A stretch of 64,000 nt of DNA from Synechococcus sp. KORDI-49 (GTDB lineage Bacteria > Cyanobacteriota > Cyanobacteriia > PCC-6307 > Cyanobiaceae). Shown here piece by piece: positions 1-64,000 of this stretch. Within the stretch, counting starts at the first letter, position 1. Each line of letters starts with the position of its first letter. The position numbers were made by a program, and so were the translations under genes. Below the pieces are notes generated by a model. That model did not search any database. It was not told the origin of the DNA and was given only the letters and a program-made list of their open reading frames with translations. Location of the stretch: assembly GCF_000737575.1 (NCBI RefSeq), contig NZ_CP006270.1, positions 1,615,163 to 1,679,162 of the forward strand. The letters are read 5' to 3'.

Positions 1-1171
1 TGCGGATCTGCAGCTGCTCTGGCAGTGGCAGGAACGGGATCTTCCAGAGCTGAACGATCCGGGCTCCGTTCTGCTGGCTCTCCTCGATGACCCCACGATC
101 GCCAGCAAGCGCTGGGTCTATCGCCAGTACGACCAGCAGGTGCTCGCCAACACCGTGGTGTCGTCCGGTGCGGCGGATGCCGCGGTGGTGCGTCTGCGGC
201 CTCAGCAGGGAGAGCGATCCCTTCAGGCTGTTCAGCGAGGCGTCGCGGCCACCGTCGATTGCCCCAACCGCTGGGTCGCGCTTGATCCTGAGCGGGGTGC
301 GATGGCCGCCGTCGCCGAAGCGGCGCGCAATCTCAGTTGTGTCGGTGCCGAACCGCTGGCGGTCACCGACAACCTGAATTTCCCATCTCCTGAAACACCT
401 GTTGGCTACTGGCAGTTGGCCATGGCCTGCCGCGGGATCTCAGAGGCCTGCCGGGCATTGGAAACGCCCGTTACGGGGGGGAATGTCTCCCTCTACAACG
501 AAACCCGGGGGGATGACGGGTCGGCACGGCCGATCCATCCCACGCCTGTGGTGGGCATGGTCGGGCTGGTTGAGGACATCCGTCGGGTGGTGGGTCTCGG
601 TTGGTGTGAAGTCGGGGACTCCGTTGTTCTTCTGGGGGTTCCACCGGAGGAGCGTGAGGATGAACGGGTCGGCCTGGCTGGCAGCAGTTATCAGCAGCTC
701 GTCAACGGCACCCTGGCCGGACGTCCGCCACGGGTTGATCTCGCGTTGGAGCGGTCTGTTCAGACTCTGTTGCGACAGGCGATCCGTCAGGGTCTGATCG
801 CGTCAGCGCATGACAGCAGTGATGGTGGTCTGGCCGTGGCGGTGGCGGAGTGCTGCATCGCTTCGGGGCTTGGTGTTGCCCTGGATCTCTCGCCGTTCAG
901 CGGTTCAGTGCAGCGGCTGCTGTTCGGTGAAGGCGGTGCGCGTGTAGTGGTGTCCGTCAAACAGGCCTCTCTCGAGGCCTGGGAGCGTCTGGTTCTCTCG
1001 TCGCCGGCCTGTCCGGTCACCCCTCTGGGTTTTGTTCAGCAGGATGCTCGCCTGCACTGGCGTCTCGCGGATCGGGATGTCCTGGATCATTCGGTCGAGA
1101 GCCTGCGCCGAATCCATGAGGATGCGTTGCCTCGTCGTTTGGGGGCGGCAGGGCGTGGGGCAGAATTGTGA
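1..1171 (+). CDS. purL: Phosphoribosylformylglycinamidine synthase subunit PurL (3' part)
   Basis: The frame is open from base 2, so the N-terminal part lies before the window; about 389 C-terminal residues are visible. PurL uses ATP and glutamine-derived ammonia to convert FGAR to FGAM in de novo purine synthesis. Visible family motifs are DNLNFPSPE, the Gly-rich [11 protein letters not shown] and the C-terminal [14 protein letters not shown], typical of the AIR-synthase-like C-terminal domain. The stop is 25 bases before the proposed GTG start of purF, the next pathway enzyme, so the two are probably co-transcribed. I am confident of the family; the true start cannot be seen. Confidence 0.95.
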
Positions 1172-1196
1172 AGGATTTCTGAAGTCGAGGCGCCCT

Positions 1197-2657
1197 GTGC
1201 AGCAGCTCGTGGGGGAGCGTCCCGATCGGATGGAGGAGGCCTGCGGAGTCTTTGCCGTTCTCGCGGTGGAGCAGCCTGTGGCCAACCTGGCCTACTTCGG
1301 CCTCTATGCGCTTCAGCATCGAGGCCAGGAGTCGGCTGGCATTGCCGTGTTCAATCAGGACAAGGTCCGTCTGCATAAAGACATGGGCCTGGTCAGCCAG
1401 GTGTTTGACCAGGAGGTGCTTGCCCGGATGCCAGGGGATCTGGCGATCGGTCATAACCGTTATTCGACCACCGGCAGCAGTCGGGTCTGCAATGCGCAGC
1501 CGGTGGTGCTGATGACCCGCCTGGGGGCGTTCGCCCTTGCCCACAACGGCAACCTGGTCAATGCGGCGGAGCTTCGGCAGGCGGTCGATGACGGACAGGC
1601 CGAGTTCACATCCACCACCGATTCGGAACTGATCGCATTCGCCGTTCAGCAGGCGGTTGATCGCGGTCTCGACTGGCCCGAAGCCATCCGTTCAGCGCTC
1701 AAGCTCTGCCAGGGAGCTTTCAGCCTGGTGATCGGCACCTCGCAGGGGCTGTTCGCCATCCGCGACGGGTACGGCATTCGTCCGCTTGTCTTCGGTCATC
1801 TCGGCGAGCCTGAGTCCGGGCACTGGGTGGTGAGCAGTGAGACCTGTGGGCTTGAGATCATCGGAGCCCGCTACGTCGATGATGTTCAACCCGGCGAACT
1901 GGTGCGCTTTCGTGCTGGAGACATCGTTCCGGAACGCCAGAGCTGGAGTGTTGAGCCGAATCGGCTCTGCGTGTTCGAAATGATCTATTTCGCTCGTCCG
2001 GACAGCCAGTTCTTCGGAGAATCGCTTTACAGCTATCGCCAGCGCATCGGCCGCACTCTGGCGCGCGAATCCTGCGTTGATGCCGATCTGGTGATCGGTG
2101 TTCCGGATTCGGGTATTCCCGCAGCCATCGGGTTCTCACAGGAGAGCGGCATTCCCTACGGGGATGGGCTGATCAAGAACCGTTATGTCGGTCGCACCTT
2201 CATTCAGCCGACCCAGGCGATGCGGGAGGCCGGCATCCGGGTCAAGCTCAATCCATTGCCGGATGTGCTGTCCGGCAAGCGGGTGGTCGTCATCGATGAC
2301 TCCATCGTTCGAGGCACCACCAGTCGCAAACTGGTGACTGCCCTGAGGGACGCCGGTGCCACGGAGGTGCACATGCGCATCAGTTCCCCGCCCGTGACCC
2401 ATCCTTGCTTCTACGGCATCGACACCGACACGCAGGATCAGCTGATCGCTGCCAGGCTCACTCTCGAGGAGATTCAGGAACACCTCAAGGTCGATTCACT
2501 CGCTTATCTCAGCAAGGAAGGAATGGTGGAGGCGGCTCAGGCTGAATCAGGCAATTTCTGCACAGCCTGTTTCGATGGCGATTATCCAATTCCGATGGAT
2601 GAACAGCTTCTCAACAGCAAACTGATGCTGGAGCCCGCTGGAATCGCCGGTCGCTGA
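1197..2657 (+). CDS. purF: Amidophosphoribosyltransferase PurF (Fe-S type)
   Basis: First committed step of purine synthesis: PRPP plus glutamine to phosphoribosylamine. The N-terminal Ntn-hydrolase domain begins at CGVFAV, whose Cys becomes the catalytic N-terminus after propeptide removal. GHNRYSTTG and HNGNLVN bind glutamine, and VVVIDDSIVRGTT is the PRPP loop. Cysteines in RLCVFEM, THPCFYG and NFCTACF match the 4Fe-4S ligands of the Bacillus-type enzyme. I chose GTG 1197 (486 aa) because GAGG lies about 6 bases upstream and because RPDxxEEACGVF is, from memory, conserved in other cyanobacteria, which puts the start before ATG 1230. The stop abuts the stop of the converging topoisomerase gene with no gap. 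Confidence 0.93.
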   Translation: MQQLVGERPDRMEEACGVFAVLAVEQPVANLAYFGLYALQHRGQESAGIAVFNQDKVRLHKDMGLVSQVFDQEVLARMPGDLAIGHNRYSTTGSSRVCNAQPVVLMTRLGAFALAHNGNLVNAAELRQAVDDGQAEFTSTTDSELIAFAVQQAVDRGLDWPEAIRSALKLCQGAFSLVIGTSQGLFAIRDGYGIRPLVFGHLGEPESGHWVVSSETCGLEIIGARYVDDVQPGELVRFRAGDIVPERQSWSVEPNRLCVFEMIYFARPDSQFFGESLYSYRQRIGRTLARESCVDADLVIGVPDSGIPAAIGFSQESGIPYGDGLIKNRYVGRTFIQPTQAMREAGIRVKLNPLPDVLSGKRVVVIDDSIVRGTTSRKLVTALRDAGATEVHMRISSPPVTHPCFYGIDTDTQDQLIAARLTLEEIQEHLKVDSLAYLSKEGMVEAAQAESGNFCTACFDGDYPIPMDEQLLNSKLMLEPAGIAGR

Positions 2658-5132
2658 TCAGCGGCGCGTCAGAGGGACGACCGAGCTGAGGGCTTCGCCG
2701 CTGCGTAGATCGATTTGATCGGTGAAGTCACCTCCAAGCGAGCTGAGGGTGGTTTCACCGGTCTCCAGTCGACCATGACGGCTCCGGTCCGAGATGAGTC
2801 CGATCAGGGCGTCACCGTTGCTGATGCCCCTGATCCTGTCGTCATCCGATCCAAGGTTCACTCCCATGCAGCCGAGGTCTCCACGCTGACAACGGCGCAG
2901 CGGAGTGATGTCGAGGCGGGTCATGCGTCCCTTGCCGCTGACCATGAACAGAGTCGGGTCCTGTTCCGCCACGTTGATGCAGAGAGCTCCGACGAGCTGT
3001 TCTCCCGGCAGCAGGCGCATCGTCATCGGACCTTGGGCCAGACGACCCATCAACGGCAGTGTTGTTTCATTCACCGGAAGTCGCAGAATCCTTCCCAGAT
3101 CCGACACCAGCACAAGATCGCTGTGTTCCCGGCAGATCAGTGCGGATGCCAGCTCGACGCCTTCCTTCAGCTTCACCACGCTGGTGGCGCGTCCGGAGAG
3201 ATCCAGCACTTCACTCATCGGCAGGCGCTTGAAACGCCCGTCGCTGCTGAGCAGACCAAGACTGAGATCGGATCCATCGCCGTCGGGCAGTTCAGCGATG
3301 GACACCAGTGGGTCACCTTCCAGTCCTGTGGGCAGAAACCGCTCCAGGGAACCGGGTTGCTGTCCGGCGAATTCCCACCGCAGCGATGCGACCCGTCCAC
3401 TGCTGCTGATCCCCAGCAGGCGTGGAGGAGGTTCGATCGGCAGGATCAGCCTGGCCGGTGAGGGTTCATCCCCGAGAGGACAGGGCTCGCTGAGGTGCAT
3501 GCGGCCCAGCACCTGAGGCGAAACAACCTTCACCTGACCATCGGCCTGGATCAGCAACCGCGCATCTCCAGGCAAGGCCGCCAGAGCCTGTTGCCGCAGC
3601 AGTTCGGTGTTCGGGCGCTGACTGGCGGCTCGTTCCGCCATCAGGGCATCACCTCCCTCCACAAGACGGGTTCGGCGAGGGGTGGCGAAGCGCTTTTTCA
3701 GTGTTTTCAGTTCCGCGACCATGGTGTCGAGCAACTGATCGCGGTTCTCCAACAGCAGCTTCAGACGATCCCGTTCGCTCCGCAGATCGTCGAGCTCCTT
3801 GCGCAGGCTGTCCTGCTCCAGACCTGTGAGACGTCGTAACGGCATGGCCAGCACCGCGTCCGCCTGACGTTCGTTCAGATCGAGGCGCACCATCAGACTC
3901 GCTCTGGCCGAGGCGGCATCCGCTGCTTCCTGAATCATGGTGATCACAGCCTGAAGACTGTTCAGCGCTGTGATCAGTCCTTCAACCACCTCCAGGCGGT
4001 CTTCGGTTTTTCTCAGGGCATGGCTGGTTCTTCGGATCAGCGTCAGCTCCCTGTAATCCAGGAAGGTCTGGAGCAGTTGTCTCAGGGAAAGCTGCTGGGG
4101 CTGACCATCCACAAGCGCCAGAAGGATGGCTCCGAAGTTGCTCTGGAGAGCGGTGCGACGTTGCAGATCGCTCAACACGTTCTGAGGGTCGGCATCCCGG
4201 CGCAGTTCCACGACCACCCGCATTCCCTCGCGGTCGCTTTCATCACGGATGTCCGCGATCCCACCGATCTTTCCGTCATTCACCGATTCCGCCAGCTTCT
4301 CGATCCAGCCCGCCTTGCTGAGCTGATAGGGAAGTTCGGTCACCACCACGGCATTGCGTTTGTGGCGTCCCTTGCCTGGATGCACCTCCTCGATATGGGC
4401 GATTCCCCGCATCGGGATGCTGCCTCGGCCGTGCAGATAGGTGTCCCGTAGCCCCGCGCTGAGCAGCACCTCACCACCGGTGGGGAAATCAGGGCCTGGA
4501 ATCAGTTGCAGCAGTTTGTCGTCGCTGAAATCGGGTTGGCGGATCAGGGCAATCAGACCATCCACGACCTCCCCCAGGTTGTGGGGCGGAATGCTGGTGG
4601 CCATCCCCACCGCGATTCCGGAGCAGCCGTTCAGCAGCAGGAAGGGGAGCTGCGCCGGCAGCACGGTGGGCTCCTGCTGGGAACCGTCGAAATTGGGAGC
4701 GAAGTCGACGGTGTCATCGCCGATCTCCTCGAGCAGGGCCTGGTGAGCGATCGGTGCCAGGCGTGTTTCGGTGTACCGCATGGCGGCCGCTGGGTCGTCG
4801 TCCACCGATCCGAAGTTCCCATGACCATCCAGCAGTGGATGGCGGCTCGCAAAGGTCTGCACCAGACGAACGAGGGCGTCGTAGACGGCCTGGTCGCCAT
4901 GGGGGTGGTACTTGCCGAGCACGTCTCCGACGACACGGGCACATTTCCGGTAGGGCCGGTCCGGAGTGAGGCCGAGCTCCTGCATCGCATAGAGGATGCG
5001 CCGCTGCACCGGCTTCAGGCCGTCGCGGGCATCAGGGAGAGCCCGGCCCACGATCACGCTCATGGCGTATTCGAGGTAGGAGCGCTGCATCTCCTGATGC
5101 AGGGCGATCGGTTGAACGCGCTCCTCAGCCAT
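2658..5132 (-). CDS. Type IIA topoisomerase A subunit (GyrA/ParC-like)
   Basis: An 824-aa breakage-reunion subunit. [10 protein letters not shown], the YHPHGD motif and the active-site Tyr in [11 protein letters not shown] lie in the first 130 residues; a long coiled-coil tower follows around residues 370-460, then a roughly 330-residue beta-pinwheel C-terminal domain. A canonical GyrA box (QRRGGKG) is not visible at the start of that domain; only a degenerate QRGDLGCMG occurs near the end. This fits a ParC-like paralogue or a divergent GyrA better than a standard supercoiling GyrA, so I leave the symbol empty. It converges with purF. Confidence 0.88.
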
Positions 5133-5177
5133 CTCGTCCGCTGAATCCTGGGCGGAAGGCGCTCAGCCTACAGATGA

Positions 5178-6068
5178 TCAGCGGCGTTTCTTCCATGTGG
5201 CGTTGGCTTGTGCCCGCTCCACACTGGCGGCCAATTCCGGTTCAGCCAGCAATTTGGCTGTTGCCTGACGGATCCGATAGCCCCACAGCTGTTCCTCCTG
5301 ATGCGGTGCGAGAACGTAATTCGGATCGCTGGCCAGGGCGTCCTGCGCCAAGGTCAGGATTTCGCTGCTGGTGCTCTTTCCCTGTTGATACAGAGCGGCA
5401 GCGAGAGCCAGCATCGGTTCCGCGTTGACTTCAATCTTCAGCACCCGACGCCAGCGGCGGATCGCTTCATCCCGGTTGCCCATCTCGTAAAGCACCAGAG
5501 CCTGATTGTTCAGGGCTTCCCAGAAATCCTTCTTGAGCGCGGTGGCTTTCTCAAATGACTTCAGCGCCATCGGCAGTTCGTCTTGCATGATCCGGGCATT
5601 CCCGAGATCGAAGTAGGCCGCGTGGTTGTCGGGGTCGAGTGCAAGGCCCCTGTCAATCAGTGGGATCGCCTCTTCCGGACGTTCAGCCCGCAGGGCGATC
5701 GCGGCTTCCGCAAACCAGAGACCCGCCTTCTCTGGATTGAGATCCTTGGCGCGAGCCAGTGAGAAACTGGCCTGATCGAGTTGTTCGTTGCGCAGCTGGG
5801 CTTCAGCCAGCACGGACCAGAGCCTTTCGTCCTGCGGATTGAGGCGAACCGCCAGCGCGGCAAGTTTCGCGGCCTCACGGGGTTGATCGAACTGCAGAAG
5901 CTGAGCGGCCGTGCGCCCGATCCCCATGGCAGATCCCGTCAGTTCCTCGGATGTCGGGAGGTAGACGTAGGGAACCATGGCCCTTGCCGGCAGAGCCAGA
6001 GTCAGAGTTCCTGCCAGGACGAGCGCTGCTTGCAGACCTCTGCTGATGGGCGTTCGGCTGGATCCCAT
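5178..6068 (-). CDS. Exported tetratricopeptide-repeat protein
   Basis: A 296-aa protein with an N-terminal signal peptide (hydrophobic run AALVLAGTLTLALPARA, likely cleaved after ARA). About six TPR units follow, recognisable from patterns such as AAKLAALAVRLNPQD, LDQASFSLARAKDLNPE and AYFDLGNARIMQDELPMALKSFEKA. It is presumably a periplasmic or lumenal scaffold for protein-protein contacts; no specific partner can be read from the sequence. ATG 6068 is preferred because AAGGA lies upstream and it leaves a 16-base gap after queG; a GTG at 6104 would overlap queG. It is probably co-transcribed with queG. Confidence 0.75.
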   Translation of the reverse strand: MGSSRTPISRGLQAALVLAGTLTLALPARAMVPYVYLPTSEELTGSAMGIGRTAAQLLQFDQPREAAKLAALAVRLNPQDERLWSVLAEAQLRNEQLDQASFSLARAKDLNPEKAGLWFAEAAIALRAERPEEAIPLIDRGLALDPDNHAAYFDLGNARIMQDELPMALKSFEKATALKKDFWEALNNQALVLYEMGNRDEAIRRWRRVLKIEVNAEPMLALAAALYQQGKSTSSEILTLAQDALASDPNYVLAPHQEEQLWGYRIRQATAKLLAEPELAASVERAQANATWKKRR

Positions 6069-6084
6069 GGAGTGGAGTCGTTCC

Positions 6085-7050
6085 TTAAATCGTAGGGGGC
6101 TCACTCATGCGTGCAGCTGCCGCATTTCTCCTCCACATCCACGGTTTGATCCGCCGCAGAGCCGACCCTCTCAGCTGCTCGTCCCAGTGATCGTCATCCC
6201 AGCTCAACACCTGGTCCCGGGTCAGATCCATCAGCCAGGGTTTCGGCTGCAGTTCAGGATCTCTGGTGCTTGGGAGTGATCGGTGGTTCCAGGGGCACAC
6301 CTCCTGGCAGATGTCGCAGCCGGCGACCCAGGGGCCAAGCGCTTCGCTGATCGATTCAGGAAGACGAGCGGACCTGTTTTCAATGGTGTGATACGCCAGA
6401 CAAAGCCCTGAGTCGACAACGAAGGGTTCGCGAATCGCGTCCGTCGGGCAGGCGTCCAGACAAGCGGTGCAGCGTCCGCAGAGGGAGCGGGCGGGTTCAT
6501 CCGGTGTCAGCTCTTCGGTGGTCAGAAGATGTCCCAGAACCATCCAGGACCCCTCCTGGGCGCTGATTACGTTGCTGTGCTTTCCGATCCAGCCCAGACC
6601 AGCCTCCTCAGCCCAGGCCTTGTCCAGGAGTGGGGCCGAATCGACGCACACGCGCCATCGGCAATCCGGACGCTGCTCTGACAGCCAGCGGCCCACGCGT
6701 CTGAGCCGCTGATCCACCACCCGGTGGTAGTCCCGTCCCCAGGCATACCGCGCAACGCGCAGTCGTCCTGGTTTCGGCACTGTCTCGACGTGATAGTTCA
6801 GTCCAACGGCCAAAAGACTGGCCAATCCGGGCAGGAGCACGTTCGGATCGCGGCGGCGCGGTGAGGCCATCCAGCCCATGTCCGCATGATCACCGCATTC
6901 GAGCCACCGCTCCAGAGCCGCTGTCCGCATCTGCAGTCTCGGACTCCCTGGGAGACGGGCGATGCCGACAGGCTCGAAGCCCTCCTCTCGCGCCCGCTGC
7001 TTCAGGGCAACGCTGAGGCCAATCTGAGGATCGCTGTTCACGACGGACAT
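6085..7050 (-). CDS. queG: Epoxyqueuosine reductase QueG
   Basis: Last step of queuosine synthesis: reduction of epoxyqueuosine to queuosine in tRNA, using cobalamin and two 4Fe-4S clusters. The two cluster motifs are CGRCTACLDACPTDA and CDICQEVCPWN, about 50 residues apart, both diagnostic. The upstream cobalamin-binding half has the family blocks GLNYH, VARYAWGRDYH and DSAPLLDKAWAEEAGLGWIGK. The start at ATG 7050 (321 aa) is preferred over a TTG at 7077, which would collide with the divergent gene. The dependence on a cobamide fits the presence of cbiD in this window. Confidence 0.93.
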   Translation of the reverse strand: MSVVNSDPQIGLSVALKQRAREEGFEPVGIARLPGSPRLQMRTAALERWLECGDHADMGWMASPRRRDPNVLLPGLASLLAVGLNYHVETVPKPGRLRVARYAWGRDYHRVVDQRLRRVGRWLSEQRPDCRWRVCVDSAPLLDKAWAEEAGLGWIGKHSNVISAQEGSWMVLGHLLTTEELTPDEPARSLCGRCTACLDACPTDAIREPFVVDSGLCLAYHTIENRSARLPESISEALGPWVAGCDICQEVCPWNHRSLPSTRDPELQPKPWLMDLTRDQVLSWDDDHWDEQLRGSALRRIKPWMWRRNAAAARMSEPPTI

Positions 7051-7098
7051 CAACCCTAAAGTTGGACGCTTTTGCATCGTCCCGTGACTGAGTTCGAG

Positions 7099-7746
7099 AT
7101 GGGAGGCCCCTCCAACGGCCGGCTGACGCCTCTGCTCCGCTGGCTCGGCCTCACCATGGTCGTCATCCTCGTTCTGCAGATGGTGGCTCTTCTGGTCGGT
7201 GTGGACTGGTCGGACGAGACAACCAAACCGCAGATCGTCGGACCGTTGGTGGCTTTGTCTCCGCTGGGACTGATGGGGTTGCTGATCGCTCTGATCGGTT
7301 CGCGTGTCGACGTTCCAGAACGTCGACTCACACCGCTGCGTCTCGTGGTCTGTGCGATCTCCTCGCTTCTGGCCCTGGCGATGATCGTGGCTGTTCCTTT
7401 CTCCCTGGGAGCTGACGCTGCCGATGGTCCGGCTGCCGAACGTCTTGAGCAGGGACGGCAGGCCGTCAAGGATGCCCGCAGCTTCCGCGAGAACCCCAAG
7501 GAGGTGGAACAGCTCGGTGAACAGCTCGCTCAGGCCGGTCAGCTGGCGTCCGACGCATCGGCGGAGGACAAGAAGCGTGCGGCCGAAACGATGATCGACA
7601 CACAGATCGCACAGATGGATGACCAGATCGAGAAGCTGGAGAGTCAGCAGAGCCGTTCGGGTCGCCAGCGTGCCATCGGTGGCACGGCCAGTGCCGTCGT
7701 ACTGGCGATCTCATTCACGCTGCTTGCCCTGGCCGCTGTGCTCTGA
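7099..7746 (+). CDS. Two-segment membrane protein, possibly HpsJ family
   Basis: About 215 aa. Hydrophobic segments near the N-terminus (LTMVVILVLQMVALLVGV), at LVALSPLGLMGLLIALIG and at LVVCAISSLLALAMIVAV are followed by a charged, Gln/Glu-rich helical stretch (residues about 115-185, likely coiled coil) and a last membrane helix at the C-terminus. The layout resembles the cyanobacterial HpsJ family (named from hormogonium polysaccharide genes), but I assign that name only tentatively from memory. GTG 7084 and TTG 7072 are alternative starts. It diverges from queG with under 50 bases between, so both promoters must be very compact or overlap coding sequence. Confidence 0.6.
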   Translation: MGGPSNGRLTPLLRWLGLTMVVILVLQMVALLVGVDWSDETTKPQIVGPLVALSPLGLMGLLIALIGSRVDVPERRLTPLRLVVCAISSLLALAMIVAVPFSLGADAADGPAAERLEQGRQAVKDARSFRENPKEVEQLGEQLAQAGQLASDASAEDKKRAAETMIDTQIAQMDDQIEKLESQQSRSGRQRAIGGTASAVVLAISFTLLALAAVL

Positions 7747-7793
7747 GCGCTGGTTAGGTTGGACGCATAAATGACTCTGGGCTCAGAAGCTCC

Positions 7794-8528
7794 TTGGTCC
7801 AGTCCAACCCCAGACCTGATCAGCCGCTGACCGCCAGGCTTCAGCAGGATCTGAAGAACGATCTGATCGCCGGACTTCTGGTGGTCATCCCTCTTGCCAC
7901 GACCATCTGGCTCTCGACGATCGTCAGCCGCTTCGTGCTGGCCTTCCTGACATCGATCCCGAAGCAGTTCAACCCGTTCATCACCCTCAACCCTCTGCTC
8001 CAGGATCTGATCAACCTGGCGCTGGGACTCACCGTCCCCCTGATGGGGATCCTGCTCATCGGACTGATGGCCAGGAACATCGTCGGCCGATGGCTGCTCG
8101 AGTTCGGCGAGGGCACGCTCACCAGAATCCCTCTTGCCGGGTCGGTCTACAAAACACTCAAGCAACTGCTCGAGACCGTTCTGCGCGACAACTCAACCCG
8201 ATTCCGTCGCGTTGTCCTTGTCGAATACCCCCGTGAAGGACTGTTCAGCGTCGGCTTCGTCACCGGTCAGGTCGGTCCGTCTCTGCAATCGGACCTCGAA
8301 CAGCCGCTGCTGAGCGTCTTCATTCCAACGGCGCCGAATCCGACCACCGGCTGGTACACCCTTGTGCCTGAAGGTTCGGTGCGTGAGCTTGATATTTCTG
8401 TGGAGGAGGCCTTCCGCACGATCATTTCGGCTGGCATCGTCAATCCCGATGAGCGCGAAACCCAGGCAAACCGCAGTTTTTCCAGCCTGATCGCCCAGCT
8501 TCGTTCCTCCGTTTCACCCACCGCCTGA
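7794..8528 (+). CDS. DUF502 family membrane protein
   Basis: A 244-aa protein with two transmembrane hairpin segments (about residues 23-48 and 68-95) followed by a soluble domain. The conserved DUF502 pieces are LIAGLLVVIPLATTIW, RIPLAGSVYKTLKQLLETV and FIPTAPNPTTGWYTLVPE. The biochemical function of the family is unknown. The start is a TTG in the context CTCCTTGGTCCAG; there is no ATG or GTG before the conserved region. nusB starts 4 bases after the stop, so it probably heads a nusB-ftsY transcription unit. Confidence 0.85.
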   Translation: MVQSNPRPDQPLTARLQQDLKNDLIAGLLVVIPLATTIWLSTIVSRFVLAFLTSIPKQFNPFITLNPLLQDLINLALGLTVPLMGILLIGLMARNIVGRWLLEFGEGTLTRIPLAGSVYKTLKQLLETVLRDNSTRFRRVVLVEYPREGLFSVGFVTGQVGPSLQSDLEQPLLSVFIPTAPNPTTGWYTLVPEGSVRELDISVEEAFRTIISAGIVNPDERETQANRSFSSLIAQLRSSVSPTA

Positions 8529-8532
8529 TTCC

Positions 8533-9168
8533 ATGCACTCAAGATCCCTCGCCCGCGAACTGGCGTTGCTGGTGTTGGGGCAGACGTCGGAGACCGATGC
8601 AGCTCTGGCGGAACAGCCGGCGATGGATGGCCTGCTTCAGAAGGCTCTCGACAGCCTCATGATCCTCTGGCGCGAGACGTTGGACGGCAGTGCGGCCGAT
8701 CTCGAACGTGCACAGCAGAGCCTGCTGGACAGTGAGCTCAACCAGGATGTGTCGGTGCCCACCGCCACGGTGACATCGCATCTGCGTTCATCCATCAGCG
8801 CAGCAGAGCAGGTGCTGAACGGTCTCTCCGCCTGTCTTGACCTTCCTCGCCTGTTGCTTCTGGCCGATCAGGAGCAGATCCGCCAGGACGCTCTTTCTAG
8901 GGTTCGCTTGGTGATGGAGCGGCGTTCTGCGATCGACACCCGACTGGATCAGGTGATGGAGGGTTGGAGGCTCAACCGCCTGCCCCGCATCGACCGCGAC
9001 ATCCTCCGACTTGCGGTGGTTGATCTGACGGATCTCAGCACTCCTGCAGCTGTGGCGATCAGCGAGGCTGTGGAACTGGCCAACCGTTACAGCGATGAGC
9101 AGGGCCGACGCATGATCAATGGTGTTCTGAGGCGGTTCCAGAACGCTGCATCCACCGCATCAGCCTGA
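8533..9168 (+). CDS. nusB: Transcription antitermination factor NusB
   Basis: NusB binds boxA RNA with NusE (S10) and supports processive rRNA transcription. The start SRELALLVLGQ is the usual NusB entry helix, and the C-terminal half has RLPRIDRDILRLAVVDL, then AISEAVELANRYSDEQGRRMINGVL, the family's strongest block. At 211 aa it is longer than E. coli NusB (about 139) because of an insertion around residues 30-110, a form I believe is common in cyanobacteria. Its TGA shares an A with the ATG of ftsY (TGATG), indicating translational coupling. Confidence 0.92.
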   Translation: MHSRSLARELALLVLGQTSETDAALAEQPAMDGLLQKALDSLMILWRETLDGSAADLERAQQSLLDSELNQDVSVPTATVTSHLRSSISAAEQVLNGLSACLDLPRLLLLADQEQIRQDALSRVRLVMERRSAIDTRLDQVMEGWRLNRLPRIDRDILRLAVVDLTDLSTPAAVAISEAVELANRYSDEQGRRMINGVLRRFQNAASTASA

Positions 9169-10637
9169 TGGTGTTCGATTGGTTCCAACGTCGGACTGAA
9201 GCGGCCCCGACTCCAGAGCCCGAAGCGACCCCGGAGCCCACCCCGTTGCCGGTCGGTCCGGAACCAACAGCGGAGCCGGTTTCGGAGCAGACGCCGATGG
9301 AGCAGCCGCCGGACGTGCCGCAGGTCAAGGAAGACGACGCTCTCGTCTGGGCACGTGAGGCTTACGCGCGTCTCAAACAGCAACAGAGCGCCGAGCAGTC
9401 CGCGCCGGTTCCGGTCCCGACGCCGAGTCCGACGCCAACACCAAGTCCTGTTCCAACCTCTGCGCCGGTTCCGACATCAGGCCCCTCCCTGCTGGAGCAG
9501 GCCGCGGCTCAGCGCCTTCAGCGTCAGCAGGATCAGGATGCCCGTGCGGCTGAAATCGAGCCGACAGCTTCGCCGACGCCCGCGCCGACAGCCTCTCCGG
9601 ATGACTCCGCGGAGCCAAGCCTCGGCGACTTTGACGATGCATTCACCTGGTCAGCGGAAGTGCTCGCGGCGCAGGGACGACGCGCTGATCAGGTCTCCCT
9701 CGAAGAGATCGACTGGCTCAGTCGGTTGCGTCAAGGTCTGGAGAAGACGCGCCAGGGATTTGTCACAGGGCTGCTCGAGAACCTGGGGGATGACCCTCTC
9801 ACTCCCGAGGTGCTCGATGATCTGGAGACACTTCTGCTGCGAGCTGACGCCGGGGTCACAGCGACGGATCAGGTGCTGGAGGCCCTCCGACAACGCATGA
9901 ATCAGGACGTGGTCGACCCCAGCGAGGGGATCCGCTTCCTCAAGGAACAGCTCCGTGGCCTTCTTGATGCACCGATCCGGTCGAGCGGCGTGGACCTGCT
10001 GGCTCCGGAACGGGGAACCCTGAACATCTGGCTGATGGTCGGTGTGAACGGCGTCGGTAAGACCACCACCCTCGGCAAACTCGCGAATCTTGCCGTTCGC
10101 AGTGGTTACACCGCTCTGATTGCAGCTGCTGACACCTTTCGAGCCGCTGCCGTTCAGCAGGTGGAGGTCTGGGGACAGAGGAGTGATGTTCCTGTCGTCT
10201 CCAACCCCAGCAGCAACGCGGATCCCGCTGCTGTTGTCTTCGATGCCATCGGTGCCGCCCGGTCCCGCGGCAGTGATCTCCTGCTCGTGGACACCGCCGG
10301 TCGTCTGCAGACGAAACACAACCTCATGGAGGAACTGTCCAAGGTGCGGAGGATCATCGATCGTCTGGCGCCGGAGGCGAAGGTGGAGTCGTTGCTTGTG
10401 CTGGACGCAAGCCAGGGTCAGAACGGGTTGCGGCAGGCCATGGCCTTCGCCGATGCGGCCGGGCTCACTGGTGTCGTGATCACCAAACTGGATGGCACGG
10501 CCCGCGGTGGAGTGGCGTTGGCCGTGTCTTCAGAAGCAGACCTGCCGATCCGTTTCATTGGAGCCGGCGAAGGGATCCGGGATCTGAGGCCCTTCAACAG
10601 CTTTGAATTCGTGGAAGCTTTGCTGGCTGGTCGCTGA
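9168..10637 (+). CDS. ftsY: Signal recognition particle receptor FtsY
   Basis: SRP receptor GTPase that docks ribosome-nascent chains at the membrane. The first 150 or so residues are acidic and rich in Pro/Thr/Glu with short PTP and PEP repeats, like the variable A domain of other FtsY proteins. The NG domain follows: a helical N bundle, G1 GVNGVGKTTTLGKLA, the DTFRAAA insertion box, DTAGRLQ, TKLDGTARGG and the closing GAGEGIRDLRPF. Length 489 aa. The start is fixed by the TGATG junction with nusB. Confidence 0.96.
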   Translation: MVFDWFQRRTEAAPTPEPEATPEPTPLPVGPEPTAEPVSEQTPMEQPPDVPQVKEDDALVWAREAYARLKQQQSAEQSAPVPVPTPSPTPTPSPVPTSAPVPTSGPSLLEQAAAQRLQRQQDQDARAAEIEPTASPTPAPTASPDDSAEPSLGDFDDAFTWSAEVLAAQGRRADQVSLEEIDWLSRLRQGLEKTRQGFVTGLLENLGDDPLTPEVLDDLETLLLRADAGVTATDQVLEALRQRMNQDVVDPSEGIRFLKEQLRGLLDAPIRSSGVDLLAPERGTLNIWLMVGVNGVGKTTTLGKLANLAVRSGYTALIAAADTFRAAAVQQVEVWGQRSDVPVVSNPSSNADPAAVVFDAIGAARSRGSDLLLVDTAGRLQTKHNLMEELSKVRRIIDRLAPEAKVESLLVLDASQGQNGLRQAMAFADAAGLTGVVITKLDGTARGGVALAVSSEADLPIRFIGAGEGIRDLRPFNSFEFVEALLAGR

Positions 10638-10674
10638 GGCATTGCTACCTTGCAGCCTCTTGGGGGGCTGAGCC

Positions 10675-12087
10675 GTGAGCAGCAAGCCGCCCCGTCGGCA
10701 TCCGACTCCTGCGGTTCGAGGAGTCAACCCCACACCGCAGGCGATGGCATCGCTGCGGCAATTGTTCGACAGCCTCAGCCGCGAGCAGAAGCGCAATCAG
10801 GATCTTCTGGTTTCCCTGGCTTTCGCTCTCCGCAGTTTCACCAATCTGAATCGCTTTCTTGAGCTGGTTCCGGTGGTGGCCGCTCGTCTGGTGAATGTGG
10901 AAGGGGCGGTCCTCGTGCCGTTCCAGGCGGATGGTCGGCTCTGGCGAGATCAGCTTCAGGCTGTGCCTCTGGAGCCATGTCAGGAGTTGCTGCGCCGGTT
11001 GTCGGGATTCACCCCTGGGCAGGCTGCCGGGTTCGGAACGGAAGACAGTCAGCTTCTCGCCATGGATCGCCTCGTTCAGCGGCAGTTGCCCAAGGCCGGC
11101 ATGTTCGCCACATCCGTTGTTGCCAGAGGTCGCCCCAGGGGACGTCTGTACGTGTTCGATCAGGATGGTGATCTGGTCTGGACCGATGTCCATCGCCGTC
11201 ATGCACAACTTGTGGCCGATCTCGCAGGCGTCGCCATCGAGAATGACCAGATGCTTCAGGAAGCCCGTCGCCACGAGCGGGTCGATCGGCAGCTGAGCAT
11301 CGGAGCCGAGATTCAGGCCCAGCTTCTCCCGGATCGATGTCCCGTCATCGAGGGGGTGGAGCTGGCGGCACGTTGCCGTCCGGCTTTTCAGGTTGGAGGG
11401 GACTACTACGACTTCATCCCGACGCGTCCTGAGCTGATCGGACGTCGTCGTGAGCGGGGTCGCTGGGCTCTGGTAATGGGAGATGTGATGGGAAAGGGCG
11501 TCCCTGCCGGACTGCTGATGACGATGCTGCGCGGCATGCTGCGGGCTGAGGTGCTGAGCGGACTGCCTCCCCATCGCATTCTTCACGATCTCAATCAGCT
11601 CGCTCAGGAGGATCTGGCGCAGTCGCACCGGTTCGTGACGCTCTTCTATTCGGATTTCGATCCCCGGACCCGTCAGCTCCGCTATGCCAACGCGGCGCAC
11701 AATCCCCCGCTCCTCTGGCGCGCGGACAGGCGCAGCATCAGTCGTCTCGACGCGGCCGGTCTGCTGATCGGGCTGCAGCCCGAGGCGGACTACGGGCTCG
11801 GGGAGGTGCGTCTCGAGCCCGGAGACGTACTTCTGTATTACACCGACGGCGTGACTGAGGCCCCGGGAATCACCGGCGACCGCTTCGATGAGGCGAGGCT
11901 GATCCGTGCTCTCGAAAGCGCCTGTCGCAGTGGTGAGGGGTCTCAGGGAATTCTCAACACGTTGTTCGAGCGTCTCGATCGTTTCGTCGGGGCTGACCGG
12001 CAGCTGGAGGACGATGCCTCAATGGTGGTGCTCAAGGTGCCGGAGGCTGTGTCTCTCCCGAGTGTCCGCTCCCAACCGCAGCTCTGA
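10675..12087 (+). CDS. GAF plus SpoIIE-type (PP2C) serine phosphatase
   Basis: A 470-aa cytosolic regulator. Residues about 50-200 look like a GAF sensor domain (LNRFLELVPVVAARLVNVEGA to LADLAGVAIENDQML). A short helical linker QLSIGAEIQAQLLP, typical of RsbU/SpoIIE proteins, leads into the PP2C-like domain with metal-binding Asp residues in GGDYYDF, VMGDVMGKGVPAGLLM, YANAAHNPPLLW, YYTDGVTEA and DDASMVVLK. Such phosphatases act on phospho-anti-sigma-antagonists or other Ser-phosphoproteins; no partner-switch kinase is adjacent. The GTG start is weakly supported. Confidence 0.88.
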   Translation: MSSKPPRRHPTPAVRGVNPTPQAMASLRQLFDSLSREQKRNQDLLVSLAFALRSFTNLNRFLELVPVVAARLVNVEGAVLVPFQADGRLWRDQLQAVPLEPCQELLRRLSGFTPGQAAGFGTEDSQLLAMDRLVQRQLPKAGMFATSVVARGRPRGRLYVFDQDGDLVWTDVHRRHAQLVADLAGVAIENDQMLQEARRHERVDRQLSIGAEIQAQLLPDRCPVIEGVELAARCRPAFQVGGDYYDFIPTRPELIGRRRERGRWALVMGDVMGKGVPAGLLMTMLRGMLRAEVLSGLPPHRILHDLNQLAQEDLAQSHRFVTLFYSDFDPRTRQLRYANAAHNPPLLWRADRRSISRLDAAGLLIGLQPEADYGLGEVRLEPGDVLLYYTDGVTEAPGITGDRFDEARLIRALESACRSGEGSQGILNTLFERLDRFVGADRQLEDDASMVVLKVPEAVSLPSVRSQPQL

Positions 12088-12133
12088 GGGCTGACATCCG
12101 CCTGACAAGCTGAAGACACTGTGGATTGGCCCA

Positions 12134-13552
12134 ATGGCAGCTGGAGTGACCGGAGGTGCAGCGGGAACCTGGAGTGATCGTTTCGAGCAGGGGCTCCACC
12201 CCTTCATCGAGGCATTCAATGCTTCGATCGGATTCGATCTCACCCTGCTCCAGGAGGATCTGGATGGCTCCATCGCTCACGCCCGGATGCTCGCCGGTTG
12301 CGGGGTGATCAGCGCGGAGGAGGGCGATCAGCTGGTGGAGGGTCTTGAGACGGTCCGCCGCGAAGCGGCTGAGGGAACGTTTCAGCCCGGTCTCGCCGAT
12401 GAGGATGTTCACTTCGCTGTGGAGCGGCGCTTGATCGCTCTGCTGGGGCCGGTGGGCAAGAAGCTGCACACGGGGCGCAGTCGCAATGATCAGGTGGGCA
12501 CTGATCTGAGGTTGTGGCTACGCCGTCGCCTGGACGGTCTTGACACCGATCTGGTTCGCCTGCAGCGGGCTCTCTGGTCCCAGGCGGATCAGCACCGACG
12601 CACTCTGATCCCGGGCTACACCCATCTGCAGCGGGCTCAGCCTCTCTGCCTGGCTCACCATCTGCTGGCTTACATCGAGATGCTGCAGCGTGACCGGGAC
12701 CGTCTGCAGGATGTGCGAGGTCGGGTCAACATCTCCCCCCTCGGGGCTGCTGCCCTTGCCGGTACGCCTGTGCCGATCGACCGCCGTCGGACGGCGGCAC
12801 AACTGGGTTTCGATGCGATCTACGCCAACAGTCTCGATGCCGTGAGCGATCGCGACTTCTGCGTGGAGTTCTGTGCGGCAGCGTCGTTGGTGATGGCTCA
12901 TCTCAGCCGCCTGGCGGAGGAGGTGATCGCCTGGGCTTCCGAGGAATTCGGATTCGTGCGCCTGAGTGATCGCTGCGCCACGGGCAGCAGCCTGATGCCG
13001 CAGAAGAAGAACCCTGACGTTCCGGAACTGGTTCGGGGTAAAACCGGCCGGGTGTTCGGGCATCTGCAGGGTCTGCTGACGATGATCAAGGGTCTTCCCC
13101 TGGCTTACAACAAGGATTTTCAGGAGGACAAGGAGGCCTTGTTCGATGCGTTTCGGACCACGCGCGACTGCGTCGAGGCAATGGCGATCCTGTTCGAGGA
13201 GGGTCTCGTGTTCCGCCCCGAACGGCTTCATCAAGCGGTGGGAGAGGATTTCTCCAATGCCACCGATGTTGCTGACTATCTCGTTGCCCGCGGCGTTCCT
13301 TTCCGAGAGGCTTATCAACTGGTGGGTGCCGTGGTCCGGCGTTGTCTCGAGGATGGCTGTCTGCTGCGAGACCTCAGCCTCACGGCCTGGCAGGACCTGC
13401 ATCCAGCCTTTGAGGCCGATCTCTATGCCGCCCTTGAGCCGCAGGCGGTCGTCGCGGCCCGGCGCAGTGAGGGGGGTACAGCATTTGACAGGGTGGATGA
13501 ACAGCTTGAGATCTGGTCTCAGCGTTTGCATGAATCTCAAACAGCGGGATGA
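12134..13552 (+). CDS. argH: Argininosuccinate lyase
   Basis: Final step of arginine synthesis, releasing fumarate and arginine from argininosuccinate. The fumarase/aspartase superfamily signature [16 protein letters not shown] (catalytic Ser) is near residue 285; [18 protein letters not shown] and [14 protein letters not shown] are the other two conserved active-site regions. The 472-aa length is normal. It stands alone: the next gene begins 125 bases further after a structured leader. Confidence 0.97.
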
Positions 13553-13613
13553 CCCGTCTGCATGGCCGGGTCTACGCTTGATATGCCAGAGGTACGCGCT
13601 TCTCTAAGAAGTC

Positions 13614-13672
13614 AAGGACCCATGGCGATGATTCAGGTCCTTTTGGTCCACTTTTTCGTACCCGGTCCACTT
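13614..13672 (+). promoter_or_regulatory. Structured leader before the RRM protein gene
   Basis: A perfect inverted repeat AAGGACC (13614-13620) / GGTCCTT (13636-13642) encloses a 15-base loop. It is followed by two exact copies of GGTCCACTT at 13645-13653 and 13664-13672, ending 5 bases before the GTG start at 13678. This is direct observation; a role in transcription control, RNA thermosensing or autoregulation by the downstream RNA-binding protein is inference. Confidence 0.45.
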
Positions 13673-13677
13673 CAAAC

Positions 13678-14313
13678 GTGAGCATTTTCGTTGGCAATCT
13701 CCCCTTCCGCGCTGAGCAGGAAGATGTGGTCGAACTGTTTGCCCAGTTCGGTGAAGTTGTGAATTGCGCCCTTCCGCTTGAGCGGGACACCGGCCGTAAA
13801 CGCGGATTCGCCTTTGTGGAAATGGCGGATGAAGCAACAGAGGAAGCCGCGATCGAGGGCCTTCAGGGCGCCGAGCTGATGGGTCGGCCGTTACGGATCA
13901 ACAAGGCAGAACCCCGCGGTAGTGCACCTCGGCGCGGCGGTGGTGGCGGCGGCTACGGCGGCGGTGGTGGCGGCGGCTACGGCGGCGGTGGTGGTGGCGG
14001 CTACGGCGGCGGTGGTGGTGGCGGCTACGGCGGCGGTGGTGGCGGCTACGGCGGCGGTGGTGGCGGCGGCTACGGCGGCGGCGGTGGCGGCGGCTACCGG
14101 GGCGGCGGCGGTCGTGAAGGCGGCGGTGATGCCGGTGCTGACCGTCGATCCGGTGCCCGCGGCTGGGAAGATCGCAGTTACGGCGCCGGTTCCCGTGACA
14201 CTGCCGGTGAAGGTGGCAACTATGACGATGGCCGCAGCCGTCGTCGTCGTGGTTCCTCCGGTGGCGGCGGTGGCGGTGACGACTACTCCGGTTACGGCGG
14301 CGCCGAAGGCTGA
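13678..14313 (+). CDS. Glycine-rich RRM RNA-binding protein
   Basis: A single RRM occupies residues 1-80: RNP2 is IFVGNLPF at the N-terminus and RNP1 is RGFAFVEM around residue 43. The remaining 130 residues are low-complexity: a block of Tyr residues separated by long Gly runs, then an Arg/Gly/Ser-rich acidic-basic tail. This is the Rbp family of cyanobacteria, often cold-induced, that binds U-rich RNA; that role is family knowledge. The start is a GTG, directly encoding the first RRM strand, so no upstream start is needed. The preceding 60 bases hold an inverted repeat and a direct repeat. Confidence 0.93.
   Translation: MSIFVGNLPFRAEQEDVVELFAQFGEVVNCALPLERDTGRKRGFAFVEMADEATEEAAIEGLQGAELMGRPLRINKAEPRGSAPRRGGGGGGYGGGGGGGYGGGGGGGYGGGGGGGYGGGGGGYGGGGGGGYGGGGGGGYRGGGGREGGGDAGADRRSGARGWEDRSYGAGSRDTAGEGGNYDDGRSRRRRGSSGGGGGGDDYSGYGGAEG
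13936..14105 (+). repeat. In-frame GGC/GGT tandem repeat coding Tyr-poly-Gly
   Basis: A near-perfect tandem array with a period mostly of 24 bases (GGCGGCTACGGCGGCGGTGG-like units) encodes seven Tyr residues spaced 8, 8, 8, 6, 8 and 8 apart by glycines only. One unit is two codons shorter than the rest, consistent with slippage by whole codons. It lies within the RRM protein gene. Confidence 0.9.
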
Positions 14314-14320
14314 TTCGACT

Positions 14321-15325
14321 TCAAAGGCCGGCGTCTCGCAATTGGCGGCCGGCCTCCTCCAGGATCCGCAGATCGGCTCCAGGTCGTTGGGCCCGGTTGC
14401 CGAGATCCCGGCGCCAGTGCCGCGCACCTCGTACCCCTTCCACGAGCTGCACCAAATGACGGCAGAGATCCCACAGTCGTCCGCCCCGTTGCAGATGGGC
14501 CTCTGCGTGGGGAATCAGTCCTGTCACCACATCCGACGCCAGGATCGTTCGGGGACGTTCATCGAAGATCACCGCATCCACGCTGGTCCAGCGCAGGGGA
14601 TGGGAATAGGCAGCGCGTCCCACCATCGCCCCATCGCAGATCTCAAGGGCCTCCAGACAATCGTCAGGTGATTCCAGGCCGCCGTTCAGTTCAATCACCA
14701 GCTCCGGGCGACGTCGCTTGAGCGCCACCACGCGTTCATGCTGCAAGGGTGGAATCGTCCTGTTCTGTTTGGGATCCAGTCCCTCCAGCCAGGCTTTTCG
14801 CGCATGAACGGCAAAGCGGCTGGCACCCGCTGCCGCCACACGATCCACAAAAGCGGTCAGCAGAGCATCGCTGTCGAGATCATCGATGCCGATGCGATGT
14901 TTCACCGTGACAGGCAGATCGGTTGCGTTTCGCATCGCCTCGACGCAGCGGGCCACCAGATCGGGTTCCGCCATCAGGCAGGCACCGAAATTGCCAGCCT
15001 GAACCTTCTGGCTGGGACATCCCACGTTCAGATTGATCTCGTCGTACCCCCAGGCGCTGGCGAGACGGGCAGCCTCCGCGAGCAGGGTCGGGTCGTCCCC
15101 GCCCACCTGAAGGGCAATCGGGTGTTCCACCGGGTCGAAGTCCAGCAACCTGTCCCGTCGATCGGTGTGATGCAACGCCTGGGCCACCACCATTTCCGAA
15201 TAGAGCAGTCCCCTCCGGGTGATCTGCCGCATCAGCACCCGGAAGTGGCGATCGGTGCAGTCGAGCATCGGTGCGACGCTGAATCGGAAGGCACCTGTGA
15301 TGTCCGCTGTGGCGACGGTGTTCAT
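14321..15325 (-). CDS. dusA: tRNA-dihydrouridine synthase DusA
   Basis: FMN-dependent reduction of uridine in the tRNA D-loop. DusA-type signatures are visible: RFSVAPMLDCTDRHFR at the N-terminus, LNVGCPSQKVQAGNFGACLM with the catalytic Cys around residue 103, VKHRIGIDD, and HARKAWLEGLDPKQNR, which separates DusA from DusB/DusC. Length 334 aa matches. Its stop lies 7 bases from the converging RRM gene; its ATG is inside a 12-base palindrome at 15323-15334, facing msrB. Confidence 0.93.
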   Translation of the reverse strand: MNTVATADITGAFRFSVAPMLDCTDRHFRVLMRQITRRGLLYSEMVVAQALHHTDRRDRLLDFDPVEHPIALQVGGDDPTLLAEAARLASAWGYDEINLNVGCPSQKVQAGNFGACLMAEPDLVARCVEAMRNATDLPVTVKHRIGIDDLDSDALLTAFVDRVAAAGASRFAVHARKAWLEGLDPKQNRTIPPLQHERVVALKRRRPELVIELNGGLESPDDCLEALEICDGAMVGRAAYSHPLRWTSVDAVIFDERPRTILASDVVTGLIPHAEAHLQRGGRLWDLCRHLVQLVEGVRGARHWRRDLGNRAQRPGADLRILEEAGRQLRDAGL

Positions 15326-15371
15326 GGATCCATGCTGCCTGCCGGTGAAGGCCCACTCCGGTTAGAACCGG
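15323..15371. promoter_or_regulatory. Two palindromes in the dusA/msrB divergent region
   Basis: CATGGATCCATG (15323-15334, including the dusA start codon) and CCGGTTAGAACCGG (15358-15371, 6-base arms with a 2-base centre) lie between the divergent starts. The second ends 16 bases before the msrB ATG at 15388, where an operator would act. The palindromes are seen directly; the regulatory role is only a suggestion. Confidence 0.35.
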
Positions 15372-15387
15372 CTCTGTTCATCCGGTG

Positions 15388-15894
15388 ATGATGTCCTTCA
15401 GCAGCTTCGCTGTCTCGAGACGATCGCTTCTGGTTGCGGTGTCCGCAGGACTGGTGGGCTCCCTCTGGACACCTCGGCAGGTGTTGGCGGCGTCCAAGGC
15501 TGATGATCCCCAGTGGGATCTGTCAGAGGAAACCTGGCGTCAGCGGTTGTCTCCCGCGGCTTACAACGTGCTTCGCGACGAGGGAACCGAACGGCCCTTC
15601 ACCAGTCCCCTGAACAACGAGAAGAGGACGGGGACCTATCACTGCGCCGGTTGTGATCTCCCCCTTTTTTCCTCTGAGGCGAAGTTCGACAGCGGCACCG
15701 GGTGGCCCAGTTTCTGGCAACCGCTGCAGGGTGCCGTCGCCACGAAATTAGATTTCAAATTAATCCTCCCCCGCACGGAGTATCACTGCAGTCGCTGTGG
15801 TGGTCATCAGGGCCATGTGTTCAATGACGGACCCCGTCCCACCGGCAAGCGCTACTGCAACAACGGCGTCGCCCTCCGCTTCCAGCCCGCTTGA
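15388..15894 (+). CDS. msrB: Peptide-methionine (R)-S-oxide reductase MsrB, exported
   Basis: Repairs the R-form of methionine sulfoxide. The first 36 residues form an export signal with a twin-arginine-like SRRSLL followed by a hydrophobic stretch and ending VLAA, so the enzyme likely works in the periplasm or thylakoid lumen. Two CxxC pairs (CAGC and CSRC) bind zinc, GTGWPSFW is the family core, and the catalytic Cys sits in GKRYCNN near the C-terminus. GTG 15385, ATG 15388 and ATG 15391 are consecutive possible starts. Its 3' end overlaps the start of the flavoprotein by about 70 bases in another frame. Confidence 0.93.
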   Translation: MMSFSSFAVSRRSLLVAVSAGLVGSLWTPRQVLAASKADDPQWDLSEETWRQRLSPAAYNVLRDEGTERPFTSPLNNEKRTGTYHCAGCDLPLFSSEAKFDSGTGWPSFWQPLQGAVATKLDFKLILPRTEYHCSRCGGHQGHVFNDGPRPTGKRYCNNGVALRFQPA

Positions 15895-17134
15895 TCTGAT
15901 CGTCGTTGGCGGTGGACCCGCCGGATACATGGCAGCGATCACGGCTGCAGAGCAGGGGGTTCAGCAGGTGCTGGTGCTGGAGGGCACCCCTGAGCCGCTC
16001 CAGAAGGTGCGCATCAGCGGTGGCGGTCGCTGCAATGTGACCCATGCCTGCTGGGACCCCCGCGAACTGACCACCCATTACCCCCGGGGCAGTCGACCGT
16101 TGCGGGGTCCCTTCAGCCACTTCGCCTGCGGGGATGCGATTGCCTGGTTTGACGAGCACGGGCTCACCCTGGTGGAGGAACCCGATGGACGGATGTTTCC
16201 GCTGCAGAACCGTTCCGAGGCGGTGATCCAGTGCCTGCAGAAGGCGGCGAGGGCGTCGGGTGTACAAGTGCGCACGAAGGCGATGGTCCAGCGGGTGCGC
16301 GTTCACCCTGAAAGGGGCTTTGTGCTCGAGGGCCGCGGCCTGGAGCCTTTGCATGCGCGCAGCTTGATGCTGGCCACGGGAGGGCATCCCAGTGGCCGAA
16401 AACTGGTGGAAGCCCTCGGGCACCAGGTGGTGCCGCCGGTGCCATCGCTGTTCAGCCTTGCGCTGCAGGCGCCGGAACTGACTGCCTGCAGCGGCATCGC
16501 CATCGACGATGTGGGCCTGGATCTGAAGCTGGGCAGCCAGCGGTTTCGCCAGACCGGGCGGGTGCTGATCACCCATCGCGGTCTGAGCGGGCCGGCCACG
16601 TTGCGCCTCTCGGCCTTTGCGGCCAGGGCCCTGCATCAGAGCGGTTATCGGGGTGAGCTGAAGCTGGATTGGAGTGCTGGGTTGGGTCGTCAAGGGGTGG
16701 AGCAACGGCTCCAGCAATGGCGGCAGGACCAGGCCAGGCGAACTCTTTCAGCAGCCAAGCCCTTCGAGCATCTGCCACGGCGGCTTTGGCAGGCTTTCCT
16801 GGCCATGGCTGGGGTGGAGGCGGATCGCCGTTGGGCCGATCTGCCGTTGAAGGCGGAGCGTCAACTGGTGGAGCTGCTCTGCGCGCAGCGTTTGTCGATC
16901 AAGGGGCGTGGGCCGTTCGGGGAGGAGTTCGTCACCGCTGGCGGTGTCGCTTTGGGGGATGTCAACCTGGCCACGATGGAGAGCCGACGCTGTCCCGGTC
17001 TTTATCTGGCTGGTGAACTATTGGACGTGGACGGGGTGACCGGCGGCTTCAACTTTCAGGCCTGCTGGAGTGGCGGTTGGTTGGCAGGTCAGGCGATTTC
17101 GAAAGCCCTCACTGAATCTGATCAAACACGGTGA
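15824..17134 (+). CDS. HI0933/BaiN-type NAD(P)/FAD-dependent oxidoreductase
   Basis: A 436-aa flavoprotein. The Rossmann dinucleotide motif VGGGPAGYMAAITAAEQG is followed by KVRISGGGRCNVTH, the hallmark of the HI0933 family, and the C-terminus has FVTAGGVALGDVNLATMES and DVDGVTGGFNFQACWSGG, which closes the FAD site. The physiological substrate is unknown. ATG 15824 lies inside the msrB coding region; no later start precedes the Rossmann fold closely. The last 26 bases overlap the 3' end of pilC on the other strand. Confidence 0.88.
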   Translation: MTDPVPPASATATTASPSASSPLDLIVVGGGPAGYMAAITAAEQGVQQVLVLEGTPEPLQKVRISGGGRCNVTHACWDPRELTTHYPRGSRPLRGPFSHFACGDAIAWFDEHGLTLVEEPDGRMFPLQNRSEAVIQCLQKAARASGVQVRTKAMVQRVRVHPERGFVLEGRGLEPLHARSLMLATGGHPSGRKLVEALGHQVVPPVPSLFSLALQAPELTACSGIAIDDVGLDLKLGSQRFRQTGRVLITHRGLSGPATLRLSAFAARALHQSGYRGELKLDWSAGLGRQGVEQRLQQWRQDQARRTLSAAKPFEHLPRRLWQAFLAMAGVEADRRWADLPLKAERQLVELLCAQRLSIKGRGPFGEEFVTAGGVALGDVNLATMESRRCPGLYLAGELLDVDGVTGGFNFQACWSGGWLAGQAISKALTESDQTR

Positions 17135-18359
17135 ACATCGGCAGGTACATCGCCAGAAGAATTGAGCCGACGATTCCACCCACAACGACAATCATGGCTG
17201 GTTCCAACATTGAGGTCAGCGCTTTCACCATTGCGCTGACTTCGTCCTCATAGAAATCAGCAACTTTGCTCAACATTTTATCCATTTCACCGGTTTCTTC
17301 CCCAATCGACAACATGTTCAGTGCCATATCCGGCAAAACCTTCTGACGGATCAGCGCTGTGCTCAACAGAACTCCCTCCTGGACAAGAGCTCTCGATTCG
17401 AGGATTGCATCGGAGATGATGGAATTTCCTGCCGTCTGGCTGGAGATCTCAAGAGACATCAGAATCGGCACGCCTGCTCGTGTGAGTGAGCTGAAGATCC
17501 GGCAGAACTGCGCTGTTGCCGTCATCATGATCAGCTCTCCGAAGAGAGGAACTTTCAGCATCAGCCGATCCACCTGACGGCGTCCGTTGTGCGTCTGGTA
17601 ATAACGGGCGAACATCCAAACCGCAATCAGCAGTGCGCCGACGATGTAGAGAGCCATCACGGATCTCAGCAGTTTGCTCAGGTCCACCAGCAGCTGGGTG
17701 AACGCTGGGAGTTCGGCTCCGAGATCCTCGAAGATTCCAGCGAATGTCGGAATCAGAAAGATTGTCATGCCCAGAAACACCAGAATTGCAATCACAAGAA
17801 CGGCGACGGGATATCCGAGAGCACCCTTGATCTGGTTCTGAAGTTTGGCGTTGTCCTCGAGAAGTTTGGCAAGACGTTTGAGCGACTCATCGAGCACACC
17901 GCCGGCTTCGCCGGCTTCCACCATGGCGACACTCAGTTGATCAAAAACCTTCGGCCATTTTCTGATTGCGGTTCCAAGAGCAACGCCTTCATTCACATCA
18001 AGGCTCACCCTGACCAGAGCTCGCTTGAACATCGGCAGCTTCTGCTGTGTTGCCATCAGATCGAGGCTGCGCACGATCGGCACCCCGGCATCCACAAGGG
18101 CCGCCAGCTTGCTGGCGAACACGGCTTTCTCCTTCACCCCGGGTGCCTTTTCAAAGGCACGGCCGAGATCGAAAGACATCCCTCCACCAGCGTCTTTCTT
18201 CTCGCTTCCACGTGTGTCATTGCCACTCGGCTTCACGTCGGTGGCGCGGATGCCCCGTCGCCGAAGCTGTTTCCGCGCTTCGCTCAGATCAGCGGCCCTG
18301 ACGGTCAGGGTGCGTGGCTGTCCGGTTGACCCGGTGTAGGTGGCAACAAAGCTGGCCAT
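17109..18359 (-). CDS. pilC: Type IV pilus inner-membrane platform protein PilC
   Basis: A 416-aa GspF/PilC protein that couples the pilus ATPases to the pseudopilin assembly core. It has two tandem T2SF domains: residues about 75-195 (FASKLAALVDAGVPIVRSLDLM, AGEAGGVLDESLKRLA) and about 280-400 (FCRIFSSLTRAGVPILMSLEI, SIGEETGEMDKMLSKVADFYEDEV), with three membrane helices, the last ending AMYLPMFTVFDQIQ. It is last in a pilB-pilT-pilC unit, 19 bases after pilT. Confidence 0.94.
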   Translation of the reverse strand: MASFVATYTGSTGQPRTLTVRAADLSEARKQLRRRGIRATDVKPSGNDTRGSEKKDAGGGMSFDLGRAFEKAPGVKEKAVFASKLAALVDAGVPIVRSLDLMATQQKLPMFKRALVRVSLDVNEGVALGTAIRKWPKVFDQLSVAMVEAGEAGGVLDESLKRLAKLLEDNAKLQNQIKGALGYPVAVLVIAILVFLGMTIFLIPTFAGIFEDLGAELPAFTQLLVDLSKLLRSVMALYIVGALLIAVWMFARYYQTHNGRRQVDRLMLKVPLFGELIMMTATAQFCRIFSSLTRAGVPILMSLEISSQTAGNSIISDAILESRALVQEGVLLSTALIRQKVLPDMALNMLSIGEETGEMDKMLSKVADFYEDEVSAMVKALTSMLEPAMIVVVGGIVGSILLAMYLPMFTVFDQIQ

Positions 18360-18378
18360 CGGTCAGGTACGGGGCCGG

Positions 18379-19461
18379 TCAGGGATCACCGACCAGACGT
18401 TCCAGCTCCGCCGGCTTGCTGGCTTTGGCAGTGGCCTCAGCCATGCTGATTTCACCTGCTGCCACCAGGTTCGCCAGCGCTTTTTCAAGCGTCTGCATGC
18501 CCAGTTCCCCACCGGTTTGGATCTGGGAATAGAGCTGAGCAGTCTTCCCTTCCCGGATCAGGTTGGCTGTCGCCGGGGTGTTGATCATGATTTCCTGTGC
18601 CATCACCCGACCGAACTGACCGGGAGCCGGATTCTGACGGCGGCAGAGGGTCTGGGAGAACACGGCCACGAGACTTCCCGAGAGCTGCACACGGATCTGG
18701 GTCTGTTGGCCTGGCGGGAACACATCCACCATGCGATCCACTGTCTGGGCAGCCGAACTGGTGTGCAGCGTGCCGAACACAAGATGACCGGTTTCAGCAG
18801 CGCTGATGGCCAGTTGGATTGTTTCCAGGTCTCGCATTTCGCCGACGAGGATCACATCTGGGTCTTCCCGCAATGCCGCACGCAGGGCATTGGCGAAGCT
18901 CCTGGTGTCTTCGTTGAGTTGGCGTTGGTGCACCAGGCTCTTATCGCTCTGGTAGACGAATTCGATCGGATCCTCGATGGTGAGGATGTGTTCGCTGCGG
19001 GTGTGATTGATGTGATCCAGCAGTGCAGCCAGGGTGGTGGTCTTGCCGGAACCTGTGGGTCCCGTGACCAGCACCAGGCCCCGCGGACGCTTGCTGGTCT
19101 CGATCACGACCGGAGGCAGGTTCAGAACCTCGATGCTGGGGATCTTGCTTCCCAGGGCCCTCAGGCAGGCCGCATAACTGCCCTTCTGCCGGTACACGTT
19201 CACCCGGAAACGGGCGACGCCTCTGAGTCCGTAGGCGCAGTCCAGTTCCCAGGTCTGTTCGAGGGTCTTGCGCTGGCTGTTGTTCAGCATCGAGAAGATC
19301 AGCCTGTTGCAGTCCTCCTCTTCCAGGGGTTCCTCCAGCATCGGGCGCAGTTCGCCGCTGAAACGTCCGTAGGGAGGCTGTCCGGTGGCGATGTGCAGAT
19401 CGCTGCCGCCTGCTTCGACCAGCTGCACCATCAGGTCTTCGATCATCAGATTCATACCCAT
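18379..19461 (-). CDS. pilT: Pilus retraction ATPase PilT
   Basis: Hexameric ATPase that depolymerises type IV pili for twitching or DNA uptake. Seen in order: an N-terminal PAS-like domain with DLHIATGQPP, Walker A GPTGSGKTTTLAALLDH, the Asp box HILTIEDPIEFVY, Walker B VILVGEMRDLETIQ and the His box GHLVFGTLHT. Length 360 aa is standard. The ATG is 4 bases after the pilB stop, so translation is likely coupled. Confidence 0.95.
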   Translation of the reverse strand: MGMNLMIEDLMVQLVEAGGSDLHIATGQPPYGRFSGELRPMLEEPLEEEDCNRLIFSMLNNSQRKTLEQTWELDCAYGLRGVARFRVNVYRQKGSYAACLRALGSKIPSIEVLNLPPVVIETSKRPRGLVLVTGPTGSGKTTTLAALLDHINHTRSEHILTIEDPIEFVYQSDKSLVHQRQLNEDTRSFANALRAALREDPDVILVGEMRDLETIQLAISAAETGHLVFGTLHTSSAAQTVDRMVDVFPPGQQTQIRVQLSGSLVAVFSQTLCRRQNPAPGQFGRVMAQEIMINTPATANLIREGKTAQLYSQIQTGGELGMQTLEKALANLVAAGEISMAEATAKASKPAELERLVGDP

Positions 19462-19465
19462 CTCC

Positions 19466-21292
19466 TCACTGGCGTTCCGTCAGGCAGTAGGGACATTCGA
19501 GCCAGCTCTCCTGAAGGCCGGCGCCACAACCGCTGCACGTCATTGTGCTGAGGGCCCGGGCTCTCCGCTCGGATTCCAGACCTGAATCCGTGAGGATCAT
19601 GCGGCCTACCTCCTCGAGGGTGGTGTGGCCCTGTCGCACCAGCTCCAGGCTGTACCTGAGCAGCGTCTTCATTCCGGATTCCAGGGCCAGCTGCCTGATC
19701 ACGTCGGTGGTCGCCCCCTTGGAGACTGCCGTTGCAATGTCCTCATTCATGCGCAGCACTTCATAGACACCGACCCGGCCCTTGTAACCACTGCCCTTGC
19801 AGCGGGGACAGACGGAGGTCCCCGGCGTGTGATGGTGGGCCCGGAAGAAGGTAACCTTCGCTTCGTCGCTTGCCATCAGACCGAAGCGTCCAAGCTCCAT
19901 CTGGCTGGGTCGGTAGGGCTCCCGGCAAGCGGTGCACACCCGGCGCATCAGACGCTGGGACACGATCCCGATCAGGGCAGCAGAGACCATGAAGGGCTCC
20001 ACACCCATCTCGTCCAGCCGCGCGATCGTGCTCGGGGCATCGTTGGCATGAAGCGTGCTGAGCACCAGATGGCCCGTGAGAGCGGCTTCGATGGCAGTCT
20101 TCGCGGTTTCCAGATCGCGGGTTTCCCCCACCAGCAGCACATCCGGGTCCTGTCGCATGAAGGCTCTCAGGGCTGTCGCGAAGTCGAATCCCTTATCCCG
20201 GTTCACCTGGCTCTGAGTGATCCCAGGCAGCGTGTATTCGATCGGATCCTCAACGGTGGAGATGTTGATGCCGGGGTCGTTTCGCTCCGCCAGCAGCGAG
20301 TAGAGCGTTGTCGATTTGCCTGATCCGGTGGGGCCGGTCACCAGGATCATTCCGAACGGTTTGGATCCCAGTTCACGCACGAGGTCGAGGGTGATCGGAT
20401 CGGAGATCAGCTGATCCAGTCCGAGCTGCGTTGAATCGCTGTCCAGAAGACGCAGCACCACCTTCTCGCCATAACGGCTTGGCAGGGTGCTGACCCGGAA
20501 GTCGATCACCCGGTCTCGATACCTGCGGCGGATGCGTCCGTCCTGAGCCTGGCGTCGTTCGGCGATGTCCAGGTCCGCCAGGATCTTGAAGCGGGAGGTG
20601 ACGGCAGGGATCAGCCGCCCCGGCAGCGGCTCGATGTATTGCTGAAGCACACCATCCTGTCGGTAACGCAGCCGCAGACCTTTCTGCTGGGGTTCGACGT
20701 GGATGTCACTGGCGCCGACGGACATCGCCTGCAGCAGGATTCTGTCCACGAGACTCACCACCGGTGAGGCGTCGGCATCCCGCAGACTCGCCTCCAGGTC
20801 GATCGTGCCGCTGCTCTGCTCGGCCTGCTCTTCAGGGTCCTCCTCGAGCACCCCATCGACGGTGAATTCCTCCAGATAGGTGGCAGCCGTCTCTTCGACG
20901 GCCCGGTCCACCGAGGGGGAGGGCGTCGGGACCGGCTCGATGGATTCGCGGGTCTCCGTCTTCTGGAGTGCGGCCTTCAGATCGCTTTCCAGCGAGCGAT
21001 GCAGGCGGATCTGCCGACCGTTGCCGGGATGCTGCGCCAGAAACTCGCTTCGATCCTGTTCATCCCAGTGGCTGGGGACGGCGATGTCGAGATGGTCGTC
21101 GTCGATCGCAATCGGCAGAGCCCGAAGTGCGCGCCATTGATCCGCGTCCAGACCCGTGCTTCCGTCCTCGAGAAGCTGCCGCGAGCAGCTGAGCTGCTCC
21201 GGCCCGGGGACGGTCTGCTGCAGCAACAGTTCCAGTTCCAGCCGTTGCTGAGCCGGTTCTTCGGCATCTGGAATCGGCCGGGCCAGGGTCAC
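19466..21292 (-). CDS. pilB: Pilus extension ATPase PilB with extra C-terminal zinc ribbon
   Basis: GspE/PilB ATPase driving pilus polymerisation. A variable N-terminal region is followed by DIHVEPQQKGLRLRYRQDG, Walker A GPTGSGKSTTLYSLL, ISTVEDPIEY, LLVGETRDLETA and the metal-binding CTAC...CPRCKGSGYKGRVG of the subfamily. After the usual end comes a further CSGCGAG...LECPYC segment, a second putative zinc ribbon. I chose GTG 21292 (608 aa), which leaves about 97 bases before grpE. Starts at 21391 or 21409 are in frame but would overlap the grpE start codon on the other strand. Confidence 0.92.
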   Translation of the reverse strand: MTLARPIPDAEEPAQQRLELELLLQQTVPGPEQLSCSRQLLEDGSTGLDADQWRALRALPIAIDDDHLDIAVPSHWDEQDRSEFLAQHPGNGRQIRLHRSLESDLKAALQKTETRESIEPVPTPSPSVDRAVEETAATYLEEFTVDGVLEEDPEEQAEQSSGTIDLEASLRDADASPVVSLVDRILLQAMSVGASDIHVEPQQKGLRLRYRQDGVLQQYIEPLPGRLIPAVTSRFKILADLDIAERRQAQDGRIRRRYRDRVIDFRVSTLPSRYGEKVVLRLLDSDSTQLGLDQLISDPITLDLVRELGSKPFGMILVTGPTGSGKSTTLYSLLAERNDPGINISTVEDPIEYTLPGITQSQVNRDKGFDFATALRAFMRQDPDVLLVGETRDLETAKTAIEAALTGHLVLSTLHANDAPSTIARLDEMGVEPFMVSAALIGIVSQRLMRRVCTACREPYRPSQMELGRFGLMASDEAKVTFFRAHHHTPGTSVCPRCKGSGYKGRVGVYEVLRMNEDIATAVSKGATTDVIRQLALESGMKTLLRYSLELVRQGHTTLEEVGRMILTDSGLESERRARALSTMTCSGCGAGLQESWLECPYCLTERQ

Positions 21293-21389
21293 GGGCGGGA
21301 GGTGAAGTGGAAGGTGCGGGCTTCCGCAACTTGTGGGATGTCTGCGTCGCCCTTCAACATGTCTAGGCAGCAATTCCTGACCGGTCAGC

Positions 21390-22070
21390 ATGAGCGGCGA
21401 CGCCTCCACCCCAGCGCAGGACCAGAACGCCGAGTCGATGGAGCCTGTCGCGTCCCCAGACGTTCAGGAATCGCCGGTTGAGTCCGGTTCCACCGGAACG
21501 GATGTCGATCCTGCCGAGCGCCTGCAGCAGCTGGAGAAGGAGTTGCAGACCCTGCGTGCCGAACACGACGCCCTGCAGAGTCAGTACATGCGAATCGCAG
21601 CTGATTTCGATAATTTCCGCAAGCGTCAGAGCCGGGATCAGGATGATCTCCGTCAGCAGCTGGTCTGCTCGACGCTGAGCGAGATCCTTCCTGTTGTCGA
21701 CAACTTCGAGCGCGCCCGTCAGCAGCTCAACCCTGAGGGTGAAGAGGCTCAGGCCCTCCATCGCAGCTATCAGGGTCTCTACAAGCAGCTGGTCGAAGTC
21801 CTGAAGCAGCAGGGGGTCGCCCGGATGGAGGTGGTGGGTCAGGAGTTCGATCCCACGCTCCATGAAGCTGTTCTTCGTGAAGAGAACACGGAGCACCCCG
21901 AGGATGTGGTGATCGAGGAGCTGCAGCGCGGCTATCACCTCAACGGTCGCGTCTTGCGCCACGCCATGGTCAAGGTGTCGATGGGACCGGGTCCTTCCGG
22001 TGATGCTCCAGCTGCCGACAGCCATTCGGAACAGCCCCAGCCGGAACAGTCCCAGTCGGAGGACTCTTGA
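21390..22070 (+). CDS. grpE: Nucleotide exchange factor GrpE
   Basis: Co-chaperone that releases ADP from DnaK. An acidic N-terminal tail leads to the long dimerisation helix ([21 protein letters not shown]), then [12 protein letters not shown], the most conserved block, and the beta domain [12 protein letters not shown]...[17 protein letters not shown]. The C-terminal tail is rich in Gln, Ser and Pro. Length 226 aa. TGATG links it to dnaJ. Confidence 0.95.
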
Positions 22071-23200
22071 TGGCCGATTTCTATGAGCTTCTCGGTGTTG
22101 CACGGGATGCGGATGCCGACACCCTGAAGCGGGCCTATCGCCGCATGGCCCGTCAGTACCACCCCGACATCAACAAGGAAGCGGGTGCGGAGGATCGCTT
22201 CAAGGAGATCGGCAGGGCCTATGAAGTGCTCAGCGATCCGCAGAGCCGGGCCCGGTACGACCAGTTCGGAGAAGCAGGACTCGGTGGTGCCGCCGGAGCG
22301 CCCGACATGGGTGACATGGGCGGTTTCGCCGATCTGTTCGAGACGTTCTTCAGCGGTTTCGGAGGTGCACAGGCCGGGGGGCGTCAGCGACGACGTGGTC
22401 CTCAGCAGGGCGATGATCTGCGCTACGACCTCACCATCGATTTCGAGCAGGCGGTCTTCGGTCAGGAACAGGAGATCAAGATCCCTCATCTGGAAACCTG
22501 TGACACCTGCAGTGGCAGCGGGGCCAAGCCGGGGAGCGGACCCACCACCTGTGGCACCTGCGGAGGGGCCGGTCAGGTGCGTCGCGCCACCCGCACGCCG
22601 TTCGGGAGTTTCACCCAGGTGGCGGAATGTCCGACCTGCGGAGGCACCGGACAGGTGATTGCCGATCCCTGCTCAGCCTGCGGTGGCCAGGGAGTGCATC
22701 AGGTCCGCAAGAAACTGCGGATCAACATCCCTGCCGGTGTCGACACCGGAACCCGTCTGAGGGTCTCGGGCGAGGGCAATGCCGGCCCCCGTGGCGGCCC
22801 TTCCGGGGATCTCTACGTGTTTCTCACCGTGAGGCCCCACCCCCGTCTCAAGCGGGATGGTCTCAACATTCACACCGAGGTGAACGTCAGCTATCTGCAG
22901 GCGATCCTCGGTGACACGATCGAAGTGGAGACCGTTGACGGTCCCACCGAGCTGGAGATCCCGGCTGGAACCCAACCCGGATCGGTTCTGACCCTGTCCA
23001 ACAAGGGGATCCCCAAGCTGGGGAATCCGGTCGCCCGAGGCGATGAACGCATCACGGTCACCGTTCAGCTTCCGAGTCGCCTCTCGGACGCCGAACGAGG
23101 GCTGCTGGAGCAGTTGGCCGGTCATCATTCGGCCCGCGGCAAGCAGCATCACCACCACAACAGCGGGCTGTTTGCCCGACTGTTCGGTCAGAAGGGATGA
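22070..23200 (+). CDS. dnaJ: Chaperone protein DnaJ (type I)
   Basis: Stimulates DnaK ATPase and binds clients. The J domain includes [12 protein letters not shown] (HPD motif); a Gly/Phe-rich linker follows (residues about 72-105). Zinc modules come next: [24 protein letters not shown] and CSACGGQG. The C-terminal substrate domains precede a His-rich tail with a run of His after SARGKQ, unusual but of unclear meaning. GGAGGA 7 bases before ATG 22070 supports the start. Overlaps the next gene by ATGA. Confidence 0.95.
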
Positions 23201-23424
23201 GCAGCGGTTCTCTGGATCTCAGGGGCACGCCCTGTCCGGTGAACTTCATCCGCTGTCGACTGGCTCTCGAAGCCTTGCAGCCTGGTGATCTCCTCAATGT
23301 CCAGCTGGATCGCGGCGAACCTGAAGAGATGGTGATCCCCGGATTGCGAGAAGCGGGTCACCGGGTGGAGATCACCGATGACTCCTCCAGCTGGATCGTT
23401 TTGCGTGTCGTCTGCGGGGGTTGA
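23197..23424 (+). CDS. TusA/SirA-family sulfur carrier-like protein
   Basis: A 75-aa protein with the TusA signature [19 protein letters not shown]; the Cys of the CPxxx motif would carry persulfide sulfur. TusA proteins relay sulfur for tRNA thiolation or molybdopterin; which applies here is unknown. It overlaps dnaJ by 4 bases (ATGA) and lies 6 bases before rsgA, so it is embedded in the chaperone/ribosome-assembly transcription unit. Confidence 0.87.
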
Positions 23425-23430
23425 TCAGCT

Positions 23431-24330
23431 GTGAGCGATGCCACCGGAATCGTTGTGGCGTTGCAGGCGAATTATCTGGAGGTGGAGCTGGACTCGGCTC
23501 CAGAAGGAGTTCCGCCGCGGCTGCTCTGCACACGACGCACCCGTCTGAGCCATCGGGGTGAAGTGGTGCATGTCGGCGATCGGGTGGTTGTCGAGGCGAT
23601 CGACAGCGTTCAGGGCCGCGCCGTTGTGGCTCGGGTGGATGCCAGAAGCAGCCTGCTGAGCCGACCCCCGGTGGCCAATGCCTCCACCGTGGTGGTGGCC
23701 CTCGCTGTCGAACAGCCCGGTTTCGATCCGGATCAGGCCAGTCGGTTTCTGCTCACCGCCGAACGCACCGGCCTCGCTGTTGAACTGCTTCTGACCAAGG
23801 CCGATCTGGTGAGCCGGGATCATCTGGAGGCTCTTCAGGTTCGTCTGCAGGGCTGGGGTTACGCGCCGATTGCGGTTTCTTCCAGGACTGATGAGGGGCT
23901 CGACCGGGTGCGGCAGAGACTCTCAGCCTCGCCGCTGACGGTCGTGTGCGGTCCTTCCGGTGTTGGCAAGAGCAGCTTGCTGAATCGACTGATGCCGCAT
24001 CTGGCGTTGCGGGTCGGAGCTGTGTCCGGACGACTGCAGCGGGGTCGTCACACCACTCGGCACGTGGAGCTGTTTCCTCTGGCTGAGGGATGTCGCGTTG
24101 CGGACACCCCAGGGTTCAATCGACCGGATCTGCCGGATGAACCGAGGGAGTTCGCCCTGCTGTTTCCTGAGTTGCGTCACCAGCTGGATCCCTGGCCCTG
24201 TCGCTTCCGCGACTGCCTGCATCGGGCTGAGCCCGGCTGTGGCATCCGGAGGGATTGGGAACGTTATGACCTCTACACAACAGGGCTGGAGGAACTCTCG
24301 AAGCTCAGCCGCTCATCCCGGGCAGGTTGA
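23431..24330 (+). CDS. rsgA: Small ribosomal subunit biogenesis GTPase RsgA
   Basis: Circularly permuted GTPase that helps mature the 30S subunit. An OB-fold domain fills residues 1-70. The G motifs then come in permuted order: LTKADL (G4), SSRTDEG (G5 region), [12 protein letters not shown] (G1), [10 protein letters not shown] (G2 region), DTPGF (G3). The C-terminal zinc knuckle is [14 protein letters not shown]. Length 299 aa; GTG start. Its last 26 bases overlap the 3' end of ebfC on the opposite strand. Confidence 0.94.
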
Positions 24331-24646
24331 GGTTGAGTCCTCCTGTGAGGTCCTCCATCCGCTGCTTCATCGTGGCGGTTGAGGCGTCGTAGGCCGCCTG
24401 CAGGGCTTCCAGGGTGGCGGCTTCGCAGGCGTCCTGACCCTCCTGGAGAAGCGCCGGATCGAGGCGCACCCGCAGCGGCTGCTGATTGCCGGAAAGCCAG
24501 ATGCTGGCGCGGCCATCGGCACTGCTGCCCTCGATTTCCATTCCGTCCAGTTCCTCCTGCAGCTTCTGGGCGTCCTGCTGGATCTGCTGGGCCTTGCGGA
24601 AGGCTTCGGTCAGCTGACCGAAATTGGGTAGTCCGAACCCTGCCAT
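24305..24646 (-). CDS. YbaB/EbfC nucleoid-associated protein
   Basis: A 113-aa homodimeric DNA-binding protein. The N-terminal helix [25 protein letters not shown] and the central strand pattern [20 protein letters not shown] are typical; the C-terminal helix ends [17 protein letters not shown]. It follows murB after a 24-base gap on the same strand and probably shares its transcript. The 3' end is antisense to rsgA. Confidence 0.92.
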
Positions 24647-24670
24647 CGTGGTGCTGAGGGAGTCGGCAGA

Positions 24671-25564
24671 TTAAGCCGCTGTTGCGAAACCGAGGCGTTT
24701 CACTTCCGGATGCAGAGACAGTGCGTGGCGTTCGTGCACCCGTGCCTGCACGAAACTGATCAACCGGTCGATGTCCATGGCTGTGGCGGCACCGGTGTTG
24801 ACGATGAAATTGGCGTGCACGGTGGACACCTCAGCGCCACCGATCCGCGTTCCCTTGAGGCCCAGGTCCTCGATCAGCCGACCGGCTTTGAGGGGTTCAG
24901 GATTGCGAAACACGCTGCCGCAGCTGGGTTGGGTGTAGGGCTGAGTGCTGGTGCGCTTGCTGAGGTTGTCTGAGGTGATGCGCCTCAGTTCCTGAGGGTC
25001 GTGCCCGGGCTCCAGCCGGAAGCGGGCCGAAAGCACCAGCAGGGGTTCGTTCTGCAGGCGGCTGTGGCGGTAATCGAAGGCGAGCTGGTCGCGTGTGAGC
25101 TCGAAGCTTTCACCACCGGCCATCGGGATCACCTGAACCGATTCCAGCGATTCAGCTGTGCATCCACCCTGAGCACCCGCATTCATCACGGCGGCACCGC
25201 CGACCGTGCCGGGGATGCCGACGGCCCATGCCAGCCCCTGGAGACCGGCCTGGGCGACCCGGCGGGCCAGGGACGGGATCGGTTCCCCTGCGAGGGCCTG
25301 GACCAGGCCACTGCGCGCGTCCAACGTCACACCCTGCATGCGGCGAAGGCAGAGGGTGAGGCCGCTCAGGCCCTCATCGTTGATCAGCAGATTGGAGCCG
25401 GCGCCGATCACACGGCAGGGCAGATCGTTCTGATGCGCCCAGTCCAGCCATGCGGTCGTCTCCTCGATGGTGGTGGGTTCCGCCAGCCACTCCGCCGGTC
25501 CGCCTACACGCCAGGTGGTGAACTCGGCGAGAGGAACCTGCTTGCGGGAAGGGAGACCAGGCAT
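24671..25564 (-). CDS. murB: UDP-N-acetylenolpyruvoylglucosamine reductase MurB
   Basis: FAD enzyme completing UDP-MurNAc in peptidoglycan precursor synthesis. FAD-binding blocks are [45 protein letters not shown] and FDYRHSRLQ; the catalytic Ser region is [11 protein letters not shown], which marks a type I MurB. ATG 25564 (297 aa) starts 5 bases after the murC stop; a start at 25606 would overlap murC by 37 bases. Confidence 0.95.
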
Positions 25565-25569
25565 TCCGA

Positions 25570-26991
25570 TCAGGCGGCCACCGGTGTCCTGGACAGTCGT
25601 GACCACAGGCCGTTCACATCACCGGCTCCCATGGCCAGGACCAGGTCCTCAGGGCGGCTGGCGTCCCGCACGAGGGAGACCAGCTCATCGATGTTGTCGG
25701 CCACGTGGACGGGAAGCTCAGGTCTCAGGGCCCGCACACGGTCCGCCAGGGTGCGGCTGCAGACCCCTGCGATCGGTGTCTCACCTGCGGCATAGACCGG
25801 GGCCAGCATCAGCGCGTCACAGTTCTGCAGGGCGAGGGCGAATTCACCGAGGAACTCCTGTGTACGGCTGTACCGGTGGGGTTGGAACACGGCCAGCAAC
25901 CGGCGCGGCGGGCTGGGCAGAGGGCTGCGGCCGCTGTCCACCATCAACCGAGCCATCTCGAGAGTTGCCCTCACTTCGCTGGGGTGATGGGCGTAGTCAT
26001 CAACGATGTGGCGCCCCTGCCAGGTGCCGCGCAGATCGAAGCGACGCCCTGGGGTCTGCAGCACAGCCAGGCCTCCCATCAGTCGGTCCAGGCTCAGACC
26101 TTCCATTCGGCAGGCGGCCAGGGCAGCCGTGGCGTTGCTCAGGTTGTGCAGGCCCGGCATCGGCAGGGTGAACTCACCGACGGCGTTGCCGTTCTCGAAG
26201 AAACGGGCACGACAGCGGTCTCCATCCAGCTGCAGAGGCAGGGCGGCGAAGTCGACGTCGTCGCTGTTGCGGACCGACCACCAGGCATCGGCGCGGAAGT
26301 GTTCCCGGAGGATCGGATCGTCGTGGTTGGCCAGCAGGCGGCCGCAGCCATTTCCAAAGCGCTGCAGAGTCGTGATCAGGTCGTCCAAACCGCCGTAGTG
26401 GTCGGTGTGATCGAGCTCGAGATTGGTGATCAAGCCAAGGCTTGCCTGGAACTTCACCAGTGAGCCATCGGATTCATCCGCTTCCGCGACCAGCAGTCGA
26501 CCCTGACCGGCATGGCCGTTGCTGCCCAGGCAGGGGACGATCCCGCCGATCACGGCAGTGGGGTCTTCACCGGCCTGATGCAGCAGGGTGGTGATCAGTG
26601 AGCTGGTGGTGGTTTTGCCATGGCTGCCGGCCACCGCAATCGACGGCTGCCGGGAGATCAAGGCGGCGAGCAGATCGGAGCGATGCCAGATGTCCAGACC
26701 TTTTTCACGGGCCCGCATCAGTTCCGGATTGGTATCGGGGATCGCGGTGCTGATCACCACGATCGGTGCCTGATCGGATGACGCGAGAAGGGCGTTGATG
26801 GATGCGGCTGTCTGCTCGGAGAAGATGCGCACCCCGAGTCCGCGCAGGTTCTGCACCGTTGGGTTGTCCCGCGGGTCGGATCCACTCACCGGTTGCCCGC
26901 GATCCGCAAGGATCCTGGCCAGGGCTGACATGCCGATGCCACCGACCCCGATGAAGTGCACGGGCTGGCGACTGTCGAGCAGGAGAGCCAA
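25570..26991 (-). CDS. murC: UDP-N-acetylmuramate--L-alanine ligase MurC
   Basis: ATP-dependent addition of L-Ala to UDP-MurNAc. The N-terminal Rossmann part is [16 protein letters not shown], the P-loop is [13 protein letters not shown], and the central domain carries [10 protein letters not shown]; the C-terminal domain has [14 protein letters not shown] and FQPHRYSRT. Length 473 aa is standard. It heads murC-murB-ebfC and diverges from gap2. Confidence 0.96.
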
Positions 26992-27091
26992 GGAACGCAG
27001 TCAGAGGCTTGAAAGATAAGGCAGTCCTTCAGCGTCGTCCTGATTGTTTTGGGACAGATCGACCGTTGCTTTGACCAATCCGGCTGGGGCC

Positions 27092-27124
27092 AGAACAAGG
27101 TTTTTGTTCTTATTTCTGTATGAT
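27092..27124 (+). promoter_or_regulatory. gap2 promoter region with palindromic candidate operator
   Basis: In the 172-base murC/gap2 divergent region, AGAACAA (27092-27098) and TTGTTCT (27104-27110) form a perfect 7-base inverted repeat with a 5-base centre. A TATGAT hexamer at 27119-27124 matches a sigma-70 -10 box, 39 bases before the gap2 ATG. The repeat covers the -35 position, and no good -35 box is visible, which suggests activator- or repressor-controlled initiation. The regulatory role is inferred. Confidence 0.5.
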
Positions 27125-27163
27125 CTGCGGCCAAAACCCTTCTGCGGCAATCCCGCTTCTGAC

Positions 27164-28189
27164 ATGACCCTGCGCGTTGCGATCAATGGATTCGGCCGGA
27201 TCGGTCGCAATGTGATGCGGGGTTGGCTCAGCCGCGGCGCTGATACCGGAATCGAGATCGTGGGCATGAACTCCACATCCGACCCGAAGACCAGCGCTCA
27301 CCTGCTGACCTACGACTCGATTCTGGGCAAGCTCGACCCCAGCGTCCAGATCGAGACCACTGACGAAACCATGATCGTCAATGGCAAGGAGATCAAGTTT
27401 TTCGCCGATCGCAATCCCCTCAACTGCCCTTGGAAAGACTGGGGTGTCGATCTGGTTCTCGAGTCCACCGGTGTCTTCAACACCGACGAAAAAGCAAGCC
27501 TGCACCTCGAGGCAGGTGCCAGCAAGGTGATCCTCACCGCTCCCGGTAAAGGCCCTGGAGTCGGCACCTTCGTCGTGGGCGTGAACGATCACGAATACCG
27601 CCACGAAGATTGGAAGATTCTTTCCAACGCCAGCTGCACCACCAACTGCCTTGCACCGATCGTCAAGGTTCTCGATCAGACCTTCGGTCTCGACTGGGGT
27701 CTGATGACCACGATCCACAGTTACACCGGTGACCAGCGGATCCTGGACAACAGCCATCGCGATCTGCGTCGTGCCCGTGCTGCGGCCCTGAACATGGTTC
27801 CCACCACCACCGGCGCCGCCAAGGCCGTTGCTCTCGTGTACCCCGAGGTGAAGGGCAAGCTCACCGGTTTCGCCATGCGCGTCCCCACGCCGAACGTCTC
27901 CGCGGTTGATCTGACCTTCGGTCCTTCCCGTGCCACCAGCGTCGATGAGGTCAAGGCTGTGATGAAGGCAGCCTCTGAGAACGGCATGAAGGGAATCATC
28001 AAGTACAGCGATCTGCCGTTGGTTTCGACCGACTACGCCGGCACCAACGAGTCCACCATTTTTGATGCCGATCTCACCTATGCCATGGGCGACAAGGCTG
28101 TGAAGATCCTGGCCTGGTACGACAACGAGTGGGGCTACAGCCAGCGTGTGGTTGATCTGGCCGAGGTCGTGGCCCGCAACTGGAAGTGA
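27164..28189 (+). CDS. gap2: Glyceraldehyde-3-phosphate dehydrogenase (photosynthetic type)
   Basis: Phosphorylating GAPDH of the Calvin cycle, 341 aa. [17 protein letters not shown] binds the cofactor, [12 protein letters not shown] holds the catalytic Cys, and [23 protein letters not shown] and [11 protein letters not shown] are standard active-site regions. The sequence resembles the cyanobacterial Gap2/plastid GapA-B type, which uses NADPH; that subtype call is from memory. ATG 27164 begins exactly at the Rossmann fold. A strong intrinsic terminator follows 27 bases after the stop, so the gene is monocistronic. Confidence 0.94.
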
Positions 28190-28216
28190 TTCTCAGCGCT
28201 CCGGTCTGAGGCCATT

Positions 28217-28240
28217 CCCTCCCCTCGGGGAGGGTTTTTT
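28217..28240 (+). terminator. Intrinsic terminator of gap2
   Basis: CCCTCCC (28217-28223) pairs perfectly with GGGAGGG (28228-28234) around a 4-base loop, followed by six T residues (28235-28240). It lies 27 bases after the gap2 stop and runs into the last base of thiL from the other strand. Confidence 0.9.
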
Positions 28241-29232
28241 CATGCCGATCGGTAGTGATCGAAGCCGGACCCGGACAGTTCAACGGCAGCGTGATCTCCG
28301 CTCCAGATCAGGCTGTCTGGATTGGCGGTGATCCGTCCGAATCGCTGACTCCCGGGGAGTGCACTGAGCCAGGCTTCCGCCCAGTCCTCAGGAAGGCTGA
28401 GCACCAGTTCGAAATCCTCGCCGCCCGTCATGCACCAGCGGTCCCAGGGTTCTCCCTGCGGCCACTGCCCGTGGCGCGGCAGTCGGGCATGATCCAGCTC
28501 CGCACCACAACCACTGCTGCTGCACAGTGCCTGTACGGCTGCGAGCAGACCGTCGCTGCTGTCTGTGCCACCGGCAAGCCAGGGAAGCTGCGCCGGTTTG
28601 CAGTTCACCAGGGCCTTGAGGGCATCAAAGCGGGGAATCGGACGGCGATGCTGAGCAACGGCCGCGGCCTTGAGCGTTTCGGGCAGGTCGCCGTCGGGCA
28701 GGTGACGATCGTTCTGCAGCAGCGCCAGGCCAAGCCTGCTGAGGCCGTGAGGCCCGCTCGTCACCAGCACATCCCCTGGTCGCGCCGCGTTGCGGTGCAG
28801 TCGCAGCGGACCGAGACGGCCAAGGGCTGTGATCGAAATCAGTCGTTGGCTGCCGGTCGAGCAATCACCTCCCAGCAGAACCCCACCATGCTGTTCGAGT
28901 GCGGCCGCGATTCCTTCGTACAACCCATTCACCCAGCTCCACGGTGTTGTTCCCGGAGCCACCAGGGCGACCGTGATGCCGTCGACATGATCGGCACCGC
29001 TTGCCGCCAGATCCGACAGGTTGGCCGCCACGGTCCGCCAGCCTGCATCCATGGGGGCGGTGGTGCCGTCACTGAAATGGATGCCATCCACCAGCACATC
29101 GGTGTTGACCAGCAACGGACGCGGGTCCGCTCCCAGGCACGCGGTGTCGTCATCCAGCTGGCCGACCGGTGCGAAGCCCGCCAGCCGCCGCAGCAGCTCC
29201 GCTTCACCCAGGTCAGCCAGGGTTTCGATCAT
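28240..29232 (-). CDS. thiL: Thiamine-monophosphate kinase ThiL
   Basis: Phosphorylates thiamine phosphate to the active cofactor thiamine diphosphate. AIR-synthase-like fold with the metal/ATP motifs GQLDDDTACLG, LLVNTDVLVDGIHF, AANLSDLAASGA and GGDCSTG, and TDSSDGLLAAVQ plus MTGGEDFEL in the C-terminal half. Length 330 aa. Its ATG overlaps the stop of the upstream cyclophilin gene by 4 bases. thiG, another thiamine gene, lies 19 kb away in the window. Confidence 0.93.
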   Translation of the reverse strand: MIETLADLGEAELLRRLAGFAPVGQLDDDTACLGADPRPLLVNTDVLVDGIHFSDGTTAPMDAGWRTVAANLSDLAASGADHVDGITVALVAPGTTPWSWVNGLYEGIAAALEQHGGVLLGGDCSTGSQRLISITALGRLGPLRLHRNAARPGDVLVTSGPHGLSRLGLALLQNDRHLPDGDLPETLKAAAVAQHRRPIPRFDALKALVNCKPAQLPWLAGGTDSSDGLLAAVQALCSSSGCGAELDHARLPRHGQWPQGEPWDRWCMTGGEDFELVLSLPEDWAEAWLSALPGSQRFGRITANPDSLIWSGDHAAVELSGSGFDHYRSA

Positions 29233-30305
29233 GCGTGAGATCGGAGGCCGTCGGCACCATCGATCACCTTGATCGATCGGATCCGGTCATCGGTGGTGAG
29301 CTCTTCGAGCACATCAAATCCCTCAACGACGTAGCCGAAGGCGGCGTTGCGACCATCCACCAGGTTGAGCCCTGCCGGAGTCAGCTCCGCTTCGTACAGG
29401 AACATGAAGAACTGGGACGATCCGTCGTCGATGGCCTGGGCCGAATGGGCCCAGCCCAGGGTGCCGAGCGTGGCGAAGGGCAGAGTCGGCGTCGCCTTGT
29501 ACAGGCCGACGTCTTCAAAGGTTTCGTTGTAAAGGGTCTCCGGTTCCTCGGGCACGCGAATCTCCAGGGGCACCTGGCGTTCTTGCCCCGTGGCGGGATC
29601 GACATAGCCGATCTCCGGTCCCTCGGGATCTCCGCTCTGGATCACGTAGAAGTCCTCGGCGCGGATGAAGGGCAGGTCGTCGTAGAACCCCTTCAACGCC
29701 AGATCAACGAAGGCACCTGCCGTCAGGGGGGCGTTGTAGCCATCCACGACGGTGGTGAGATCCCCCTGCGTGGTGCTGATGGTGAGGGTTGCGCGCCCCT
29801 GCAGACGCGGCAGGGCATCGAATTCGGCAGGGATCGCGCGCTCGAAGCCGTCCTCCACCAGCAGAGCTTCCACATCACCGATATGGCGCAAGGTCTTGCG
29901 TCGATTGGCGATGAATTCCGGTTTGTCAGCGGCTTGAACGGTCTGCTGCAGATCCTCCAGACCGGTGTCCACCTGTGCGAGCAGATCCTCGGCTCTGCTG
30001 CGCCGGTCTTCCGGGACCGCATTGAGGATGGTGCTCCGACGTGTGTTCAGGAGCGCCTGACTGCGGCTCACGGCCTTGCCGAGAGCACTCCAGCGCTTGG
30101 CCCGCAGGTCATCGCTGGTGAGCTCGAGACGATGCTGCAGGGTGCGGATGTCCTGCTGATCGAAGGGCAGGGCGTCCCTGAGGATCGCGGCCGGGTCCTT
30201 CACGGCATTCCCCTGCGGCAGTCCCGCCCAGGCGGGGGTCACCACAAGGAACAGTCCGGTGGTGATCAGGGTGATCAGGAGGGCTTTAAAACGCTGATGG
30301 GCCAA
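29229..30305 (-). CDS. TLP40/CYP38-like lumenal peptidyl-prolyl isomerase
   Basis: About 358 aa. A signal peptide ([19 protein letters not shown]) precedes a helical domain of roughly 140 residues ([20 protein letters not shown]...[19 protein letters not shown]) and a divergent cyclophilin domain from about residue 160 ([39 protein letters not shown]). This two-part layout matches the cyanobacterial homologue of the chloroplast TLP40/CYP38, implicated in photosystem II assembly. The start is uncertain: TTG 30305 is the first plausible codon before the signal peptide. It is coupled to thiL. Confidence 0.82.
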
Positions 30306-30319
30306 GGGGAACCCCAGTG

Positions 30320-30348
30320 CTGACGGGACTTTGGCACAGCCGTATGAT
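30320..30348 (+). promoter_or_regulatory. Candidate sigma-70 promoter of efp-accB
   Basis: CTGACG (30320-30325) and TATGAT (30343-30348) are separated by 17 bases, close to consensus for a housekeeping promoter. Transcription would begin near 30355, leaving a leader of only about 15 bases before the efp ATG at 30370. Confidence 0.55.
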
Positions 30349-30369
30349 CCCCTGAACCGTCCAGCCGGA

Positions 30370-30930
30370 ATGATCTCCAGCAACGACTTTCGCACCGGCA
30401 CCACGATCGAACTCGATGGTGCGGTCTGGCGCGTGGTGGAGTTCCTGCACGTCAAGCCCGGCAAGGGTTCCGCCTTTGTCCGCTCCAAGCTCAAGGCGGT
30501 GAAGAGCGGCAGCGTCGTGGAGAAGACCTTCCGCGCGGGCGAGATGGTTCCCCAGGCGATCCTGGAGAAGTCCTCTCTGCAGCACACCTACATGGAAGGG
30601 GAGGATTTCGTGTTCATGGATATGGCGTCCTATGAAGAGACCCGGTTGTCAGCCGAACAGATCGGAGAGAGTCGCAAGTACCTCAAGGAGGGCATGGAGG
30701 TGAACGTCGTCTCCTGGAACGGCAGTCCCCTGGAGGTGGAGCTGCCCAATTCCGTTGTGCTTGAGATCACCGAAACCGATCCGGGAGTGAAGGGTGATAC
30801 AGCCACCGGCGGCACCAAGCCGGCCATCCTCGAGACAGGAGCTCAGGTGATGGTTCCCCTTTTCCTTTCCGTCGGCGAGAGGATCAAGGTCGACACCCGC
30901 AACGACAGCTACCTCGGCCGCGACAACTGA
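30370..30930 (+). CDS. efp: Elongation factor P
   Basis: Rescues ribosomes stalled at polyproline; 186 aa, three beta-barrel domains. The tip loop that carries the modified residue is [12 protein letters not shown], with Lys at the tip; [21 protein letters not shown] is the family signature in the OB region. The ATG at 30370 is 15 bases after the predicted transcription start. It forms a unit with accB, 5 bases downstream, an arrangement known in many bacteria. Confidence 0.96.
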
Positions 30931-30935
30931 TCATC

Positions 30936-31406
30936 ATGCAGCTCGATCACGACCAACTGCATCGGCTTCTTGAGGCGCTCGGTGAGAGCGACATTCAGGA
31001 ATTCCGTCTTGAGAGCGACGATTTCCGGCTGGAGATCCGGCGCAATCTCCCCACCCAGACCGTGATGACCACGGTGGCTCCGACTCCCGTCGCCGCTGCT
31101 GCCCCAATCGTGAGCGAGACCGCTCCCGCGTCCCCTCCTCCGGCCGCGGCTGCCACGCGCAGTGATCTGGTGGACATCACTGCACCGATGGTGGGCACGT
31201 TCTATCGGGCTCCTGCCCCCGGAGAGTCTCCGTTCATTGAAGTCGGAAACCGCATCAACGTCGGCCAGACCATCTGCATTCTCGAGGCCATGAAGCTGAT
31301 GAACGAACTGGAGGCCGAGGTGAGTGGAGATGTGGTCGAAATCCTTGTTGACAACGGCACGCCCGTTGAATTCGGACAGGTGCTGATGCGGGTGCGACCC
31401 GCCTAG
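30936..31406 (+). CDS. accB: Biotin carboxyl carrier protein of acetyl-CoA carboxylase
   Basis: Carries biotin between carboxylase and transferase subunits in the first step of fatty-acid synthesis. A short N-terminal dimerisation part is followed by an Ala/Pro/Val-rich linker (residues about 45-80) and a C-terminal lipoyl-like domain with the biotinylation site EAMKLMNE (Lys). Length 156 aa. The last 4 bases overlap the stop of pdxA on the minus strand. Confidence 0.96.
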   Translation: MQLDHDQLHRLLEALGESDIQEFRLESDDFRLEIRRNLPTQTVMTTVAPTPVAAAAPIVSETAPASPPPAAAATRSDLVDITAPMVGTFYRAPAPGESPFIEVGNRINVGQTICILEAMKLMNELEAEVSGDVVEILVDNGTPVEFGQVLMRVRPA

Positions 31407-32425
31407 GGCGTCGTCAGCTCCCAGGCCGCCTGCAGAGCGGAAATCATGCTCTGAGGTCGGGCGATTCCTCGTCCGGCGATATCGAAACCGGTGCCGTGGT
31501 CCGGCGACGTGCGCAGGAAAGGCAGGCCCAGGGTGGTGTTGACAGCCGCATCGAAGGCGAGCAGCTTCACCGGGATCAGCCCCTGATCGTGATAGAGGGC
31601 AAGGTATCCATGCGGTGCCGCGTCTTCATCCAGTGCTTGCCAGGCTCGTCCGGCGGCCAGCCAGCAGGTGTCCGGCGGCAACGGACCATCAAGGCGCACG
31701 TCCGGGTGCGCCAGCCGCCAGCGGTCCAGGGCGGGTCTGATCCAGTCGTTCTCCTCTGCTCCCAGTTGACCTTCCTCGCCGGCGTGGGGATTGAGACCGG
31801 CGACTGCCAGGTGAGGTCTGGGATGAAAACGCTGGCAGAACGCCAGCAGAGCATCGAGTTTGTCGACCAGCACCTCTTCGTTCAGAACGTCGGGTACCTG
31901 CTGCAACGGGATGTGGGTGGTGGCCAGCAGGGTGTTCAGCCGCCAGCCGTTCAGGGGAGAACGTGCCGTGAACAGCATGGATGCGTGCGGGCAACCCGCC
32001 AGTTCAGCCAGGCGTTCGGTCTGACCGGGATAGATGTGTCCTGCTGCATGCCAGAGATGTTTGGCGATCGGTGCGGTGACCAGGGCGCGCGCGCCGCGGC
32101 TCACCAGATGGTCCACGGCGACGGTGAGCCAGTGGAAACTCGCTTCGCCGCTGCGTGCATCACCTTGCCCCGGCTGGATGGGAGCGATCAGTGGTCGATC
32201 GTCGATCGTCAGATGCTCCGGATCGGCCAAAGCGGTGCAGCCGAGCCTTCTCAACCGGTCGTGGGTCTCCAGCAGGGTTCGGCGACAGCCCACCAGCATC
32301 GGTTTCATCGCTTGCGGCAGCTCTGGAGAGGCAAGCGCCTTCAGCGTCACTTCCATCCCGATGCCCGCAGGATCCCCCAGAGCGATCACAAGGCGTTGGG
32401 TAGCGTCGTGGTCGGATGTCTCCAT
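31403..32425 (-). CDS. pdxA: 4-hydroxythreonine-4-phosphate dehydrogenase PdxA
   Basis: NAD-dependent step of the DXP-dependent pyridoxal phosphate pathway. ALGDPAGIGMEV is the N-terminal signature; metal-binding His residues occur in APIAKHLWHAAGH, LNPHAGEEGQLG and LYHDQGLIPVKLL. ATG 32425 (340 aa) is preferred to an upstream start at 32476, because the family begins just before the LVIALGDPAG strand. Only 4 bases separate this ATG from the proposed start of the small divergent gene. Confidence 0.94.
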   Translation of the reverse strand: METSDHDATQRLVIALGDPAGIGMEVTLKALASPELPQAMKPMLVGCRRTLLETHDRLRRLGCTALADPEHLTIDDRPLIAPIQPGQGDARSGEASFHWLTVAVDHLVSRGARALVTAPIAKHLWHAAGHIYPGQTERLAELAGCPHASMLFTARSPLNGWRLNTLLATTHIPLQQVPDVLNEEVLVDKLDALLAFCQRFHPRPHLAVAGLNPHAGEEGQLGAEENDWIRPALDRWRLAHPDVRLDGPLPPDTCWLAAGRAWQALDEDAAPHGYLALYHDQGLIPVKLLAFDAAVNTTLGLPFLRTSPDHGTGFDIAGRGIARPQSMISALQAAWELTTP

Positions 32426-32429
32426 CGCT

Positions 32430-32621
32430 GTGCTGCGGTTGTTCCTGTTGGGTCTGCTGCTCGTGGGGCTGGCCACGGGGTTTCGAAATCAGTGGCTGAC
32501 GGTGAACTGGAACAAGATGCTGGGAGACATGGGGTTGCCTGCCGCTGACACCGAGGAGGAACCCATCGATTTCAACCGCCTGATCATCGGTGACCCTGCT
32601 ACGCCGGCGACGAAGGACTGA
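32430..32621 (+). CDS. Small single-helix membrane protein, uncharacterised
   Basis: A 63-aa protein: one N-terminal membrane helix or signal anchor (LRLFLLGLLLVGLATGF), then a short tail WLTVNWNKMLGDMGLP and an acidic end. I do not recognise a named family; the clear hydrophobic-then-polar layout and the sensible codon use suggest a real gene. GTG 32430 is the nearest usable start. Its 3' end overlaps the converging epimerase-like gene by 23 bases. Confidence 0.55.
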   Translation: MLRLFLLGLLLVGLATGFRNQWLTVNWNKMLGDMGLPAADTEEEPIDFNRLIIGDPATPATKD

Positions 32622-33510
32622 CGTCCTGCTTCAGACAGTCCTGCAATCCGACGCGGTAGTCGGGATGAAGCAGGTCATAACCGAGACCATCCCGCAGCAG
32701 ATGATTGCTCACCCTTCGGTTCTCGCTCCAGAAGGAGCGTGCCATGGCACTCATCTGCAGACTGGCCTGCTCGAAGGTCTCCGTCTCCGGCGCGTTTCTG
32801 CCGAGCAGTGCACAGGCATGGTCCAGCAGTTCGGTACTGGCGGCCGGTTCATCGTCGACGACATTGACGATGGCGGGATGCACGCCCTCCTGTGAGCGAT
32901 GCATCAGGTGCAGACAGGCACCGGCGATGTCCTCGACATGCACCCTGCAGAAAACCTGCCCGGTTTTGTCGATCCGACGGGCCCGACCCTCCTGCACTGT
33001 GTTGAGGACGGATCGCCCCGGGCCGTAGATGCCCGGCAGACGCAGGATCTGGATCGGCAGCCCGGAATCCCGCCAGGCCTCTTCGCAGTTCAGACGTCGA
33101 CGGCTGCGGGCTTGCCCGGGTCGTGCCGGGTCTGTTTCACGCACCCAGTTCCCCTGAGTATCGCCGTAGACCCCCGTGGTGCTGAGATACCCCACCCACT
33201 GCAACGGCATTGATTCCAGCTGGGATCGCAGGCAGTGCAGGGCGGGATCCTGTCCTTCCGGTGACGGCGGAATGGTGCTGAGCAGATGGGTGATGCCCTG
33301 TAGGGCATCAGGTTGCGGCAGCAGGTCGCGGTCGCTGTCGAACAGCAGGTCGGCATCGGGCCTTGACTGATCGCGTCGTGTGCAGAGCACCGTGTTCCCC
33401 AGCCGCCGCAGCAGTGCCGCGAGCATCCGGCCGCTGTATCCCCCGCCAAGAATCAGGACTTTCGCGCTGGCAGGCAGAGCCCGGCTGCGGTTGACAAGCT
33501 CATTGAGCAT
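32599..33510 (-). CDS. NAD-dependent epimerase/dehydratase-like protein (YeeZ-like)
   Basis: A 303-aa extended-SDR fold. VLILGGGYSGRMLAALL is the nucleotide-binding glycine motif; LSTTGVYG and ILRLPGIYGPGRS follow, as in nucleotide-sugar epimerases. The usual YxxxK catalytic pair is not evident where expected (RSRRRLNCEEAW), a feature of the YeeZ-like group, so classical sugar epimerisation is doubtful. Substrate unknown. Confidence 0.8.
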   Translation of the reverse strand: MLNELVNRSRALPASAKVLILGGGYSGRMLAALLRRLGNTVLCTRRDQSRPDADLLFDSDRDLLPQPDALQGITHLLSTIPPSPEGQDPALHCLRSQLESMPLQWVGYLSTTGVYGDTQGNWVRETDPARPGQARSRRRLNCEEAWRDSGLPIQILRLPGIYGPGRSVLNTVQEGRARRIDKTGQVFCRVHVEDIAGACLHLMHRSQEGVHPAIVNVVDDEPAASTELLDHACALLGRNAPETETFEQASLQMSAMARSFWSENRRVSNHLLRDGLGYDLLHPDYRVGLQDCLKQDVSPSSPA

Positions 33511-33542
33511 CAGTACACCTGTATCAGTGCTTCGTTGTGGTC

Positions 33543-33728
33543 ATGAGTTCGTCCTGTCTGCGGTCATGCGGTCCGGTGTCGACCGGCGAGGCCGCCGCTG
33601 TCCCTCTCTCCATCATTCTGCCTCTGCTTCTCTGCCTGGTGGCTGGGCTGCTGGCTCCGGAGGATCCAGTTGCCGACGCTTCGATCTGTCAGCGGCATCA
33701 TCCGGCGCCGGTCTGTCGGGTCTGGTGA
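33543..33728 (+). CDS. Small secreted or anchored protein ending CRVW, uncharacterised
   Basis: At most 61 aa. A hydrophobic segment (VPLSIILPLLLCLVAGLLA) is followed by about 20 polar residues with two cysteines (ICQRHHPAPVCRVW), which could form a disulfide outside the membrane. GTG 33537, ATG 33543 and GTG 33576 are possible starts; the last gives a 50-aa protein that begins closer to the hydrophobic segment. No named family is recognised. It ends 4 bases before the HNH gene on the other strand. Confidence 0.5.
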   Translation: MSSSCLRSCGPVSTGEAAAVPLSIILPLLLCLVAGLLAPEDPVADASICQRHHPAPVCRVW

Positions 33729-33732
33729 GGGT

Positions 33733-34173
33733 TCAGATGGTCTGGAAGGTCAGGTTCTTGTCACCTGTCCGGTCGGCGGATGGGGCCTGATTCGGCTGAG
33801 CCCACTGCAGCAACCTCAGAGCCAGACGCAGATCACCATCCATCCAGGCGCGGATCGCCATGGCCCTTCGGGGGTCGTAGAAGCGCTGTCGCCGGTACCA
33901 CTCGAAGACATCCGAATCAGACTTGTGACCGTTGCAGGACAGACATGCCGGGACACAGTTTTCGGTAACGCTCAGTCCACCTCTGCTGCGAGGAAGGACA
34001 TGATCAATGGATTCGGAAGGTTTGCCGCAATAAATACAACTTTGACCGGTGTGAGTATGGAGAGATTGTCTCCAACGTCGGACGCGTAATTTCGGGCAGA
34101 GTTCGTCAAGAAAAACGGCATCTCTGCTATGCATCCGAGTCAATCGGCTGAACGAATCTTGCCTCGAATGCAT
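33733..34173 (-). CDS. HNH endonuclease
   Basis: A 146-aa protein with a complete HNH core: CIYCGK (first zinc CxxC), DHVLPRSRGG (catalytic His after Asp), NCVPACLSCNGHKSDSD (second CxxC and the closing N/H). An Arg-rich N-terminal segment may touch DNA. Stand-alone HNH proteins of this type are widespread in cyanobacteria; functions vary. It diverges from a SNF2-type helicase with 106 bases between. Base composition of its 5' part and the intergenic is more AT-rich than its surroundings. A start at 34134 is also possible. Confidence 0.85.
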   Translation of the reverse strand: MHSRQDSFSRLTRMHSRDAVFLDELCPKLRVRRWRQSLHTHTGQSCIYCGKPSESIDHVLPRSRGGLSVTENCVPACLSCNGHKSDSDVFEWYRRQRFYDPRRAMAIRAWMDGDLRLALRLLQWAQPNQAPSADRTGDKNLTFQTI

Positions 34174-34279
34174 GCTCCGTCAATGTGTCGAGCGCTGCAA
34201 AAACAAAGGTTTCTCCAGCTCCAGAGGAAAACTTCATCTCTGCTCTTGCTCTCAAGCTGCACACCATTAAAGTGAATGT
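34174..34279. other. AT-richer divergent region between HNH and helicase genes
   Basis: The 106 bases lack obvious genes. They include runs such as AAAAACAAAGG and ATTAAAGTGAATG, and a short inverted repeat CTTG/CAAG at 34246-34257. It must hold the control elements for both genes; I cannot identify convincing -35/-10 pairs. Confidence 0.4.
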
Positions 34280-35899
34280 TTGTGGGGGGCGTTCACGACG
34301 CCATCGTCACCTGCTCACTGTTATCTAGGTCTGTCTCCCGCAGGTCTGATCCGTGTCGTCAGTCCATTCGATGCGGTCACACAGGCGCAGCTGAAACGGA
34401 TCCGTCCCAGGGGGCATTGGCATGGCCCCGCCGCGGGCTGGGAATTCCCACTGGCTGCGGCGGATGCCCTGCAGACGCAACTCGGCAAGCGGTTTCACAT
34501 CGCTCCGGATCTGGAGCAATGGCTGAGCTGGAGCCGTCACCCTCTGCCGCCGATGCCGTCCCACAGGGATCTGGTGGCGGCGGCCGATCTTCAGCAGGTT
34601 CTGCCCGATGGTCGTCAGCCTCTGCGGCATCAGCGCAGCGGTGTGCGCTGGCTGTTGGCGCGACGGGGTGCATTGCTGGCCGATGAGATGGGTCTGGGAA
34701 AGACGCTGACGGCTCTGTTGGCGGCCCGCGCCATGGTCCGCTGCATGGAGGTGAGAGTTCTGGTGATTGCGCCCGTCGGGCTTCATCGCCACTGGCGTCA
34801 GGAGGCGGATGCCGTCGGTCTCTCCATTGCGTTGGCCAGCTGGGCCAGGCTGCCCGGGGATCTGCCGCCTGCCGGCACCGTGCTGCTGGTGGATGAGGCC
34901 CATTTCGCTCAGTCGATCCGGGCGAAACGCACGGCTGCCCTGCTGCGTCTGGCACGCCATCCCCGATTGCGGGCGATCTGGATGATCACCGGGACCCCGA
35001 TGAAGAACGGGCGTCCTGCTCAGCTTTATCCACTCCTTGCTGCGATCGATCACCCGATTGCCCGCGACCGACGCAGCTATGAGGAACGCTTCTGCCAGGG
35101 CCATTGGCGTGAACAGCGGGGACGTCAGCGCTGGCAGGCGGATGGTGCCAGTGAGCTCGAGGGGTTGAGGCGTCTCACCCGTCCGCTGATCCTTCATCGC
35201 CGCAAGGCCCAGGTGCTGGATCTTCCCCCCAAGCGGCGTGCACTGCATCCTGTCGAGCTCACGGAGCGGGAGGCGCTCGGCTTCGATCACCGGGTCGATC
35301 TCGTTGTGGAGGACTATCGACACCGGGTCAGGCTCGGTCAGGTGCGTTCCGATGCCGAGCCTCTGGCGGTGCTGACCTCCCTTCGTCGGATCGCCTCGGA
35401 GTTCAAGCTCCCCGCCCTGGAGGCTCTGTTGTCACGGTTGCGCTCAGACGGGCAAGCCGTGGTGGTCTTCAGTGGCTTCGTTGATCCGCTGGTGCTGCTG
35501 CATCAGCGGGTCGGCGGAGAGCTGCTCACCGGACGTCAGCGTCCACAGGATCGTCAGCGCGCTGTGGATCGCTTTCAGCAGCAGGACTGCGATCTGCTGC
35601 TCGCCACCTACGGCACGGGCGGGCTTGGATTCACCCTGCATCGGGCGAGACATGTGGTGCTTCTGGAACGTCCCTGGACTCCAGGAGATCTGGAGCAGGC
35701 GGAGGATCGTTGCCATCGGCTCGGTATGGGGGATGGGCTGACCTGCCACTGGCTGCAGCTCGGTCCTGCTGACCAGCTGGTGGATGGTCTGGTGGCCAGC
35801 AAGGCCGAGCGGATCGATGTCTTGCTTGGACCACGTCGCATCGCCCTCGAGCGTCAGTCCCTGCCTGCCATGGTGCGTTCCTGCCTGCAGGCTGCCTGA
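34280..35899 (+). CDS. SNF2-family helicase with HARP-like N-terminal domain
   Basis: A 539-aa superfamily 2 ATPase. Residues about 30-80 (FDAVTQAQLKRIRPRGHWHGPAAGWEFPL) resemble the HARP-like module of annealing helicases such as SMARCAL1. The motor follows: RHQRSGVRWLLARRGALLADEMGLGKT (motifs Q and I), VLVIAPVGLHRHW (Ia), LVDEAHF (II), MITGTPMKN (III), then LLATYGTGGLGFTLHRA (V) and QAEDRCHRLG (VI). The start is a TTG; no ATG or GTG fits the frame upstream of the HARP-like segment. Its 3' end overlaps the lipoprotein gene by 46 bases. Confidence 0.85.
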   Translation: MWGAFTTPSSPAHCYLGLSPAGLIRVVSPFDAVTQAQLKRIRPRGHWHGPAAGWEFPLAAADALQTQLGKRFHIAPDLEQWLSWSRHPLPPMPSHRDLVAAADLQQVLPDGRQPLRHQRSGVRWLLARRGALLADEMGLGKTLTALLAARAMVRCMEVRVLVIAPVGLHRHWRQEADAVGLSIALASWARLPGDLPPAGTVLLVDEAHFAQSIRAKRTAALLRLARHPRLRAIWMITGTPMKNGRPAQLYPLLAAIDHPIARDRRSYEERFCQGHWREQRGRQRWQADGASELEGLRRLTRPLILHRRKAQVLDLPPKRRALHPVELTEREALGFDHRVDLVVEDYRHRVRLGQVRSDAEPLAVLTSLRRIASEFKLPALEALLSRLRSDGQAVVVFSGFVDPLVLLHQRVGGELLTGRQRPQDRQRAVDRFQQQDCDLLLATYGTGGLGFTLHRARHVVLLERPWTPGDLEQAEDRCHRLGMGDGLTCHWLQLGPADQLVDGLVASKAERIDVLLGPRRIALERQSLPAMVRSCLQAA

Positions 35900-36324
35900 C
35901 GCACACTCAGCTCATGACGGAGCATCGGCTCAACGGCGTCACCCTGTCGTTGCTGCAACTGGATCGCTTGCGCGACGTTCTCACAGGCCTGTGCCGTCCT
36001 GCCGAGCAGGTTGAGCACAAGGGCGCGGTCGCTTCGTGCAGCGGGGTCCTCCGGTGTCTCATTCACGGCAGCATCACAGCGATCAAGGACGGCTTCCAGC
36101 TGATCTGCCCTGAAGGCCTCAAGACAGCCTGGTGCTGCAGCGTTGTTCTGAGCTGACGACCTTGTGTCCGGGGGCTCCGGTGCCCGGCAGCCGAAGCTGA
36201 TCAGGAGGCATGCGGCGATCGGAATCAGCAGGATTCCCCGTTTCTCAGTAGCTGTATCGGTTCTCGTCGAATGTCTCGGAACCGCTGGGAGTGTTGCTGG
36301 TTGGTGCAGGGGAAGGTCGGCCAC
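35854..36324 (-). CDS. Putative lipoprotein with TPR-like C-terminal part
   Basis: A lipobox-like LISFGCRA ends a hydrophobic stretch (ILLIPIAACLLISFGC), predicting acylation at Cys. The mature part has a helical repeat (FRADQLEAVLDRCDAAVNETPEDPAARSDRALVLNLLGRTAQACENVAQAIQL) that looks like a pair of TPR helices. No ATG, GTG or TTG lies right before the hydrophobic part; GTG 36324 gives an unusually long N-region and an 80-base overlap with the DUF6554-like gene. The start is therefore unsure. Function unknown. Confidence 0.6.
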   Translation of the reverse strand: MADLPLHQPATLPAVPRHSTRTDTATEKRGILLIPIAACLLISFGCRAPEPPDTRSSAQNNAAAPGCLEAFRADQLEAVLDRCDAAVNETPEDPAARSDRALVLNLLGRTAQACENVAQAIQLQQRQGDAVEPMLRHELSVRQAACRQERTMAGRD

Positions 36325-36652
36325 TGGAGATGGAGGTCTGCGAGCTGCCTCCGAACAGATCGCCGAGGAACTGGCCACAGTCGGGGAAATTGCCGGGGTC
36401 GTTGACCACCGACTCGGTGATCATCACAGAGGCGTGCTGCGGCGATGTCTTGAAGGGTCCTTTTCCTTGGCGCTTGATCACGGCGTAGGCCGCATTCCAG
36501 CTCACGGCGTGGTCATTGCCGCTGGAGCGCATGTAGCAGTAGATCTTGGCGCCCTTGTCCTGCTTGCGTTCCGCAGCATCGGCCACGGTGGCAGCGCAGA
36601 CACCGATCAGGCCGAGGCTGACCAGGGCCGGAAAGGGAGCGAAACCTCGCAT
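36245..36652 (-). CDS. Secreted protein, DUF6554-like
   Basis: A 135-aa protein with a cleavable signal peptide (ALVSLGLIGVCAATVADA). The mature part has the blocks KIYCYMRSSGNDHAVSWNAAYAVIKRQ and TSPQHASVMITESVVNDPGNFPDCGQFLGDLF, which I associate with the cyanobacterial DUF6554 family (assignment from memory). Two conserved cysteines could form a disulfide. The tail is Ser/Pro-rich. It heads a two-gene unit with the lipoprotein. Confidence 0.7.
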   Translation of the reverse strand: MRGFAPFPALVSLGLIGVCAATVADAAERKQDKGAKIYCYMRSSGNDHAVSWNAAYAVIKRQGKGPFKTSPQHASVMITESVVNDPGNFPDCGQFLGDLFGGSSQTSISSGRPSPAPTSNTPSGSETFDENRYSY

Positions 36653-36712
36653 GAACCGATGCTGCGGAAACTGGGCCAACGGTATCGATCCGGGCTGCGG
36701 TGTCCAGGCGTC

Positions 36713-37240
36713 TCAGGAGTTTCCAAGGGTCATCGGAGTCAGCAGTCGCACCACCACAGGCAACACCAGCAGCACCGTGATCAGTCGAACCGCGTGCAGG
36801 GCTGCCACCGCCGCACCAACGCCGAATTCCGCACCGACCAGACTCATGCCGCTGATGCCCCCCGGGGCAGCGCCCAGCAGGGCGACGACGGGATCAATGC
36901 CGAGCAGCCTGCTGCTCCACAGCCCGATCACGATGCCGGTGAGCACCAGGGTGACGGTGATCAGCAGGGCAGGCCGCCAGAGTGCCTGCAGTTGTTCGAA
37001 GGAAGCGCGCGTCAGCCCTGTGCCGATCACCGTGCCGATGCCGATCTCCAGCACGGTCCTGGTGCCGCTGGGCCAGTCCGCGCTGTCCAGTCGACCGCTC
37101 ATGCTCAACAGGCCTGCTCCCAGAAGGGCACCGGCCAGCGGAGCGGCCGGAATGCGGCTGAGCAGAGCCAGCAGCCCGACTGCGGTGCCGGCAGCCAGGT
37201 AGATCAACAGCGTGGCGACTGGGTGCATCGTTCGCATCAT
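36713..37240 (-). CDS. AbrB-type (PF05145) membrane protein, half length
   Basis: A 175-aa integral membrane protein with about five to six hydrophobic helices. ALLGAAPGGISGMSLVGAEFGVGAAVAALHAVRLITVLLVLPVVVRLL is the signature end of the AbrB duplication domain (GAxPGG motif). Full members have two such halves in about 350 residues; this one has a single half, so it probably dimerises. The family name is historical and unrelated to the DNA-binding AbrB of Bacillus. Substrate unknown. Confidence 0.8.
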   Translation of the reverse strand: MMRTMHPVATLLIYLAAGTAVGLLALLSRIPAAPLAGALLGAGLLSMSGRLDSADWPSGTRTVLEIGIGTVIGTGLTRASFEQLQALWRPALLITVTLVLTGIVIGLWSSRLLGIDPVVALLGAAPGGISGMSLVGAEFGVGAAVAALHAVRLITVLLVLPVVVRLLTPMTLGNS

Positions 37241-37312
37241 CAGGCTTCGTCAGTCTGAACTTGAGGCTGAGCAACCCATGTGCTGTCATCGGGCCAGTCG
37301 AGACCTGACCGG

Positions 37313-37615
37313 ATGAGCTCATCGGTGTCCTTTCGGATCACGCGCACTGCCGAGGATCTGGCCCAGACCATCACCACCCTCTCCCAGAGGCTGCTGACCC
37401 TCGAGCAGCGCGTCGAGGCCATGGAGCTTCAGCTGCGTCAGCAACGTCAGGACGGTCAGACGGTTCCCGAGGAGGAGCGACAGATGCTCGATGGGATTGA
37501 ACGGATGCTCCGTGAGACCCGCGACCTGCTCAGCACGGAGACGGCGGCAGAGGGCTGGCGTGAGGATGGTTCGTCCCTCGATGCGTCGCACCACGGTCAG
37601 GACATCGCCGCATAA
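37313..37615 (+). CDS. Small coiled-coil protein, uncharacterised
   Basis: A 100-aa soluble protein. Residues 10-45 (RTAEDLAQTITTLSQRLLTLEQRVEAMELQLRQQR) show clear heptad spacing of Leu/Val/Met for a coiled coil, and a second helix follows (EERQMLDGIERMLRETRDLLS). No family recognised. It lies 72 bases from the divergent AbrB-type gene. ATG 37313 begins right before the helical part. Confidence 0.65.
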   Translation: MSSSVSFRITRTAEDLAQTITTLSQRLLTLEQRVEAMELQLRQQRQDGQTVPEEERQMLDGIERMLRETRDLLSTETAAEGWREDGSSLDASHHGQDIAA

Positions 37616-37728
37616 GGGTGGCGCTTGATGCCAAAATGAAAAGAAAGGCAACTATGGCCTCCACCATCCCTGCCTCAGGTGCTTGCACCTCACCCAATTC
37701 ATCCCGAACCCTCCACGGTCTGACGGTC

Positions 37729-37884
37729 ATGACGCGATCGGGCTTCGTTGAAGGTGGCCATCAGCTCGAGAAGCTCGAATTCGCTCTGGCTGTCGCCGAA
37801 GCTCGCGGTGACAGTGAGCGTTGCAGTTTTCTGCGTGATCAGATCACAGATCTCGGCGGAAACGCAGAAGAGCCCGGCACCTGA
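37729..37884 (+). CDS. Conserved 51-aa protein of picocyanobacteria, uncharacterised
   Basis: From ATG 37729: MTRSGFVEGGHQLEKLEFALAVAEARG leads into ERCSFLRDQITDLGGNAEEPGT. I recall very similar short proteins in Prochlorococcus and Synechococcus genomes, ending in the same LGGNxEEPGT, which supports a real gene and this start over an upstream one at 37618. Mostly helical and charged; no known function. Confidence 0.65.
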   Translation: MTRSGFVEGGHQLEKLEFALAVAEARGDSERCSFLRDQITDLGGNAEEPGT

Positions 37885-37979
37885 ACTGAATCAGCAATCA
37901 AAGTTCTTGATACTTCTCCGCAGGACTGGAGAAATTGATCCACCGCGGTAAGATATTAACCAAGGGAATTATCTGGAAT

Positions 37980-38195
37980 TTGACGCTCACACTTCCCAAG
38001 GCATCAGCTCTCGCGGCTGAGCAACGGCAAGCTCACACATTGGCGGCGAAAGGTTATTTCGAACAAGCGCGCTCTGTTGCTGAATCAGGACAGATCGCCG
38101 AAGCAAGTTCTCTGATTCTCAAAGGTCTGGATCGTGAGCGCCGCGCCGGATGCGCAGGTCCACAGGTCATGCAGCTGATCAAACCAAGAGCCTGA
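37980..38195 (+). CDS. Small helical protein, uncharacterised
   Basis: About 71 aa from a TTG start with AAGGGA about 13 bases upstream. Two amphipathic helices (AEQRQAHTLAAKGYFEQARSVAESG and IAEASSLILKGLDRERRAG) resemble a TPR-like pair. The upstream 90 bases are AT-rich for this genome and contain TAAGAT at 37949-37954, a possible -10 box. It ends 16 bases before the tRNA gene on the other strand. No family recognised. Confidence 0.5.
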   Translation: MTLTLPKASALAAEQRQAHTLAAKGYFEQARSVAESGQIAEASSLILKGLDRERRAGCAGPQVMQLIKPRA

Positions 38196-38210
38196 TCCAG
38201 ATCTTCAACA

Positions 38211-38282
38211 AGCGGGTGACCGGATTCGAACCGGCGACGTTCAGCTTGGGAAGCTGACATTCTACCACTGAATTACACCCGC
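38211..38282 (-). tRNA. tRNA-Gly, anticodon CCC
   Basis: The minus strand folds as a complete cloverleaf of 72 nt without encoded CCA: acceptor stem GCGGGTG/CACCCGC, D-arm ATTC-AGTGGTA-GAAT, anticodon arm TCAGC-TTCCCAA-GCTGA, 5-nt variable loop and T-arm GCCGG-TTCGAAT-CCGGT. The anticodon at 38248-38250 (reverse complement of GGG) is CCC, decoding GGG. Confidence 0.96.
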
Positions 38283-38317
38283 AATAGAGCGAGATCGCTC
38301 TCGCTCATTGGTTTTGC

Positions 38318-39466
38318 TCAGTTCAGAGCCTCTGCGGCCGCAGCCACGCCTGAACCCATCTTGCCCTGATGCAGTCCGAGAGATTGCAGCGTTGCTTCGA
38401 TGGCTGAGACGGCAGTGAGTACATCCCGATCACAGACGAAACCGAGATGGCCGATGCGGAAAACCTTGCCTTTGAGGTGATCCTGTCCGCCTGCCAGAAG
38501 AATATCGAAACGCTCCTTGACTGTCTTGCGCAGCAACTCCGCATCGATGCCTTGCGGTGCCACGGCTGTGATCGCCGGACTGCCATGGCCTTCGGCAGCG
38601 AACAGAGGCATGCCGATCGCCTTCATGCCGGCCTGGGCGGCGGCGCGGTGACGTGAATGACGGGTGAAGATCGCCTCGAGCCCCTCCGACTGCATCATCT
38701 CCAGAGCGGCTTCCAGGCCGAAATAGAGATTCACTGCTGGCGTGAATGGGTTGCTGTTCTTCGCTGCTGTCTTTCGATACGGTCCAAGATCCAGATAGAA
38801 CTTCGGCAGATCGGAGCGGTCGTAGGCCTCCCATGCCCGATCACTCATGGCAACGAAGCTCAGTCCCGGAGGCAGCATGTAGCCCTTCTGGGAGCCGGAG
38901 GCGACGACATCAATGCCCCAGGCATCCATGGGCACATCCGTTGCGCCGAGGCTGGTGACGCAGTCAGCGATGGTCAGGGCGGTTCCGTGGGCTTTCACGT
39001 GGCCGCAGATGGTCTGAAGATCGTTGATCACCCCGGTGGAGGTTTCCGAATGGGTGAGGATCACGGCACGGATCTGCTTGGCCGTGTCAGCTTCCAGGGC
39101 GCTGCGGAACGCCTCGGTGTCCAGTGGCTGGCCCCACTCCGCCTTGATCACCTCCACGTCCAGGCCGTAGGCGCGTGCCACCTTCACCCAGCGTTCACCG
39201 AACTTGCCGTTGTCTCCGCAGAGGACCCGGTCACCACGGCTCAGGGTGTTGATCATTCCGGCCTCCATGGCGGCGGTGCCGCTTCCGGTGATCACCAGCA
39301 CATCCCCGCTGGTCTGATGCAGCCACTGCAGCTGATCAGTGGTGCGTCGCACAATCTCCTGGAAGTCGCCGCTGCGATGGCCGATGGGATGGCGGCCAAT
39401 GGCCTTCAGCACCGTTTCGGGAACCGGTGTCGGGCCCGGAATCATCAGGGTGAGCTTGTCCTGCAC
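38318..39466 (-). CDS. Class V aminotransferase (alanine-glyoxylate / serine-pyruvate type)
   Basis: A 382-aa PLP enzyme, fold type I. MIPGPTPVPE at the N-terminus, GSGTAAMEAGMINTLSRGD, HSETSTGVINDL, IADCVTSLGATDVPMDAWGIDVVASGSQKG (PLP Lys in SQKG) and FRIGHLGF are family markers. In cyanobacteria such enzymes are placed in photorespiratory glycolate metabolism, converting glyoxylate to glycine, but the exact donor cannot be read here. GTG 39466 gives the usual N-terminus MQDKLTLMIPGP; a TTG at 39484 is the alternative. Confidence 0.9.
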   Translation of the reverse strand: MQDKLTLMIPGPTPVPETVLKAIGRHPIGHRSGDFQEIVRRTTDQLQWLHQTSGDVLVITGSGTAAMEAGMINTLSRGDRVLCGDNGKFGERWVKVARAYGLDVEVIKAEWGQPLDTEAFRSALEADTAKQIRAVILTHSETSTGVINDLQTICGHVKAHGTALTIADCVTSLGATDVPMDAWGIDVVASGSQKGYMLPPGLSFVAMSDRAWEAYDRSDLPKFYLDLGPYRKTAAKNSNPFTPAVNLYFGLEAALEMMQSEGLEAIFTRHSRHRAAAQAGMKAIGMPLFAAEGHGSPAITAVAPQGIDAELLRKTVKERFDILLAGGQDHLKGKVFRIGHLGFVCDRDVLTAVSAIEATLQSLGLHQGKMGSGVAAAAEALN

Positions 39467-39551
39467 GGCTCTGGAGGATGCCAATCAGCGACTCTAGAAA
39501 ACAGCCGCTCCCCTGCCCATCAACGTCTCCGCTTCCGGACTGACTCTGCCG

Positions 39552-40616
39552 GTGTGGGTGACAGCCGCGGCCCGTGCCGCTGTGTGTGCTCTGCTGCATC
39601 GCCCGTTTCAGGGTCAGCAGCCGTTGCAGCTTCCCGATCGGGATGCCCCTGTGGCAGTTCCCGTGCTTTCGGCAGCTCCACTGGCAGGGGGCGATTCCGC
39701 CCTGGCGATCAGCCGCTGTGAACCGGGAGAGGGGTTGGATCTGACACGAGGTCTGGAGATCTGGGTCTTTGTGGAATGGTGCGAGCGTGATGCGGTCCCG
39801 ATCGTTCTGGTGGCCGGAGAGGGGGTGGGGCGCATGCAGAGCGACGGAGAACCCTGTCTCTCCGCCTTTGCCAGAACTCTGCTGTCGGTGAACCTCGAAC
39901 CGTTGGTGCCGTCGCATCGTGGCCTGCGGGTTGAGGTGGTGCTTCCACGGGGGCGGGAGCTGGCGGAGCGCACCAGCAATGCCGCCTTCGGGGTTGTGGA
40001 TGGCCTGGCCCTGATCGGCACCCAGGCAGAAGTGCAGCGCAGTGCGGATCCCGATCAGTTGCAGATGGTGCTTGCGGAACTGCGGGTTCTCGCAACGGAT
40101 GCGTCCTTCGCCGGCCAACTGGTGCTGGTGATCGGTGAGAACGGCCTCGATCTGGCCCGACGCGCGGGTTGGCAGCCTCTGCTGAAGGTGGGCAACTGGA
40201 TCGGACCGGTGTTGGTGGCCGCAGCAGAGGCCGGCGTTCAGGATCTGCTGCTGCTGGGCTACCACGGCAAGCTCGTCAAGTTGGCGGGCGGGATTTTCCA
40301 CACCCACCACCACCTGGCGGATGGCCGTCTCGAGGTGCTCACGGCGCTGGGACTGGATCAGGATCTGTCGCCGCAGCAGCTTCAGCGGCTGCGGCACGCG
40401 CATTCCGTCGAGGAGGCCCTGCAGGGGCTGGAGCCCGAGGCGAGAGAGAGGCTCGGTCGTCACCTGGCGGCGACGGTGGAGCAGCGCAGTCGGGCCTACA
40501 TCGCTCGCTACGGCGATTGGTCCATGCGCATCGGTGCCGCTCTGTTTGATCGCGGCAGGAGTCTGCGCTGGCGTGGGCCCGTGGCGGAGGACCGCTTCTT
40601 TACGCTGAGGGATTGA
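39552..40616 (+). CDS. cbiD: Cobalt-precorrin-5B C1-methyltransferase CbiD
   Basis: SAM-dependent C1 methylation in anaerobic (early cobalt) corrin synthesis. [51 protein letters not shown] and [28 protein letters not shown] are CbiD blocks. GTG 39552 (354 aa) is the first standard start, but the in-frame codons before it encode SASGLTLPV, which looks like the conserved CbiD N-terminus. Translation may begin at a non-standard codon such as CTG 39513. An in-frame stop at 39495 limits any extension. Confidence 0.9.
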
Positions 40617-40648
40617 CGCTCCTTTGTGAGCGGCACCACTCAGGATCG

Positions 40649-42235
40649 ATGTCCCAGCCTTCGTCCGACGGTCAGCGTCAGCCGGCCATCGTCATCCTTG
40701 ATTTCGGCTCCCAATACTCCGAACTGATCGCCCGCAGAGTGCGGGAGACCGAAGTGTTCTCGGTGGTGCTGGGGTACAGCACAACGGCGGAGGAGCTGCG
40801 CCGGATCGCGCCGAAGGGGATCATCCTCAGTGGCGGACCCAGTTCGGTCTATGCCGAAGGCGCCCCTCTCTGCGATCCCTCGATCTGGGAGCTGGGCATC
40901 CCAGTGCTTGGCGTCTGCTACGGCATGCAGCTGATGGTGCAGCAGCTGGGGGGTGTGGTGGAAGCCGCCACCGGCAAGGCCGAGTACGGCAAGGCGCCGC
41001 TCGAGGTGGACGACCCGACGGATCTGCTGACCAATGTCGACAGTGGCTCAACGATGTGGATGAGTCATGGTGATTCGGTGAAAGCCCTCCCGGAGGGCTT
41101 TGTGCGTCTGGCGCACACCGTTAACACCCCGGAAGCCGCTGTTGCTCATCTTCAGCGCAGGCTCTACGGCGTGCAGTTCCATCCGGAGGTGGTTCACTCC
41201 ACCTGCGGCATGGCTCTGATCCGCAACTTCGTTTATCACATCTGCAATTGCGATCCCGACTGGACCACTACGACATTTATTGATGAAGCGGTTCGTCTGG
41301 TCAGAAGTCAGGTGGGGGAGAAGCGTGTGCTTCTGGCTCTTTCCGGCGGTGTTGACTCCTCCACCCTCGCCTTTCTTCTGAAGAAGGCGATCGGTGATCA
41401 GCTCACCTGCATGTTCATTGACCAGGGTTTCATGCGGAAAGGGGAACCCGAATTCCTGATGGATTTCTTCGACCGCAAGTTCAATATTCACGTTGAATAC
41501 ATCAACGCCCGTCAGCGTTTCATCGGCAAGCTGAAAGGAATCACCGATCCTGAGGAGAAACGCAAGATCATCGGCACCGAATTCATTCGGGTGTTCGAGG
41601 AGGAGAGCAGACGGCTCGGGCCCTTTGATTACCTCGCTCAGGGGACGCTCTATCCGGATGTGATCGAGAGCGCCGGCACGAACGTTGATCCCAAGACCGG
41701 TGAACGGGTGGCCGTGAAGATCAAGAGCCACCACAACGTGGGTGGTCTGCCCAAGGATCTGCAGTTCAAGCTTGTGGAACCGCTGCGCAAGCTGTTCAAG
41801 GACGAGGTGCGCAAAGTCGGCCGAGCTCTGGGATTGCCGGAGGAGATCGTCCGGCGGCATCCGTTCCCTGGACCGGGGCTGGCCATCCGCATCCTCGGTG
41901 AGGTCACCGACGAGAAGCTCAACTGCCTGCGTGATGCGGATCTGATCGTGCGGGAGGAGATCCGAGAGGCGGGGCTGTATCACGACATCTGGCAGGCCTT
42001 TGCGGTGCTGCTGCCGGTGCGATCCGTCGGTGTGATGGGCGATAAGCGCACCTATGCGTGGCCGGTGGTGCTGCGCTGCGTGTCCAGTGAGGACGGCATG
42101 ACCGCCGACTGGTCGAGATTGCCGTACGACCTGATGGAGACCATCTCCAACCGCATTGTGAATGAGGTGAAGGGAGTGAATCGGGTTGTTCTGGACATCA
42201 CCAGCAAACCGCCCGGCACGATTGAGTGGGAATGA
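40649..42235 (+). CDS. guaA: GMP synthase (glutamine-hydrolysing)
   Basis: Converts XMP to GMP; 528 aa. The N-terminal class I amidotransferase domain has [18 protein letters not shown], the catalytic Cys in GVCYGMQLM and the His/Glu pair in GVQFHPEV. The ATP pyrophosphatase domain has the P-loop [10 protein letters not shown], and the C-terminal dimerisation domain ends KPPGTIEWE, the invariant GuaA end. ATG 40649 precedes the first strand closely. cbiD lies 32 bases upstream. Confidence 0.97.
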
Positions 42236-42296
42236 GCGTCTGAGGGCTGGTGGGGGCCGACCGGGATCGATACCTTGGGCCACCGGCTTTGAATCC

Positions 42297-42908
42297 GTGA
42301 CGGCGACACAACAGCAGGATCTTCAGCTGCAGCGGCGTCTGCAGCAGGACAGCATTCAGCTGGGTGGGCGCACGATCTATCTCAATCCTTTCCTGTACTG
42401 GCGTCGGTTCGACAGCAACACCGACCGTTGGCTGCGGGAGCCCGGTCAGCTGACGGAGGATCAGATCACCGCCAACCGATGCCGCTTCTATCCGGAAGTG
42501 GACTGGAGCCAGCTGGATGATCAGCAGATCGCTGTGCGCGATGGAGCGGTGGAGATGTTCCTGAAAAGCCTGGAGCTGATCAGCACCTTCCACCCCGAGC
42601 TGGGCTCCGGTCAGTTGCTGGAGGTGGAGCGGAAGATGACTATCACCAAGAAACGGGCTTTCGAGCGCTGGGTGGACAAGGCACTGCGTCGTCGCAGCCG
42701 TGAGGAGACCAGGGAGCATCGGCGCTTCGAGCGCACGCGCTTCTGGCGGGCCTGGCGGGAGTGGATCGTTCTCGACACCACTCAGAAGGCGCTGGTGCCG
42801 ATGGTGATGCTGATGGTGCTCTGCGGTTTCGCCGGCTGGTCGATGGGCATGCGCCAGTCCGTCTGCCCGACACTTTCGCTGCCGTCAGGACAGACTGGGA
42901 TTCGCTGA
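42297..42908 (+). CDS. Uncharacterised cyanobacterial protein with C-terminal membrane helix
   Basis: A 203-aa protein from GTG 42297. The bulk is charged and helical (LQRRLQQDSIQLGGRTIYLNPFLYWRRFDSNTDRWL, WVDKALRRRSREETREHRRFERTRFWRAWREWI, the latter strongly basic) and a single helix near the C-terminus (LVPMVMLMVLCGFAGWSMGM) would anchor it in the membrane facing the cytoplasm. No named family recognised. It is followed by another unknown gene and mrdA, all within 12 bases of one another. Confidence 0.7.
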   Translation: MTATQQQDLQLQRRLQQDSIQLGGRTIYLNPFLYWRRFDSNTDRWLREPGQLTEDQITANRCRFYPEVDWSQLDDQQIAVRDGAVEMFLKSLELISTFHPELGSGQLLEVERKMTITKKRAFERWVDKALRRRSREETREHRRFERTRFWRAWREWIVLDTTQKALVPMVMLMVLCGFAGWSMGMRQSVCPTLSLPSGQTGIR

Positions 42909-42919
42909 ACCCAGGCCCC

Positions 42920-43300
42920 ATGGCCGACGAACCCGCAGCCTCCAATCCCCTCGACCAGCTGCGCCTGACCCTGATGCAGGAGGTCCTGCCGGTCGGTCTG
43001 GCGATGGTTGAACGGGCGCGGGAAGGCGGTCCGGCCAGGGTCGCCGAGCTGTTCACCGCAGGGGCTGCCGATCCTCTCGGTGAGCTTCGCCAGGAGGGTG
43101 AACCGGCTGCCCGTTCCCTCCGCGATCAGCTGGATCAGGTGAGTCCAGGACTCGGCAATCCTGTGATGCCGGTCACGGTGTCGGTGCAGGACCCGGACAC
43201 TGCCGAGATGGATGAGCAGGAGCTGAACGCCATGCTCGAGCGGATTGCGGGTCGTCTGGAGACACTGAGAGCTCTGCTGCCTCCGAAAGGGCAGGTGTAG
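42920..43300 (+). CDS. Uncharacterised helical protein upstream of mrdA
   Basis: A 126-aa acidic, soluble protein. Two helical parts (LDQLRLTLMQEVLPVGLAMVERAREGG and EMDEQELNAMLERIAGRLETLRALLP) flank a Pro/Gly-containing centre. ATG 42920 lies 11 bases after the previous stop and the gene ends 3 bases before mrdA, so it is very likely co-translated with the cell-wall enzyme. No family recognised. Confidence 0.7.
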   Translation: MADEPAASNPLDQLRLTLMQEVLPVGLAMVERAREGGPARVAELFTAGAADPLGELRQEGEPAARSLRDQLDQVSPGLGNPVMPVTVSVQDPDTAEMDEQELNAMLERIAGRLETLRALLPPKGQV

Positions 43301-43303
43301 GTC

Positions 43304-45091
43304 ATGGCCGTGACCAGCCAGCAGCGTCAGACCGGTCTGCGTCAGCAGCCGCTTGTGCTTCTGGTGGTGGTGCTGTTGTTCTGCAGTGCCATGGTCGCGC
43401 GCCTGGTCTGGATGCAGCTGCTGGAGGGCGCCCGTTTTCGTGAACTGGCGGATGAAAACCGCATCCGACTGGTTCCGCGATCGCCGATCCGCGGTCGCCT
43501 TCTGGATCGCAAGGGACGGGTGCTCGCCACCAGCAAACTCAGTTACACCCTGTACGTCGAGCCCCGCCTCGTGTCCGATTCGGCCTGGCCCGGCTTACGC
43601 GACAGGCTTGCTGCGCTGTTGAATCTCAAGCCCGATGTGCTGGATCAACGCCGCGACCGTGGCGTCGATCGGGATGGCTACCGCACCACCCTCGCCCTGA
43701 ATCTCAAGCCGGAACAGGTGCTGCGTTTCCGTGAACAGGCGAGCACGCTCCAGGGTGCCCAGGTGGATGTGGAGATCCTGCGCCACTACCCGCATGGAAC
43801 CCTGGCGTCCCATGCGTTGGGTTACACCCAGCCGATCACGGAACAGGAATACGAAGCGCTGGCAGAGAAGGGCTACAAGATCCGCGATCGCATCGGCCGT
43901 ACGGGTGTCGAAGCGGCGTACGAGACGCATCTGCGCGGCAAGTGGGGCGGCCAGATGCTGGAGGTGAATGCCATGGGTGAGGTGCAGCGGAACCTTGGCG
44001 ATCGGCCTTCGGTGGCCGGGAAAGATCTCACCCTCACGCTCGACCTTGATCTGCAGCGGGCTGCGGAGCTGTCCCTGGCGGACAAGCCGGGGGGTGCTGT
44101 GGTCGCTCTGGATCCTGAAGACGGTTCGATCCTCGCCCTGGCCAGCAAGCCTGGGTTTGATCCCAACTTCTTCTCGAAGCTGATCACCACGCAGAAGGAG
44201 TACGACGCGCTCTTCTCCAATCCGAAGAAGCCGTTGCTGTCCCGGGCGATGAACCCCTACGACCCCGGGAGCACCTGGAAGCCGGTCACGGCGATGGCAG
44301 GGATGGAATCCGGCAAGTTCCCTCCGGACACCAAATTGCACACCACGGCCTGCATCACGTACGGCGGCCATTGTTTTCCCGATCACAACGGGGTCGGTTT
44401 CGGCACCATCGGCTATGCGGACGCGCTGCGTTTCTCCAGCAACACGTTTTTCTACCAGGTGGGTGTCGGCGTGGGCTCCCTGGCGCTGAAACAGGCGGCC
44501 GATCAGCTGGGTTTTCAGCAGAAGACAGGGATCGAGATCGGCTGGGAGGAGAGCGTCGGATTGGTCGGTGATGAACGCTGGGCGGCGAAGGGACGTGGCT
44601 GGGCTGCACCCGGTTCAGTGCCGTGGATTCCGGAGGACATGGCCAGTGCTTCCATCGGTCAGTCGGTTGTACAGATCACGCCTCTGCAGCTGGCCCGCGC
44701 TTACGCGGTGTTCGCGAACGGTGGCTGGCTGGTGACGCCGCACCTGGCCAAGGGCCAGACGAACTGGCTGGATGCCGAGCACCGACGCAAGGTGGCGATC
44801 AAGCCCTCCACGCTGAAGACCATCCGCGAGGGTCTCCGAAAGGTGGTGTCCGCAGGCACAGGCTTTGGCCTCAACGGGCCGGGCATTCCTCCTGCTGCGG
44901 GCAAAACAGGAACCGCAGAAGACAGCACCGGTGGTGCCGACCATGCCTGGTTCGGCACCTACGCCCCGTATCCGGAGGGTGAGATCGTTGTGGTGGCTTT
45001 CGCCCAGAACACACCGGGAGGGGGGTCTGTCCATGCCCTGCCGATGGCCAAGACGGTTCTGGCTGCCTGGGAGAAGACGCGTCAGCGCTGA
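43304..45091 (+). CDS. mrdA: Penicillin-binding protein 2 (elongation transpeptidase)
   Basis: Class B PBP that crosslinks peptidoglycan during elongation, 595 aa. One N-terminal membrane helix (LVLLVVVLLFCSAMVARLVWM), then the pedestal domain with ENRIRLVPRSPIRGRLLDRKGRVLA, and the transpeptidase domain: SxxK in PGSTWKPV (Ser nucleophile), SxN in FSSNTFF, KTG in GKTGTAE. RIGRTGVEAAYE is the PBP2-type linker. Position after two small unknown genes suggests a cell-shape operon. Confidence 0.93.
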   Translation: MAVTSQQRQTGLRQQPLVLLVVVLLFCSAMVARLVWMQLLEGARFRELADENRIRLVPRSPIRGRLLDRKGRVLATSKLSYTLYVEPRLVSDSAWPGLRDRLAALLNLKPDVLDQRRDRGVDRDGYRTTLALNLKPEQVLRFREQASTLQGAQVDVEILRHYPHGTLASHALGYTQPITEQEYEALAEKGYKIRDRIGRTGVEAAYETHLRGKWGGQMLEVNAMGEVQRNLGDRPSVAGKDLTLTLDLDLQRAAELSLADKPGGAVVALDPEDGSILALASKPGFDPNFFSKLITTQKEYDALFSNPKKPLLSRAMNPYDPGSTWKPVTAMAGMESGKFPPDTKLHTTACITYGGHCFPDHNGVGFGTIGYADALRFSSNTFFYQVGVGVGSLALKQAADQLGFQQKTGIEIGWEESVGLVGDERWAAKGRGWAAPGSVPWIPEDMASASIGQSVVQITPLQLARAYAVFANGGWLVTPHLAKGQTNWLDAEHRRKVAIKPSTLKTIREGLRKVVSAGTGFGLNGPGIPPAAGKTGTAEDSTGGADHAWFGTYAPYPEGEIVVVAFAQNTPGGGSVHALPMAKTVLAAWEKTRQR

Positions 45092-45109
45092 CGCGCCCAA
45101 GGCATCCGT

Positions 45110-46255
45110 TCAGGCGGCGGTGAGCTGAGGCTGATCCAGCACCTGGCGGTAGTAGCCCCGCAGTTGTTCGGTGGCCCCCGCCCATCCCCAGCGCTCGGCT
45201 TCGTTGCGCGCCGCTTTGCGCAGGGCCTGTCGTTCGACGTCGTTCCCCAGAAGTCGCTTGGTGGCTTCGATCAGGCTGGCGGCACCGCCATCCTCCCCAC
45301 CCGGTTCGTAGAGGCAGCCGTTCACACCGTCGGTGATGATGTCGGGGATGCCGCCGCGGTTGGCGCCCACCACGGGGCAACCGGCAGCCATGGCTTCCAG
45401 AAGCACCAGCCCGAGGGTTTCCGTGCTCGAGGGGAACAGGAAGGCATCACCGCTGGCGTAGGCACCGGCCAGTTCCTCGCCGGCCAGATAGCCCACAAAG
45501 GTGGTCGCGGTTCCCTCGAAGTGCTTCTCCAGCTGCTGGCGGTGCGGCCCGTCACCGACGAGGGCGAAGCGGGCATACGGCAGTGCTTCCAGCACCGGTC
45601 GAATCCGTTCGATCTGTTTTTCTGCCGACAGTCGACCGACGTAGAGAAGCAGGGCGCCCCGGTCGTCGTGGGTGCCCAACAGCCGCTGCCGGAGCTCCGG
45701 GCTGCGCAGTTCGGGCCGGAACAGCTCCGTGTCCACTCCTCTCTGCCAGAGCGAGGTGTGCTGAATGCCCTTGTCACTCAGTTCCTGCACCATCGCCGTG
45801 GAGGTGCAGAGGTTGAGCAGTGCCTGGTTATGGGCAGCCTTGAGCAGCTCCCAAAGCAGGGGTTCGAGCATGCCCATCCCGTAATGCTCGAGGTATTTGG
45901 GCAGGTGGGTGTGATAGCTCGCCACCAGGGGAATCCCTTTGGTCTTCGCCAGCCAGATGCCCCCTAGACCGAGCACGGCCGGGTTCACCACGTGAATCAG
46001 ATCCGGCTGGAAGCTGTCGATCGCTTCGGAGACCGCCGGTCGCGGCAAGGCGAGTTTCAGTTCCGGGTAAAGGGGCAGCGGCATGGCCGGCACGCCGATC
46101 ACCCGGGCTCCCATGTACTCCTCCGGGCAGCCTTCAGGGCAGAACACCACCACCTCATCCCCGGCCTCCACGAGATGCCGGACCGTCTTGGTCAGACGGG
46201 TGACGATGCCGTCGACCTTGGGAAGGAAGGTTTCAGTGAAGAAGGCGACTTTCAA
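45110..46255 (-). CDS. sqdX: Sulfoquinovosyltransferase SqdX
   Basis: GT4 glycosyltransferase that moves sulfoquinovose from UDP to diacylglycerol, making the thylakoid sulfolipid SQDG. FTETFLPKVDGIVTRL is the N-terminal GT-B signature of this group; DLIHVVNPAVLGLGGIW, LYVGRLSAEKQIERI and the donor-binding SSTETLGLVLLEAMAAGCPVVGANRGGIPD follow. Length 381 aa. It starts 15 bases after sqdB, the enzyme making its donor, which confirms the assignment. Confidence 0.95.
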   Translation of the reverse strand: MKVAFFTETFLPKVDGIVTRLTKTVRHLVEAGDEVVVFCPEGCPEEYMGARVIGVPAMPLPLYPELKLALPRPAVSEAIDSFQPDLIHVVNPAVLGLGGIWLAKTKGIPLVASYHTHLPKYLEHYGMGMLEPLLWELLKAAHNQALLNLCTSTAMVQELSDKGIQHTSLWQRGVDTELFRPELRSPELRQRLLGTHDDRGALLLYVGRLSAEKQIERIRPVLEALPYARFALVGDGPHRQQLEKHFEGTATTFVGYLAGEELAGAYASGDAFLFPSSTETLGLVLLEAMAAGCPVVGANRGGIPDIITDGVNGCLYEPGGEDGGAASLIEATKRLLGNDVERQALRKAARNEAERWGWAGATEQLRGYYRQVLDQPQLTAA

Positions 46256-46270
46256 GGGTGAAGTCTGATG

Positions 46271-47467
46271 TCAGGAGGCGGTGCCGATGGCCTGCGCCTG
46301 GGTCTTGGTCCAGGCGGAGGTGCAGAGGATGCGGTCGCGGTCGCAGCGGTCGGCGTAGCGCGTGGCGATCTCCACCACTTCCTTCAGCAGACCGTCATCG
46401 AGGGTGGTCGGGTTGAGACCCAGCTCGATGAAGCAGCGGTTGTCAACGATCAGATCATTCTCCACCGCTTCGTTGCGAGGGTTGGGCAGGTTGTTCACCT
46501 GCGCGCCGGTGAGAGCAGCCACCTTCTTGGCCAGTTCTCCCACCTGATGACTTTCGGTCATCTGATTGAAGATCTTGACCCGTTCGCCCGGTTCCGGAGG
46601 ATTCTCAAGGGCCAGCTGCACGCAGCGCACCGAATCGCGGATGTGGATGAAGGCGCGGGTCTGGCCGCCGGTGCCGTGCACCGTGAGTGGGTAGCCGATC
46701 GCAGCCTGCATTAGGAAGCGATTGAGAACGGTGCCGTAGTCACCGTCGTAATCGAAGCGGTTGGTCAGGCGCGGGTCGCGGTCGGTGGCATCGGTGTTGG
46801 TGCCCCAGACGATGCCCTGGTGCAGGTCGGTGATGCGGACCTTGTCGTTCTTGTTGTAGTAGAGGAACAGCAGCTGATCGAGCGTCTTGGTCATGTGGTA
46901 GACGCTGCCCGGGCTGGCCGGATGGAGGATCTCCTCCTCGAAGCGGCTGCCGTCCGGTTGGGGCACCTCCACCTTGAGGTAGCCCTCGGGAATCGTGGCG
47001 CCGCGGTGGGAGCCGTAGCCGTACACACCCATGGTGCCGAGGTGCACCACATGGATGTCCTGGCCGCTCTCCACGATGGCGGCGAGCAGGTTGTGGGTGC
47101 CGTTGACGTTGTTGTCGACGGTGTAGCGCTTGGTGGCGCTGCTCTTCATCGAGTAGGGCGCTGCCCGCTGCTCAGCGAAATGAACAACGGCATCCGGCTT
47201 CTCTTCCAGCAGCAGATCGAGCACGCGTTGGTACTCGTGGGCGATGTCCATGTGCACGAAGCGCATGGGCTTGCCGCCGATCTCCTCCCAGGCCTTCAGC
47301 CGCTCGCCGATGGTGGTGATCGGGGTGAGTGATTCCACCTCCAGATCGATGTCGATCTTGCGGCGGCTGAGGTTGTCCACGATCAACACCTCGTGGCCCT
47401 GATCGGCCAGGTTCACCGCACAGGGCCAGCCGCAGAAGCCGTCACCGCCGAGGACGAGAACTTTCAA
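46271..47467 (-). CDS. sqdB: UDP-sulfoquinovose synthase SqdB
   Basis: Makes UDP-sulfoquinovose from UDP-glucose and sulfite. Extended SDR with an unusual nucleotide motif VLGGDGFCGWPCA, the SqdB-specific HFAEQRAAPYSMKS, TMGVYGYG and the catalytic SVYHMTKTLDQLL (Tyr and Lys). Length 398 aa. The start is a TTG with AGGAG about 7 bases upstream. The leader has a small GAGCG/CGCTC hairpin. Confidence 0.96.
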   Translation of the reverse strand: MKVLVLGGDGFCGWPCAVNLADQGHEVLIVDNLSRRKIDIDLEVESLTPITTIGERLKAWEEIGGKPMRFVHMDIAHEYQRVLDLLLEEKPDAVVHFAEQRAAPYSMKSSATKRYTVDNNVNGTHNLLAAIVESGQDIHVVHLGTMGVYGYGSHRGATIPEGYLKVEVPQPDGSRFEEEILHPASPGSVYHMTKTLDQLLFLYYNKNDKVRITDLHQGIVWGTNTDATDRDPRLTNRFDYDGDYGTVLNRFLMQAAIGYPLTVHGTGGQTRAFIHIRDSVRCVQLALENPPEPGERVKIFNQMTESHQVGELAKKVAALTGAQVNNLPNPRNEAVENDLIVDNRCFIELGLNPTTLDDGLLKEVVEIATRYADRCDRDRILCTSAWTKTQAQAIGTAS

Positions 47468-47486
47468 CTCAGACTCCTGCAGGAAC

Positions 47487-47506
47487 GAGCGGAACGCTCA
47501 GTTGAG
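47487..47506 (-). promoter_or_regulatory. Hairpin in the sqdB leader
   Basis: GAGCG-GAA-CGCTC (47487-47499) is a perfect 5-base stem with a 3-base loop, overlapping CTCA-GT-TGAG (47497-47506). The two are mutually exclusive folds, 20 to 39 bases upstream of the sqdB TTG. Seen directly; any control of sqdB is inference. Confidence 0.3.
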
Positions 47507-47526
47507 GCAAGTTACTACAGGGATTT

Positions 47527-47700
47527 TCAGCTGATCGCGACGGTCATCGCCACGAGGGCCAGCACGAGCACAGTGCCTCCGAGGGTCATGAGCATGGAGC
47601 CTCGCCCGCGGCTGCGGCTGGTCTCCGCATCCATCACCTCCATGCGGGGCTCCTTGGCGAAAGCGTTCAGGCGGCCGCCGTCTTCCGTCGTGACCTGCAT
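47527..47700 (-). CDS. Ssl1498-family light-harvesting-like miniprotein
   Basis: A 57-aa protein. It starts MQVTTEDGGRLNAFAKEPRMEV, matching the TTExGGRLNxFAxEP opening of the cyanobacterial Ssl1498 family of light-harvesting-like proteins, and ends in one membrane helix (MLMTLGGTVLVLALVAMTVAIS). The function is unproven; members are thought to associate with photosynthetic membranes. It lies 59 bases upstream of sqdB on the same strand, so it may share a transcript with sulfolipid synthesis genes. Confidence 0.8.
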   Translation of the reverse strand: MQVTTEDGGRLNAFAKEPRMEVMDAETSRSRGRGSMLMTLGGTVLVLALVAMTVAIS

Positions 47701-47787
47701 GGTGGAACTGCGAGTGCCTGGACCTTATGAGTCCAATTGCTTAGCGGCTTGGAATGTATCGCCAGATTCACTGGTCTTCATCTGTCG

Positions 47788-48615
47788 TTACCTGCCGGTG
47801 CTTTGCTCCTGCACCAGTCCCGTGGTGGGAGAGCTGGCGGCCGCCTGATCGCGTTTCGGCAGGCGGCCGGCCCGGAAGGCGGAGCGACCGGCGGCGACAG
47901 CCAGACCCATGGCTTCCGCCATGGCCGCTGGATCCCCGGCCAGAGCGATGGCGCTGTTCACCAGCACGGCGTCAGCCCCCATCTCAAGCGCCTGGGCCGC
48001 TTCACTGGGAACCCCGATGCCTGCATCCACCACCACGGGAACGCTGGCGTTCTCGATGATCAGGGCGATGTTCGCCGCATTGTTGAGTCCCTGTCCTGAA
48101 CCGATCGGTGAGCCCAGGGGCATCACCGTGACGCAGCCGGCATCCTCCAGGCGTTTCGCCAGAAGCGGATCGGCATTGATGTAGGGGAGCACGGCGAAAC
48201 CCTCCTGCACAAGGCGTTCCGCTGCCTCGAGGGTTCCGATCGGGTCCGGGAGCAGATGACGGCTGTCGGGGATCACCTCCAGCTTCACGAAGTTGTTGTC
48301 CTCCTGGCCGGCCAGCTTCGCCAGTTCACGGCCCAGCCGTGCCACCCGCACCGCTTCGTCGGCATCGCGGCAGCCGGCGGTGTTGGGCAGCATCCAGATG
48401 CGCGTCCAGTCGATGGCGTCCATCAGGCCGGCATGGCCTGCGGCAACGGCCTGAACACGACGCACGGCCACCGTCACCATCTCGCAGCCGGAGTGCTCGA
48501 TGCTCTGCTGCATCGTGGTCAGGTCGGGATATTTGCCCGTTCCGGTGAACAGACGGCTTCGGAACGGGCGACCGCCGATGACCAGCTGGTCGTTGGCACA
48601 GGACGTCGGAACCAT
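47788..48615 (-). CDS. thiG: Thiazole synthase ThiG
   Basis: Forms the thiazole phosphate of thiamine from DXP, dehydroglycine and ThiS thiocarboxylate. [52 protein letters not shown] (Schiff-base Lys in the KLEV motif), [13 protein letters not shown] and [29 protein letters not shown] cover the whole barrel. Length 275 aa with a short disordered tail. No THI-box riboswitch is apparent upstream. Confidence 0.95.
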
Positions 48616-48704
48616 GACGCGTGGTGAGGTTGAGGGAACGGCATCGCTCTGCCGTCGAAGATGAGCAAAACGCCCTACCTTGCGCTCATCATGATGCGCG
48701 GTTG

Positions 48705-49250
48705 ATGCCTTTCCTGCTTGCCATGGATCTTTCGATCGGCAGTCAGGTGCCCTTCCGGATGAATCCCCAGCTCCCCTTGGATCCGATCCAGCTGGCGGTC
48801 CCTCTGAAGGTGGACGAGGGGAGTGTCGAAAGTTTTGATCCTGTTGCCCGAGCGAGTGATCTCGCTGGAACGCTCCCCCGCCGCTGGTGCGGCACCTACA
48901 AGCCGTTCGACGGCAACCCGACCGTCGACGTCACCCTGAACCTGACGTCGCTCACCCCCATGGGTCAGATGGTGGATCTGCGGGGCACCATGGATCTCGG
49001 CACAACCACGGCGCCTGTCCAGGGCAACCTGCATGCCAAGTCGGATCAGCTGGATCTCATTCCTCTCGGCAATGCCCTGATTCCCGGTCTGGAGCCCGGT
49101 GGCATCTTTCTCGGACTGCAGGGCTTCAGTCCAACGGCCTGGCAGGCTCCGCGTCTGGTGAACATGGCGAACCCCTCCACTGGTGTCGGAGGCCGTCTCG
49201 CTCTCGACAGCAGCTGTGAACAGAGTGTTCCGGTGCAGCCTCTCTGGTGA
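48705..49250 (+). CDS. Uncharacterised cyanobacterial protein
   Basis: A 181-aa protein from ATG 48705. It contains [47 protein letters not shown], then strands suggesting a beta-rich, lipocalin-like or outer-layer fold (a guess from the strand pattern), and a conserved-looking WCGTY. There is no clear signal peptide. No family recognised. It diverges from thiG and converges with the Ycf37-like gene, 8 bases apart. Confidence 0.65.
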
Positions 49251-49258
49251 TCGACTGA

Positions 49259-49777
49259 TCAGCCCAGACGTCGCTCCAGCTGTTTGAGACGTTTCCGGGC
49301 CGTGGTGTTTCCGGGATCGAGAACCAGAGTCTGTCTGTAGAGATCGGCTGCTTCCTCGCTTTTGAGCAGTTTGTCCTGGGCGAAAGCGAGATTGTTGATG
49401 GCAACCGGATAGTCCGGTTTCGCCTTGAGAGCCAACTTGTAGTGGCGCACAGCTCCCTCGTAATCCTTCTGGGCGGCCAGTGAGAAGCCCAAGGCATTCT
49501 CGATCAGAGCCCTGGCTTCATCCGGCTCACCGTTGGCACGCTTCAAAGCCTGCTTCAACGACGCGGCGGCCTGGGGATAGAGCCGTTTGCGGAGCTGAAC
49601 CGATCCCAGTTCATACAGGTCGGATGCCTGGCGGGATCCCGCTGCGCCCGCCTGTTCCAATTCGATCAGGCGGGCTTCATCGCGTCGCACGCGCAGCAAC
49701 TGACGACCCACAACCACCGCCACAATGGACAGCAGGCCGACCAGGCCCAGCAGGTAGGTCTGGGGCAGCAGGTTCAT
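49259..49777 (-). CDS. ycf37: Ycf37-like TPR membrane protein
   Basis: A 172-aa protein with one N-terminal membrane helix (YLLGLVGLLSIVAVVVG) and three TPR units (ASDLYELGSVQLRKRLYPQAAASLKQALKRA, ALIENALGFSLAAQKDYEGAVRHYKLALKAKPD, VAINNLAFAQDKLLKSEEAADLYRQTLVLDPG). Size, anchor and repeats match cyanobacterial/plastid Ycf37, which stabilises photosystem I assembly. The gene follows rplT by 9 bases on the same strand. Confidence 0.8.
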   Translation of the reverse strand: MNLLPQTYLLGLVGLLSIVAVVVGRQLLRVRRDEARLIELEQAGAAGSRQASDLYELGSVQLRKRLYPQAAASLKQALKRANGEPDEARALIENALGFSLAAQKDYEGAVRHYKLALKAKPDYPVAINNLAFAQDKLLKSEEAADLYRQTLVLDPGNTTARKRLKQLERRLG

Positions 49778-49786
49778 CGCGTGGGA

Positions 49787-50134
49787 TCAGCTTTTGGCAG
49801 CGGTGACCACGTTCGTGAAGCTTCCGGGGTCAACCACCGCCAGCTGAGCCAGCATCTTGCGGTTGAGGCGCACATCCGCCTTCTTGAGACCACCCATCAG
49901 GCGGCTGTAGCTCACACCGTTGATGCGGGCAGCGGCATTGATACGGGCGATCCAGAGGCGACGGAAGTCGCGTTTGCGGCGACGGCGATCCCTGTAGGCA
50001 TTGCAGAGGGCTTTCATCACCCGCTGATTTGCGGTGCGGAACAGGGTGCCGTTGCCACCGCGGAAGCCACGGGCCAGCCGCAGGATCTTGTTGCGGCGCT
50101 TACGGGCGACGTTGCCTCTCTTGACGCGGGCCAT
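49787..50134 (-). CDS. rplT: 50S ribosomal protein L20
   Basis: 115 aa, Arg/Lys-rich, with the diagnostic [17 protein letters not shown] start and the globular [30 protein letters not shown]20 binds 23S rRNA early in 50S assembly and often represses its own operon. It follows rpmI after 43 bases; infC, which heads the operon in E. coli, is not here. Confidence 0.98.
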
Positions 50135-50177
50135 GACGTTGGAAGGGTGTAATCAGGTCAGAACGGAACGAAGCAAT

Positions 50178-50375
50178 TCAGGCGTACGGGAGCATCCGGA
50201 TCACGCGCAGTTCGTCCGTTTCGTGAACCACGGCCTTGGTGGCCAGGTGGCGCTTCTGCTTGGGAGTCTTGTGATCCAGCAGGTGATTGCGGAAGGCGCG
50301 CCGGCGGATGAACTTGCCGCTGCCGGTCGCCTTGAACCGCTTGGCGGCAGCTTTGCGGGTCTTCAGCTTGGGCAT
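50178..50375 (-). CDS. rpmI: 50S ribosomal protein L35
   Basis: 65 aa: [21 protein letters not shown] is the L35 signature, followed by the basic [21 protein letters not shown]. The ATG at 50375 is the true start; the same frame is open far upstream but that is antisense to the SpoIID-like gene. First gene of rpmI-rplT-ycf37. Confidence 0.97.
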
Positions 50376-50459
50376 GTCTGCTCGTTCGGGCACAAACAAT
50401 AAGGATACGACGCCACGTGCACCTTCCTCTGTTGAACCGATGATGAGGGCTCTCGCACG

Positions 50460-52013
50460 ATGAGCGTGTTGATCCGGCTGCTGTCGGTGGCTGTGCTGGT
50501 CTGGTCGTCGACGGGCTGCCGGGCCAGGGAGATCCAGGCGGAGGGACCGGTGTCTCCTTCTCAGGTGCCCATGGCCGTGACCCATCCGTCTGTGCCGCCG
50601 CCACCGCCGGTCAACGGTCCGGAGGATCGGCTGTGGGTTTCTCTGCAGGCCCATCTCGGTCGGCCTGATCAGAGCGGCCCGCTGACGCTGCATGGAGCCG
50701 GCAGTCCGCTGTCGCTGAGCGATGCCAGTGGCCGTGACTGGAGCGGTTCGGTCCTGACGATCACCTGGCGGCGTGTGCCGCGGGAGACACCGCTGACGCT
50801 CTCGCGTCGCGTGGCCGGTCCATTCGCCAGCTTCGAGTCCGCGGAACGGGTGGCCAAACGCTGGCGGGAGATCGGGGTCGCAGCTGTTGTGGCTCATCCT
50901 GACGACTGGGAGGTCTGGGCTCCGAAGGGAGCGCCGCTGCCGGACGGCCTGGCGGTGCGTGACTGGCACGGCAGCATCGACTCGGTGGTGGTGCCTGTGC
51001 TTCAGACGGCTGAAGGAGGCTTCACACTCCAGGGTCCGATCCGGATCAACGCCCCTCAGGGTCTGAAGTGGAAGGGCGGGCGCTACGGGGGGCCATTCCG
51101 CCTGCAGCGGGATGCCTACGGCAGCTGGACACTGATCGAGCAGGTGCCTCTGGAGCGCTACCTGGAAGGCGTGGTTCCCCATGAGATCGGGGCTGGCTCG
51201 CCGCCATCGGCTCTGCAGGCTCAGACGGTGCTTGCCCGCACCTGGGCTCTGGCCAATAGTCATCGCTTCCGGATCGATGGCTACCACCTCTGCAGCGACA
51301 CCCAGTGCCAGGTGTACAGCGACCCGCGTCAGGCGGGCTCTGCGGTGCTTCAGGCGATTGCTGCCACCCGTGGTCGACTGCTGAGCTGGAACGGAAGCCC
51401 GATCAGCGCGGTGTACCACGCCAGCAACGGCGGTGTGATGGCCAGCGGCACCGAGGCCTGGGCGATGGAGCCCCAGCCGTATCTCCGTGCGGAGGCCGAT
51501 GGAGATGCCGGCTGGTTGAAGCGCCATCCTCTGCCGCTCATCGCGACTGAGGGGGTGGATGCCCTTCTGGCGGATGGAGCCGGCGCCTATGGCAGGAACC
51601 ATCCCCGCTTCCGATGGACGCGAACGCTCACGACGGCAGGGATCCGGAGTGCCCTCGGTTCAGCCGGAGCTGCTCTGAGTGCTCCGATCCGTCTTTCCGT
51701 GCTTCAACGGGGGGCCAGCGGACGGGTTCTGGCGCTGCAGATCAAGGGTTCTGGATCGGCCAGTCCAGTGGTGCTGCGGCTCGACCGGATCCGGCGGACC
51801 TTCCGCACTCTTCCCAGCACCCTGTTCGTGCTTCAGCCCCAGGGCGAAGCCAGCTGGTTGGTCCGTGGCGGTGGCTTCGGCCATGGAGCCGGACTCTCCC
51901 AGGCCGGTGCGATCGATCTGGCCTGGCGCGGCTGGTCGACGGAACGGATCCTCAGCCACTACTACCCGGGGACGCTTTATGGACCGCTGTCGCCCCAGAC
52001 TCAGTCCCCTTAG
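50460..52013 (+). CDS. SpoIID/LytB-domain lipoprotein
   Basis: 517 aa. The N-terminus has a lipobox-like VWSSTGC. A variable region with SPOR-like strands ([23 protein letters not shown]) is followed by the SpoIID domain from about residue 220: [59 protein letters not shown] and [20 protein letters not shown]. SpoIID proteins cleave denuded glycan strands of peptidoglycan (lytic transglycosylase). It is probably envelope-located, in cell-wall remodelling. The GT2 gene starts 24 bases later. Confidence 0.88.
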
Positions 52014-52037
52014 AGTCCTGCCCACCTGAAATGGTGC

Positions 52038-53345
52038 ATGGCTCCGATCGCTGCCTCTGGAGATCACCGCAGGGTGAAGTCGGCAGCGTTCCTGTTCGCC
52101 TGCGGCTGCGCCGGCGCAGCACCCCACTGGCTCGATCCGGCCCGGTCTCTCTGGCCGGCGATCAGCCTGGCGCTGATGCTGGGTGGATATGGCCTGCGCA
52201 CTGTGCTGCAGGGCGAACCCTCCCGCCGGCTTCCGGCCGGCACCCCAGGCGATCTGCCCACCCTTGATGTGGTGGTGGCCGCCCGCGACGAGGAAAGTGT
52301 CGTGACCCGCCTGGTGGAGCGTCTGACGGCCCTGCGGTACCCATCCGGACGACTGTCCACCTGGGTGATCGATGACGGAAGTCTGGATCGCACGCCGCAG
52401 CTGCTCGACGACCTCGCCGCCACCCATGCTTCGCTGCGGGTGATCCACCGGCCCCGGGATGCGGGCGGTGGGAAGTCCGGGGCTCTCAACACGGCACTGC
52501 AGCAGCTTCGTGGGGAGTGGTTGCTGGTGCTGGATGCGGATGCGCAGCTTCAGGAGGATCTGCTGGAGCATTTGATCCCCTATGCCCTCGACGGTGGCTG
52601 GTCCGCTGTTCAGCTGCGCAAGGCCGTGATCGATGCCGATCGCAACTGGCTGACCCGGGCCCAGGCGATGGAAATGGCACTGGACGCTGTCATTCAGCAG
52701 GGTCGGCTCTCAGGCGGCGGCGTGGCGGAGCTTCGCGGCAACGGTCAGCTGATCCGCCGCTCGGTGCTGGAGGCGGCCGGGGGATTCAACGAGGACACGG
52801 TCACTGATGATCTGGATCTCAGCTTCCGATTGCTTACCCACGGAGCTCTGGTGGGGATTCTCTGGGATCCGCCGGTGCAGGAGGAGGCGGTGCCGGGTCT
52901 GGCGGCTCTCTGGAAGCAACGTCAGCGCTGGGCGGAAGGTGGACTGCAGCGCTTCTTCGATTACTGGCCCACGCTCACCTCAGGCCAGCTCAGCCTTAGC
53001 CAGCGCTGGGATCTCGCCTGTTTCTTCCTGCTGCAGTACGGCCTACCCGTCGTGTCCTTCGCCGATCTGAGCACCAGCCTGGTGACGCGCACGGCGCCGA
53101 GCTACTGGCCGTTGACCTTTGTGGCCTTCAGCGTATCGGGGCTGGCTTACTGGCGCGGCTGTCGCATCAGCAGTGAAGGTCCACCGATTCCATCGGCTGG
53201 TCCATTGCAGCTTCTTCTGGCCATCTTCTATCTCGCCCACTGGTTCGTCGTGATCCCCTGGGTGGCTCTCAAGATGGCTGTTCTCCCGAAGCGTCTGGTC
53301 TGGGCGAAGACCAGTCATGGAGAGCAGGAGCCCGTTCAGGCCTGA
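52038..53345 (+). CDS. Family 2 processive-type glycosyltransferase
   Basis: 435 aa. Hydrophobic segments near the N-terminus, then the GT2 catalytic domain: VVVAARDEES, VIDDGSLDRTPQ, LLVLDADAQ (DxD), TDDLDLSFRL (catalytic Asp) and KQRQRWAEGG (QxxRW), as in cellulose/hyaluronan-type enzymes. Further helices follow (LACFFLLQYGLPVVSF, LLLAIFYLAHWFVVIPWVALKM). It may export a polysaccharide; the sugar is unknown. Its 3' end overlaps dnaX by 10 bases. Confidence 0.87.
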   Translation: MAPIAASGDHRRVKSAAFLFACGCAGAAPHWLDPARSLWPAISLALMLGGYGLRTVLQGEPSRRLPAGTPGDLPTLDVVVAARDEESVVTRLVERLTALRYPSGRLSTWVIDDGSLDRTPQLLDDLAATHASLRVIHRPRDAGGGKSGALNTALQQLRGEWLLVLDADAQLQEDLLEHLIPYALDGGWSAVQLRKAVIDADRNWLTRAQAMEMALDAVIQQGRLSGGGVAELRGNGQLIRRSVLEAAGGFNEDTVTDDLDLSFRLLTHGALVGILWDPPVQEEAVPGLAALWKQRQRWAEGGLQRFFDYWPTLTSGQLSLSQRWDLACFFLLQYGLPVVSFADLSTSLVTRTAPSYWPLTFVAFSVSGLAYWRGCRISSEGPPIPSAGPLQLLLAIFYLAHWFVVIPWVALKMAVLPKRLVWAKTSHGEQEPVQA

Positions 53346-55099
53346 GGGTTGTCGACGGGCTGTTCGATGTCGAGCACCTGTCCGTTGAAGAAATCAGCCA
53401 GTTGTCGGGCGTTGCGATCGAGTCCGGACGGAAGCTCCGGTGGGGTTTGCGCCGTGGTGGTCGGACCGGCCGGGCTGGATGTGGGTTGCGGAGGAGCTGC
53501 TGGCTTGACGGAGACCGTTGGTTCGGGGGCTGGTCGTGACGGTGGAGCGGGTGTTGGAGCCGGACCGGTCGGCTGCGTCACCACTGGAGCAGGCGGAGCG
53601 GCGACAACAGGGGCCGTCATCGTGCTGCCCCCGGCTTCCAGCACCAGTTGGCGGTTGCCGCCCAGAGCCGCAGCCACGGCCTTTTCCAGCAGGCTGGCTC
53701 GGCTCTGCACCATCCCCATCCAGTTGCCGGCCACCTGCACCACGGCACGGTTGGCATCCAGGCGCACCAGCTGAGCCTGCTGCGAAAGCAGCATGCGGGT
53801 TGATGGCAACTCCAGGCTGCCGAGGATCTGCTGCCAGAGCTCGGGCAGGTTGGCGCCGACGGGAGCAGGTTCCGGCGGTGCCGGTGGGCTCACGGAGGGC
53901 AGTTCAGGACTCGCTGCCGGTGGAGAGGTCGGAGGAGGTGGACTGATCGCGGCTGCCACGGGCCTGGTGGCTGGCGCAGCGACAACGGGGTCCTTCGACG
54001 ATGCCGGCTCTGCCAGAAGCCCCAGCAGCAGCACCTCCAGCCAGAGGCGCGGTTGGACGCTCTGACGCAGCTGCTGTTCCGCCCCACGCAGCTGGTTTTG
54101 CCACTGCAGCAGTCGCGGGCGACCGAGGGCCCTGGCCAGATCGGGCAGCTGATCGCGGAACTGGGGCGATACCCCGGTGAGTTCCGGTCGATCCGGTGCG
54201 GCAGCCGTCAGCACCAGGTCTCTCAGGATCCCGGCCAGGCCCTGGAGCACTGCTCCAGGATCACGGCCCCTGTCCAGCAGATTGCGGGTCGCCTCCAGCA
54301 GTTCCACCGGTGCGGCGGCGGTCATCGCCTTCACCAGCTCAAGCAGCTCCTGTTCAGGGACTGCTCCCAGCAGATCCCATACCGCTGTGGCTTCGATCGG
54401 GGGCGGCAGCAGGCTGAGCTGATCCAGCAGGCTCTCGGCATCGCGCAGACCTCCCTGGGCTCGCTGTGCCACCACATGCAGGGCATCCGGCCGGATGTCG
54501 ATCGCTTCCTGCTGGGCAATCCAGCTCAGATGTGTCTCAAGGGCATCGAGTGGGATCCGCCGGAAATCAAAGCGCTGGCAGCGGCTCAGGATGGTCGGCA
54601 GCACCCGCTGCGGGTCTGTTGTCGCCAGGACGAACACCACCTGTGGCGGAGGCTCCTCGAGGGTCTTGAGCAGGGCGTTGAAGGCGGCGGTGGAGAGCAT
54701 GTGGCACTCGTCCACCACGTACACCTTCCAGCGGGCCTGCACCGGCGCGAAGCGCGAGCGTTCGATCAGCTCCCGGATGTTGTCGACGCCGGTGTTGGAA
54801 GCGGCATCGATCTCGATCACATCCAGGGCGGTTCCGGCGGCGATCGTTGTGCACAGCTCGCAGTGCCCGCAGGGCTCCGGTGTCGGCCCGTCGCTGTTGA
54901 GGCAATTCAGCGAGCGAGCCAGGATTCTGGCGCTCGAGGTCTTGCCTGTCCCCCTCGGGCCGCTGAACAGATACGCCGGTGCGATCCGGTTGCTGGTGAG
55001 GGCATGGCCGAGGGTGGCGGCAATCGCCTCCTGACCCACCAGCTGATCGAAGCGCTGGGGACGATATTTGTGGTGGAGCGGCTGATAGCCCGGACTCAT
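53336..55099 (-). CDS. dnaX: DNA polymerase III subunit gamma/tau
   Basis: Clamp-loader ATPase, 587 aa. YRPQRFDQLVGQEAIAATL, Walker A GPRGTGKTSSARILARSLNC, the zinc module with CGHCELC, VYVVDECHMLS (Walker B), TTDPQRVLPTILSRCQRFDF (SRC motif). Residues from about 370 are Pro/Ala-rich with an embedded helical block, the tau-like tail. Last gene of tig-clpP-clpX-LRAT-dnaX, overlapping the LRAT gene by 4 bases. Confidence 0.95.
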   Translation of the reverse strand: MSPGYQPLHHKYRPQRFDQLVGQEAIAATLGHALTSNRIAPAYLFSGPRGTGKTSSARILARSLNCLNSDGPTPEPCGHCELCTTIAAGTALDVIEIDAASNTGVDNIRELIERSRFAPVQARWKVYVVDECHMLSTAAFNALLKTLEEPPPQVVFVLATTDPQRVLPTILSRCQRFDFRRIPLDALETHLSWIAQQEAIDIRPDALHVVAQRAQGGLRDAESLLDQLSLLPPPIEATAVWDLLGAVPEQELLELVKAMTAAAPVELLEATRNLLDRGRDPGAVLQGLAGILRDLVLTAAAPDRPELTGVSPQFRDQLPDLARALGRPRLLQWQNQLRGAEQQLRQSVQPRLWLEVLLLGLLAEPASSKDPVVAAPATRPVAAAISPPPPTSPPAASPELPSVSPPAPPEPAPVGANLPELWQQILGSLELPSTRMLLSQQAQLVRLDANRAVVQVAGNWMGMVQSRASLLEKAVAAALGGNRQLVLEAGGSTMTAPVVAAPPAPVVTQPTGPAPTPAPPSRPAPEPTVSVKPAAPPQPTSSPAGPTTTAQTPPELPSGLDRNARQLADFFNGQVLDIEQPVDNPQA

Positions 55100-55761
55100 G
55101 CGCCGCCGGCGTTGCTGCGAGGGTACTCAGGTGAGCCGGCCTCAGGCAGGGCCGGAGGCTGATCCAGCAGGGCATCAATCCGTTCCTTGAGATCCTCCAC
55201 CGCGGACAGTTCATCGGCGAGGCTCTGGCCGGAGAGCAACAGCTGGCGGTTGCTGCCGTCACCGGCTTGCTGCAGCAGGGTCTCCAGGCTGGTGAGAAGC
55301 TTCACCCGCAGCTTCTCAAGCTTGGCCACCCCCTGACGGGCCATCCGGCGGGCGTTGTCATCCAGCAGTCCGCGTTGGACCAGGAGCTCAAGTCCGCTCA
55401 TCAGGGCCGCCGGCATCAGCTGGCTCCAGTGGCGGGCCCGTTCCAGAACCGATTCCACCTGGCCGCTGCGGTGCCGACCGGTTTTGCACCAGGTGGCGAA
55501 GTGTTCGCAGTTGTTGAACAACAGGTTGTAGTTCTGTTCCCCGATCCGGCCCATCGCCCGTCTCAGGGTCACTCCCGATGGGGAGGCGTGCTCGTGTTCG
55601 ATCACCGCAATGGGCTGACCCTGGCAGAACTCCTCGACGGGGCTGCGAAGGATTTCGCGGCCCTCGAGGTAATGGGCCACGGTGCCGTCTCCCAGGTCGA
55701 TGCCGTGATGGTTGAACAGTCCGTGCTGCCGCGGAACCTGCAGGTGGTCTGCGGTGGCCAA
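55096..55761 (-). CDS. LRAT-domain protein between clpX and dnaX
   Basis: 221 aa. Residues 1-95 form a permuted NlpC/P60-like LRAT fold: ADHLQVPRQHGLFNHHGIDLGDGTVAHYLEG supplies the His residues and NLLFNNCEHFATWCKTG the catalytic Cys (NCEHF motif). LRAT relatives are acyltransferases or thiol hydrolases acting on lipids. The C-terminal half is helical with a possible coiled coil. The start is a TTG, 4 bases after the clpX stop, and the end overlaps dnaX, so it is embedded in this operon. Its substrate is unknown. Confidence 0.82.
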   Translation of the reverse strand: MATADHLQVPRQHGLFNHHGIDLGDGTVAHYLEGREILRSPVEEFCQGQPIAVIEHEHASPSGVTLRRAMGRIGEQNYNLLFNNCEHFATWCKTGRHRSGQVESVLERARHWSQLMPAALMSGLELLVQRGLLDDNARRMARQGVAKLEKLRVKLLTSLETLLQQAGDGSNRQLLLSGQSLADELSAVEDLKERIDALLDQPPALPEAGSPEYPRSNAGGA

Positions 55762-55765
55762 GGCG

Positions 55766-57115
<1,350 letters not shown>

Positions 57116-57206
57116 CGAACGCCGTTCACTTCAACGAGGGGTGGTCAGAGCACGACCGGAGGAGGGTCTCCCTGAACACCAAGGATCGTGAGTCGGCGAG
57201 GCGCTG

Positions 57207-57881
57207 TCAGCCCTCCGTAACGATTCCTCCGTCCCTGGAACTGTCCACCACACGGTCGATCAGGCCGTATTCAACCGCGTCTGAGGGTGAAAGGAAGTAG
57301 TCCCGGTCGGTGTCTTCGGAGATTTTGTCGAGGGGCTGACCGGTGTGCTCCGCCATCAGTCCGTTGAGGGTCTCCTTGAGGAACAGGATCTCCTTGGCCT
57401 GGATCTCGATATCGACGGCCTGTCCCTGGGCTCCCCCCAGAGGCTGGTGAATCATGATCCGGGCGTTCGGCAGGGCGAGGCGTTTGCCCTTGCAGCCGCC
57501 GCTGAGCAGGAAGGCGCCCATGCTGGCCGCCAGCCCATAGCAGATGGTCATCACGTCAGGAGCCACCTGCTGCATCGTGTCGTAGATCGCCAGTCCCGCC
57601 GTCACGGAGCCTCCCGGCGAGTTGATGTAGATCTGGATGTCCTTTTCTGGATCCTCGGCTTCCAGAAACAGCATCTGGGCCACGAGGGCATCGGCCACGG
57701 CGTCATCAACCCCGGTGCCCAGGAAGATGATCCGCTCGCGCAGCAATCGGGAGTAGATGTCGAAGGCCCTGTCGCCACGGCCGGACTGCTCAACCACGGT
57801 CGGTAGAGGACCGGGTGCCGAGATGGGCATTTCGGCCCGCCAGCGGTTCTGGATGGGGTGGTGACTGCGGGCGTCGATCAC
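57207..57881 (-). CDS. clpP: ATP-dependent Clp protease proteolytic subunit ClpP
   Basis: Serine protease, 224 aa. Catalytic Ser in [11 protein letters not shown], His in [16 protein letters not shown] and Asp in [27 protein letters not shown] lines the chamber. GTG 57881 is chosen since HPIQNRW near the N-terminus is, from memory, conserved in cyanobacterial ClpP; ATG 57830 is possible and would remove it. Located between tig and clpX, the classic arrangement. Confidence 0.95.
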
Positions 57882-57924
57882 GCGCTCGTTGCCTGTCTGA
57901 GTGGGATCAATCTATGGGCGGTGC

Positions 57925-59346
57925 TCACGCGTCGGAGTCCGCCTTGGACCCGGACTCGTCGGATGTCTTCTTGCTGGCAGCCTTTTTCTTGCCAGCAGGC
58001 TTGGCGTCGGAGGCCTCCGATGGCGTCGTGGCTGCCCGTTCGGTGAGGGTGCTGTTCTCCTCCAGCCAGCTCATCAGCTGCTCCTGGATCAGGTCATCCA
58101 TCACGGCCTGACGCAGACGTTGCGGATCGATCTTGGCGTCAGCCGAGAGTTCCTTTTTCACCTCCTCGAGCTTGGCTTCCACAGCCGGCTCATCAACTTT
58201 GATGCCTTCCGCTTCGGCCAGTGCGGTGAGGGCGAAGCTGCGGCGCAGACGCTCCTCGGCCTCCGGTCTGGACCTCTGCATCAGATTGCGCACAAGCTCG
58301 GGTGTGAACAGTGATTTCACATCCATGCCCTGCTGTGCGAACTGAGCAGCGGTCTGCTCCAGGAGATTGCGGCTCTCCTGCTGGATCAGTGCTTCCGGAA
58401 GCTCCACCTCCAGCTGCTCCACCAGGGCCCCGACCAGGGCATCGCGGCGGTTGCTGGTCTGACGACGCTCGGCGTCATCCTTCAATCGCTGTTCGAGGTC
58501 TTTGCGCAGATCGGCCAGGGTGTCTTGTTCGCTGGCCTGTTGGGCGAAAGCGTCGTCGAGCGCCGGCAGTTCGCGGGTTTTGAGATCCTTCAGCTCGATC
58601 TCGAAGGACGCTTTGCGGCCGCGGGCGTCGTCCTTGGGGTAGTCCTCCGGGAACTGGCAGTCAACGGTTTTCATCTCGCCGATGCTCATGCCGATCACCC
58701 CTTCGATGAAGCCGGGGATCATGCGGCCGTGCTCCAGGTCCACATCCATCGAGTCGGCACTGCCCCCCTCGATGTCACTGCCGTCGTCGCTGTAGGTGCC
58801 CTTGAAGCCCAGCACGGCGATATCGCCCTTGGCGGCGGACCGGTCCTCCACAGGCACCACGGTGGCCAGCTGTTTGCGCGAGTCCTCGAGCATGTCGTCG
58901 ATCTTCGAGGCCTCGTAGGCCACCGGTTCGAATTCCGCTGTCAGCCCTCGGGTGGTTTTCAGCTTCGGTGTTGGGGCCACATCCGCTTCCAGGGTGATGA
59001 TCAACTCCGAACCGGGTTCGAACGTCGCCAGCAGACCCTCGAAGCCGCCACTCAAATCCGGCTGGCTGAGCGGTTCCAGAGCTTCCTGCTTGATCGCCTC
59101 GCGCCAGACCGTGTCCACAAGGCTTTCCAGTGCTGTGGCCTTGATGCGAACCGCTCCAAGCTGCTGCATCACGACCGTGCGGGGAACCTTGCCCTTGCGA
59201 AAGCCCGGCAGGTTGATGTTGCGACTGAGGCTGCTGATCGCCTCCTCGTAGCTGGCCTTGCTGCGCTCCCCCGGCACCGTGACCTTCACCGACAGTCGAC
59301 TGCCCGGTTTGGATTCGGTGCTCACCTTCAGGGCTGCTGCGCTCAT
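57925..59346 (-). CDS. tig: Trigger factor
   Basis: Ribosome-associated chaperone and prolyl isomerase, 473 aa. The ribosome-binding signature [12 protein letters not shown] is near residue 50; the FKBP-type domain is around 150-245 ([41 protein letters not shown]). The C-terminal chaperone arms end in a Lys/Ala/Ser/Asp-rich tail. First gene of the operon; CTTAAAGT upstream of the ATG could be part of its -10 region. Confidence 0.96.
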
Positions 59347-59514
59347 GGCGGGTCGGTTGGATCACAGGGCAGCCCATCACTTTAAGAAATGGTTGGCCAC
59401 GCCACTCCCCAGTAGGGTGGGACCATCGCTGAACCGGACGCGCCAGCCCCCTGCAATGCGGCGCGCCATCCGGCACTTCTTCGGCCCGCTTTCTGTTCAG
59501 ACCAGACCGCACGC

Positions 59515-60538
59515 TTGCCTCCATCCCTTCCAGATCGACCCCTGAACGTTGCTGTTCTCGGCGCTAGCGGCGCTGTCGGGCAGGAGCTTCTGATTCTTCT
59601 CGAGGAGCGTGGATTTCCTGTCGCCGAGTTGAGACTTCTGGCTTCAGCCCGCTCCGCCGGTCAGACCCAGACCTGGAACGGCCGCTCCCTCACCGTGCAG
59701 GAAGTCGATGCCTCCAGTTTCGAGGGCATCGATCTGGTGCTGGCCTCCGCCGGTGGATCGATTTCCCGTCAATGGCGTAACGCGATCACGGCGGCCGGCG
59801 CGGTGATGGTGGACAACTCCAGCGCCTTCCGCATGGAGGAGGGGGTCCCCCCTGGTGGTTCCGGAAGTGAATCCCGATGCGGCGTTCCTGCATCAGGGCG
59901 TGATCGCCAACCCCAACTGCACCACGATTCTGCTCACGCTTGCCCTGGCGCCTCTGGCGGCGCATCAGCCGATGCGAAGGGTGCTCGTCAGCACCTATCA
60001 ATCCGCCAGTGGTGCAGGAGCCCGGGCGATGGAGGAACTCAAAACCCTTTCGCAGACCGTTCTGGATGGAGGAACACCCACCAGTGAGGTGCTCCCTCAT
60101 TCCCTGGCCTTCAATCTGTTCCTCCACAACTCACCTCTGCAGGAGAACAGTTACTGCGAGGAGGAGATGAAAATGGTGAATGAAACCCGGAAGATCATGG
60201 GTCTGCCGGATCTGCGCTTCTCGGCCACCTGTGTGCGGGTGCCCGTGCTCCGGGCCCATTCCGAAGCGGTGAACATTGAGTTCGAGCAACCGTTCCCGGT
60301 GGAAACCGCTCGTTCCCTGCTGGAGAAGGCGCCCGGTGTGGAGCTGATCGAGGATCACGGCTGCAACCGCTTCCCGATGCCGACGGACGTGACCGGGCGC
60401 GATCCCGTCGCCATCGGTCGCATCCGCCAGGACATCAGTGACCCCAACGCTCTGGAGCTCTGGCTCTGCGGTGATCAGATCCGCAAGGGTGCTGCGCTGA
60501 ATGCCATTCAGATCGCTGAGCTGCTGGTGCGGTCATGA
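59515..60538 (+). CDS. asd: Aspartate-semialdehyde dehydrogenase, frame broken by one base
   Basis: Reduces aspartyl phosphate on the way to lysine/diaminopimelate, threonine and methionine. The first part runs from TTG 59515 ([19 protein letters not shown] fold) to [15 protein letters not shown]; the correct continuation ([12 protein letters not shown], then catalytic Cys in ANPNCTTI) lies in another frame. The break is a run of six C at 59847-59852; five C would restore one 340-aa frame without other change. ATGA overlap with dapA shows operon linkage. An essential gene is unlikely to be lost, so sequencing error, recent mutation or recoding are the options. Confidence 0.9.
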
Positions 60539-61443
60539 GTCCCTCTGCTGAACGATCCCCCACTCCCTTCGGCCGTCTGGTCACGGCGATGGTCACCCCC
60601 TTCGATGGGGCTGGAGCCGTTGATTTGGCGCTGGCCGGCCGTCTTGCCCGTCATCTCGTGGATGAGGGGTCCGATGGCCTTGTGGTGTGCGGCACCACCG
60701 GTGAGTCACCCACCCTCAGCTGGCAGGAACAGCGGCAACTGCTGGAAGCCGTGCGGCAGGCGGTGGGTCCTGGAGTGAAGGTGCTGGCGGGCACCGGCAG
60801 CAACAGCACCGCCGAAGCGGTGACGGCCACCCGCGAGGCTGCCGAGGCCGGAGCGGACGGTGCTCTCGTGGTGGCGCCCTACTACAACAAGCCGCCTCAG
60901 GATGGATTGGAGGCTCATTTCCGGGCTGTTTCGGCTGCAGCACCGGATCTGCCCCTGATGCTTTACAACATCCCCGGTCGGACCGGTTGCAGCCTTCAAC
61001 CCGCCACGGCGGCTCGGTTGATGGACTGCCCCAACATCACCAGTTTCAAGGCGGCCAGCGGCACCACGGAGGAGGTCACGCAGCTGCGTCTGGCCTGTGG
61101 TCCGCGCCTGGCGATCTACAGCGGCGACGATGGCCTCACCCTGCCGATGCTCGCCGTGGGCGCCGTCGGTGTGGTGAGCGTGGCAAGCCACATCGCAGGG
61201 CGTCGCATCCGCGCCATGATCGAAGCTCACCTCAGTGGTCAGGGAGCGATAGCGCTCGGCCACCACGAACAGTTGCAGCCCCTCTTCAAGGCCCTGTTTG
61301 CCACAACCAATCCGATCCCGGTGAAAGCAGCTCTCCAGCTCAGCGGCTTCCCCGTCGGCGATCCCCGTCTTCCCCTCAACCCTCTGCCTGACGCCATGCG
61401 AGATGCCCTGTCCCAGATCCTGTCCGCCCTACGCCAGACCTAG
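60535..61443 (+). CDS. dapA: 4-hydroxy-tetrahydrodipicolinate synthase
   Basis: Condenses aspartate semialdehyde with pyruvate; first step of the diaminopimelate/lysine branch. TIM barrel of 302 aa with [45 protein letters not shown] (Tyr) and ITSFKAASG (Schiff-base Lys). Linked to asd by an ATGA overlap, so substrate supply and use are co-expressed. Confidence 0.97.
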
Positions 61444-61494
61444 GTCCGGTTCAAAGGCTTACGCACACAAGTTCTCTTTCGTTCCCTTTTTTCC

Positions 61495-63456
61495 ATGACC
61501 AACAGTTCCAGATCCGCGAAAGGCCAGGAGCCCTGCCTGCGGGTGATCCCCCTCGGCGGCCTGCACGAGATCGGCAAGAACACCTGTGTGTTCGAGTACG
61601 GCGATGACCTGATGCTGGTGGATGCCGGCCTCGCTTTCCCCAGCGACGGCATGCATGGCGTGAATGTGGTGCTGCCTGACACCAGCTTCCTGCGCGAGAA
61701 CCAGAAGCGGATCCGCGGCATGATCGTCACCCATGGGCATGAGGACCACATCGGTGGCATCTCCCATCACCTCAAGCACTTCAACATTCCGGTGATCTAC
61801 GGGCCGCGCCTGGCCCTGTCGATGCTCACCGGAAAGATGGAAGAGGCGGGCGTCACCGACCGCACCACGCTGCAGACCGTCACCCCGCGGGAAGTGGTGA
61901 AGGTGGGTCAGCACTTTTCGGTGGAATTCATCCGCAACACCCACTCGATGGCCGACAGCTATTCGCTGGCCATCACCACTCCGGTGGGCACGATCATCTT
62001 CACCGGCGACTTCAAGTTCGATCACACACCGGTGGATGGCGAATTCTTCGACATCGCCCGCCTGGCGCACCACGGTGAACAGGGTGTCCTCTGCCTGTTC
62101 AGCGATTCAACCAACGCAGAGGTGCCGGGTTTCTGCCCGCCGGAGCGTTCGGTGTTCCCCAACCTCGATCGCCACATGGCCAGTGCCGAGGGGCGAGTGA
62201 TCATCACCACCTTCGCCAGTTCGATCCACCGGGTCTCGATGATCCTCGAACTGGCTCTCAAGAACGGCCGCAAGGTTGGCCTGCTCGGGCGTTCCATGCT
62301 CAACGTGATCGCCAAGGCCCGCGAGCTCGGCTACATGCGTGCTCCGGATGATCTGTTCGTGCCGATCAAGCAGATCAATGATGTGCCCGATCGCGAGACG
62401 CTGCTGCTGATGACCGGCAGTCAGGGTGAGCCGCTGGCTGCTCTGAGCCGCATCTCCCGTGGGGAGCATCCCCAGGTGAAGGTGAAGCCCAGCGACACGA
62501 TCATCTTCTCCGCCAGCCCGATCCCTGGAAACACGATTTCCGTGGTCAACACGATCGACCGCCTGATGATGCTCGGGGCCAAGGTCGTTTACGGCAAGGG
62601 CGAAGGCATCCATGTGTCCGGTCACGGCTTCCAGGAGGACCAGAAGCTGATGCTGGCCCTGACCAAACCGAAGTTCTTCGTGCCTGTGCACGGCGAGCAC
62701 CGCATGCTTGTTCAGCACGCCAAGACCGGTCACTCCATGGGTGTGCCAGAGAACAACACGCTGATCATCGACAACGGTGATGTGGTTGAGCTCACTCCGG
62801 ATTCGATCCGCAAGGGGGATCCGGTGAAGGCCGGCATCGAGCTGCTCGATCAATCCCGCAACGGCATCGTCGACGCCAGGGTGCTGAAGGAGCGTCAGCA
62901 GCTGGCGGAGGACGGCATCATCACGATCCTCGCGGCCATCAGCACCGACGGTCAGATGGTGGCGCCGCCTCGGGTCAACCTGCGCGGTGTGGTCACGACC
63001 GCCGATGCCCGCAAGATGTCGATGTGGACCGAGCGCGAGATCACCTGGGTGCTCGAGAACAAGTGGAAGCAGCTCTGCCGCAACACCGGCGGCAAGGCAC
63101 CGGAAGTGGACTGGATGGGTGTGCAGCGGGAAGTGGAAGTGGGCCTCGGTCGGCGCATGCGCCGTGAGCTGCAGGTGGAGCCGCTGATTCTCTGCCTGGT
63201 GCAGCCGGCTCCTTCCGGGACGCCTGCCTACAAGTCGAAGGCGATGGAGGAGAAGGACGACCGTCCCGCTCCCCGTGGTCGCGCAGGGCGCCCCGCCAGT
63301 GCCAGCAATGGCCGTCGTGATCCTGCGCCAGCGCCCGTCAAGGTGGCTCCCACCGCGGCCAAGGCGGCAGTTGCCGAGAAGGTGGAGCCCAAGGTGGAGC
63401 CGGAACCGGAGATTCCTGCCGGCCGCACCCGTCGCCGTCGTTCAGCGGCGGTCTGA
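61495..63456 (+). CDS. rnj: Ribonuclease J
   Basis: Metallo-beta-lactamase/beta-CASP exo-endonuclease that matures and degrades RNA; 653 aa. VIPLGGLHEIGKN opens the domain, THGHEDHIGG is the HxHxDH zinc site, IFTGDFKFDHTP and SDSTNAEVPG follow, with beta-CASP blocks ITTFASSIHRV and VPVHGEHRML. The last 80 residues are a basic, Ala/Pro/Glu-rich tail that may bind RNA or partners. The region just before the ATG is a pyrimidine tract without a Shine-Dalgarno sequence. Confidence 0.96.
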   Translation: MTNSSRSAKGQEPCLRVIPLGGLHEIGKNTCVFEYGDDLMLVDAGLAFPSDGMHGVNVVLPDTSFLRENQKRIRGMIVTHGHEDHIGGISHHLKHFNIPVIYGPRLALSMLTGKMEEAGVTDRTTLQTVTPREVVKVGQHFSVEFIRNTHSMADSYSLAITTPVGTIIFTGDFKFDHTPVDGEFFDIARLAHHGEQGVLCLFSDSTNAEVPGFCPPERSVFPNLDRHMASAEGRVIITTFASSIHRVSMILELALKNGRKVGLLGRSMLNVIAKARELGYMRAPDDLFVPIKQINDVPDRETLLLMTGSQGEPLAALSRISRGEHPQVKVKPSDTIIFSASPIPGNTISVVNTIDRLMMLGAKVVYGKGEGIHVSGHGFQEDQKLMLALTKPKFFVPVHGEHRMLVQHAKTGHSMGVPENNTLIIDNGDVVELTPDSIRKGDPVKAGIELLDQSRNGIVDARVLKERQQLAEDGIITILAAISTDGQMVAPPRVNLRGVVTTADARKMSMWTEREITWVLENKWKQLCRNTGGKAPEVDWMGVQREVEVGLGRRMRRELQVEPLILCLVQPAPSGTPAYKSKAMEEKDDRPAPRGRAGRPASASNGRRDPAPAPVKVAPTAAKAAVAEKVEPKVEPEPEIPAGRTRRRRSAAV

Positions 63457-64000
63457 ACGCCTCAGCTGTCGTCGTAGCCGCTGGAGCAGAGAGGCTGATG
63501 CACTGTCATCGGCTCTCTGCTCAGGGTCTGCCTCCTGCATGGCGTCCAGCCGAACTCTCAGCAGGGCGCTGCTCAGCACCTGCTCAGCCTCTGCGGGACT
63601 TTCCTGGGTTTGGAAGGGTTCCTGGGCTTGGAGAGGTTCCTGGCTTGGTGTTGGCGTCGGACTTGGTTCAGGCTCCGGCTCCACAGGCATCGGTGCATCC
63701 AGCCAAGGCATGGCGGTGGGCCGGGCTTGTTGTTGCTGTGCGGACGGTGCTGCTGCCGAGCCGGAATTGACGAACGGATCCTGCAGCAGGTCCGGCTGCT
63801 GCGCTTCGCCGGGCAGCTGTGCCTGACAACGGTTCAGCCCCTGACGGGCGAGTTCCGCCAGCGTCTCCTGGGGATCACTGTCCAGAACCAGCTGATAGAA
63901 GCCCGCTGCCGGGTCGGGCTGCTGCTGTCCGTACAGCGTGATGTGGCCCAGCAACAGGCCGACGATGGCCCGCCAGCCCAGTTTCGCTGCGCGGTTTTCG
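63442..64000 (-). CDS. Membrane-anchored protein with Pro/Glu-rich linker (5' end beyond window)
   Basis: The frame is open to the window edge; about 185 residues are visible. A hydrophobic segment (AIVGLLLGHITLYG) near the visible start is followed by a helical pair (PAAGFYQLVLDSDPQETLAELARQGLNRCQAQL, TPR-like), a long Gln/Pro/Glu-rich linker with PEPEPSPTPTPSQEP repeats, and a basic C-terminal helix (LLQRLRRQLRRSDRR). No family recognised. The last 15 bases overlap the RNase J 3' end. Confidence 0.6.
   Translation of the reverse strand, partial: ENRAAKLGWRAIVGLLLGHITLYGQQQPDPAAGFYQLVLDSDPQETLAELARQGLNRCQAQLPGEAQQPDLLQDPFVNSGSAAAPSAQQQQARPTAMPWLDAPMPVEPEPEPSPTPTPSQEPLQAQEPFQTQESPAEAEQVLSSALLRVRLDAMQEADPEQRADDSASASLLQRLRRQLRRSDRR

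Follow-up and report, generated by a model that had tools for sequence, protein, structure and literature searches.

ZRANB3 (AH2) combines a SNF2 motor, an HNH nuclease and a HARP-like element. The HARP domain, the damage-recognition domain of XPB and domain I of MutS share one fold and, to our knowledge, most work on SNF2 motors with a HARP domain has concerned animals. According to one report, the minimal active version of human HARP begins at the second HARP domain and includes the core, and HARP domains fused to other SNF2 proteins confer annealing-helicase activity (PMC4035279). No published description of an HNH-SNF2 gene pair such as the one analyzed here was found in the portion of the literature searched.

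The window, that is, the whole 64,000-nucleotide stretch of DNA analyzed, corresponds to positions 1615163 to 1679162 of a single-contig genome of 2.59 Mb. It holds a stand-alone HNH ORF (33733-34173, - strand) and a SNF2 ORF (34280-35899, + strand) arranged head to head, which the original prediction had put forward as a possible split version of ZRANB3. Both ORFs exist as described, and their identities were confirmed with Pfam.

As in ZRANB3, a SNF2 motor, an HNH nuclease and a HARP-like element on the motor are present; unlike in ZRANB3, they are distributed over two separate divergent genes, and the HARP-like domain lies at the N terminus. With SMARCAL1 (HARP), the SNF2 protein shares a HARP-like domain directly preceding the SNF2 core, but here the domain is single and falls under the Pfam HARP cut-off. 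For its part, the HNH protein has the HNH core and cysteine pairs of stand-alone HNH proteins (4h9d and McrA-, Cas9d- and IscB-type cores), from which it differs in its family-specific ends, DAVFLEDLCPKLR at the N terminus and FYDPRRAMAIRAW at the C terminus. The closest named relatives of the helicase belong to Synechococcus, Prochlorococcus, Cyanobium and Vulcanococcus.

The gene pair and its composition

The two genes are as follows.

33733 to 34134, strand -: HNH nuclease gene, 133 amino acids, most likely starting at ATG 34134 (PF01844, E = 4.8e-10)
34280 to 35899, strand +: SNF2-family ATPase gene, 539 amino acids from TTG or 533 from an alternative ACG at 34298 (PF00176 and PF00271)

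Because the HNH start is placed at 34134, the intergenic gap is 145 nt, from the HNH ATG at 34134 to the SNF2 TTG at 34280, rather than the 106 bases first given. The pair had also been assigned to an AT-rich patch, which is not what the base composition indicates: the GC content of positions 33733 to 35899 is 0.623, compared with 0.632 for the whole window, and 27% of the stretches of equal length have lower values. The gap alone is AT-rich (GC content of 0.483). An AT-rich island was rejected, the composition of both genes being near the window average.

The HNH gene has its own promoter-like element

The HNH protein scored 39.9 bits against PF01844, for which the Pfam cut-off is 21.4. Its nuclease motif residues are intact, with C..C, DH, N and C..CN..K all present, and the motif C..CG..SESIDH..P..GG.....NC.P.C..CN..K occurs in all 143 distinct aligned orthologs, the HNH and SNF2 motif patterns having been composed after the alignments had been seen.

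Comparison of orthologous loci indicates that the gene most likely begins at the inner ATG (34134) and not at 34173. A start at 34173 would add 13 codons, and relatives are without them. In 108 of 141 distinct orthologous loci, the stretch from the upstream in-frame stop to the inner ATG contains no ATG, GTG or TTG, and an in-frame stop is found inside the 13 codons 5' of that ATG in 47 of the 141. Two elements lie just upstream.

34156 to 34183, strand -: promoter-like element of the HNH gene (-35 TTGACG at 34183-34178, 16-nt spacer, -10 CAAGAT at 34161-34156)
34135 to 34147, strand -: inverted repeat CCGA-n5-TCGG abutting the HNH ATG and recurring in relatives (read by eye, without statistics)

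The -10 element ends 21 nt before the ATG in the window, and the same distance of 21 nt was observed in 114 loci. A TTG[AC]C box separated by 15 to 19 nt from a -10-like hexamer was present in 127 of the 141 distinct HNH loci, compared with 0.3% of shuffled sequences and 0.8% of random 75-nt stretches drawn from the same loci, the pattern having been derived from 68 of the 141 loci tested. Where SNF2 is present, the element occurs in 115 of 121 loci, and where SNF2 is absent, in 12 of 20. The conservation of these sequences suggests that the HNH gene carries its own promoter-like element and is separately transcribed.

The inverted repeat at the start codon might act as a hairpin or as an operator. 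Behind the HNH gene, a 63-aa ORF (33537-33728) shows partial matches in many relatives and no Pfam match, and possibly represents a genuine small gene.

The SNF2 protein and its start codon

Three regions were distinguished in the SNF2 protein.

34319 to 34492, strand +: N-terminal beta-beta-alpha-beta-alpha domain, residues 14-71, HARP-like, with a modest likeness to the XPB N-terminal domain
34607 to 35395, strand +: first RecA-like lobe region of the SNF2 core, residues 110-372 (PF00176 and alignment)
35414 to 35725, strand +: Helicase_C second lobe, residues 379-482, with QAEDRCHR (PF00271)

The Pfam matches to SNF2-rel_dom and Helicase_C had E values of 1.1e-24 and 9.2e-14, respectively. 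The ATPase core is intact, Walker A and DEAH being present in all 149 distinct orthologs aligned, and 123 of 149 distinct aligned stretches contained the exact motif QAEDR[CA]HR. The AlphaFold2 model of the full-length protein had a pLDDT of 86.6, and SNF2 structures were its top structural matches.

The start of the gene in the window may be either TTG 34280 or ACG 34298, both being possible. Among 116 distinct SNF2 loci, 33 have no ATG, GTG or TTG between the upstream in-frame stop and a conserved Cys (34 of 124 under a slightly different counting rule). At codon 7 before this Cys, ACG is the commonest codon, with 29 ACG, 3 ACC and 1 ACT among 113 open frames. In the 29 ACG rows, which were selected for having that ACG, all codon positions vary alike upstream of it (0.62 to 0.70); downstream, constraint is seen at the second position (0.36, followed by 0.21 and 0.29) compared with the third (0.62 to 0.67). 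Thus, coding seems to start at the ACG, since the codon-position constraint begins downstream of it. An in-frame stop occurs among the ten preceding codons in 22 of the 29 rows, and no canonical start lies between the stop (or the edge of the sequence read) and the ACG in 15. In these 15 distinct loci the helicase probably starts at the noncanonical ACG. The ACG-start loci include L044, L148, L154, L159 and that of Synechococcus WH7803 (L147), the last being among the 15. An ACG start cannot account for all the start-less loci, because 13 of the 33 lack an ACG within the 12 codons preceding the Cys.

The N-terminal domain of the SNF2 protein is HARP-like

The original prediction held the N terminus of the helicase to be HARP-like. 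This stood in its weaker form: the pattern and the subthreshold matches in distant relatives speak for it, whereas the domain stays below the Pfam HARP cut-off, and the region did not prove to be something other than HARP-like. Pfam HARP (PF07443) matched none of 25 SNF2 orthologs at an E value of ≤10; no HARP match above the Pfam cut-off was obtained in the 8 genomes searched, and 5 family genomes gave no match at an E value of ≤10. Subthreshold HARP matches were found at the N termini of distant SNF2 relatives in two genomes (G171, E = 0.003; G194, E = 0.008). A third (G191) gave an E value of 0.53 at the SNF2 N terminus, equalled by a match elsewhere in the same genome, and of 14 well-known genomes used as a control, 5 contained a subthreshold match at an E value of ≤10.

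A profile of the family N terminus was run against all ORFs of at least 60 residues in eleven distant loci. Its top-ranked match was the equivalent region ahead of the SNF2 core in four distinct loci (L210, L212, L211 and L126, the last with a second copy, L216), with whole-sequence E values from 0.15 to 3.5, and it missed L125, L127 and L209.

The domain alone was modeled by AlphaFold2 with a pLDDT of 81.6. In structural comparisons, archaeal XPB N-terminal domains gave Z scores of 5.8 and 5.7, human TFIIH/NER chains 3.9 to 4.7 and eIF1 5.9; XPB chains overall ranged from 3.6 to 5.8, and Z scores below 8 may reflect merely a common arrangement. Any likeness to the XPB N-terminal (damage-recognition) domain would be one of fold (Z of 5.8 to 2fz4 over 56 residues, at 2.4 Å), but identity is 7%, the Z score lies within the common-arrangement range, and the motor is of the SNF2 and not of the XPB type. 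Foldseek with the N-terminal model returned nothing at an E value of ≤0.001, XPB and MutS being listed with a best E value of 0.86, and searching the PDB with a profile of the N-terminal alignment yielded chance matches only. The SMARCAL1 HARP structure was absent from the match lists of both searches, which excludes nothing. Taken together, alignment and model suggest a domain with a HARP-like pattern and a weak resemblance to XPB in its fold, and we call it HARP-like rather than a member of HARP.

Distribution of the two genes

Orthologs were sought in 151 family genomes at E values of ≤1e-50 for HNH and ≤1e-30 for SNF2. HNH was present in 129 genomes and SNF2 in 106, with both in 105. HNH alone was found in 24 genomes (one of them, G001, ends its contig there and is undecided) and SNF2 alone in 1 (G120, at a contig edge); 21 had neither, many of them being incomplete. 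The adjacency that had been predicted to be conserved held up within the family: the two genes are divergent neighbors in 104 of the 105 genomes with both, and in the remaining one (G018) a contig end splits the HNH gene.

Beyond the family, a sample of the phylum comprising 244 genomes (24 from the family and 220 others) was searched. At an E value of ≤1e-20, SNF2 was found in 12 family genomes and in 4 of the 220 others (G171, G191, G194 and G230), with 31 to 37% identity. At an E value of ≤1e-15, HNH was found in all 24 family genomes and in 1 of the 220 others, with 46% identity over half of the protein. No HNH-SNF2 ortholog pair was found outside the family at the depth searched, which covered the phylum sample and distant SNF2 loci, and the co-occurrence expected beyond this lineage was not borne out there.

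Among plasmid and phage matches, the nearest SNF2 relatives are encoded by plasmids from Nostoc, Microcystis and Synechococcus PCC 7502 (36 to 37% identity over 93 to 94% of the query). These proteins differ from the window SNF2 protein in their length (671 to 801 aa) and long N-terminal extensions. The plasmid genes (L209 to L212) are a possible mobile source of the chromosomal gene. Within 5 kb of them, neither annotation nor a profile search revealed an HNH gene, and no recognizable relative of the HNH family was found in eight distant SNF2 loci (L125 to L128 and L209 to L212; best E value, 0.096) by a profile search that would miss unrelated kinds of nuclease. As for phages, 37 records match the helicase, all with less than 60% identity and none covering 80%, and 281 match the HNH protein, the 12 matches listed, which are cyanophages, being 30 to 42% identical.

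These relatives bear on the possibility that the two genes are unrelated neighbors, SNF2 having been gained by the family ancestor from a mobile element and domesticated beside HNH, with an accidental neighborhood. The plasmid matches point in this direction, as do the small number of matches outside the family in the phylum sample and the fact that HNH outlives SNF2. However, the pair extends throughout the family (105 of 151 genomes), and we regard such an origin as quite improbable.

Neighborhood and coupling of the two genes

The flanks had been described as small orphan genes, but the main neighbors are conserved genes (epimerase, pdxA, DUF6554 and AbrB).

31403 to 33510, strand -: upstream context, pdxA (31403-32476) and an NAD-dependent epimerase-like gene (32599-33510) (Pfam)
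35854 to 37240, strand -: downstream context, a TPR-like ORF, a DUF6554 gene (36245-36679) and an AbrB-like gene (36713-37240) (Pfam; TPR below cut-off)

As called, the TPR-like ORF (35854-36378) overlaps the DUF6554 gene, which lies on the same strand, so that one of the two starts is probably wrong; the TPR-like ORF also overlaps the 3' end of the SNF2 gene.

The best 80 of 299 named loci, picked by SNF2 similarity, were compared. HNH was divergently adjacent to SNF2 in 79 of these 80, epimerase and pdxA were upstream of SNF2 in all 69 named loci for which 3 kb or more of upstream sequence was available, and DUF6554 or AbrB was downstream in all 71 with 2 kb or more of downstream sequence. 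Because the block pdxA-epimerase-HNH-SNF2-DUF6554-AbrB is conserved throughout, the HNH-SNF2 adjacency looks like positional inheritance and adds little. The two genes are old chromosomal neighbors in picocyanobacteria.

In loci without SNF2, HNH adjoins DUF6554 (20 of the 20 fetched). On a pdxA-plus-epimerase tree, several deep nodes of which are poorly supported, SNF2 was lost about three times with HNH kept; the Fitch count was four changes including G025, which has neither gene, and the approximately three losses were read from the tree minus this genome. In G025 both genes are absent and the flanks are intact, and in G049, G133 and G008 both are absent and the neighborhood is different.

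A mirror-tree analysis was carried out on the 63 of the 80 named loci in which all six genes reached the required coverage. The HNH-SNF2 pair showed a partial r of -0.30, the lowest of 15 gene pairs, in a test of weak power since HNH is a short, slowly evolving protein. On this negative, if weak, test, shared evolution of the two proteins was rejected. None of 150 SNF2 ORFs was fused to the HNH family (HNH profile, E value of ≤1).

In a Prochlorococcus genome of 1.1 Mb (L164), a single deletion removes HNH, part of the epimerase gene and the SNF2 start (L164:5001-5066), and no HNH match was found elsewhere in that genome; the deletion may be an assembly fault. A strict rule of no SNF2 without HNH was rejected, given that L164 has SNF2 without HNH. 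A clean SNF2-only locus was not found, G120 being a contig edge and L164 a deletion into epimerase and SNF2, and because of this a one-way dependence is possible. Overall, the results oppose a tight coupling of HNH and SNF2 and leave room for a loose shared pathway.

The same data weigh on the proposal that the two proteins form one fork-remodeling machine, in which the SNF2 motor would deliver the HNH nuclease to stalled forks. Both ZRANB3 activities are present, the genes adjoin in 104 of the 105 genomes with both, the two SNF2-only cases (G120 and L164) are not clean, and the joint absence in G025 leaves the flanks intact. However, the two-part system that had been predicted does not fit well with a gene block whose flanks are equally conserved, with 24 genomes (one undecided) in which HNH persists without SNF2, with a partial rate correlation of -0.30 that gives no co-variation, with a separate HNH promoter element, with 0 fusions in 150 SNF2 ORFs, or with eight distant SNF2 loci that have no recognizable HNH. 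Adjacency is the sole positive evidence, and a single machine is possible but unsupported; we consider it unlikely. If true, it would bear on the origin of the animal fusion.

We think it very unlikely that the locus is an ancient two-gene counterpart of ZRANB3, in which a HARP/XPB-like SNF2 motor, made at a low level by means of the ACG start in some lineages, would remodel stalled forks and recruit the separately expressed HNH protein, the latter acting alone in small-genome lineages without SNF2.

Comparison with defense systems

PtuA is the partner ATPase of PtuB in Septu. An anti-phage role had been suggested for the pair, and known defense systems do contain HNH and SNF2 domains. With PADLOC, the helicase matched ZorD (7.5e-26), DpdE and DrmD, and the HNH protein matched PDC-M01B (5e-8) and PtuB (1.2e-5). 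These matches, however, fall on the shared helicase or HNH core, and the helicase is far under the NCBIfam cut-offs (61.7 versus 1500 bits for ZorD, 51.3 versus 950 for DrmD and 39 versus 500 for DpdE). Unlike in Septu, the HNH gene is flanked here by epimerase and SNF2, with no PtuA beside it. The chromosomal site is fixed, the composition is normal, the pair is widespread in the family, and the neighbors are conserved and not related to defense. An anti-phage role found no positive support in these data and is unlikely for the pair; that the two genes make up an anti-phage or restriction system is, in our judgment, hardly credible. A defense island was likewise rejected, on the conserved nondefense flanks and the generic similarity to defense models.

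A putative DNA-maintenance locus

The locus is family-wide, ordinary in origin and mildly interesting in content; its HARP-like SNF2 motor and its HNH nuclease most likely serve DNA maintenance. The reading toward which we lean is that of a vertically inherited chromosomal DNA-maintenance locus, encoding a SMARCAL1-like motor together with an HNH nuclease that is expressed separately. The SNF2 protein would be a compact SMARCAL1-type motor. By analogy with its family, the small N-terminal HARP/XPB-like domain would dock on branched or junction DNA, and the SNF2 core would translocate, re-annealing or branch-migrating the DNA. For its part, the separately transcribed HNH protein is predicted to be a probably active metal-dependent DNA nuclease, which may act in DNA repair or in the removal of aberrant DNA, the same general business as that of SNF2, and would do so independently of it. 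HNH and SNF2 would remain neighbors because the whole block has not moved. Several observations weigh against the DNA-maintenance reading: G025 lacks both genes with the flanks intact, as a functional pair would also give, the HARP assignment by sequence fails the Pfam cut-off, control genomes too give subthreshold HARP matches, and the fold match is modest and tied with that of eIF1. A chromosomal HARP-like SNF2 protein in abundant ocean and lake phototrophs would offer a simple bacterial fork-remodeling system.

An HNH endonuclease gene of Prochlorococcus, PMM1528, is presumably not an ortholog of the window HNH gene, judging by its gene number. Its expression is reported to be raised under UV (PMC2921402). 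A second HNH copy, with approximately 60% identity, was observed in a group of small genomes without SNF2 (g17), for example at G017:C3:16145-16489 and G136:C1:19051-19389.
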